A DNA stretch of 35,164 bases, taken from assembly GCA_012519635.1 (NCBI GenBank), contig JAAYPV010000030.1, positions 1 through 35,164 of the forward strand. The letters are read 5' to 3'. The translations under genes and the position numbers were made by a program. Under the pieces are notes generated by a model, which was not told the DNA's origin, did no database searches, and saw only the letters and a list, made by a program, of their open reading frames with translations. The DNA is from Clostridiales bacterium (GTDB lineage: Bacteria > Bacillota > Clostridia > Oscillospirales > Ruminococcaceae). This document shows, one piece after another, positions 1 to 35,164 of this stretch (position 1 is its first letter; each line of letters opens with the position of its first letter).

Positions 1-17
1 AAATATTGGGGGATAAA

Positions 18-1247
18 ATGAATATTAAAAACAATCGAATCATGCCAGTTATTGCTGCAATAGCAATACAACTTTGTCTAGGTATAGCATATATTTGGAG
101 TATTTTCCAAAATGGAATTTCTGATGTAATATTTGATGGGGACAATGCTAAAGCAGGATTGACTTTTTCGTTATTGCTTGCAACACTTTCAATCGGGAGC
201 ACAATAGGAGGAAAACTTCAGGATAAATATGGCTCCAGGAAAATTGTTATCATTGGTGGAATTATATTAGCAATAGGATTTTTAGGTGCATCGTTTACAA
301 CAGCAGCTTTACCATATCTGCTCTGGGTAACATATGGAGTAATGGGTGGACTTGGAATGGGCTTTACATACTCAACAACAATTGCCTGTGCTCAAAAATG
401 GTATCCTGATAAAAGAGGATTAATAACTGGAATAATAGTTTCTGCACTTGGTTTTGGAGGAGTAATATTTACTCCAATTGTTGAGAGATTAATCAAAGGA
501 TTTGGTGGAACTGGTGTAGGTGAGCTAAAAACATTTGCTGTATTAAGTATTGTTTTTGCAGTTGTATGTACTGTTGGTGGTATATTTATTAAAAACCCAC
601 CAAAGGATTATATTCCTGAAGGGTATACTCCGCCAGCAGCAGGTTCAATCAATTCAACTTATGACTACTCACCAAGTCAAGTTTTAAAAATGCCTCAATT
701 TTATATGGTAACATTTGCACTTATGCTTGCATGTATGGGTGGATTAATGATGATAGGCTTTGCAAAGCCTATAGCAATAGCAAAACAAATGGAATCAACT
801 GCAACTGTTGGTGTTTTAGTTATTTCTATGTTTAATTCATTTGGTCGACTATTTTGGGGTTGGGTATCAGATAGGCTAGGAAGAAAGAGAACAATAATGT
901 TGCTCCTTTGTGGAACAGCTGTTTTATCTCTTTGTGTAAACATTGCAACAGGATATTTAATTTATGTTCTGATAGGTTTAATAGGACTTTTCTATGGCGG
1001 ATTTTTAAGCACATTCCCAGCATTCACATCTGATTTATTCGGACCAAAGTACATGGCAACTAATTATGGAATGGTTTTAATAGGCTTTGGTGTAGGAGCA
1101 GTTGCATCATCATTTATAGCGGGATATTACAAAAATGTTGCTACAGAGGATATAAGATTAATGTTCCCAGCGTTCGTGATAGCTTCCGTTGCAGCTGCAG
1201 TAGCAATTGTGATGATACTATTAGTGAAAAAGCCAACACAAAAATAA
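18..1247 (+). CDS. MFS transporter, oxalate/formate antiporter-like (OFA) family
   Basis: A 12-helix-type major facilitator in the cytoplasmic membrane. The N-terminus (IAIQLCLGIAYIWSIFQ) and the repeated loop motifs GGKLQDKYGSRK (near residue 65) and WGWVSDRLGRKR (near residue 280) are the conserved MFS loop 2-3 and 8-9 signatures. Overall length (409 aa) and the N-terminal pattern fit the OFA family, whose members exchange or import small carboxylates such as oxalate, formate or lactate. The substrate cannot be read from the sequence. The ORF track starts at a TTG at position 6, but GGGGG at 8-12 sits well for the ATG at 18, so that start is preferred. Upstream context lies outside the window. 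It is followed by a strong hairpin terminator and faces an HD-GYP gene. Confidence 0.85.
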   Translation: MNIKNNRIMPVIAAIAIQLCLGIAYIWSIFQNGISDVIFDGDNAKAGLTFSLLLATLSIGSTIGGKLQDKYGSRKIVIIGGIILAIGFLGASFTTAALPYLLWVTYGVMGGLGMGFTYSTTIACAQKWYPDKRGLITGIIVSALGFGGVIFTPIVERLIKGFGGTGVGELKTFAVLSIVFAVVCTVGGIFIKNPPKDYIPEGYTPPAAGSINSTYDYSPSQVLKMPQFYMVTFALMLACMGGLMMIGFAKPIAIAKQMESTATVGVLVISMFNSFGRLFWGWVSDRLGRKRTIMLLLCGTAVLSLCVNIATGYLIYVLIGLIGLFYGGFLSTFPAFTSDLFGPKYMATNYGMVLIGFGVGAVASSFIAGYYKNVATEDIRLMFPAFVIASVAAAVAIVMILLVKKPTQK

Positions 1248-1255
1248 AAATATTT

Positions 1256-1294
1256 TGGAGTGATACTTTAAATAAGTATCACTCCATTTTTGTT
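1256..1294. terminator. bidirectional rho-independent terminator between MFS and HD-GYP genes
   Basis: A perfect 13-bp stem (1256-1268 with 1274-1286, 5-nt loop) is followed by TTTTTGTT on the plus strand. Read from the minus strand the same stem is followed by AAAATATTTTTATTTT. It lies between two convergent genes and can end both transcripts. Confidence 0.9.
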
Positions 1295-1306
1295 CATAGT
1301 TTAAAG

Positions 1307-2404
1307 TTATACGTTATACATTGCGACACATTTTAGCTTTTCATTAGTAAGGACGATTTCTCCATTAGTTTCAACTATAGGGTACATAAAATTAGCTGAG
1401 TTAATATACAGTATTTTACCAATTGAACCATCTGAGAGCAGAACAGGCTTGCCAATAAGTTCAATTGGCATATTATCAAGGAATACATTTACAATATTCA
1501 AATCAAGATTGGAGAATCGTCCTTGTGAAAACTCATCTAATACCTCAAATGGTGAGTGAGCGTCCTTATATACACGCTTAGAAATCATAGCATCATATAT
1601 ATCAGAAATTGTGGTTATTCTTCCGAAAAGAGGTATCTCATCATTTTTTAATCTATCAGGATAACCTGTTCCGTTAATTTTTTCATGATGACTTCTGATG
1701 CCATTTAAAACATCAGCATCTTTTTCGTTAGACCTTTTTGCAATTTCATAAGAAAAAACGGGGTGGAGTTTAATTACTTCAAATTCCTGTTCGGTAAGCT
1801 TTGCGGGTTTATAAAGTATTTGCGGAGGAACTTTAAATTTTCCGACATCATGGAGAAGCCCTAATTTCACCAGTCTTGCAATATCTTCCTTATCAAGATT
1901 TATCCATTTTCCAATAAGTCCATTAATAATTCCGACATTAGTACCATGCATAAATAAATATTCATCCGCTTTGCGAACATTATTAATAAGTTGAATAATA
2001 GATGCTGCTGAAATATTAATAACCATTTCACAAATTTCTTCGGAAAGCTCTTCTGTAATTTTCATAGGAATAGTGCTAGTATATTCTACGCTTTCCATTA
2101 TTTCTTGTGATTTTAAACTGATATTTTCATAATATGAATCTAAAATAGCATAATTTTCATCTGTTTTGCGCTGATAAAATTCTTTTAACACATGATTAAG
2201 GTACTTACTTTCTATGTATATTCCATCATAGGTTGCATCTAATTTTTTTATTTTATTAATTGTTTCAACTGTAATAATGGGCCTGTTAATAACTAGAAAT
2301 AGTTCATCTTTATATCTATAATATATATCGCATGTGAGATTCATATCTTCTATAAATTTATCCGGTTCAATTTTCACAAATTCTTTTCCCTTAAATAAAA
2401 ACAT
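1307..2404 (-). CDS. HD-GYP domain protein, probable cyclic-di-GMP phosphodiesterase
   Basis: 365 aa. The C-terminal two thirds is an HD-GYP domain: H153 (FMHGTN), HD at 185-186 (LLHDVGK), the paired His at 239-240 (SHHEKINGTGYP, with an intact GYP at 247-249) and D268 (SDIYDAM). HD-GYP enzymes hydrolyse c-di-GMP to pGpG or GMP with a bimetal or trimetal site. The first roughly 130 residues resemble no receiver or PAS domain that I recognise, and the last 45 residues form a small strand-rich tail. There is no signal peptide or membrane segment, so it should be cytoplasmic. The GAGGTG ribosome site is 7 nt before the ATG. It is monocistronic, with its own promoter and terminator. A second HD-GYP gene lies at 29457. 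Confidence 0.85.
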   Translation of the reverse strand: MFLFKGKEFVKIEPDKFIEDMNLTCDIYYRYKDELFLVINRPIITVETINKIKKLDATYDGIYIESKYLNHVLKEFYQRKTDENYAILDSYYENISLKSQEIMESVEYTSTIPMKITEELSEEICEMVINISAASIIQLINNVRKADEYLFMHGTNVGIINGLIGKWINLDKEDIARLVKLGLLHDVGKFKVPPQILYKPAKLTEQEFEVIKLHPVFSYEIAKRSNEKDADVLNGIRSHHEKINGTGYPDRLKNDEIPLFGRITTISDIYDAMISKRVYKDAHSPFEVLDEFSQGRFSNLDLNIVNVFLDNMPIELIGKPVLLSDGSIGKILYINSANFMYPIVETNGEIVLTNEKLKCVAMYNV

Positions 2405-2441
2405 AATACACCTCGATTATACTATACTGCCATTTAAGATA

Positions 2442-2470
2442 ATTATAGCAAATATTATACAAAAATACAA
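2442..2470 (-). promoter_or_regulatory. sigma-A-like promoter of the HD-GYP gene
   Basis: On the minus strand TTGTAT (2465-2470) and TATAAT (2442-2447) are separated by 17 bp, about 37 nt before the start codon. The -10 is perfect and the -35 is a 4/6 match. Confidence 0.5.
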
Positions 2471-2513
2471 TTGATTTTTTGTTTAATATTTATGTCCTTT
2501 TTGTTTACAAAGC

Positions 2514-2525
2514 TTTTTCGACATT
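2514..2525. promoter_or_regulatory. possible Spo0A box
   Basis: The TTCGACA core is the complement of the Spo0A 7-mer TGTCGAA, and the flanking bases extend the match to about 10 of 12 positions of the TTTGTCGAAAAA consensus on the opposite strand. It lies about 45 bp upstream of the HD-GYP promoter and beyond the 3' end of the GH9 gene. A 7-mer match in AT-rich DNA is weak evidence on its own. Confidence 0.3.
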
Positions 2526-2586
2526 CGTTACATAATGTATTGAAGATTATATGAAATTATTATGTCTTTATTTAAATATAATTTTT

Positions 2587-2624
2587 ATTCGCTCAAATTT
2601 CACTTATGTGATTTTTGAGCGAAT
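2587..2624 (-). terminator. long hairpin downstream of the GH9 gene
   Basis: A 17-bp near-perfect stem (2587-2603 with 2608-2624, two mismatches, 4-nt loop) lies just after the GH9 stop codon. The expected U-run after the stem is poor on the minus strand (AAAAATTATA), so it may be an RNA-stabilising hairpin rather than an efficient terminator. Confidence 0.55.
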
Positions 2625-2637
2625 ATTATTTATAGGA

Positions 2638-5070
2638 TTATTTTTTTTCAATAATTAATTTCTTTAATATAAAAAGATCAATAGAATTGATTTTGTTATC
2701 TGAATTTAGGTCAGAATTATGATAAATTATATTTTCCTTGTTACCAAGAATATATTTTTTAAGAGCTGTAATATCATCAATATTCACAATATCATCTGAA
2801 TTAACATCTCCTAAAACAGGTGTAGAATCGTCCATTCCAAGACTTTGGACATATGCTGTCAGGAATAGTAAGGGAGAGTTCATGTAAACAGTATGTTCAT
2901 TTGTAACCCAGTCGTTATCATTTTCATTATAGCATTTTGCAGCAAAGTTTGAAATTCCTCTAGCATTTGAGGCATTTGGACCACCTGGCATATATCCTGG
3001 AGGTACTTCAGGGATATTGTCATTACTGTAAATTGTACTATAAATTGTAGAAATTGAGTTTTCACCTTGCCCAGTAACAAAGCTTTTACATAGAGGATTT
3101 GATCCAAGCACCCATGAAAGTGTTGAAACAGAGAATGCCTTAACGGTATCAGTTGGCTTATTAAGAAGCTCTGATGCTAAAATTGCCCCCATAGGAATAC
3201 TTACAATTTGATTATTAACTCCCCAATAGTAGTTGCCTTGATGCAGTGTATTGCCCCACGCATTATTATTCCATCTATTGACAATTATGTTTAGCCATTT
3301 ATCGTATTCTACGCTAATCCACTCAACTATTTGTTTATCAGTATTATCAGCCTTTAAGTAATCAAGGAATGCTGTAAAATACATTCTACCCCAGATATTA
3401 GCATAAGCATAGGAGGATTCAAAATATGCTTTCATATATATGTAGTTTTTCTTGAAGTAGTTATGATAAATTTCATCTCTAGTTGCTCTGAACAAGGCAG
3501 CTGATGCCCATAATCTATCCATCGAGTCATCGCTAACTTTATAAACATCACTGGCAACAATATTGTTGGGATTTTGTTCAAGGTATATCCAAGCCTTTTT
3601 TGCAGCATTAAGACAAGTTTTTGCAAATTCTAAGTCAAAATTCTTATACACAATATAAGCCTCTGCAAGAGCTGCTGCAGCACAGGCTGTATCATCAGTT
3701 GTGCAACCCATATTATCGTGAATTATGCGTGTATTGCCATCACCTTGAACTCTTGGATAAAAGCCTCCGCTTTCGCTATCCTGCATTTTTAAGATCCATT
3801 CAATTTCCCATCTTGCCTCATCTAAAATATCCGGAATACCATTTCCACTCTCAGGAATATTTGATTGTCCATCAAAGAATTGCTCAGGAAATCTTTCATA
3901 AGTCCATAGTAAATCAGATACTGCAATACTACCAACATTTACATACTTACCTAAATCTCCAGCATCATACCACCCCTTTGAAACATTGATAGTTTTTTCA
4001 GAGTTAGTACGAAAGCTTGCCTGATAATCACCTGGAGTAGCATCATTTCTAGCAAAAATTCCAGCATATTGGGCATCCAAATCTCCCTGACGCTGAAAAT
4101 AAAAGAATCGAAGCAAGTCCACAATCATACTATCGTAAGCATCATTTCCTATTGTAAAATTCACAGAATTTTCAATACCTTCAGCATCAACAGCTATGTA
4201 ATATCTTCCTTTAGTTTCAAGCTCAGTAAAGTCAGCCTTCAATACCTTTTCACCAGAATCTCTTTCATCGAATTCAGAAACAAGAGTAAGCTTTCCACTA
4301 TATGTAATTTTTTTTGTATCTGAATTTATGACATGAAAGGTAGTACCAACATCAGCAGTAAGCTCTTCTTTAAAACCGGATACTAATGCATATTTATTAG
4401 ATTTTTGAACGAATCCTATCTGATTGACCTTTATTTCAGGATAGGATTTTTCTAAATCTGGTGAATCAATTATTAACTCATTAATCCAAAACTTTTGAGG
4501 TGAATTACCACTTCCACTTATAAGTACACAAGTTATATATTTTAAATCAAGGTATGGATTTTTAGTGGTAAAGTCTTTTAATGGAATTTTAACCTTCTGC
4601 CAGTTTGGAGAAACTGTTATGTAATTAGTAATCGGTAGGTATGATGATTCTTCTTGTTTGCCAATTCTTGAAAAATTATTATCCTTTAATCCGATATTAA
4701 ATGTTTCTCCGCCTTTATCACCAATAATATTAAATTCTATATATCCATTTTCTTCGTATTGTGAAAAGTCATGCGAACACCAGCCACGTACAGTTAACAT
4801 GGATTCCCACCATGATGACGAGCCTGTAACATTAACCCTAAGTGACGGTTTGTTGTTATATTTAACATTTTGGTCAATAGGCAATCCACTGTTTACAATT
4901 TCAAGATTAGTTCCGTATGTCCATCCATCAGAAGTTGAACCATCGGTTACAACATATCTAACAAGTTTTCGGTAGCTTAAATCGCTCTTTGAATTTGCAA
5001 CGGAGCTGATACTAAAACATGATATAAATAAAATAATTGATACAGTAGCAGCCAATACTTTTTTAAGCAT
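2638..5070 (-). CDS. cellulosomal family 9 glycoside hydrolase (CBM - Ig-like - GH9 - dockerin)
   Basis: Secreted endoglucanase-type enzyme of 810 aa. In order: a signal peptide (Lys-rich start, then VLAATVSIILFISCFS); a beta-sandwich carbohydrate-binding module over roughly residues 30-205, perhaps CBM30-like; an N-terminal Ig-like domain opening with KVNQIGF; the (alpha/alpha)6 GH9 catalytic domain with the DAGD motif (GWYDAGDLGKY) carrying the catalytic base and the C-terminal NEHTVYMNSPL carrying the proton donor Glu; and a type I dockerin with two duplicated calcium-binding repeats (DVNSDDIVNIDDITALKKYI and DLNSDNKINSIDLFILKKLI). The dockerin implies docking onto a scaffoldin cohesin encoded elsewhere. 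The track starts 18 nt earlier, but AGGGGG lies inside those codons and positions the ribosome on the ATG at 5070. It is monocistronic; no CAZyme neighbours are in the window. Confidence 0.93.
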   Translation of the reverse strand: MLKKVLAATVSIILFISCFSISSVANSKSDLSYRKLVRYVVTDGSTSDGWTYGTNLEIVNSGLPIDQNVKYNNKPSLRVNVTGSSSWWESMLTVRGWCSHDFSQYEENGYIEFNIIGDKGGETFNIGLKDNNFSRIGKQEESSYLPITNYITVSPNWQKVKIPLKDFTTKNPYLDLKYITCVLISGSGNSPQKFWINELIIDSPDLEKSYPEIKVNQIGFVQKSNKYALVSGFKEELTADVGTTFHVINSDTKKITYSGKLTLVSEFDERDSGEKVLKADFTELETKGRYYIAVDAEGIENSVNFTIGNDAYDSMIVDLLRFFYFQRQGDLDAQYAGIFARNDATPGDYQASFRTNSEKTINVSKGWYDAGDLGKYVNVGSIAVSDLLWTYERFPEQFFDGQSNIPESGNGIPDILDEARWEIEWILKMQDSESGGFYPRVQGDGNTRIIHDNMGCTTDDTACAAAALAEAYIVYKNFDLEFAKTCLNAAKKAWIYLEQNPNNIVASDVYKVSDDSMDRLWASAALFRATRDEIYHNYFKKNYIYMKAYFESSYAYANIWGRMYFTAFLDYLKADNTDKQIVEWISVEYDKWLNIIVNRWNNNAWGNTLHQGNYYWGVNNQIVSIPMGAILASELLNKPTDTVKAFSVSTLSWVLGSNPLCKSFVTGQGENSISTIYSTIYSNDNIPEVPPGYMPGGPNASNARGISNFAAKCYNENDNDWVTNEHTVYMNSPLLFLTAYVQSLGMDDSTPVLGDVNSDDIVNIDDITALKKYILGNKENIIYHNSDLNSDNKINSIDLFILKKLIIEKK

Positions 5071-5284
5071 AAAAATCCCCCTAAACATTACTTAAGTCTA
5101 AAAAAAATCGTACAATGTGAATATAAATAATATTATACATGATTACAGATAAAAAATATTGAATAATTTATGAATTGTAATTAATATTAACTATAATTAT
5201 TTTTAAAATGCCTACAACATTCTACAAAATAATCAAACAACTTGTACTAGAATATTAATTAATAATTTACAGGAGGTAATAAAA

Positions 5285-5593
5285 ATGTCAGTAAAGCTGA
5301 TAGTGGGATCTGAAAAGATAACTGCAATTTTATCAGGTGAAATAGATCATCATTCAGCCAAAGGTATACGCGAAAAGATCGATTCTGCAATACTTGAAAA
5401 TCATCCACAGGAGTTAATACTAAATTTTTCACAGGTAAGCTTTATGGACAGCTCAGGAATAGGTCTTATTATAGGGCGATTTAAGGTGATGCAGGAAGTG
5501 GACGGCAAGGTTACAATTGAGGGAGCATCACAGCAAATTACTAAAGTAATGAGATTATCGGGAATTGACCGTTTAGCGACAATAAAAAACTGA
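5285..5593 (+). CDS. spoIIAA: anti-sigma F factor antagonist SpoIIAA
   Basis: 102-aa STAS-domain protein. The stretch FMDSSGIGLIIGR contains the conserved Ser phosphorylated by SpoIIAB; the unphosphorylated form binds SpoIIAB and frees sigma F in the forespore. It is the first gene of the canonical spoIIAA-spoIIAB-sigF operon, with AGGAGG before the ATG and 18 nt between its stop and the next start. B. subtilis spoIIA is transcribed by sigma H and activated by Spo0A. Here I found no convincing sigma-H promoter; a one-mismatch Spo0A-like 7-mer lies at 5220-5226. Confidence 0.95.
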   Translation: MSVKLIVGSEKITAILSGEIDHHSAKGIREKIDSAILENHPQELILNFSQVSFMDSSGIGLIIGRFKVMQEVDGKVTIEGASQQITKVMRLSGIDRLATIKN

Positions 5594-5611
5594 TTTCAGG
5601 AGGAAAAGGTT

Positions 5612-6049
5612 TTGAATATATTAAATGAAATGAAAATACAATTCATGAGCAAGTCTGTAAATGAAGGCTTTGCCAGAACAGCAGTAAGTGCATTTATTGC
5701 ACAACTTGACCCTACAATTAATGAAATAGCGGATATCAGGACAGCTGTTTCTGAGGCAGTTACAAACTGTGTTGTTCACGGATATAGAGGAACAATTGGA
5801 ACCATAGAAATATGTGTGAGAATACTCGAAGGTAATGAGGTGTACATAAAAATTAAAGATAAGGGTTGTGGCATACCAGATATTAAACAGGCAATGGAGC
5901 CGCTTTTCACAACAGCTGCACATGAGGAAAGAGCAGGACTAGGTTTTGCTGTTATGGAAAGCTTTATGGACAAGCTAATAGTACGCAGTAAGGTTAATAG
6001 CGGAACAACCATAATTATGAGAAAAAAACTAACTTCTTGTGGGGATTAG
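5612..6049 (+). CDS. spoIIAB: anti-sigma F factor / serine kinase SpoIIAB
   Basis: 145-aa GHKL-fold ATPase that binds and inhibits sigma F and phosphorylates SpoIIAA. Its ATP-site boxes are visible: the N box AVSEAVTNCVVHGY with the catalytic Glu and Mg-binding Asn, G1 as DKGCGIPD, and G2 as ERAGLGFAVMESF. The start is a TTG at 5612, placed 8 nt after a perfect AGGAGG (5598-5603). The next in-frame ATG at 5630 would leave the ribosome site too far away. The stop codon falls just before the sigF start, which suggests translational coupling. Confidence 0.95.
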   Translation: MNILNEMKIQFMSKSVNEGFARTAVSAFIAQLDPTINEIADIRTAVSEAVTNCVVHGYRGTIGTIEICVRILEGNEVYIKIKDKGCGIPDIKQAMEPLFTTAAHEERAGLGFAVMESFMDKLIVRSKVNSGTTIIMRKKLTSCGD

Positions 6050-6050
6050 A

Positions 6051-6707
6051 ATGAATAATATGAAAATTCAGGCTGAGGAGCATCTTGGATTGGTTAGACT
6101 TTGTGCTAATCGTTTTCGAGGCAGAGGAATTGAATATGAAGACCTTTATTCCGCTGGATGCATTGGTTTATTAAAAGCTATTAAGGCTTTTGACGCTGAG
6201 CGTGGAGTAAAGTTTTCGACCTATGCAGTGCCTGTAATTTTAGGTGAGATTAAACGACAGTTCAGAGATGGAGGAGCAATAAAGGTTAGCAGAAGTGTCA
6301 AAGAGCTTTCAGTCAAGCTGTCAAAGGACAGAGAATGCTTTATTAAGCTGTATGGATATGAGCCAACTATTAGTCAGCTTTGTGAAAGAGTCAATGCAAC
6401 TGAGTCAGAAGTAATAGAGGCATTATCAGCAGGAATGCCACTTATATCATTGACTGATACTAATGAAGAAGGAGAATCACAAATTGATATTCCAATAGAA
6501 GCTCCTGATGAAGAAATTGGTGATATACTATCCCTAAGGCAAGTAATGAGTAAAATGGATAAAACGGATAGAATGCTTTTATATTTGCGATATTATAAGA
6601 GTCAGACGCAAACACAAACAGCAAAGGCATTAAATATGACGCAGGTACAGGTTTCGAGGCGTGAAAAAAAATTACTTGAAATTATGCGAAGCCAGATGTT
6701 AGAATAA
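6051..6707 (+). CDS. sigF: RNA polymerase sigma-F factor, forespore-specific
   Basis: 219-aa SigB/F/G-type sigma factor. Region 2 reads YEDLYSAGCIGLLKAIKAFD followed by KFSTYAVPVILGEIKRQFRD. Region 4 ends with a helix-turn-helix, TQTAKALNMTQVQVSRREKK. Position directly after spoIIAB identifies it as sigF rather than sigG. The ORF track uses a GTG at 6039, inside spoIIAB. GGGGA at 6040-6044 spaces better to the ATG at 6051, one base after the spoIIAB stop. Its activity is controlled post-translationally by the two upstream products. Confidence 0.94.
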   Translation: MNNMKIQAEEHLGLVRLCANRFRGRGIEYEDLYSAGCIGLLKAIKAFDAERGVKFSTYAVPVILGEIKRQFRDGGAIKVSRSVKELSVKLSKDRECFIKLYGYEPTISQLCERVNATESEVIEALSAGMPLISLTDTNEEGESQIDIPIEAPDEEIGDILSLRQVMSKMDKTDRMLLYLRYYKSQTQTQTAKALNMTQVQVSRREKKLLEIMRSQMLE

Positions 6708-6775
6708 TGTTATGAAATTATTTTATGAATAGAAATATAATGCATATTAAATTAGTAGAATTAACACTATATTAA

Positions 6776-6803
6776 TTGACAATATACAAATTTGTGTTAT
6801 AAT
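6776..6803 (+). promoter_or_regulatory. consensus sigma-A promoter of the desulfoferrodoxin gene
   Basis: A perfect TTGACA (6776-6781) and a perfect TATAAT (6798-6803) are separated by 16 bp. This is the strongest-looking promoter in the window and lies 50 nt before the dfx start codon. Confidence 0.85.
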
Positions 6804-6811
6804 ATTAATAA
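6797..6811. promoter_or_regulatory. possible PerR/Fur-type operator over the -10
   Basis: TTATAATATTAATAA matches 12 of the 14 defined positions of the PerR box TTATAATNATTATAA and overlaps the -10 hexamer, where a bound repressor would block polymerase. Superoxide reductases are PerR-controlled in some Clostridia. The region is so AT-rich that a chance match is possible. Confidence 0.4.
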
Positions 6812-6833
6812 TATTATTTAAATAATATTATTA
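6806..6833. repeat. 28-bp perfect AT-only palindrome in the dfx 5' region
   Basis: Each 14-nt half (TAATAATATTATTT) is exactly mirrored, centred at 6819/6820. It starts just after the -10 and covers the expected transcription start. It could be a second operator or a weak 5' RNA hairpin. Confidence 0.7.
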
Positions 6834-6854
6834 TGTAGATAAGGAGAGGATGTT

Positions 6855-7238
6855 ATGTCATATCAAAAGTTTTTTATCTGTAGCCACTGTGGTAACATTG
6901 TAGGATTAATTCAGGAAGCTGGCGTACCAATGATATGCTGCGGTGAAAAAATGGAGGAATTAGTTCCTAATACAGTTGATGCTGCACAGGAAAAACATGT
7001 CCCTGTTGTTACAGTTGATGGCAATACAGTTAAGGTTGAAATTGGTTCAGTAGAACACCCAATGGTAGATGAGCATTATATTCAATGGATTTACTTACAG
7101 ACAGAAAAGGGTGGACAGAGAAAGGGTTTAAAACCTGGTGAAAAGCCATCAGTTACTTTTTCATTGGTAGATGATAAAGCAATTGCAGCTTTTGAATATT
7201 GTAATCTTCATGGCCTATGGAAAGCGGATATAAAATAA
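6855..7238 (+). CDS. dfx: desulfoferrodoxin (two-iron superoxide reductase)
   Basis: 127 aa. It reduces superoxide to hydrogen peroxide in the cytoplasm without releasing oxygen, a defence typical of anaerobes. The N-terminal desulforedoxin-like domain has all four iron ligands (C9, C12, C28, C29). The C-terminal SOR domain has the square-pyramidal Fe site ligands H48, H68, H74, C116 and H119, and keeps the catalytic Lys47 in EKHVP. It is therefore the full 2Fe type rather than neelaredoxin. The ribosome site is AAGGAGAGG. It is a single-gene unit with its own promoter and terminator; no rubredoxin or rubrerythrin partner is adjacent. The operator-like sequence over its -10 suggests peroxide- or metal-responsive repression. 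Confidence 0.95.
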   Translation: MSYQKFFICSHCGNIVGLIQEAGVPMICCGEKMEELVPNTVDAAQEKHVPVVTVDGNTVKVEIGSVEHPMVDEHYIQWIYLQTEKGGQRKGLKPGEKPSVTFSLVDDKAIAAFEYCNLHGLWKADIK

Positions 7239-7249
7239 CTATAAATAAA

Positions 7250-7290
7250 AGACCCTGTATCTTCTTAATGAAAATACAGGGTCTGATATT
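7250..7290. terminator. bidirectional terminator between dfx and pyrB
   Basis: An 11-bp perfect stem (AGACCCTGTAT at 7250-7260 with 7274-7284). On the minus strand it is followed by TTTTATTTAT, a good U-run for pyrB. On the plus strand it is followed by GATATTTTATTT. Confidence 0.85.
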
Positions 7291-8370
7291 TTATTTAAGT
7301 AAAACTCTTTCATCACAGTATTCGCATTCGACAATATCTCCTATACCGCGAAAGCTTTTAGGAAGATAGTGCTCATAATTTGTAATACATTTAGGATTAG
7401 AGCATGCAACACCTAAATATGGTTGTCCGACTAAGTTTGGGAAAATTGTTTTTGAATTAAGAATTGTTAAAATCAACGCCATTCTGATATAAACACCATA
7501 TTCAGCCTGTTTAAAATATAATGCTCTCTTATCATCATCAACTTCAATGGCAATTTCCTCAACTCTAGGCAATGGATGAAGAATAATCATATCCTTAGGA
7601 GCGCGTAGCATTTTCTTTCTATCAAGTATATATGTATCCTTCTCGGCTAAATATTCTTCCTCAGAGGCAAAGCGTTCTTTTTGAATTCTTGTCATATATA
7701 AAACATCTAAACTTGGAAGACTTTCTTCAAGTGAAGAAACCTCTGTGAATTTGCAATTATTAACGGTAAGAACATCTTTGACATATGCTGGAAGTTTTAA
7801 ATCTTCTGTAGAGATTAATACAAAGTGATTATTAGGATAGCATGACAGTGCTTTACAAAGCGAATGAACTGTCCTGCCATTTTTTAAATCTCCACATAAT
7901 CCAATTACAAGGTTATCGAGCCTGCATTTTTCCTCTTTAAGTGTTAGTAAATCGGTTAAAGTCTGAGTGGGATGTAAATGCCCTCCATCACCTGCATTAA
8001 TAACAGGACAATCACTTGTTAAAGATGCTGCTTTAGCAGCTCCTTCGTTTGGGTGACGAATAATCAAGATATCGGAATAGCTACTGATAACTTTAGTGGT
8101 ATCCTTTAGATTTTCTCCTTTGAAAACAGAAGAGGTTGATGGGTTATCAAAGCCTATAATGCTTCCACCAAGTCTAATCATAGCGGTTTGGAATGACATT
8201 TGTGTTCTTGTTGATGGTTCATAAAACAGAGTAGCCATTATTTTCCCTTTACATACATCTAAGTAATCCTGAGGATTATTTTTGATATCATGTCCTAACT
8301 TAATAATTTTGTTCCACCATGAAATTGGATAATCATTTAAATCAATTAGGTGAGGAAAGCCTTTACTCAT
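7291..8370 (-). CDS. pyrB: aspartate carbamoyltransferase with C-terminal PyrI-type zinc domain
   Basis: 359 aa. It joins carbamoyl phosphate and L-aspartate in the first committed step of pyrimidine synthesis. The catalytic part (about 1-305) shows the carbamoyl-phosphate loop FYEPSTRTQMSF, the GENLKDT loop, RHPNEGA, GDGGHLHPTQTLTDL and HPLPRVEEI. The last 45 residues contain C-x4-C and C-x2-C separated by 20 residues (CSNPKC ... CEYC), matching the zinc-binding domain of the regulatory chain PyrI, but there is no room for the PyrI nucleotide-binding domain. It is a fusion of catalytic chain and zinc domain only. The start is supported by TTGGAGGT 7 nt upstream. No other pyr gene is nearby. 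Confidence 0.93.
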   Translation of the reverse strand: MSKGFPHLIDLNDYPISWWNKIIKLGHDIKNNPQDYLDVCKGKIMATLFYEPSTRTQMSFQTAMIRLGGSIIGFDNPSTSSVFKGENLKDTTKVISSYSDILIIRHPNEGAAKAASLTSDCPVINAGDGGHLHPTQTLTDLLTLKEEKCRLDNLVIGLCGDLKNGRTVHSLCKALSCYPNNHFVLISTEDLKLPAYVKDVLTVNNCKFTEVSSLEESLPSLDVLYMTRIQKERFASEEEYLAEKDTYILDRKKMLRAPKDMIILHPLPRVEEIAIEVDDDKRALYFKQAEYGVYIRMALILTILNSKTIFPNLVGQPYLGVACSNPKCITNYEHYLPKSFRGIGDIVECEYCDERVLLK

Positions 8371-8407
8371 TTTTTACCTCCAAGTAAAATTCATTTTAAA
8401 CTAATTT

Positions 8408-8436
8408 ATTATACACTTATTTTCATCATAAATCAA
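8408..8436 (-). promoter_or_regulatory. sigma-A promoter of pyrB
   Basis: On the minus strand TTGATT (8431-8436) and TATAAT (8408-8413) are separated by 17 bp and lie about 38 nt upstream of the start codon. I see no room for a long PyrR-type attenuator between promoter and gene. Confidence 0.65.
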
Positions 8437-8495
8437 CATTTTATATACCAGTTATAAAAATATTTTAATTTTTCTAGAGCATTAGATATAAAAAA

Positions 8496-8526
8496 GGCGA
8501 AACAGTTAAATACAAGCTGTTTCGCC
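8496..8526 (-). terminator. terminator of the small four-Cys gene
   Basis: A perfect 10-bp GC-containing stem (GGCGAAACAG with CTGTTTCGCC, 11-nt loop) is followed on the minus strand by TTTTTTATATC. Confidence 0.88.
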
Positions 8527-8591
8527 ATTATCATTATGTAAAATTTATATAAAACAAATATAAGGAAGGTATAATTTTGCAAAGCAAAAGC

Positions 8592-8852
8592 TTATTTTTT
8601 AGGAAGGTCTTCAAGGGCAGTTTCTTCCTCAATATCATCATCAAATGCACCGTGTATGTTTAGTTGTTTAACAGGGATTCTTTTTAAAGGTGAATAGACA
8701 TATTTGCTACAGGAATAATCCATTTCAACAACTCCACGCTTTTCACAGAGTATTTTATTTCCTTCTCTTGATTTCACTCCATACAGGCAATATTCACATT
8801 TAGGTGGGATATCTTTACTAAAAAGTTTGACTGGTTTATTGAAGATAGCCAT
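8592..8852 (-). CDS. conserved small protein with four cysteines, function unknown
   Basis: 86 aa, cytoplasmic (no signal peptide or membrane segment). It has C19-x2-C22 (PPKCEYCLYG), then C36 (ILCEKRG) and C48 (YSCSKYVYSP), a spacing compatible with a small zinc-binding fold. The tail is acidic (DDDIEEETALEDLP). I recognise it as the kind of short protein often annotated hypothetical in Clostridia but cannot assign a function. The AAAGGGG ribosome site and the dedicated terminator show that it is a real gene. It lies between ylbJ and pyrB on the same strand; the 65-nt gap to ylbJ holds no clear terminator, so co-transcription with ylbJ is possible. Confidence 0.75.
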   Translation of the reverse strand: MAIFNKPVKLFSKDIPPKCEYCLYGVKSREGNKILCEKRGVVEMDYSCSKYVYSPLKRIPVKQLNIHGAFDDDIEEETALEDLPKK

Positions 8853-8917
8853 ATTTTTCGCCCCTTTGTCTAAAAGTTGTATTTTAAATTTATTATAACA
8901 CTTTAAAATTGGTTTGT

Positions 8918-10006
8918 CTAGTCATTTTTTAAAAGTAAAATAATGGTCATTAATAAAAGTGCTAAAGAAGGAATGATTGAATACTCAGTTGATTTAACCT
9001 GAGCATCATAAAAAGTATTGATTGCAATATTTTTAAAAATATAATTAGTAAGAACTTTACATATAATTGCGGCATTAATTGACGAAAAAATTCTTGCAAG
9101 TAGAAATTTTTTTATATTTACTTTTCCTCGACTGATAGCGATAATCTGAATTATAACACATATGCCGCCAAAGGATAATAGTCCTGTAATAACAGGAAGA
9201 TTGAGATAATTATTTTGTTCAAAAAAGCTAATATTACTTATTTCAAAAAATGAAGCAACTATTTGTTGTGATGTGTCAGTATTTATATTAAATAGTCTAC
9301 TTATGTTTTCTGCAATAAAGGTTATGATGCCGAATTTAAATATTATTGTATAGAATATTGAAAACATAAGCACCATGATACATACTTCAAATAGAGATTT
9401 TGCAGCTGTTTGAACTGAATTTACAAAAGTATCCATACCCAGATTAAGTTTAGGATTTTTCTTGTTTGAATCGTATATTCTTTCTTTGGTTAATAAAGCA
9501 ATTACAATGCCTGTAATGATATTTGAAATAATTATTGATAAAAAAATTATCATTCCGACTTCAATGCTTCTATATAGTTTTGTTGCAACCGTTCCGACTA
9601 TAAAAGCTGGACCACTTGAATAACAATAACAAGAAAGGTTTTCAGCACGTTTTTTTGATATTAAACCATTTGATTCTAATTCATAAATTATCTTAACACC
9701 AACAGGATAGCCTGAAAAAATACTTATCAAGAATATAGAAAACTCATCTGATGAAATCCTGAAAAGATATTTTGCAATTAAATTAAAAGGCTTACCCATA
9801 ATAGTATGAAGGTTGGATTTTAATACAAAGCATGCAATAATCATAAAACCATACATTGACGGAATGATTAATGTCAAACAGTTTTTAATGGAAACAGATG
9901 CAGCTACTTTAATATCATCAGTAAATTGAATACTAGCAAATGCTAAAACAATAATACAAAAGAGTAGTGTATAGGTTTTAAACAATTCAGTTATTTTGCG
10001 ACTCAC
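8918..10006 (-). CDS. ylbJ: sporulation integral membrane protein YlbJ
   Basis: 362-aa polytopic membrane protein (about 8 hydrophobic segments) with the conserved stretches SIFSGYPVGVKIIYEL and SCYCYSSGPAFIVGT, characteristic of YlbJ and the related nucleoside-recognition/Gate-domain family. In B. subtilis ylbJ is expressed in the mother cell from a sigma-E promoter and is needed for normal, heat-resistant spores; the transported molecule is unknown. The start is GTG, 6 nt after GGGAGG. It is divergent from yqfC, also a sigma-E gene in B. subtilis, so the 84-nt shared intergenic region probably carries two mother-cell promoters, though I could not define them with confidence. Confidence 0.9.
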   Translation of the reverse strand: MSRKITELFKTYTLLFCIIVLAFASIQFTDDIKVAASVSIKNCLTLIIPSMYGFMIIACFVLKSNLHTIMGKPFNLIAKYLFRISSDEFSIFLISIFSGYPVGVKIIYELESNGLISKKRAENLSCYCYSSGPAFIVGTVATKLYRSIEVGMIIFLSIIISNIITGIVIALLTKERIYDSNKKNPKLNLGMDTFVNSVQTAAKSLFEVCIMVLMFSIFYTIIFKFGIITFIAENISRLFNINTDTSQQIVASFFEISNISFFEQNNYLNLPVITGLLSFGGICVIIQIIAISRGKVNIKKFLLARIFSSINAAIICKVLTNYIFKNIAINTFYDAQVKSTEYSIIPSLALLLMTIILLLKND

Positions 10007-10090
10007 TTGTTTCCTCCCGTTTTATATTGCAATCTTTTTATAATTCTATTCATAGATTAACCTAAATATAATATTATGGGGTGATAAAGC

Positions 10091-10345
10091 TTGAATAATA
10101 AGATTATAGAGAAAGGGCAAAGCCTTTTATATTTCAATACGATAATTCAAATTACAGACAATAAGGAAGTTATAATAGAAAATTGTAAAAAAATAATTGA
10201 ATATAATGATATATTCTTAAAAGTTAAAACCAGAAATATGACAGTTCAGGTATGGGGACAAAAGCTGCAGATAGACGACTATAATACGGAAGGAATTATA
10301 GTCAAAGGTATTATAGAATCAATAGAACTAATTAATAAAAAGTGA
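10091..10345 (+). CDS. yqfC: sporulation protein YqfC
   Basis: 84 aa, a member of the small YabP/YqfC-type sporulation family, with strand-rich sequence and a central KKIIEYNDIFLKVKTRNMTVQVWG. The family is made in the mother cell under sigma E in B. subtilis, and YqfC and YqfD are encoded together. The start is TTG, supported by GGGGTGA 6 nt upstream; no in-frame ATG fits. Its stop lies next to the ribosome site of yqfD, so the two are translationally linked. A TTCATAG/ATATAAT pair at 10052-10075 is weakly sigma-E-like. Confidence 0.85.
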   Translation: MNNKIIEKGQSLLYFNTIIQITDNKEVIIENCKKIIEYNDIFLKVKTRNMTVQVWGQKLQIDDYNTEGIIVKGIIESIELINKK

Positions 10346-10353
10346 GGAACGGT

Positions 10354-11517
10354 ATGTTTGACAATATCAGAGGTGTTATAAGATTCAGAGCGAACGGAAT
10401 AAAATTATATTCTTTTATAAACGCTATAAGGGAAAGCAGGATTATATGTACTGCACAGGAATGTAAAAATGATGAATATTATGGAGAGATATATTCGTCA
10501 AGCTTAAAGGAATTACAGGAGTTAGCAAAAAAATATAATATTGAATTACATATAGAAGATAGAAAGGGTGCAATATTTAAGGTTAAACGATATAAATACA
10601 GATTTGGAATTATAATTGGTGCATTAGTAGCTATTATGTTCATTGTTTATATTTCTAATGTAGCAATTACAATTGAAGTTACAGGTAACAATAAAATTTC
10701 TGAAGAACAGATAATAAGCACATTAAATGACATAGGAATATCAAAGGGTACATTTATTCCGAATATTAATTTTGCGTTATGTGAGAAAAAGCTAAAGATT
10801 AGTATTGATGAACTGGCATGGGTGGGTATAAGGCGTTCAGGTAATAGAATTGTTGTAGATGTTGATGAAATGGTAGAACAACCTGAAATGATAAAATCCA
10901 ATTTACCAAGCAATATAATTTCAACAAAAAATGCACAAATCAAATCTGTTAAGGTTTATAATGGAAGTTTGAATTATATAGTTGGAGATGGGGTAAGGGT
11001 AGGAGATGTTTTAATAAGCGGAATATACACCGATTCAAAAGGAAATATATTGACAGTTAATGCAATTGGTGAAATAATAGGCGAATATGAAGAGAAAATG
11101 ATTTTTGAACAAGCATATGAAGAGGAAAAACGAATATCTGAAGGGGAAATTTCAAGAAAATCCCTCGATTTTTTTACATTTAAAATACCATTAAATATAG
11201 GTAAAATTGATTTGGATGAATATGACTACAATGAGGATATATGTTACTTTATGATAGCAGGTAAAAGATTACCCATTGGAATCATACATAGCACATATAC
11301 CCCCTACACCAAAAACATAATTACATATACTACGGAAGAAGCAGAAGAATTAATACATAAGAAAATTACTATGCATGAGGAGAATTTTTATTCAAATGTG
11401 AAAATAATAAATAAAGAAATCAATAAAATAAATGAGGAAGGAAAAATAAAGTATGAAGTTATTTATACATTAGAGGGTGAGATAGGGAAAAAAAGTGAAA
11501 TTTTAATGAAAAAATAA
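10354..11517 (+). CDS. yqfD: sporulation protein YqfD
   Basis: 387 aa. A cytoplasmic N-terminus of about 85 residues is followed by a single membrane helix (FGIIIGALVAIMFIVYISNVAI) and a large extracytoplasmic part beginning ITIEVTGNNKISEEQII, which resembles the POTRA-like segment of FtsQ/YqfD-type proteins. It is a stage IV-type mother-cell protein in B. subtilis. The ORF track uses a GTG at 10342 overlapping yqfC; GAGG in those codons places the ribosome on the ATG at 10354, giving MFDNIRGVIRF. It belongs to the conserved yqfC-yqfD-phoH-ybeY cluster. Confidence 0.88.
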   Translation: MFDNIRGVIRFRANGIKLYSFINAIRESRIICTAQECKNDEYYGEIYSSSLKELQELAKKYNIELHIEDRKGAIFKVKRYKYRFGIIIGALVAIMFIVYISNVAITIEVTGNNKISEEQIISTLNDIGISKGTFIPNINFALCEKKLKISIDELAWVGIRRSGNRIVVDVDEMVEQPEMIKSNLPSNIISTKNAQIKSVKVYNGSLNYIVGDGVRVGDVLISGIYTDSKGNILTVNAIGEIIGEYEEKMIFEQAYEEEKRISEGEISRKSLDFFTFKIPLNIGKIDLDEYDYNEDICYFMIAGKRLPIGIIHSTYTPYTKNIITYTTEEAEELIHKKITMHEENFYSNVKIINKEINKINEEGKIKYEVIYTLEGEIGKKSEILMKK

Positions 11518-11602
11518 AATACTACTTTTAAAATTGTATTATATATGTTATAATTAAAATGTATTAAATTTAAAAATTATTTAAATAAGAAAGAGTGTTT
11601 TA

Positions 11603-12565
11603 ATGATTGAGAAAACTATTACTGTTGAAAGTACAGAACAAGCATCTTCCTTATTTGGAGATTTTGATGAAAACATAGACATACTTCAAAAATTAAATAA
11701 TGTTGTAATTTTAAGCAGGGGAACTGATATTAAGGTTTCAGGTGACGAAGTTAATGTCGATAAAACTATTAAATCACTTGAGGCTCTTTTAACCATTATT
11801 AATAATGGTGAAAGAATTACAAATCAAACAGTGCGTTATGTTTCATCAATAGTAAATGAAGATTTGAGTAAATGTATAAAGGATTTAGCCAGCGGTGGAA
11901 TCTGCTTTACGACTAATGGAAAGTTGATAAGACCTAAAACATTGGGCCAAAAAAGATATATAGATGCCATTGCAAAAAACACAATAGTTTTTGGTATTGG
12001 ACCTGCAGGTACTGGAAAAACATATCTTGCAGTTGCAATGGCTGTCAAGGCTTTTAAAGCGCATGAAATTAACAAAATAATATTAACCCGTCCTGCTGTT
12101 GAGGCGGGTGAAAAGCTAGGTTTTTTGCCTGGAGATTTACAGGATAAGGTTGACCCATACTTAAGACCATTATATGATGCATTATTTGATATGCTAGGTG
12201 CAGAAATTTTTCAAAAGCATATGGAAAAGGGCACTATTGAGGTTGCACCACTTGCATACATGAGAGGTAGAACACTTGATGATGCATTTATTATACTTGA
12301 TGAAGCACAAAATACAACATCTGAGCAGATTAAAATGTTTTTGACAAGATTGGGTAATGGCAGTAAAATGGTCATAACAGGGGATATTACTCAGATTGAT
12401 TTGCCAAATGCAAAACGCTCTGGCTTGATAGAGGCTCTGAAGATTCTTAATGATATAGAAGATATATATATTCAGAAATTTGATGATAAAGATGTTGTAA
12501 GACATAAACTTGTTCAGGATATTATTAAAGCATATGAAAAATATCAAGAGAAAGGAAGAGAATAA
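11603..12565 (+). CDS. phoH: PhoH-like ATPase
   Basis: 320 aa. An N-terminal KH-like region (about 1-100) precedes a P-loop ATPase of the PhoH family: Walker A GPAGTGKT at 133-140, Walker B IILDEAQN around 229-236, and a conserved ITQIDLP. It is a cytoplasmic nucleotide-binding protein thought to act in RNA metabolism; its genomic coupling with YbeY is conserved across bacteria and is seen here. The ribosome site (AAAGAG) is weaker than in its neighbours. A TATAAT at about 11547 may mark an internal promoter but no good -35 accompanies it. The stop overlaps the ybeY ATG by one base. Confidence 0.93.
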   Translation: MIEKTITVESTEQASSLFGDFDENIDILQKLNNVVILSRGTDIKVSGDEVNVDKTIKSLEALLTIINNGERITNQTVRYVSSIVNEDLSKCIKDLASGGICFTTNGKLIRPKTLGQKRYIDAIAKNTIVFGIGPAGTGKTYLAVAMAVKAFKAHEINKIILTRPAVEAGEKLGFLPGDLQDKVDPYLRPLYDALFDMLGAEIFQKHMEKGTIEVAPLAYMRGRTLDDAFIILDEAQNTTSEQIKMFLTRLGNGSKMVITGDITQIDLPNAKRSGLIEALKILNDIEDIYIQKFDDKDVVRHKLVQDIIKAYEKYQEKGRE

Positions 12566-13059
12566 TGCCTAAGCTAAAAGTTTATATAAAAAATAATCAA
12601 TCAGAAGTAAAATTACCAGTTGGAATAAGGCTTTTGATAAGGCGTTGTTGTCAAGCAGTATTAACAACTGAAAATTTTGAGCAAGATGCTGAGGTAAGTG
12701 TTTCCTTTGTTAGTAATAATGAAATAAAAAAATTAAACAGGATATATAGAAATATTAATAGAACAACAGATGTATTATCCTTTCCATTAATGGTTAATAG
12801 AAAAGATGAATCTAATGATGATACAGGAATTGTTATGCTTGGTGATATTGTAATATCTTTAGAAACAGCGGTTAAGCAGGCAAATATGTATGCACATTCA
12901 CTTGAGAGAGAAATCGGATTTTTAACAGTACATTCAATGTTGCATTTATTGGGATATGACCATGAAAAAAGTAAGCTGGATGAAAGAATTATGCGTGAAA
13001 AGGAAGAGTCCATTTTAGAAAAATTGGGAATATCCAGAGAAACAAGCTTTATTTCGTAA
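12565..13059 (+). CDS. ybeY: endoribonuclease YbeY, 16S rRNA maturation
   Basis: 164 aa. It has the UPF0054 metal site H-x3-H-x5-H at H123, H127 and H133 (VHSMLHLLGYDHE), which holds the catalytic zinc, plus the family's NRTTDVLSFPL motif. YbeY processes the 3' end of 16S rRNA and takes part in ribosome quality control, together with Era, which follows directly. ATG overlaps the phoH stop (TAATG). The usual dgkA and cdd genes found between ybeY and era in many Firmicutes are missing, so era is only 36 nt downstream. Confidence 0.95.
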   Translation: MPKLKVYIKNNQSEVKLPVGIRLLIRRCCQAVLTTENFEQDAEVSVSFVSNNEIKKLNRIYRNINRTTDVLSFPLMVNRKDESNDDTGIVMLGDIVISLETAVKQANMYAHSLEREIGFLTVHSMLHLLGYDHEKSKLDERIMREKEESILEKLGISRETSFIS

Positions 13060-13095
13060 AGTTTAGATTACTAATAGAAAAGGAATAATCGGAGG

Positions 13096-13989
13096 ATGAC
13101 TAAAACAGTATTTATAACAATTGCAGGAAAAACTAATGCGGGTAAATCAACATTATTAAATTCTATTATAGGTGAGAAAATTGCCTCAGTAAGCAGTAAG
13201 CCGCAGACAACAAGAACCAGAATAACAGGAATTCTGACACAAGATGATACACAGCTTATCTTCATTGACACGCCGGGACTTCATAAAGCTAAAACAAAGC
13301 TAAGTAAACATATGATGAATGTGGTAAAGGAGTCAGTAACTGATATTGATGCTATAATTTTTGTTGTTGATTGTCTTAAAAGAATTAATGAACAGGAAAC
13401 TGAAATGCTTGAAATGCTTGATAAATCTAAAATACCTGTTATTCTTGTTTTGAACAAAATAGATAAGATAGATGATAAAGCTGAAATTGCAAAATTAATA
13501 TCAGAGCTTGCTGAGAAATATAATTTTAAATCAGTAATACCAATTAGCGCCAAAAACAAAGACGGCATTGATATTGTAATAGAAGAGGCAAAAAAGTTAG
13601 CAATGGAAAGCCCTCTGTTTTTTCCAGCAGATATGATTACTGACCAGCCAGAAAAGGTTATTGCTTCGGAAATAATAAGAGAAAAGCTTTTGAATTTACT
13701 TAATGATGAGGTTCCACATGGAATTGCTGTAGCAATTGAAAGAATGGATGAACGAAAAAATAAGGACTTGCTTGATATTTCAGCAGTTATATATTGTGAG
13801 CGAGACTCCCATAAGGGTATTATAATTGGTAAAAATGGAAGTATGTTAAAGGAAGTTGGTACAAAAGCAAGAATGAGCCTTGAGGATTTTTTTCAAATAA
13901 AAATAAATTTAAAATTATGGGTAAAGGTTAAAGAAAATTGGAGAAATCGTGAATCAATTATACGAAGTCTGGGATTTTCAGATAAGTAA
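13096..13989 (+). CDS. era: GTPase Era
   Basis: 297 aa, normal length. GTPase motifs: G1 GKTNAGKS (11-18), G3 DTPG (58-61), G4 NKID (120-123) and G5 SAK (151-153). The C-terminal KH domain carries GIIIGKNGSMLKEVGTKAR, which binds the 3' end of 16S rRNA in 30S maturation. The G1 box has Lys and Ala where most Era proteins have the GRPNVGKS form; the phosphate-contacting residues are unchanged. The start codon directly abuts GGAGG with no spacer, so the ribosome may instead use AAGGA 11 nt upstream; no alternative in-frame start exists nearby. Confidence 0.96.
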   Translation: MTKTVFITIAGKTNAGKSTLLNSIIGEKIASVSSKPQTTRTRITGILTQDDTQLIFIDTPGLHKAKTKLSKHMMNVVKESVTDIDAIIFVVDCLKRINEQETEMLEMLDKSKIPVILVLNKIDKIDDKAEIAKLISELAEKYNFKSVIPISAKNKDGIDIVIEEAKKLAMESPLFFPADMITDQPEKVIASEIIREKLLNLLNDEVPHGIAVAIERMDERKNKDLLDISAVIYCERDSHKGIIIGKNGSMLKEVGTKARMSLEDFFQIKINLKLWVKVKENWRNRESIIRSLGFSDK

Positions 13990-14087
13990 TTCCATTCATT
14001 TCATTTCATAACACAAACTAAATCGGGGATAATTTTATTGTACATTAATGAACTATTGCATAGTAAAATTACAGAGGAGGTTTTGTC

Positions 14088-14267
14088 ATGAAAAGAGATA
14101 AGTGGAAGGATTTTGAGATGAGTGGTAAAATTGAAGATTACCTTTCTTATAAAGGTTTAAGTCTTTATGGATATAATGATAGTGAGAGTGGAATGATAAA
14201 TGCTGATAACCGTCAAGGGAATAGTGATCAGAGAACGCACAGTGGGGGAAACAAGCAAGTTTATTGA
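14088..14267 (+). CDS. yqzL: YqzL-like small protein
   Basis: 59 aa, absent from the ORF track. The N-terminal half (KWKDFEMSGKIEDYLSYKGL) matches the pattern of the small YqzL family, a Trp followed by a phenylalanine and a glycine before the helix ending in YLxYK, and the gene sits in the conserved era-yqzL-recO position. GAGGAGG precedes the ATG. The reading frame continues 68 nt into recO, so the last 20 or so residues are simply the out-of-frame copy of the recO start, probably because an ancestral stop codon was lost. Function is unknown in any organism I know of. It probably couples translation to recO. Confidence 0.75.
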   Translation: MKRDKWKDFEMSGKIEDYLSYKGLSLYGYNDSESGMINADNRQGNSDQRTHSGGNKQVY

Positions 14268-14946
14268 TGTCTTAACAGAAAATCTTGGAGTCATTGAAAT
14301 TAGTGTTAAAGGATGTAAAAAAATAAACAGTAAGAACTGTGCTTCGACCCAGCTTTTTGCATATTCAAAGTTTTGCTTGAAAAAGAGAAAGGATATGTAT
14401 TATATTAATTCTGCAGAGCCTATAAATATATTTTATAGCCTGCGGACAGACCTACAAAAGATATCGCTTGCATCATACCTTTCAGAGTTGGTTTTATATG
14501 TTATAGGTAGTGACGGGTACGAAGGGAATATATTAAAGCTTTTTCTTAATACACTTTATTTCATTTCTAATGGAAAGCGTCCATTGGAGTTGTTAAAAAG
14601 TATATTTGAAGTCAGATTCATGTCAGAAATAGGTCTTATGCCAAATGTATTTACATGTAGTAATTGCTCTGAATATGTAAATGAAGGTGCTTATTTTATT
14701 ATACATGATGGTATAATTTTATGTGAACAATGTTATAGTGTAAATACTGATGGTGTTATAAAAAAAATATCACCATCAGTCTTGTGTGCATTAAGGCATA
14801 TTATTTTGTCGGAATATAACAAGCTTTATAATTTTAAGCTATCTAAGGAATCTCAAAGGCTACTTTCAGATGTAACAGAACAATATGTTATAATACATCT
14901 TGAAAAAAACTTCAATACACTTAATTTTTATAAATCAATTGTATAA
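14200..14946 (+). CDS. recO: DNA repair protein RecO
   Basis: 248 aa. The OB-fold N-terminus (MLITVKGIVIRERTVGETSKFIDVLTENLG) is highly typical, followed by an all-helical domain and a four-Cys zinc site (CSNCSEYV and CEQCY). RecO works with RecF and RecR to load RecA on SSB-coated gaps. The start lies inside the yqzL-like ORF with only a weak ribosome site (GAGAGTGG), consistent with translational coupling. It keeps the common era-recO neighbourhood. Confidence 0.94.
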   Translation: MLITVKGIVIRERTVGETSKFIDVLTENLGVIEISVKGCKKINSKNCASTQLFAYSKFCLKKRKDMYYINSAEPINIFYSLRTDLQKISLASYLSELVLYVIGSDGYEGNILKLFLNTLYFISNGKRPLELLKSIFEVRFMSEIGLMPNVFTCSNCSEYVNEGAYFIIHDGIILCEQCYSVNTDGVIKKISPSVLCALRHIILSEYNKLYNFKLSKESQRLLSDVTEQYVIIHLEKNFNTLNFYKSIV

Positions 14947-14978
14947 AAATTACTTAATTAAAGTATAAGGTAAGGGAT

Positions 14979-17354
14979 ATGAATAAGTATTACAAAACAT
15001 TAGAACTTGATAAAATTCTTGAGATGCTTGCTAATGAGGCATCTAATGAAAAAACAAAACAAATGGCTCTGGAAATAGAGCCGTCTTTTGATATTTTTGA
15101 AGTAAATAATGAGATAAAAAAAACTAGTCAGGCATTTGAATTAAGCGTAAAGTTTGGAACACCTCCTTTTACAGATTTTAAGGATGTGTCTAATTCGCTT
15201 ATGAGAGCAAAATCAGGAGCAAGACTTTCTTTGAAGGAGCTTATTGAAATTGGCAGGATACTTAGTCAGATAAAAATTCTTAGTGATTGGTATAAGCACT
15301 GTACCAATATTGAAACTGAATTAAGTTATCTTTTTACAAGGCTTATGCCAAATGAATATCTTCAGAGTAGAATTGAAACATCAATTGTATCAGAGGATGA
15401 AATAGCAGATTCAGCTAGCTCAGAGCTTGCTTCAATAAGAAGAAAAAAGTATCAGGCTGGCATGAGAGTTCGTGAAATCCTTGATAAAATGACTCGCTCG
15501 ACCACTATTCAAAAATATCTGCAAGAAGCGATTGTAACAATTCGTGATGGTAGATATGTGTTGCCTGTTAAGGCAGAGCATAGAGGTGATGTTCAGGGTC
15601 TGATACATGGTACATCTTCAAGTGGACAAACATATTTTATCGAGCCTATATCAATTGTTGAGGCAAATAATGATATTAGGCTTCTTGAAAGTAAGGAACA
15701 AGAGGAGATTGACAGAATAATAACGGAGTTATGTGCTGAATGTGGTAAGTCAGCTGATACAATCATTGATAATTATAATATTTGTGTTGAATTAAATCTA
15801 TACTTTGCTAAGTCAAATTTAGCTGCTAAAATGAAAGCAACAACACCTATTATTTCTGATGATGGTGTAATATCACTTAAAAAGGCAAGGCACCCTCTGA
15901 TTGATAAAGAAAGAGTAGTTCCGATTGATATTTCACTTGGAGAGGATTATCAAGTGCTGATTATCACTGGTCCCAATACAGGTGGTAAGACTGTTGCTTT
16001 AAAAACAGCCGGATTATTGACTTTAATGACAATGTGTGGTTTACTTATTCCTGTATCAGATGGCAGTAAGGTGTCAATATTTAATAATATTCTTGCAGAT
16101 ATAGGGGATAACCAAAGTATAGAACATAATTTATCCACCTTTTCATCACATACAAACAAGGTAATAGAGATAATAGACCTTGCTGATGAAAATTCTTTAA
16201 TTCTATTAGATGAATTAGGTTCTGGAACGGACCCTGTTGAGGGTGCAGCATTGGCTATTGCCATTATAGAAAAGCTTAAGTCCAAAAATGCAAAGCTTAT
16301 GGTAACAACCCATTATCAGGAGTTAAAAATGTATGCGGTAGAAAGTCAGGATGTTGAGAATGCATCATTTGAATTTAATATTGAAACATTACAGCCTACT
16401 TATCGCTTAATTATTGGTTCACCTGGTAAATCAAATGCTTTTGCAATATCGTCCAGTCTTGGTATGCCCAAAGATGTTATAGAATATGCACAAAGCATAG
16501 TAAGTGTAGAGAATAAGAGATTTGAAAATGTAATTGAACAGTTGGAAAATTCCAGAATTGAATTAGAAAAACAGAATGAAGAGATTAGTAAATTAAAAGT
16601 AGAGCATATTCAAAAGGTTGAGGAATTAAGAAAAGAGCTCGATGATTTAAAATATAAAAAGGAAAAAGAATTAGAACGCGCAAGAATAACTGCAATGAGT
16701 ATAATTGAGGATACAAAGGCAAAATCTAATGAAATTATTGATGAGCTTGATAAACTCAGAAAAGAAAAGGATAAGGATAACTTTTCACAAATGGTATCAG
16801 GAGCAAAATCTAGAAGTAAGAATGTCTTTAATAAAATGTATGACATAGCTAATCCTGTTGAAGAGAAAATTAATATAAATTATAAGCTTCCTCGACCACT
16901 GAAAAAAGGAGATAGTGTACTGATTACTGATATTGACAAGAAAGGTGTCGTAACAAGTATATCAGATGGTGACACAGTTTTAGTTCAGGTTGGAGTAATA
17001 AGAACAAAGGTTGATATTAATAAGTTGCGATTATTGGAAAATGAAAAGGTAACATTTAAAAATAAACCTATATCACCAACCATGAATGTAAAAAGTAAGG
17101 TTGACCGTAGTGCCATGTTAGAATTGGATATAAGGGGCTGTTCGTCCGACGAGGGAATACATCAGCTTGAATCGTTTATAGATAACGCTGTTATGTCCAA
17201 TATCGGAACAGTGACAATTATACATGGGAAAGGAACTGGGGTTTTACGATCTGCAATTCAAAAGCGTTTAAAAGAAATGCCATCTGTTAAATCATTCAGA
17301 TATGGTGTTTACGGTGAAGGTGAAGATGGTGTTACAATTGTTGAACTAAAATAA
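14979..17354 (+). CDS. mutS2: endonuclease MutS2 (ribosome rescue / anti-recombination factor)
   Basis: 791 aa. MutS-type core and ATPase without the mismatch-binding domain I of MutS: Walker A GPNTGGKT at 331-338 and Walker B LILLDELGSGTDP. A coiled coil rich in Glu and Lys follows at about 515-605. The C-terminus has a KOW-like segment and an Smr nuclease domain (LDIRGCSSDEG ... IHGKGTGVLRSAI). MutS2 (RqcU) suppresses homologous recombination in some species, and in B. subtilis it detects collided ribosomes and splits or cleaves them. It begins 32 nt after recO in the same transcript. Confidence 0.96.
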   Translation: MNKYYKTLELDKILEMLANEASNEKTKQMALEIEPSFDIFEVNNEIKKTSQAFELSVKFGTPPFTDFKDVSNSLMRAKSGARLSLKELIEIGRILSQIKILSDWYKHCTNIETELSYLFTRLMPNEYLQSRIETSIVSEDEIADSASSELASIRRKKYQAGMRVREILDKMTRSTTIQKYLQEAIVTIRDGRYVLPVKAEHRGDVQGLIHGTSSSGQTYFIEPISIVEANNDIRLLESKEQEEIDRIITELCAECGKSADTIIDNYNICVELNLYFAKSNLAAKMKATTPIISDDGVISLKKARHPLIDKERVVPIDISLGEDYQVLIITGPNTGGKTVALKTAGLLTLMTMCGLLIPVSDGSKVSIFNNILADIGDNQSIEHNLSTFSSHTNKVIEIIDLADENSLILLDELGSGTDPVEGAALAIAIIEKLKSKNAKLMVTTHYQELKMYAVESQDVENASFEFNIETLQPTYRLIIGSPGKSNAFAISSSLGMPKDVIEYAQSIVSVENKRFENVIEQLENSRIELEKQNEEISKLKVEHIQKVEELRKELDDLKYKKEKELERARITAMSIIEDTKAKSNEIIDELDKLRKEKDKDNFSQMVSGAKSRSKNVFNKMYDIANPVEEKININYKLPRPLKKGDSVLITDIDKKGVVTSISDGDTVLVQVGVIRTKVDINKLRLLENEKVTFKNKPISPTMNVKSKVDRSAMLELDIRGCSSDEGIHQLESFIDNAVMSNIGTVTIIHGKGTGVLRSAIQKRLKEMPSVKSFRYGVYGEGEDGVTIVELK

Positions 17355-17380
17355 GATTTCATTACGCTAAGGAGAATAAA

Positions 17381-18496
17381 ATGAATTTACAGGAATTAAG
17401 AAATGAAATTGATAAGGTTGATAGGGAGATTTTGAACCTGTTTGTAGAGCGAATGGGTTTATGTGAAAAGGTTGCCCAGTATAAAATTGAAAACTCTCTT
17501 CCTGTTTTTCAAGGGAACAGGGAACAGGACATTATAAATAATATAAAGAAGAATGTTCCTAAAAATCTTTCTAATGGTGCAGTTGCTTTATTCTATAATA
17601 TAATGGATATTAGCAAATGCATACAACAGGAAAAGCTGTTAGATAATGATGTTTTTATGAAACCCTTGACTCTTGATTTAACTCAGCCTAGAAAAGTTGG
17701 ATGTCAAGGAACATATGGTTCCAATTCGGAAATGGCGGCAAAAATACTCTTTGATAAAAGTGAAATTAATTTTTATCACGAGTTTGAAGATGTATTTAAG
17801 GCAGTTGAAAATAGTGAGGTTGATTTTGGTATATTGCCAATTCAAAATTCAACAACAGGCTCAGTTGCTCAGACATACGATTTAATGAAGAAATATAATT
17901 TTTACATAGTAAAGGTAGTGAGGCTTGAAATTTCACATTGTCTTGCAGCAAAAAAAGGGACTAGCCTTTCTGACATAAAAGCTGTTTATTCGCATCCTCA
18001 GGCATTATGGCAATGTTCAGCATTTATTTCTAAAAATAATCTTACTGCTATTCCACATGAAAATACTGCAACTGCAGCAAAATTGGTTTCAGAGAGTGAT
18101 GAACCCATTGCAGCAATCTGTTCAAAACGGTGTGCGGAGCTTTACGGATTTGATATTATTTCAGATAAGATTACAGATTCATATCCAAATTACACAAGGT
18201 TCATATGTATATCAAGGGATTTTAGAATGGATGAAGATGCAAAGAGTATTTCAATGCTGATAACTTTACCCAATAAACAGGGAAGTCTGATAAGGTTACT
18301 AACCAAGTTTTTTGTTAATGGATTTAATTTGGAAAAGATTGAAAGCAGACCAATTGCAGGTGGAAGTTTTAATGTTATGTTCTATCTTGATTTTGAGGGA
18401 AATATCCATGATAAAAAGGTTTCAGCTTTGCTTAGCGGATTAAAAGGTGAATTTGAGAGCTTCAAATTTTTAGGAAACTATAGTGAGATAATGTAA
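17381..18496 (+). CDS. pheA: bifunctional chorismate mutase / prephenate dehydratase (P-protein)
   Basis: 371 aa. It converts chorismate to prephenate and then to phenylpyruvate for phenylalanine synthesis. Residues 1-85 are an AroQ chorismate mutase (LQELRNEIDKVDREILNLFVERM). Residues 103-280 are prephenate dehydratase with GCQGTYGSNSEMAA and the catalytic TRF at 272-274. Residues 290-371 are an ACT domain with the Phe-binding ESRP motif, so end-product inhibition by Phe is expected. It follows mutS2 by 26 nt with an AAGGAG ribosome site and is the only aromatic gene on the plus strand. It faces the aro operon, which supplies its chorismate, tail to tail. Confidence 0.95.
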   Translation: MNLQELRNEIDKVDREILNLFVERMGLCEKVAQYKIENSLPVFQGNREQDIINNIKKNVPKNLSNGAVALFYNIMDISKCIQQEKLLDNDVFMKPLTLDLTQPRKVGCQGTYGSNSEMAAKILFDKSEINFYHEFEDVFKAVENSEVDFGILPIQNSTTGSVAQTYDLMKKYNFYIVKVVRLEISHCLAAKKGTSLSDIKAVYSHPQALWQCSAFISKNNLTAIPHENTATAAKLVSESDEPIAAICSKRCAELYGFDIISDKITDSYPNYTRFICISRDFRMDEDAKSISMLITLPNKQGSLIRLLTKFFVNGFNLEKIESRPIAGGSFNVMFYLDFEGNIHDKKVSALLSGLKGEFESFKFLGNYSEIM

Positions 18497-18534
18497 AAAG
18501 GTTAGGAAGGTATTTGTTTGCCTTCCTAACCTTT
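18497..18534. terminator. bidirectional terminator between pheA and the DUF4364 gene
   Basis: A 14-bp perfect stem (AAAGGTTAGGAAGG with its complement, 10-nt loop). On the minus strand it is followed by TTTTTACATT-like sequence, and the stem overlaps the last base pairs of both flanking genes. Confidence 0.88.
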
Positions 18535-19120
18535 AATTATCAGTTAAATCATATTCCTCTTCCATATTACCCAGAGCAATATTTATAATCTTACTATAAA
18601 ACCCAACAGGATTAAGTAATATTTTTTCACCAATTAGTTTAGCTTGTGTTAAATCTGGTGCGAATAACTTCATATCAATTAAATCGTTTTTTAAATCTAG
18701 ACATCTAAAATGAACATAATATCCATTATCCAACTTAATATATTTAACCGTTACTTCATTATTAAGTTTAAGTTGTGCAAAATACTTTAAAGCAGTACCA
18801 ACTAATTTATCACGAAATGATTTAGGTACATAATGCTTGAATTTCCTTGCACATAATCTTCCCTTATCAGTAAGTACATATTTTTCAATATCATTTTCAT
18901 CAGTTTCAATATTAATTGAGTTATTTTTTATAAGAATATCAATAGCATCTTGATAAAAGAAATAATTAATGATATCTGTACTAACTGCAATTTCAAATAA
19001 TTGTTCTGCTTCAATAGGTTTATCAATCCTATGAAGCAAATAGCAAATTAAAATACTAACAGTATTGACATCCTTTAGTTCAAAGGATGCCATTTCAGAT
19101 AACTTTAAATAGTTTTCCAT
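18533..19120 (-). CDS. DUF4364 family protein
   Basis: 195 aa. Matches the Firmicute-specific DUF4364 family in length and pattern: an N-terminal winged-helix-like region (SILICYLLHRIDKPIEAEQLFEIAV ... YVLTDKGRLCARKF) and a C-terminal strand-rich domain ending NPVGFYSKIINIAL. The winged-helix look suggests DNA binding, but the family is uncharacterised. It is the last gene of the aro operon, 31 nt after aroC, with a modest AAAGGTAA ribosome site. The link to aromatic synthesis may be only positional. Confidence 0.82.
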   Translation of the reverse strand: MENYLKLSEMASFELKDVNTVSILICYLLHRIDKPIEAEQLFEIAVSTDIINYFFYQDAIDILIKNNSINIETDENDIEKYVLTDKGRLCARKFKHYVPKSFRDKLVGTALKYFAQLKLNNEVTVKYIKLDNGYYVHFRCLDLKNDLIDMKLFAPDLTQAKLIGEKILLNPVGFYSKIINIALGNMEEEYDLTDN

Positions 19121-19151
19121 ATTATTACCTTTTACTCTTTATTTGATAAAG

Positions 19152-20246
19152 TTAACAAAAATTCGGATAGTCCAACATATGTGATAAAATTGCAATATTA
19201 ACAGCTGCCTCAACACATGGTACAGCTCGTGGAACAATACAAGGGTCGTGGCGTCCTTTAATATTGATTATTTCATTCTTCAGAGCACTATAATCAATTG
19301 TTTCTTGCGGTTGGGATATTGATGGAGTAGGCTTAATTGCAACTTTTAGCATTACTGGCATACCAGAAGAAATTCCCCCCAAAATACCGCCATGATTATT
19401 GGTTTTAGTGAGTACATGACCTTTATCATCTACATAGAACTCATCATTATTCTGACTTCCCACCATTTTTGCACTAAGGAATCCTGAGCCAAATTCCAAG
19501 CCTTTTACAGCAGGAATACCAAAAATAAGTTGTGCAATAGTATTCTCAAGACCATCAAAAATAGGGGAACCAATACCTGCTGGAACATTAATACAAGCAC
19601 ATTCAATTATACCGCCAAGTGATTCTCCGCCATGAAACGCCTTCTCAATATCCTGAATCATAAGTTCGCCTTTTGCATCGTCGATAACAGGAAATTTCTT
19701 GTTTCTGATTGTGAGTATCTCTTCGCGTGAAATATTAGTTTTATTAAATTCAGCATCTTTGATATTATGAATTTCTGCAATATGAGCACCAGTGTAAATG
19801 CCACGCCTTTGCAGAATTTGTCCACATATTGCTCCGGCAAATACAAGGGGAGCGGTTAGCCTTCCAGAAAAATGTCCACCACCCCTGACATCATTAAATC
19901 CTTTATATCTTAATGCTCCTGTATAATCAGCGTGACCTGGTCGAGCAAGCCTTGATATATTTGAATAATCCTGTGAACGAGTATCAGTATTTTGGATAAA
20001 TGCACACAAAGGTGTACCTGTTGTTTTGTTATTTACAAGACCGGACATAATTTGTGGTAAATCTTTTTCTTTTCTTTGTGTTGAAGTTTTATCCGTCTTA
20101 GGTGCTCTTCTTGAAAGAAAATGTGATAATTCATCAATATCAATACCTTCGCCCGGTGGTAGATTATCAATAACAACGCCTATGGCAGGACCATGTGATT
20201 CGCCGAAAATTGATATAGAAATACGGTTATTCCATGTTGATGACAT
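19152..20246 (-). CDS. aroC: chorismate synthase
   Basis: 364 aa. Removes phosphate from EPSP to make chorismate, using reduced FMN. Signatures: FGESHGPAIGVVIDNLPPG at the N-terminus, the DTRSQDY loop, ARPGHADYTG, and DVRGGGHFSGRLTAP. The ORF track begins at a TTG at 20252, but AGGAGG is 8 nt before the ATG at 20246 (MSSTWNNRI), which also matches the family's usual N-terminus. It overlaps the 3' end of aroA by 20 nt, so translation is coupled. Confidence 0.95.
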   Translation of the reverse strand: MSSTWNNRISISIFGESHGPAIGVVIDNLPPGEGIDIDELSHFLSRRAPKTDKTSTQRKEKDLPQIMSGLVNNKTTGTPLCAFIQNTDTRSQDYSNISRLARPGHADYTGALRYKGFNDVRGGGHFSGRLTAPLVFAGAICGQILQRRGIYTGAHIAEIHNIKDAEFNKTNISREEILTIRNKKFPVIDDAKGELMIQDIEKAFHGGESLGGIIECACINVPAGIGSPIFDGLENTIAQLIFGIPAVKGLEFGSGFLSAKMVGSQNNDEFYVDDKGHVLTKTNNHGGILGGISSGMPVMLKVAIKPTPSISQPQETIDYSALKNEIINIKGRHDPCIVPRAVPCVEAAVNIAILSHMLDYPNFC

Positions 20247-21462
20247 CGGCAATACCTCCTAAATTTATATAATCCTCAAAAAAGCTTGGATAAGATTTAT
20301 TAACTGCATCAGCATTTTGTATTATAATTGGTTTGGTGGAACGAGTAGCAGCAATAGCAAGTGACATTACAATTCTATGGTCTCCAAAGCTGTTGGTAAT
20401 ACCACCCGAAAATTCAGTAATAGGCTTAATTATTAAACCATCATCAGTAGGAGTAACTTTTCCACCAATAGTATTTAATACGGATGAAATAGCAATAAGG
20501 CGGTCACTTTCTTTTATTTTTAAACGACCAGCACCATAAATTTTAGAAGTACCATTACAAAAGCAACCTAAAACAGCGAGAATAGGAACTAAATCTGGAA
20601 TATCTGTTGCATTAATACTAAAACAATCCAAACCATTGTTATTATTATACCCTATTTCATTTAATATTTCAATTATTTTTTTATCTCCCTGCAAGCTTTT
20701 TTGAAACAGATTATCAATCTGCACATTATTTCCGATAGCATTTGCTACAAAAAAGAAGGCAGCCTGAGAATAATCACCCTCAATAGTAAGGTTTTGGGGT
20801 AAATACTTTTGATTACCCTTTACCAAATACACGTTCTCAATTTCATTTATTTCAATTCCAAAATTCTTTAAACAATCAATAGTCATATCAACATAAGGCT
20901 TTGATTCAAGAGGGGAAGTTAAAATAATTTTTGAATCACCTTCAAGGATAGGTAATGCAAAAAGCAGTCCAGTAATAAATTGTGAGGATACATCACCTTC
21001 AATATGGAATATACCACTTTGCAGCCTACCGTTAATCGCAAATGGCATGGTGTTATTATAATTAAAGATAATACCTTTTTTAGATAACTCACGGATATAA
21101 GAGGTTATCGGACGCTCTGGCAATCTACCTTTGCCAATAAAGGTTGAGTTTACTCCCAAAGCAGCGGCAATAGGGATGAGAAAACGAAGGGTTGACCCGC
21201 TTTCAAGACAGTCAATTTCAGCAGTCTTTGGCAATTGTGTAATGCCATGAACAGTTATTTTATTAGTATCTATTTCAAATTTAGCACCCAATTGTTCAAG
21301 TGCTGAAACAGTAGCATTAATATCATCAGAAAAGCTTATTCCATTTAAGACTGAATTTCCTTTAGCTAAAGCAGCACATATTAATGCTCTATGAGTTATA
21401 CTTTTTGAAGATGGAATTGAAACTTTTCCAGTAAGCTTTTGAGGAGTTATTTTTATATCCAT
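20227..21462 (-). CDS. aroA: 3-phosphoshikimate 1-carboxyvinyltransferase (EPSP synthase)
   Basis: 411 aa. Transfers enolpyruvate from PEP to shikimate 3-phosphate. Visible motifs: SSKSITHRALICAAL, LESGSTLRFLIPIAA, GRLPERPI, KESDRL and SFGDHRIVM. The ORF track runs 81 nt further upstream through a hairpin in the aroB-aroA gap. The true start is the ATG at 21462, which has AAGGA upstream and gives the standard start MDIKITPQKLTGKVSIPSSKS. The active-site region has SGSTLRF where many enzymes have NAGTAMR or NSGTTMR, closer to the class II type sequences. Confidence 0.95.
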   Translation of the reverse strand: MDIKITPQKLTGKVSIPSSKSITHRALICAALAKGNSVLNGISFSDDINATVSALEQLGAKFEIDTNKITVHGITQLPKTAEIDCLESGSTLRFLIPIAAALGVNSTFIGKGRLPERPITSYIRELSKKGIIFNYNNTMPFAINGRLQSGIFHIEGDVSSQFITGLLFALPILEGDSKIILTSPLESKPYVDMTIDCLKNFGIEINEIENVYLVKGNQKYLPQNLTIEGDYSQAAFFFVANAIGNNVQIDNLFQKSLQGDKKIIEILNEIGYNNNNGLDCFSINATDIPDLVPILAVLGCFCNGTSKIYGAGRLKIKESDRLIAISSVLNTIGGKVTPTDDGLIIKPITEFSGGITNSFGDHRIVMSLAIAATRSTKPIIIQNADAVNKSYPSFFEDYINLGGIADVINME

Positions 21463-21501
21463 ATCAACATTCCTTTCCTTTCCGTAGACAATCAAGCATA
21501 A

Positions 21502-21534
21502 ACAAGCCTGTTTTCCAGCAACAAACAGGCTTGT
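21502..21534 (-). terminator. hairpin between aroB and aroA
   Basis: A 12-bp perfect stem (ACAAGCCTGTTT with AAACAGGCTTGT, 9-nt loop) lies in the 77-nt gap after aroB. On the minus strand only a short U-rich tail follows (TTTATGCTTG), so it is probably a partial terminator or RNA-processing element rather than a full stop. Confidence 0.65.
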
Positions 21535-21539
21535 AAATC

Positions 21540-22595
21540 TCATTTAAGGATAAATGAACGGAAGTCATCAACGGAAGTTTTCTTAATAATTGAGTGTCCG
21601 ATTTTACTACAAACAATAAAGCTTATTTTATCACTTTGACGCTTTTTATCATTGCTGCATAAATCAACAAGTGCATTTATATTTGCATCAAGCTTATAGG
21701 GTAAGTTATAGGCTTTAATACAACTGATAAGCCTGTTTAACATTTCCACATCACAAATACCAGCCTTGTAAGCGCATTCAGTTATTAGGCACATTCCAAT
21801 TGCAACAGCATTTCCATGAGAAATTTTATAGTCATAAAACTTTTCGATTGCATGACCGAGTGTATGACCAAAATTAAGTATCATGCGTTCACCTTTGTCA
21901 AATTCATCAGCCTCAACAACATCTTTTTTAATGGAAATACAGCGATAAACAACCTTATCAATGCAATCCATAATATTATCAATTGTATGACCTTCAAAAA
22001 GTTCAAAAAGCTTTTCATTACGAATCATTCCATATTTTATTGCTTCAGCCATACCATCTGATAAGAGTTCCTTACTTAAGGTAATAAGTGTCTTAGGGTC
22101 ACATATAACACATTCAGGCTGTTTGAATGCACCGACAAGATTTTTGCCACAACTGAGATTTACAGCCGTTTTGCCACCAACAGATGAGTCAATTTGAGAC
22201 AATAGTGTTGTTGGAATTTGAACATAATCAAGTCCTCTGAGAAATGTTGCCGCAGCAAAGCCTGTAATATCACCGACTACACCACCGCCTAAGGCAATGA
22301 GGCAGTCGGTGCGAGTTATGTTATTTTTACAGAGGAAATCATAGATTTCGTTCAAAACGGATATGTTTTTTGAGTTTTCTCCATTAGGAAAGACAAATTT
22401 ACACACTTTAAACCCATGATTGGTAAGAGAAGTGACCACAGTATCAGCATAGAGAGAGTTTACAATATCATCTGTAATTATAGCCAAAGTTTTGGTATTA
22501 AGAATTGATGACAGTATTTCTCCACATTTTGCTAAAACATCGTGTTCTATAAATATATTATAACTCTGGCTAGCATTAACAGTAATTTGTGTCAT
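21540..22595 (-). CDS. aroB: 3-dehydroquinate synthase
   Basis: 351 aa. Cyclises DAHP to 3-dehydroquinate with NAD and a divalent metal. Motifs: GGGVVGDITGFAAATFLRG (NAD site), PTTLLSQIDSSVGGKTAVN, and NFGHTLGHAIE with the metal-binding His residues. The ORF track begins at a TTG (22616) inside aroF; the ATG at 22595 is one base after the aroF stop and is served by the AAAGGA-type site in the aroF tail. Gene order aroF-aroB-aroA-aroC runs through the pathway, but aroD, aroE and aroK are not in the window. Confidence 0.95.
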   Translation of the reverse strand: MTQITVNASQSYNIFIEHDVLAKCGEILSSILNTKTLAIITDDIVNSLYADTVVTSLTNHGFKVCKFVFPNGENSKNISVLNEIYDFLCKNNITRTDCLIALGGGVVGDITGFAAATFLRGLDYVQIPTTLLSQIDSSVGGKTAVNLSCGKNLVGAFKQPECVICDPKTLITLSKELLSDGMAEAIKYGMIRNEKLFELFEGHTIDNIMDCIDKVVYRCISIKKDVVEADEFDKGERMILNFGHTLGHAIEKFYDYKISHGNAVAIGMCLITECAYKAGICDVEMLNRLISCIKAYNLPYKLDANINALVDLCSNDKKRQSDKISFIVCSKIGHSIIKKTSVDDFRSFILK

Positions 22596-22596
22596 A

Positions 22597-23610
22597 TTAT
22601 GAAATTTCCTTTCCAATGAACTTAGCCATTGGCTTAACTTTATCCATAACTTCTTTGAATTGCTTAGGTGTTAAAGATTGTGCACCATCTGATAATGCTT
22701 TTTCTGGACAGTTATGAACCTCAATTATAAGTGCATCTGCACCTGCAACAATTGAAGCAAGTGATAATGGCTCAACCAAGGAAGTAAGTCCGGTAGCATG
22801 GCTTGGGTCAACTACAATTGGAAGATGTGATAATTGCTTTAGTAGTGGAACTGCAGAAATATCAAGTGTATTTCTTGTTTGTGTTTCAAATGTACGGATT
22901 CCTCTTTCGCATAGAATAACATTTTTATTTCCGCCAGCCATGATGTATTCAGCAGACATAAGTAATTCCTCTAAAGTATTTGCAAGACCTCTTTTAAGTA
23001 AAATTGGTTTATTGCAGCGTCCTAAAGCTTTAAGCAGTTCAAAGTTTTGCATATTTCTTGCACCTACTTGAATTATATCAACATCAGCAAATAAGTCAAT
23101 ATGTTCAGTGCTCATAATTTCAGTTACAATAGGCAATCCTGTAACAGCCTTAGCTTTAAGTAAAAGTTCAATACCATCAGCATGCAAGCCTTGAAAAGAG
23201 TATGGTGAAGTTCTTGGCTTAAATGCTCCACCCCTTAACATAGTTGCGCCTGCTTCTTTAATAGCAATGGCAGTTTCAATAATCTGCTCTTCGCTTTCAA
23301 CTGAACATGGACCTGCTATAACTTGTAGTTTATTTCCACCAATTTGTCTTCCACATACATCAATAACAGTATCTTCTGGGTGAAATTTTCTATTACTGTT
23401 TTTGTATGGTTCTTGAACACGGCGAATACTTTCAACAATTGTCTGTGATTTGATTGTTTCAACATCAATTTTTGAAGTATCACCAATAAGTCCTAAAATA
23501 TTTTTATGTTTTCCTTGTATACTAGCAACCGTTACGCCATATTCCTTTAACATCTCTATTAGGTTGTTAACCTGAATCTCGTTAGTATTTGGTTTTAAAA
23601 TAATAATCAT
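22597..23610 (-). CDS. aroF: 3-deoxy-7-phosphoheptulonate (DAHP) synthase, type I beta with FeV-like regulatory domain
   Basis: 337 aa. Condenses PEP and erythrose 4-phosphate, the entry step of the shikimate pathway. Residues 1-70 are the ferredoxin-like regulatory domain seen in the Thermotoga maritima enzyme, which mediates feedback inhibition by aromatic amino acids. The catalytic barrel has VIAGPCSVES, LRGGAFKPRTSPYSFQG, ILLKRGL, ILCERGIRTFE and VVDPSHATG. The start is supported by AGGAGGG 10 nt upstream. It is the first structural gene behind the long leader that carries the aromatic leader peptide and attenuator, so both its synthesis and its activity should respond to aromatic amino acids. 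Confidence 0.96.
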   Translation of the reverse strand: MIIILKPNTNEIQVNNLIEMLKEYGVTVASIQGKHKNILGLIGDTSKIDVETIKSQTIVESIRRVQEPYKNSNRKFHPEDTVIDVCGRQIGGNKLQVIAGPCSVESEEQIIETAIAIKEAGATMLRGGAFKPRTSPYSFQGLHADGIELLLKAKAVTGLPIVTEIMSTEHIDLFADVDIIQVGARNMQNFELLKALGRCNKPILLKRGLANTLEELLMSAEYIMAGGNKNVILCERGIRTFETQTRNTLDISAVPLLKQLSHLPIVVDPSHATGLTSLVEPLSLASIVAGADALIIEVHNCPEKALSDGAQSLTPKQFKEVMDKVKPMAKFIGKEIS

Positions 23611-23690
23611 TGTAGTAATACCCTCCTAAAAATTAATATAAAAATTTGATTGTTTATGAATATGTTTATTATTTCATCTGCAGATAAAAG

Positions 23691-23728
23691 AATACCGTTG
23701 CTTCCGAAAATACAAAAGCAACGGTATT
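23691..23728 (-). terminator. attenuator terminator (3:4 hairpin) of the aro leader
   Basis: On the minus strand AATACCGTTGCTT pairs perfectly with AAGCAACGGTATT (13 bp, 12-nt loop) and is followed by CTTTTATCTG. It lies 81 nt before the aroF start and inside the aro transcript, so it must act as a conditional terminator. Confidence 0.88.
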
Positions 23729-23847
23729 TATAAACATAAAATAGGAAGAATATGTTTAACAATTACAACTTTAGCTTTTGCATTTCGGCACGACAAACAG
23801 ACTCAAAGCTATAAAAGTAGCTAGAGCCTTGCCAAAATGTAAAGTTG
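23704..23847 (-). promoter_or_regulatory. competing 1:2 and 2:3 RNA pairings of the aro attenuator
   Basis: Segment 1 (23830-23847, CAACTTTACATTTTGGCA, codons 8-14 of the leader peptide) pairs over 18 bp with segment 2 (23766-23790), leaving a 7-nt bulge CAAAAGC and one G-U pair. Segment 2 can instead use CCGAAATGCAAAAGC (23774-23788) to pair with segment 3, GCTTTTGTATTTTCGG (23704-23719): 15 bp with one bulged U. Segment 3 includes the last four bases of the terminator's left arm plus its loop, so 2:3 excludes 3:4. An extra 8-bp hairpin (23731-23738 with 23751-23758) fits inside the 2:3 loop. Confidence 0.82.
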
Positions 23848-23870
23848 TAAAATTGATTATTGTTAATCAT
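23763..23870 (-). CDS. aromatic-rich leader peptide of the aroFBAC operon
   Basis: 35 codons, not listed as such in the ORF track. It starts at ATG 23870, 7 nt after GAGGG. Residues 7-22 hold nine aromatics (F7 Y8 F10 F12 W13 Y18 F19 Y20 F22), covering Phe, Tyr and Trp; residues 23-35 hold none. The aromatic codons lie in and just after RNA segment 1. Segment 2 starts at codon 27, and the stop codon directly follows segment 2. In ribosome-mediated attenuation, a ribosome starved for a charged aromatic tRNA would stall on segment 1, freeing segment 2 to form the antiterminator; a ribosome reaching the stop would mask segment 2 and allow termination. The peptide itself probably has no other function. 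The larger 101-codon ORF in this frame has no ribosome site at its start and begins upstream of the predicted transcription start. Confidence 0.85.
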   Translation of the reverse strand: MINNNQFYNFTFWQGSSYFYSFESVCRAEMQKLKL

Positions 23871-23891
23871 AATTGCACCCTCATCATTAAA

Positions 23892-23921
23892 CTTTAATAC
23901 TTTAAACTTTAATACTTTAAA
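23892..23921. repeat. 15-bp perfect tandem repeat at the aro leader 5' end
   Basis: CTTTAATACTTTAAA occurs twice head to tail (23892-23906, 23907-23921), followed by a partial third copy. It spans from just after the predicted transcription start to about 10 nt before the leader-peptide ribosome site. Confidence 0.85.
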
Positions 23922-23931
23922 GACTAAAATC

Positions 23932-23960
23932 AGTATAATATATTTTTTTGCAATAATCAA
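23932..23960 (-). promoter_or_regulatory. sigma-A-like promoter of the aro operon
   Basis: On the minus strand TTGATT (23955-23960) and TATACT (23932-23937) are separated by 17 bp, placing transcription initiation near 23925. That gives about 55 nt before the leader peptide and about 315 nt before aroF. Confidence 0.6.
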
Positions 23961-24142
23961 GAAGTTTCTGTTAATATTCTGTGAATATATTATGAACAAA
24001 ACGCCGTTAGAGTTTAATAATCGGAAAATGTTGAATGATAAGTTATATTGAAACATTTTTTTAATCAAAAATCTCTAGTAATTATGCAAAAAAGATGGTA
24101 TAATAATTTAGTTATATATATTATATAGGTAAGGAGAGTCAT

Positions 24143-25408
24143 ATGTCAATACTATATTCAAGAGAACAAATTTCTGATGGTATCGGCTTTACAAGCATAA
24201 TCGATTCAAAATTTAAAACTAATACTATTAATTTAAAGTTTTTTACAGAGTTAAGAGAAGACGCTGCACCATTAAATGCAGTAACTGCTGGAATTTTAGG
24301 CTCATCAAACAGCAAATATAAAAATTTGACTGAGCTTACAGCGCGACTTAATGCACTATATGGTACAGATATAGGAGTAAATGTAACAAAACGCGGAGAT
24401 ATTCAGGTAATGACCATATCAATAAGCTCAATTGATAATGATTATACTTTAAATGGTGAAGATTTAACTAGTGAAGTATTAAGCATATTTCTTGATTGCT
24501 TGTTTTCTCCATATATAGAAAATGGGGGCTTTGGACAGGAAATATTTAATTTCAGAAAAAAGGATTTACTTGATTCTATTGATTCAGAAATAAATAACAA
24601 GAGAAGCTATGCTATCTTACAGGCACAAAAGCATATTTTTGAGGGTGAGCCAAGTGCAAATTCATCATATGGAACAAGAACAATAGCTGAAAAAATTACA
24701 CCTTTTATGGCATATGAAGCATATAAAGAAATGATTAAAACAGCATATATTGAGGTATATTATGTTGGAGCAAAGGATAATCCTGTAATTAAAGAAAGGT
24801 TTACAGAGGCATTTTTAAAATTATACAGAAAGCCACATAATATCGCACTTAATAATATTAGTCCCATAAAAAATGAAGTAAAAAATGTAAAAGATAAATT
24901 GGATGTAAGCCAGTCTAAAATGGTTATGGCATTTAAAACAAACCATACTGATTTATATGCTATAAAGCTTATGAGTACAATATTAGGAGAAACTCCTTTT
25001 TCTAAGCTGTTTGCTAATGTGAGAGAAAAGCTAAGCCTTTGCTATTATTGTGCAAGTGGTTTTAATGAAAGCAAAGGTACTCTTATGGTTGACAGTGGTG
25101 TAGAAAATGTTAATGTAGATAAAGCACGGGTTGAAATAATAAATCAACTTGAGGACATAAAAAAAAGTAACTTTACTGATGAGGAAATGAACAATTCTGT
25201 TTTAAGCATTATAAATTCACTCAAAGGTGTCAATGACACTCCTACATCTCTTGTAAATTGGTACTTCAGTAGATATTGCAGAGGAGAGATTATCAGTCCT
25301 GATGAAGAAATTAACAGAATAAAAGCTGTAACAAGGGAACAAATAATTGAGGTTGCAAAATCCTTCAAGCTTGATACTATATATGTTATGACAGGGGAGG
25401 AAGAGTAA
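24143..25408 (+). CDS. yfmF: M16-like peptidase homologue YfmF (EF-P 5-aminopentanol modification-associated type)
   Basis: 421 aa with the two-lobed M16 fold pattern (TELREDAAPLNAVTAGILG ... SKLFANVREKLSLCYYCASG). It lacks the zinc motif HxxEH, as is usual for the inactive member of such pairs. In B. subtilis the paired genes (ymfF/ymfH) are needed for the 5-aminopentanol modification of elongation factor P. Start ATG follows AAGGAGAG. A TATAAT at 24099-24104 probably marks its promoter, with only a weak -35. The stop overlaps the start of the partner gene (TAATG), so the two should be made in equal amounts. Confidence 0.85.
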   Translation: MSILYSREQISDGIGFTSIIDSKFKTNTINLKFFTELREDAAPLNAVTAGILGSSNSKYKNLTELTARLNALYGTDIGVNVTKRGDIQVMTISISSIDNDYTLNGEDLTSEVLSIFLDCLFSPYIENGGFGQEIFNFRKKDLLDSIDSEINNKRSYAILQAQKHIFEGEPSANSSYGTRTIAEKITPFMAYEAYKEMIKTAYIEVYYVGAKDNPVIKERFTEAFLKLYRKPHNIALNNISPIKNEVKNVKDKLDVSQSKMVMAFKTNHTDLYAIKLMSTILGETPFSKLFANVREKLSLCYYCASGFNESKGTLMVDSGVENVNVDKARVEIINQLEDIKKSNFTDEEMNNSVLSIINSLKGVNDTPTSLVNWYFSRYCRGEIISPDEEINRIKAVTREQIIEVAKSFKLDTIYVMTGEEE

Positions 25409-26679
25409 TGGAAAAGAAAATCATTGCCTGTGATAAAACAAATGATAAATACACACATATAAAACATTCAAGTGGACTTAATATACTCGTATGGGAAATG
25501 GATGGATTTAGTACTACTGAAGCATTATTTGGAACGAAATATGGCTCAATAAATACAAGATTTAAAACAAACAAAGATAAAGATTATACTGTTGTGCCTG
25601 AGGGTATAGCACATTTTCTTGAACATAAGCTTTTTGAAAATGAGGATACAGATGTATTTGAGTTATTTGCTAAAACAGGTGCTTCTGCAAATGCCTATAC
25701 TAGCTTTGATAAAACTTGTTATTTATTCAGCTGTTCTGATAATTATAAGGAATCACTTGAAATACTTTTGAATTTTGTTCAATCGCCATACTTTACAAAA
25801 GAAAGCGTTGATAAGGAGCAGGGAATTATTGGACAAGAAATCCGTATGTGTGATGACAATCCGTCATGGAGAGTATTTTTTAACATGCTTAATGGATTAT
25901 ATAAAAGTCACCCTGTAAAAATTGATATTGCAGGAACTATTGAAAGTATAGCTAAAATAGATGCCGATTTATTATATAAATGCTATAATACATTCTATAA
26001 TCTTAATAACATGGTTTTAGTTGTTGCGGGTAATGTAAAAGCAGATGAGGTTATAGATATTGCAGACAAATGTCTAAAGCCTAGTGAAGATATTGAATTG
26101 GAAACTGTTTTTCTTGATGAACCTGATGAAGTTGTAAAAAGTGAAATTGTTGATAATTTACCTGTTGGGACTCCAATGTTTAATATTGGTTTTAAAGTAA
26201 AACCCAGAAGTGCTTATGAAAATTTAAAATTAGAAATGGAATTACATGTAGCAATGAATGTCTTATCAGATGCCGCATCACCGCTTTATAAAAGATTGAC
26301 AGATGAAGGACTTATAAATTCTACTTTTTCTACTGAAATTTTCAATGGTGATGGGTTCTTTACAGTAATCTTTGCAGGGGAGTCTAATCAACCTCGTAAG
26401 GTTTTAACCGAAATTATTAGAGAAATTGAAAATGTAAAAGTTAATGGTCTTGACAGAGAACATTATGAGAGTATCAAGAAATCAACCTATGGTCAGGTTA
26501 TAAGAGAATTTAATAATGTTGAGGCTGTTGCAAGCACACTTATTAATTCATATTTTGCAGGGGTAAATCCATTTGATACTGTAAAAGTTTTATCTGAAAT
26601 GACATATGAGGATGTTCAAAAAAGTTTTTGTGAAAACATTGATACTGAAAAGGTTACACTTTCAATAGTAGAGAGTTAA
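25408..26679 (+). CDS. yfmH: M16 metallopeptidase YfmH (EF-P 5-aminopentanol modification-associated type)
   Basis: 423 aa. The inverted zinc motif HFLEH (in GIAHFLEHKLFEN) and the downstream Glu of EQGIIGQEIRM form the catalytic site of a pitrilysin-type M16B peptidase. It forms a pair with the upstream homologue lacking the motif, resembling active/inactive heterodimers. The C-terminal lobe carries the usual SPLYKRLTDEGLINS. It is cytoplasmic (no signal peptide). The modification function is by family analogy; efp itself is not in the window. Confidence 0.87.
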   Translation: MEKKIIACDKTNDKYTHIKHSSGLNILVWEMDGFSTTEALFGTKYGSINTRFKTNKDKDYTVVPEGIAHFLEHKLFENEDTDVFELFAKTGASANAYTSFDKTCYLFSCSDNYKESLEILLNFVQSPYFTKESVDKEQGIIGQEIRMCDDNPSWRVFFNMLNGLYKSHPVKIDIAGTIESIAKIDADLLYKCYNTFYNLNNMVLVVAGNVKADEVIDIADKCLKPSEDIELETVFLDEPDEVVKSEIVDNLPVGTPMFNIGFKVKPRSAYENLKLEMELHVAMNVLSDAASPLYKRLTDEGLINSTFSTEIFNGDGFFTVIFAGESNQPRKVLTEIIREIENVKVNGLDREHYESIKKSTYGQVIREFNNVEAVASTLINSYFAGVNPFDTVKVLSEMTYEDVQKSFCENIDTEKVTLSIVES

Positions 26680-26702
26680 GAGTTTTAAATAGGAGGTATA
26701 TG

Positions 26703-27836
26703 ATGACAGAACTAAATAATTTGGATTATAATCAGATAGTCTTTCCTAAGCTTGGTATAGATATTACAATTAATAGTGATGCGTTCACAATCTTTGGATT
26801 AACCGTAAAGTGGTATGGTATAATTATTGCCTTTGGTATTGTTTTGGCAATGCTTTATGGTTTTTCACAGATGAAAAAATTCGGATTGGATGCTGATAGA
26901 GCAATTGATTGTATTTTTGCAGGTATGATAGGTGGAATTATAGGTGCAAGACTATATTTTGTAATAATTGAATGGGAAAATTATAAGGGTGATTTTAAAA
27001 GTATTTTTAATATAAGAAATGGTGGTCTTGCAATATATGGCGGAATAATAGGAGCTGTACTTGCTGCTGCTCTTGTTGCTAAATGGAGAAAGGTAAAGCT
27101 TTTACCTTTGCTTGATATTGCAGGAATGGGCTTTTTGATTGGACAAGGCATTGGAAGATGGGGTAATTTTACTAACCATGAGGCGTTTGGATATAATACA
27201 GATTCAATATTCGGTATGTCCAGTGGAAAAATCCAAGAACAGATTTACTATATGACAGCTTCTTTAAATCCTACTGATACATCAAAAAACGCAGAATTAG
27301 TTGCAAGTTTACCAGTGCATCCATGCTTTTTATATGAGTCAGTTTGGTGCTTACTTGGATTTGCTTTATTTGCATGGTTTTCAAAGCGCAGAAAATATGA
27401 TGGTCAGCTATTTCTGATGTATGCAGGCTGGTATGGCTTAGGAAGATTTTTTATTGAGGGCCTAAGGACAGATAGTCTTATGGTGGGTAATTTAAGGGTA
27501 TCGCAGGTTTTAGCAGCTATTTGTGTAATCACATCAGCCATACTTTTAATTGTTATAGGTCAAAAGGTAAAAAGTATGGGAGAAGAGTATGTTCTTTACT
27601 GCAATACAGAGGAGTCAAAGCAGCTTCTGGCAGAAGCAGAGGAAAGAATGAAAAAATCAAAAACGAATAAATCTGAGGATAAAACAGATATAGAAGACAG
27701 TGAAGTATCAGATGAAGCTGAAAAAAATGATGATAATAATGACTCTGACGATGAAGATTCAGATGAGTTTAGTGAAGAAAATAATAATGATTTAAATGAA
27801 GATAATATAAATTTGGAGGATAAGAATAATGGCTAA
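26703..27836 (+). CDS. lgt: prolipoprotein diacylglyceryl transferase with long acidic tail
   Basis: 377 aa. Lgt transfers diacylglycerol from phosphatidylglycerol to the lipobox Cys of prolipoproteins at the outer face of the membrane. The signature GRWGNFTNHEAFG, the GGLAIYGGIIGAVLA helix and the late GWYGLGRFFIEGLRTDS are intact, across about seven membrane helices. After the last helix there is an added hydrophilic tail of about 85 residues, extremely rich in Asp, Glu and Asn, which is not part of the core enzyme. Two adjacent ATGs exist at 26700 and 26703; AGGAGG at 26691-26696 spaces better (6 nt) to the second. The 3' end overlaps folD by 8 nt. Confidence 0.94.
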   Translation: MTELNNLDYNQIVFPKLGIDITINSDAFTIFGLTVKWYGIIIAFGIVLAMLYGFSQMKKFGLDADRAIDCIFAGMIGGIIGARLYFVIIEWENYKGDFKSIFNIRNGGLAIYGGIIGAVLAAALVAKWRKVKLLPLLDIAGMGFLIGQGIGRWGNFTNHEAFGYNTDSIFGMSSGKIQEQIYYMTASLNPTDTSKNAELVASLPVHPCFLYESVWCLLGFALFAWFSKRRKYDGQLFLMYAGWYGLGRFFIEGLRTDSLMVGNLRVSQVLAAICVITSAILLIVIGQKVKSMGEEYVLYCNTEESKQLLAEAEERMKKSKTNKSEDKTDIEDSEVSDEAEKNDDNNDSDDEDSDEFSEENNNDLNEDNINLEDKNNG

Positions 27837-28683
27837 TTTAATAGATGGAAAAGCTGTTTCTGCAAAGGTTAAAGCAGAAGTTCGTGATGAGGCGGCAAAA
27901 TTAAAGGAACAGGGAATTAGTATTGGACTTGCAGTTGTAATTGTAGGCAATAATCCAGCATCCCGAGTATATGTAAATTCTAAAAAGAAAGCATGTGAAG
28001 AAGTTGGATTTAATTCTTATGAATATGCATTAGACGAAAATATTACTCAGCAAGAGCTTTTAGATTTAATTGATGTACTTAATAATGATGACAAGGTTAA
28101 TGGTATATTGGTTCAACTACCTTTACCAAAGCATATTGATGAAAATGCAATTATAAACGCAATTTCTCCTGATAAAGATGTTGATGCATTTCATCCGTAC
28201 AATGTTGGTAAAATTATGATAGGTGAATTTTCTTTCCTTCCATGCACACCTGCTGGTGTTATGGAGCTTATAGATAGCACTGGTGTTAATATTTCAGGTA
28301 AGTCAGCTGTTGTAATTGGTAGAAGTAATATTGTAGGAAAACCAATGTCTATGTTATTATTACACAGAAATGCAACTGTCACAATTTGTCATTCCAGAAC
28401 AACTAATCTTTTAGAGATATGCAATGCGGCTGATATTATAGTTGCAGCAGTTGGAAAAGCTAATTTTGTAACAGGTGATATGGTAAAAGAGGGAGCAATT
28501 GTTATTGATGTAGGAATAAATAGGCTTGAGAACGGAAAGTTATGTGGAGATGTTGACTTTGAGGCAGTTTCAAAGAAAGCAGGATACATAACACCAGTAC
28601 CAGGTGGGGTTGGTCCTATGACAATTGCAATGCTTATGAAAAATACTTTGACTGCTGCAAAGCTTAAAGCAAACATTAAATAA
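27829..28683 (+). CDS. folD: bifunctional methylenetetrahydrofolate dehydrogenase / cyclohydrolase
   Basis: 284 aa, full length. Interconverts 5,10-methylene-, methenyl- and 10-formyl-THF. Motifs: YVNSKKKACEEVGF with the catalytic Tyr and Lys, GILVQLPLPKHIDE, PCTPAGVMELI, the nucleotide site VIGRSNIVGKPMSMLL, and the C-terminal PVPGGVGPMTIAMLMKNT. A GGAGG lies in the lgt tail before the ATG, and the genes overlap by 8 nt, so translation is coupled. It is the last gene of the yfmF-yfmH-lgt-folD run. Confidence 0.96.
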   Translation: MANLIDGKAVSAKVKAEVRDEAAKLKEQGISIGLAVVIVGNNPASRVYVNSKKKACEEVGFNSYEYALDENITQQELLDLIDVLNNDDKVNGILVQLPLPKHIDENAIINAISPDKDVDAFHPYNVGKIMIGEFSFLPCTPAGVMELIDSTGVNISGKSAVVIGRSNIVGKPMSMLLLHRNATVTICHSRTTNLLEICNAADIIVAAVGKANFVTGDMVKEGAIVIDVGINRLENGKLCGDVDFEAVSKKAGYITPVPGGVGPMTIAMLMKNTLTAAKLKANIK

Positions 28684-28685
28684 AT

Positions 28686-28706
28686 AACCTTAGTTTATAT
28701 AAGGTT
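28686..28706 (+). terminator. small hairpin after folD
   Basis: AACCTTA pairs with TAAGGTT (7 bp, 7-nt loop) a few bases after the folD stop. The following T-run is weak (TGATATCT). Confidence 0.4.
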
Positions 28707-28748
28707 TGATATCTATAAGAAAGCTTGAACAATTAAAGGTTATCTAAA

Positions 28749-28788
28749 ACAAATAAGGCATATGCTGCTTGCATATGCCCTAATTTGT
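28749..28788. terminator. 17-bp inverted repeat, possible terminator
   Basis: ACAAATAAGGCATATGC pairs with GCATATGCCCTAATTTGT across a 5-nt loop, with one mismatch and one bulge. It is followed by TTTGTTTTAG when read on the minus strand and by little U-rich sequence on the plus strand. It sits between folD and the decayed region. Confidence 0.5.
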
Positions 28789-28801
28789 CTAAAGGATCTG
28801 A

Positions 28802-29015
28802 TTAAGCAATGAGTATTTATATTATTTAGATGGTTTTGATGCTTGCAAAATTTACACAGAAAGTGGTATAATAGGAAAAATGCTAAATAATTATTCTGAA
28901 TTTGCATTATAACACTACGAAAAGCTACAAGATAGTGGATTAAAAATCTATTAGTTTGGAGGATAAATGGAAAGAAGTATTATTTAGTCAAAGAAAATAT
29001 ATGACTTAATAATGT
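28802..29015 (+). pseudogene. decayed gene remnant 1 (unknown family)
   Basis: One frame reads as protein-like text (EYLYYLDGFDACKIYTESGI ... GKMLNNYSEFAL, then HYEKLQDSGLKIY, then FGG, MERSII, SKKIYDLIM) but is broken by TAA at 28910, TAG at 28952, TAA at 28964 and further stops, with no start codon at its beginning. The residue mix (Gly, Trp-free, aromatic and charged alternation) looks like degraded coding DNA rather than random AT-rich sequence. No family is recognised. Confidence 0.45.
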
Positions 29016-29027
29016 GAGAGAATAGAA

Positions 29028-29268
29028 ATGGATATAGTTAGATATATAATTTAAATTATTCTAGGAGTAATAGGGATATATATAGTTATAATGAATTGGT
29101 TCATTTTTTGGTACTCATATGTAAAAAAACAAGAAACTCTTCTACTGCTCCTATTATTATAAAGTCAAATAATTTTTTATTCAATTGAAAAAATAAAAAT
29201 TAATTTGTATTGCATTTGATATCTTTCTAATAATTCTTATGCTGGTTAGCATTTATGATGGACATTGA
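29028..29268 (+). pseudogene. decayed small two-helix membrane protein gene
   Basis: ATG at 29028 gives MDIVRYII then an in-frame TAA (29052), continuing in the same frame as IILGVIGIYIVIMNWFIFWY SYVKKQE-like sequence. A one-base frame change near the run of A residues restores SSTAPII, and a second restores LICIAFDIFLIILMLVSIYDGH. Put together these make a plausible small protein with two hydrophobic helices separated by a short charged and Pro-containing loop. At least one nonsense and two frameshift lesions make it a pseudogene. I cannot name the family. Confidence 0.5.
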
Positions 29269-29361
29269 TTACTATCAATTTGAAAACAGGGAATTCCGCA
29301 TGTTAATTAGTAGTTGATATGAAGTTTTCTAATACATATAAAAAGGTAATAAACTTTTGTC

Positions 29362-29390
29362 TTGACAATCTTAATATAGTGATGCATAAT
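29362..29390 (+). promoter_or_regulatory. sigma-A promoter of the REC-HD-GYP gene
   Basis: A perfect TTGACA (29362-29367) and CATAAT (29385-29390, 5/6) are separated by 17 bp, 66 nt before the start codon. Confidence 0.75.
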
Positions 29391-29456
29391 AAAAATATAA
29401 ATCTACAACATTACTTAATGTATTGCTGGATTAGTTCAGAAAGGTATTATTAAAAT

Positions 29457-30548
29457 ATGGATTATAAAAAACACATATTAGTTGTTGATGATACGGTAAC
29501 AAGTTTAAAAATGATAGAACAAATTCTGAAGGACAAGTATATTGTTACATTAGCATCATCTGGAATGCAGGCAATTCAAATAATTGAAGGTAAAAAACAT
29601 CCTGATTTAATTTTATTAGATATAAAAATGCCAGTAATGGATGGGTTTGAAACATTTAAATGGATTAAGAGAAACAAAAAAACAACTAATATACCTATAA
29701 TAATGATGGCATCAGGTACAAATGATGATTATGAGGCTATTGCGCTGGAGCTTGGTGCAGTAGATTTTATAAGAAAACCTGTTAATAAATCGATAATAAC
29801 AAGAAGAATTCATAATCAGCTTAGAATAGTTGATGAAATGAATAAAATAGATAAGATTATTGCTAATAAAACTAAAGAATTTGAGTGTTTACAAGATATG
29901 GTATCGGTTGGCTTTGCTCAGATTATTGAATCACGAGATGGTACTACTGGTGGACATATTAAGAATACTGCTAAATATTTTGAGATTTTTGTTAACGCAA
30001 TTTCTAAAAAAAATAAATATAAATATATAATGACAGATAAATATATTAAAAATCTTATAAGGGCGGCTCCATTACATGATATAGGTAAAATTGGTATTAA
30101 TGATAATATCTTGCTAAAAGGAGAAAAGCTGAGTGACGAAGAATTCGAGCAGATGAAAAAACATACTATTATTGGTGGGGAAGTCCTTCAGAATGTACTG
30201 CAGGGCATTAAAGATGTTGATTTTATAAAAATTGCAAAGGACATGGCTTTATTTCATCATGAGCGCTGGGATGGTACTGGTTATTCATTAGGGTTAAGTG
30301 GTGAGGATATTCCTTTATGTGCAAGGATATTATCAGTTGTAGATGTGTATGATGCATTGACTGCAAAAAGACCTTATAAAGAACCGTTTAGTCATGATCA
30401 GGCTCTGAAAATAATTTTAGATGGAAGTGGAACATATTTTGACCCATTACTAATAGATATTTTTTTGGAAGTAGAAGATGAGATTTTTAAATGTTATCTT
30501 CAAAGGGAAGAAGGACCTATAATTACATTAAAAGAAATAGATGAATAG
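29457..30548 (+). CDS. response regulator with REC and HD-GYP domains
   Basis: 363 aa. Residues 5-122 form a CheY-like receiver: acidic pair D11-D12, phospho-acceptor D55 (LLDIKMP), and the conserved Lys107 (RKPVN). A linker helix leads to an HD-GYP domain with H167, HD at 207-208 (PLHDIGK), HH at 267-268 (FHHERWDGTGYS) and D297 (VVDVYDA). The metal-binding residues are complete, but the signature GYP reads GYS. It probably couples a phosphorylation signal to c-di-GMP breakdown. No histidine kinase gene is adjacent. The ribosome site is weak (AAAGG, 12 nt upstream). It is a single-gene unit. Confidence 0.9.
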   Translation: MDYKKHILVVDDTVTSLKMIEQILKDKYIVTLASSGMQAIQIIEGKKHPDLILLDIKMPVMDGFETFKWIKRNKKTTNIPIIMMASGTNDDYEAIALELGAVDFIRKPVNKSIITRRIHNQLRIVDEMNKIDKIIANKTKEFECLQDMVSVGFAQIIESRDGTTGGHIKNTAKYFEIFVNAISKKNKYKYIMTDKYIKNLIRAAPLHDIGKIGINDNILLKGEKLSDEEFEQMKKHTIIGGEVLQNVLQGIKDVDFIKIAKDMALFHHERWDGTGYSLGLSGEDIPLCARILSVVDVYDALTAKRPYKEPFSHDQALKIILDGSGTYFDPLLIDIFLEVEDEIFKCYLQREEGPIITLKEIDE

Positions 30549-30551
30549 AAA

Positions 30552-30620
30552 TTAAAGGGTAGAAATTGATAAATGTTGTTTTTAAATTATCATTTTCTAT
30601 CCTTTAAAATATATTTTTTC
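30552..30620 (+). terminator. terminator after the REC-HD-GYP gene
   Basis: A stem of about 20 bp (30552-30572 with 30587-30607; one G-U pair, one mismatch) starts 4 nt after the stop codon and is followed by AATATATTTTTTC. Confidence 0.85.
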
Positions 30621-30675
30621 GAAATTATTTCCTAATATATTCATATTTTATATATAATATACTAAGAAATCACTA

Positions 30676-30704
30676 TTGAAATAGATTTTTTTATGTGATA
30701 TAAT
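30676..30704 (+). promoter_or_regulatory. sigma-A promoter of the moxR operon
   Basis: TTGAAA (30676-30681) and a perfect TATAAT (30699-30704) are separated by 17 bp, 64 nt before the moxR start. Confidence 0.7.
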
Positions 30705-30768
30705 TCTAAATACATAGATTTTTTTGAATATACATATATCTTGATATAAAATTACTTGGAGAGAGAAT

Positions 30769-31707
30769 ATGACTGATAAAATACAACTGCTTATTGACAG
30801 TGTTAGCAAAGTAATAGTAGGTAAGGAAAATGTTATAAAATATACAATTTGTTCGTTATTATGCGAAGGACATATTTTAATAGAAGATGTACCTGGAGTT
30901 GGGAAAACACAACTTGTTGCTGCATTGGCAAAATCAGTTGACGGAAAATTTAATCGAATCCAGTTAACACCTGATATTATGCCTTCTGATATTTTAGGCT
31001 TTTCAATTGTTAACCCTAAAACATATGAACTGGAGTATCGTGATGGTGCAGCAATTTGTAATTTTTTGCTTGCAGATGAAATAAACAGAGCATCACCGAA
31101 GGTTCAATCAAGCTTATTAGAGGTAATGGAAGAGCATCAGATAAGCATGGATGGTGTAACCCATGAGTTACCGAAACCATTTATGGTATTGGCAACACAA
31201 AATCCTGTGGAAACCTATGGAACATATTATTTACCTGAAGCACAGATGGACAGGTTTTTCATGAAAATAAGTATGGGGTATCCTAGTAAAAGTGAAGAGA
31301 TGATTATATTAGACAGGACTGAAAAATATAATCCTATAAAAAATATCACTGAACCTGTAATTCATTTGGAAGATGTTATAAGCTTGCAAAAAGAAGTGAA
31401 GAAAGTTAATGTGAGTCAACAGGTTAAAAAGTACATTTTAGATATAGTTTTTGCAACAAGAAATGATGAGAATATAACACTTGGGGTAAGTCCCAGAGGA
31501 AGTATCTGCTTATACAAGGCTTCAAAGTCTTATGCATATATAAACGGTAGGGACTATGTAACTCCTGATGATGTTAAGAACATGGTCTATTGTGTTCTTT
31601 CACATAGAATTATATTATCTCCAAAAGGCAAAACAAAGTATGAAAATACGATTAATTATCTGAAAGAAGTACTTGCAAGGGTAGAAGTACCTATGAGTAG
31701 GGTTTAG
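30769..31707 (+). CDS. MoxR-family AAA+ ATPase
   Basis: 312 aa. Walker A EDVPGVGKTQL (around 39-49), Walker B FLLADEINRASP (D103, E104), sensor 1 in VLATQNPVETYGTYYLPEAQMDRF, and the C-terminal lid with VSPRGS. MoxR ATPases act as chaperones that help assemble or activate partner complexes, usually with DUF58 and VWA proteins encoded next to them. It is the first gene of a three-gene operon (moxR, DUF58, transglutaminase) with short gaps. The ribosome site GGAGAGAG precedes the ATG. Length is typical. Confidence 0.93.
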   Translation: MTDKIQLLIDSVSKVIVGKENVIKYTICSLLCEGHILIEDVPGVGKTQLVAALAKSVDGKFNRIQLTPDIMPSDILGFSIVNPKTYELEYRDGAAICNFLLADEINRASPKVQSSLLEVMEEHQISMDGVTHELPKPFMVLATQNPVETYGTYYLPEAQMDRFFMKISMGYPSKSEEMIILDRTEKYNPIKNITEPVIHLEDVISLQKEVKKVNVSQQVKKYILDIVFATRNDENITLGVSPRGSICLYKASKSYAYINGRDYVTPDDVKNMVYCVLSHRIILSPKGKTKYENTINYLKEVLARVEVPMSRV

Positions 31708-31726
31708 ATTTGGGGATTAATTTATT

Positions 31727-32896
31727 ATGAAAAGGTTTATAGGATATTTTTTTATATTATTATTAACAATCGGTTTTACTGGTTTTTTTGATGGAGAAAC
31801 TGGTGTAAAAATGTTAGCATTTCTGATATTAGTGCCGATTATATCACTTAGTATTGCTATCATAACCCTGAAATCAACATCTATAGAAATAAAATGTCAT
31901 CCAATTATAAATAAAAATAAAAATACTGTAGTTAATATTAAAATAACAAAAAAAAGCATAATACCAACATCATTTATTGAAGTAAAAACCATTTGTTCGA
32001 AGCATTTTGATAAAAGCTCTAATGCTAATATATATAAAACAGTATTATTTACTGAAAAAGATTCTACAATTTCCTTTAATCTAACACCTAAAATTTCAGG
32101 AAATGCAGAAATAAAAATTGATGATATATATATTACTGACTATTTGGGAATGTTCAAGTTTAAATTAAAAAATGCTAAAGCAAATAGCTTATATGTTGCT
32201 ATAATGCCTGATATTCATGAAATAAACAAGACAAGTTTATTTTTAAGAAATATATGTGATAGCTTAGTTTATGATGATGAAGAAACGGAAAACACTGGGT
32301 TATTTGCAAACACAATAAGCGGATATGAGTATAGGGAATATGTTCCGGGGGATTCACTTAAAAAGATAAGCTGGAAACTTTCGTCTAAAAAAGGTAATTT
32401 GATGGTAAGGCTTGATGAGGTAATTTCCTCTGTAAATATAACCTTTGTACTGGATTTTATTAGAAATAAATATATTTCAAATGAGCTGTATGAATTATTG
32501 CTTGAGGAAAGGCTTATTGAGGGTATGCTTTCAATGTTAAACTCATTTGTAAAGCAGGGAGTTACCTGTGATTTATTGTATGTAAGTAATGGTATTGTCA
32601 AGACTAAAACATTATCTAGACATGAAGATGTTTTAGCAACAACAATTGATATTACCAAAACCAGCTTTACTGACGATAATATTAAAGATAGCCACATTCT
32701 TGCAGAGGAAATAATGAATAAATTAGGTGTTTTTATAATATATAGTATGATTTATAATCAAGAACTTTATAAAAATCTTGAAAGAGCAAATGAAAAAGGT
32801 ATTAATATTCATAAAGTATTTCCACAAACACAAAGCATTAAGAGTGAAAATGCATGGTTAATAGGCGAGGATTATGATGTAAAGAAAATTACATAG
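31727..32896 (+). CDS. DUF58 domain-containing protein
   Basis: 389 aa. Two N-terminal hydrophobic segments (residues about 4-22 and 28-47) anchor it in the membrane. An extracytoplasmic or juxtamembrane beta-rich stretch follows, then the DUF58 signature EYREYVPGDSLKKISWKLSS, and a VWA-like C-terminal region starting NITFVLDF. DUF58 proteins regularly accompany MoxR ATPases and are thought to be their client or partner; the biochemical function is unknown. GGGGA lies 10 nt before the ATG. It is 19 nt after moxR and 25 nt before the transglutaminase gene. Confidence 0.9.
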   Translation: MKRFIGYFFILLLTIGFTGFFDGETGVKMLAFLILVPIISLSIAIITLKSTSIEIKCHPIINKNKNTVVNIKITKKSIIPTSFIEVKTICSKHFDKSSNANIYKTVLFTEKDSTISFNLTPKISGNAEIKIDDIYITDYLGMFKFKLKNAKANSLYVAIMPDIHEINKTSLFLRNICDSLVYDDEETENTGLFANTISGYEYREYVPGDSLKKISWKLSSKKGNLMVRLDEVISSVNITFVLDFIRNKYISNELYELLLEERLIEGMLSMLNSFVKQGVTCDLLYVSNGIVKTKTLSRHEDVLATTIDITKTSFTDDNIKDSHILAEEIMNKLGVFIIYSMIYNQELYKNLERANEKGINIHKVFPQTQSIKSENAWLIGEDYDVKKIT

Positions 32897-32921
32897 TAAA
32901 CAAATTAATAAGGGAATTAAT

Positions 32922-35164
32922 ATGAATATAGCTACTGATATAATTAAAAAAATATTTTATGGTATTGACTGCAATAACGATAGCAAGGATTTAAGAATAG
33001 TTTCCTTGTTATTTGGAGTTTGTATTGTAACTGGTGGTATATATTATTACAATAGTAACACTGTATCGCTAATCATTTTTTTTCTTTTTACTTTTTTTAT
33101 ACAAGCAGGGGCATACTTTATTTTCGACTTCATATCAAAGCGAAAATTAATTGGCTCGGTTATCTATGTATTTGCATTTGTTTTTATAATTTTTTTAGCT
33201 AATATATTAATAACACTTCAGCAATCAATCGGAGTAGAAGGATTAGATGTAGATATTTCATTTATGTTCTGGTTTTTAACTCCACAATCTGCAATGCCGT
33301 ATTTCCCGTTTTATACCTATGCAATATTGTTAATATCAAGCTTTTTTATATCATCTGCAGTATATTATTTTACAATGGTAATATACAGAGCTACAATGAC
33401 ATTTTTGCTGATGTTAATTCCGTTAGCTATCTATGCAAAGGAGTTGCAGCATATTCCACTTATTCTTATTATATGCCTGTTTATCCTGTATTTTAGCATA
33501 ATGTCTTTGAATACACCAAGAAGGAATCTTAGGAGTGTCAAAATATTTAAATCCTTTAAATACTACAAGGCTATTTCATACTTTTTAATTAGTTCAGTTT
33601 TAATTATTACTTTAATTCCTAAACCAACAATTGTCGCAAACAGAGATTATATTGAAAGCATAATTAATGCTAATGAGCTTACATCAAAATTTATGAATAC
33701 GCTTAACCAGCTGAACAATAAATCTGACGGTGGTTTGTTTTTCAATTTTCAAAATAGTAATAAAATATTATTTTATGTTGAATCTGACGAAATGATTAAT
33801 CTTAAAGCCAGAGTTTTAGAAAACTATGATTATTCTGATGATAGCTGGAGTATAGATGAAAGATATATTTACAAATACTTCAATTATTATTCTGACAATC
33901 TTAACCCAAATGATTTTATAAATATAATAGAAAAAGTATGCAAAGATAACCAAGCGATTGTAAACAAATACAATTTAAATGATTTTTTAAACGCTGATGA
34001 AGTGGATGATTGTAAAAAAAATATTAATATAATAGCAAACAATTTTTCAACTGAATATTTATTGGTACCTACAGGATTATCACAGCTTCCAGATATTCCA
34101 ATAGATGATTTAGTAGCAACAACAGGTGGAGAAGTTGGGATAAGTGGTAGAAAGCAATTTAATCCTGATATAAAATATGATATAGAATATCACTCAGAAA
34201 GCATTGTGAATTCACAAAAGGTTATTAAGCTTATAACCCAATTTAACAACGAAAATTATTTAGATTTTCTAAACGATTTAGAAAAATTAATACAGACACA
34301 TTTTGGATATAGTAATTATGCTTTTTCCAATGCTCAATATTATACTTATAAACAAGCAATGCAATATTATGAAAAAACCTATCAGGAACCAAGTGAAAGA
34401 ATATTAAAGCTTGCACATGAAATTACTGAGAATAAATTCTCTGACTATGAAAAAGCTAAAGCAATAGAAGAATATTTTCTTACAAATAACTTTACCTATG
34501 ACTTAAACTATAAAAAAGATGTTGGTGATAATGTAGAGAATTTTCTATTTGAAAGTAAAACAGGGGTTTGTTATGAATTTGCAACTGCAATGGTATTATT
34601 AGCAAGAGCTGCTGGTTTACCGGCAAGATATGTTGAAGGATTTTCTGTAAGCAATTATTCCAATAAATATGGATGCTACACTATAACTGCTAAAGAAAGT
34701 CATGCATTTCCTGAAGTTTATATTTCAGGCTATGGATGGATGTCATTTGAGCCAACTGTTCCATCTAATGAAACAGATGTTGCATTATCTGCAAAGAAGG
34801 ATTTTATGTTTTTTATGCAGATAACAATGTTTATGATTTTAATTATAACGATTATTTTATGTATGATTTTTGTTCCTAAAATTATAGAATGGACATTTAG
34901 AATAAAACTGAAAAAATATAGTTATGGTGATAGGGTAGTTAGGATATTTAAGAGGTTGAAAGCAATATTTAAGTTTAATGAATGTATTACATCAAAAGAA
35001 ATGTCTGATTATTTTCTAAATAAATATGGTATTGATTTTCTAACATCAGAAATAATATTTGACAAATATGTATATGGAAATAAAGACATAACTAAACAAG
35101 AATTTAAAAAAGTATATCAACAGTATATTACACTATTAACGGACGAAAGAAAATATGTCAAAAC
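32922..35164 (+). CDS. membrane transglutaminase-like protein (partial, 3' end outside window)
   Basis: At least 747 codons, open to the window edge and therefore missing from the ORF track. The N-terminal 215 residues contain about six to seven membrane helices. A long extracytoplasmic region leads to a transglutaminase/papain-like core: Cys550 in KTGVCYEFATAMVLLARAAG, then PARYVEGFS, His594 in ESHAFPEVY, and GWMSFEPT, where Glu stands at the position often held by the third catalytic Asp. Another membrane helix follows (FFMQITMFMILIITIILC) and then a cytoplasmic tail. This is the TgpA-like architecture found with MoxR and DUF58. The physiological substrate is unknown; a cell-envelope protein or peptide is likely. 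AAGGGAA precedes the ATG by 6 nt. Confidence 0.9.
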   Translation, partial: MNIATDIIKKIFYGIDCNNDSKDLRIVSLLFGVCIVTGGIYYYNSNTVSLIIFFLFTFFIQAGAYFIFDFISKRKLIGSVIYVFAFVFIIFLANILITLQQSIGVEGLDVDISFMFWFLTPQSAMPYFPFYTYAILLISSFFISSAVYYFTMVIYRATMTFLLMLIPLAIYAKELQHIPLILIICLFILYFSIMSLNTPRRNLRSVKIFKSFKYYKAISYFLISSVLIITLIPKPTIVANRDYIESIINANELTSKFMNTLNQLNNKSDGGLFFNFQNSNKILFYVESDEMINLKARVLENYDYSDDSWSIDERYIYKYFNYYSDNLNPNDFINIIEKVCKDNQAIVNKYNLNDFLNADEVDDCKKNINIIANNFSTEYLLVPTGLSQLPDIPIDDLVATTGGEVGISGRKQFNPDIKYDIEYHSESIVNSQKVIKLITQFNNENYLDFLNDLEKLIQTHFGYSNYAFSNAQYYTYKQAMQYYEKTYQEPSERILKLAHEITENKFSDYEKAKAIEEYFLTNNFTYDLNYKKDVGDNVENFLFESKTGVCYEFATAMVLLARAAGLPARYVEGFSVSNYSNKYGCYTITAKESHAFPEVYISGYGWMSFEPTVPSNETDVALSAKKDFMFFMQITMFMILIITIILCMIFVPKIIEWTFRIKLKKYSYGDRVVRIFKRLKAIFKFNECITSKEMSDYFLNKYGIDFLTSEIIFDKYVYGNKDITKQEFKKVYQQYITLLTDERKYVK

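What the first reader, a model, noticed from the sequence alone, without database searches (positions are those of the whole stretch)
23604..23960. A complete ribosome-mediated attenuator sensing Phe, Tyr and Trp in front of aroF-aroB-aroA-aroC
Seen in the sequence: a promoter, a ribosome site, a 35-codon peptide with nine aromatic codons (five Phe, three Tyr, one Trp) confined to codons 7-22 and none after, and three mutually exclusive RNA pairings. The 1:2 stem is 18 bp and contains aromatic codons in segment 1; segment 2 ends right at the peptide stop codon. The 2:3 antiterminator is 15 bp and takes over part of the terminator's left arm; the 3:4 terminator is a perfect 13 bp. All positions fit the classical mechanism: stalling at any of the nine codons leaves segment 2 free, while a ribosome at the stop codon masks it. 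Known background: trp/phe/his leader-peptide attenuators are classical in Proteobacteria, while low-GC Firmicutes normally use T-boxes or TRAP for these pathways. Inference: this is a leader that integrates the charging of all three aromatic tRNAs to control the common pathway. I am not aware of one described for a clostridial shikimate operon.
Basis: partly seen in the sequence, partly recalled or inferred. Interest (0 to 1): 0.93.

Follow-up and report, generated by a model that had tools for sequence, protein, structure and literature searches.

The report
Clostridial aromatic-pathway attenuator with leader peptide
In front of the genes for making aromatic amino acids, this gut-type clostridium has a tiny test gene whose translation appears to tell the cell whether phenylalanine and tyrosine are running short; the same kind of switch sits in front of the same gene in most of the clostridia examined and seems not to have been described there.

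Summary
On the minus strand, between a promoter-like site and aroF, lie a Shine-Dalgarno site, a 35-codon ORF with 5 Phe, 3 Tyr and 1 Trp codons (all at codons 7-22), a 15-bp antiterminator and a 13-16 bp intrinsic terminator. Computed stalls anywhere in codons 7-22 leave the antiterminator free; a ribosome at the stop codon hides it. An aromatic-rich short ORF plus terminator precedes aroF in 82 of 110 same-family loci and 187 of 269 loci across Clostridia (controls: reverse strands 0/230, shuffles 7/690). The antiterminator pairing, a hairpin inside the ORF and the promoter are also conserved. Leaders are Tyr-richer before aroF-tyrA and Phe-richer before aroF-aroB. In the same genome T-boxes control trpE, tyrS and pheS, but not aroF. 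The mechanism is classical leader-peptide attenuation; aroF attenuators are known or proposed in Corynebacterium and Acholeplasma, and His leaders in clostridia. Sensing of Phe and Tyr is supported by comparison; Trp sensing is not, because Trp codons are not enriched. I found no earlier report for clostridial aroF in the open library. No expression data were available.

The parts
23932..23960 (-). Promoter-like site TTGATT-17-TATACT, 61 nt before the leader start codon
   Evidence: 9 of 12; 85% of homologous leaders have a 10/12 or better promoter a median 35 nt before the ATG, shuffles 3%
24120..24149 (-). Second candidate promoter, perfect TTGACA-18-TATAAT, overlapping the start of the divergent gene
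   Evidence: 12 of 12; use not tested
23876..23882 (-). Shine-Dalgarno site of the leader peptide (GAGGGTG)
   Evidence: Read directly
23763..23870 (-). Leader peptide ORF, 35 codons, MINNNQFYNFTFWQGSSYFYSFESVCRAEMQKLKL
   Evidence: homologues
23805..23852 (-). Aromatic codon zone (codons 7-22: F7 Y8 F10 F12 W13 Y18 F19 Y20 F22)
   Evidence: in homologues 40% aromatic at 9-23 codons before the stop, 10% in the last six
23799..23829 (-). In-ORF hairpin with aromatic codons in its loop (AGGCTC-AGCTA / TAGCT-GAGTCT), candidate RNA polymerase pause hairpin at the tip of the 1:2 structure
   Evidence: conserved and covarying in homologues
23830..23850 (-). Segment 1 (pairs with segment 2 when no ribosome is present)
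   Evidence: 23850-23840 with 23773-23763 and 23839-23830 with 23790-23781
23763..23790 (-). Segment 2, last codons and stop of the leader ORF; 23788-23774 is its antiterminator part
23731..23758 (-). Small 8-bp hairpin between segments 2 and 3
   Evidence: conservation not tested
23704..23719 (-). Segment 3 part that pairs with segment 2 (15-bp antiterminator)
   Evidence: -14.9 kcal/mol as a duplex, stronger than all 200 shuffles
23691..23728 (-). 3:4 intrinsic terminator hairpin, followed by CTTTTATC
22597..23610 (-). aroF, DAHP synthase (337 aa), ribosome site AGGAGGG at 23627-23621
   Evidence: TIGR01361 397 bits
21540..22616 (-). aroB, 3-dehydroquinate synthase
   Evidence: TIGR01357 373 bits
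20227..21543 (-). aroA, EPSP synthase
   Evidence: TIGR01356 371 bits
19152..20252 (-). aroC, chorismate synthase
   Evidence: NF003793 398 bits, TIGR00033 355 bits

Best explanation
A ribosome-mediated transcription attenuator, of the same working principle as trpL, pheL and hisL, controls aroF-aroB-aroA-aroC. RNA polymerase makes the leader and probably pauses at the in-ORF hairpin until a ribosome starts the leader peptide (inferred). With enough charged tRNA-Phe and tRNA-Tyr the ribosome reaches the stop codon, covers segment 2, and the 3:4 hairpin ends transcription before aroF. When charged tRNA-Phe or tRNA-Tyr is short, the ribosome stalls within codons 7-22; segment 2 is then free and pairs with segment 3 before segment 4 is made, and transcription runs into the operon. 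Without translation, 1:2 forms and the terminator forms. The pairings and their dependence on ribosome position are shown by computation; the response to amino acids is inferred from leader composition. Trp is at most a minor input.
For: Anatomy and fold. Stall simulation: the pre-segment-4 antiterminator (19-20 pairs) persists for A-site codons 7-24 and is gone by the last codons; every aromatic codon lies in the permissive range. With the ribosome at codon 22, enforced 2:3 is -25.0 and 3:4 is -28.7 kcal/mol, so 2:3 can win by forming first. Conservation: leader plus terminator in 82/110 same-family, 31/40 other-family same-order and 26/39 other-order aroF loci; controls 0/230 and 7/690. Segment 2:3 pairing is stronger in homologues (-14.9) than after shuffling (-11.6) or with other loci's terminators (-11.4), Wilcoxon p about 1e-20. 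Promoter before the leader in 85% vs 3% of shuffles. Aromatic codons are in frame: F 17.5%, Y 11.1% against F about 10% and Y 1.5-4.2% in the other frames. Y/(F+Y) is 0.475 before aroF-tyrA (n=34) and 0.20 before aroF-aroB (n=37), p = 7e-9 (TyrA identity). In nine genomes with leaders on two AroF genes, the two usually differ, one Phe-rich and one Tyr-richer. In one relative (G200) a T-box replaces the leader at aroF.
Against: No expression data. No close relative of this species could be compared: the other genome of the genus lacks aroF in its assembly, and the nearest AroF (80%, G006) has aroF behind another gene without a leader. The proximal promoter is only 9/12 and the U tract is short. 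At full length the terminator is 3.7 kcal/mol more stable than the antiterminator, so the switch relies on kinetics. For individual homologues the 2:3 pairing beats shuffles at p <= 0.05 in only 34%; the signal is strong only in sum, and the sequences are not independent.
Confidence: 0.92

Rival explanations
1. A true three-way integrator: Trp starvation alone also switches the operon on through the Trp codon 13.
For: W13 lies inside the permissive stall range; 32 of 82 same-family leaders carry one or more Trp codons; aroF supplies Trp as well.
Against: Trp codons are not enriched in leaders: 0.9% in frame vs 1.6-2.1% in the other frames. A single Trp codon gives one stall site. trpE has its own T-box reading UGG in this genome.
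Confidence: 0.25
2. The leader senses free aromatic amino acid through a nascent-peptide arrest (TnaC-like) rather than charged tRNA.
For: A peptide motif [FY][FY]S-x-G recurs in many leaders.
Against: The motif follows from an RNA constraint: Ser after two aromatic codons is AGC in 113/117 cases vs 140/429 elsewhere, and its arms covary as a hairpin. Phe and Tyr interchange freely at the aromatic positions. The terminal residues are not conserved.
Confidence: 0.04
3. A metabolite riboswitch, T-box or protein-controlled terminator; the short ORF is incidental.
For: T-boxes are common in this genome, and a T-box does stand before aroF in G200. Candidate riboswitches before an aroF operon were proposed in Enterococcus (PMC4448216).
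Against: No Rfam family matches at gathering, and none meaningful at E<10. The ORF is conserved in frame with a promoter and terminator around it, and its composition tracks the next gene.
Confidence: 0.03

Closest known systems
Corynebacterium glutamicum aroR leader before aroF (Neshat 2014, as reported in PMC11802643; PMC4046766)
   Same: Leader peptide with Phe and Tyr codons and attenuation in front of a DAHP synthase gene
   Different: Actinobacterium; short Phe-Tyr-Phe run; responds to Phe but not Tyr; no sequence relation tested
uORFC-13-1 motif before aroF in Acholeplasma (PMC8632094)
   Same: Proposed Phe-coding uORF next to an intrinsic terminator upstream of aroF
   Different: Only Acholeplasma and environmental sequences; at least one Phe codon in the consensus; antiterminator not defined in the passages I read
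Enterobacterial pheL and trpL attenuators
   Same: Same four-segment logic: stall zone, 1:2, 2:3, 3:4, stop codon over segment 2
   Different: One amino acid each; different genes and phylum; no sequence relation
His leader attenuators of Firmicutes (PMC9413887, PMC2965389)
   Same: Leader-peptide attenuation in Gram-positives, including C. difficile
   Different: His codons, his operon or hisS; scattered, 17 genomes for the his operon
T-box leaders
   Same: Sense tRNA charging before the same kinds of genes; one stands at aroF in G200
   Different: Bind the tRNA directly; no ORF; no match here

Membership tests
Ribosome-mediated (leader-peptide) transcription attenuator | Short translatable ORF with ribosome site between promoter and first gene | tested here: met
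   conserved in frame in homologues
Ribosome-mediated (leader-peptide) transcription attenuator | Cluster of codons for the pathway's end product, absent near the stop codon | tested here: met
   Nine aromatic codons at 7-22; 40% vs 10% in homologues
Ribosome-mediated (leader-peptide) transcription attenuator | Intrinsic terminator before the first structural gene | tested here: met
Ribosome-mediated (leader-peptide) transcription attenuator | Alternative antiterminator freed by stalling and masked by a ribosome at the stop codon | tested here: met
   Computed only:
Ribosome-mediated (leader-peptide) transcription attenuator | Pause hairpin that couples polymerase and ribosome | tested here: inconclusive
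   Conserved, covarying in-ORF hairpin; pausing itself not tested
Ribosome-mediated (leader-peptide) transcription attenuator | Readthrough rises when the cognate amino acid is short | not testable with these tools
   Needs RNA or reporter experiments
T-box leader (RF00230) | Match to the T-box covariance model | tested here: not met
   seven T-boxes elsewhere in the genome, none on this contig
C. glutamicum aroR-type aroF attenuator | Sequence homology of leader RNA or peptide | not tested
   Only the mechanism and target gene are compared, from PMC11802643 and PMC4046766
TnaC-like arrest peptide | Conserved peptide residues at and before the arrest site | tested here: not met
   Peptides vary; conservation is at RNA level

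The most novel reading that the evidence does not exclude
A Clostridia-wide, undescribed family of aroF attenuators with its own signature: a hairpin inside the leader ORF (locked by a Ser AGC codon) that couples polymerase to ribosome, and a Phe/Tyr codon mix tuned by evolution to the end product of each operon or paralogue, so that isozymes of DAHP synthase are split into Phe-sensed and Tyr-sensed copies without any repressor protein.
Probability: 0.55. Interest if true: 0.65.

Novelty: new member of a known kind. Interest (0 to 1): 0.55.

Why it matters
It suggests that a large group of gut and environmental clostridia control entry into aromatic amino-acid synthesis by reading their own translation, next to T-boxes that do the same job by binding tRNA in the same genome. 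The natural set of leaders with differing Phe and Tyr content, including paralogue pairs in one genome and a T-box replacement at the same gene, makes it possible to test how codon mix sets what an attenuator senses.

Tried and rejected
Rfam at gathering and permissive thresholds: nothing meaningful; of the leaderless loci tested, none carries an Rfam element except the T-box at G200 aroF. First scan of loci misread minus-strand hits because genome-search loci are not turned; corrected. A column-wise RNAalifold of the in-ORF hairpin gave no structure because the register shifts between leaders; per-sequence, chimera and fixed-register tests were used instead. A control at the last aromatic codon with full refolding was weak; the duplex test with shuffle and swap controls replaced it. 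A same-genus comparison failed: no aroF in the only other genome. I considered an aroF-pheA operon behind the Phe-only leader L028, but the strand-aware search did not confirm it, so it is not claimed.

Full report
What is there. The minus strand between 23960 and 23611 holds a promoter-like site, a Shine-Dalgarno site, a 35-codon ORF, and an intrinsic terminator before aroF. The genes behind it are aroF, aroB, aroA and aroC, overlapping by a few codons, followed by a DUF4364 gene. The ORF holds nine aromatic codons, all at codons 7-22. The leader RNA folds far better than shuffled sequence, z = -8.8.

How the pairings behave. I moved a model ribosome along the ORF and folded what remained free downstream, without segment 4. 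For A-site codons 7-24, segment 2 (23788-23774) pairs with segment 3 (23719-23704) in a 15-bp antiterminator; the free part folds at -38 to -20.6 kcal/mol. The pairing shrinks from codon 25 and is gone from codon 33 to the stop. So every aromatic codon allows antitermination and a ribosome at the stop codon forbids it. With full-length RNA and a ribosome at codon 22 the terminator is 3.7 kcal/mol better than the enforced antiterminator, so the antiterminator must win by forming first, as is accepted for classical attenuators. The nine base pairs of the terminator's lower stem could coexist with 2:3 only as a pseudoknot in which 4 nt would span 15 bp; I judge that sterically excluded (inference).

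Conservation. Upstream regions of aroF were taken from the same family (110 loci), other families of the order (40), other orders of the class (39) and the genome-contig collection (80, partly overlapping). A fixed detector (ORF with ribosome site and at least five aromatic codons, then a terminator within 160 nt) finds a leader in 82, 31, 26 and 48 of these, 187 of 269 in all and 182 of 264 after removing duplicates. On the first 230 the controls were 0/230 for reverse complements and 7/690 for shuffles. Two more same-family leaders just below threshold were seen by eye (L052, L059). The other four exceptions that I inspected (L002, L017, L019, L030) have aroF close behind another reading frame and no leader. 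Named carriers include Angelakisella massiliensis, Bittarella massiliensis, Oscillibacter valericigenes, Clostridium mediterraneense and Clostridium cuniculi.

Selection on codons, not only on U-rich RNA. In frame, leaders are 17.5% Phe and 11.1% Tyr; the other two frames give about 10% Phe and 1.5-4.2% Tyr. Aromatic codons make up 40% of positions 9-23 before the stop and 10% of the last six. A promoter of 10/12 or better precedes 85% of leaders against 3% of shuffles.

Covariation. The duplex between the stretch after the aromatic codons and the terminator's left arm and loop averages -14.9 kcal/mol, against -11.6 after shuffling and -11.4 with terminators of other loci; segment 2 typically covers the last seven codons up to the stop. 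Inside the ORF there is a second conserved RNA element. Ser after two aromatic codons is AGC in 113 of 117 cases and in 140 of 429 otherwise. In 39 distinct leaders with the same register, including this one, the outer stem is 74% paired, against 65% on average and 72% at most when 3' halves are dealt out anew 1,000 times, and 29-57% when slid. It encloses aromatic codons and is followed by a U-rich stretch; a pause hairpin is the likely role (inferred).

What it senses. Leaders are Tyr-richer when tyrA follows aroF (median Y/(F+Y) 0.475, n = 34) than when aroB follows (0.20, n = 37), p = 7e-9; within the family p = 0.0025 (TyrA confirmed). Sequences are related, so the p-values are too optimistic. 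In genomes with leaders on two AroF genes the two usually differ, for example F9Y1 and F2Y6 in G068, F9Y2 and F0Y7 in G034, F9Y3 and F3Y6 in G183. This genome shows a single aroF (assembly 84% complete) and a mixed leader (F5 Y3 W1). Trp is not enriched in leaders. T-boxes in the same genome stand before tyrS, pheS, alaS and trpE (specifier UGG in the alignment), and before leuA-, ilvB- and thrS-like genes (the last three were read from sequence only). In G200, of another family, a T-box stands at aroF itself, with UUC at the specifier position as I read the alignment.

Known or new. Leader-peptide attenuation is classical. Attenuators before aroF are reported in C. glutamicum (Phe but not Tyr response; PMC11802643, PMC4046766) and proposed in Acholeplasma (PMC8632094); one sensing Tyr-tRNA was proposed for E. 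coli aroF (cited in PMC2659441 and PMC8632094). His leaders are known in Firmicutes including C. difficile (PMC9413887, PMC2965389). I found no report for clostridial aroF, but subscription papers are not in the library. I therefore call it a new member of a known kind; the breadth, the in-ORF hairpin and the product-matched codon mix are what is interesting.

Noticed in passing
window 24120-24149 (-): Perfect sigma-70 consensus promoter TTGACA-18-TATAAT on the aroF strand, overlapping the start of the divergent yfmF-like gene; it may be a second or the main promoter of the leader transcript.
   Followed up: no
L230 (G200:C65), 380-644: A T-box stands directly before aroF in another family of the order, where relatives have the leader peptide: a swap of sensing device at one gene.
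   Followed up: partly
L290 3013-3303 (own genome contig C14): T-box with specifier UGG before trpE in the same genome; further own-genome T-boxes before tyrS, pheS, alaS, thrS-, leuA- and ilvB-like genes.
   Followed up: partly
leaders in L001-L269: The Ser codon after two aromatic codons is almost always AGC (113/117), a mark of an in-ORF RNA hairpin.
   Followed up: yes
window 2638-5088 (-): GH9 cellulase with CBM30 and a dockerin domain, suggesting a cellulosome-forming organism.
   Followed up: no
window 17381-18496 (+) and 18533-19120 (-): pheA (fused chorismate mutase and prephenate dehydratase) closely follows a mutS2-like gene and is convergent with a DUF4364 gene that follows aroC, so the Phe-specific gene is not in the attenuated operon.
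   Followed up: no
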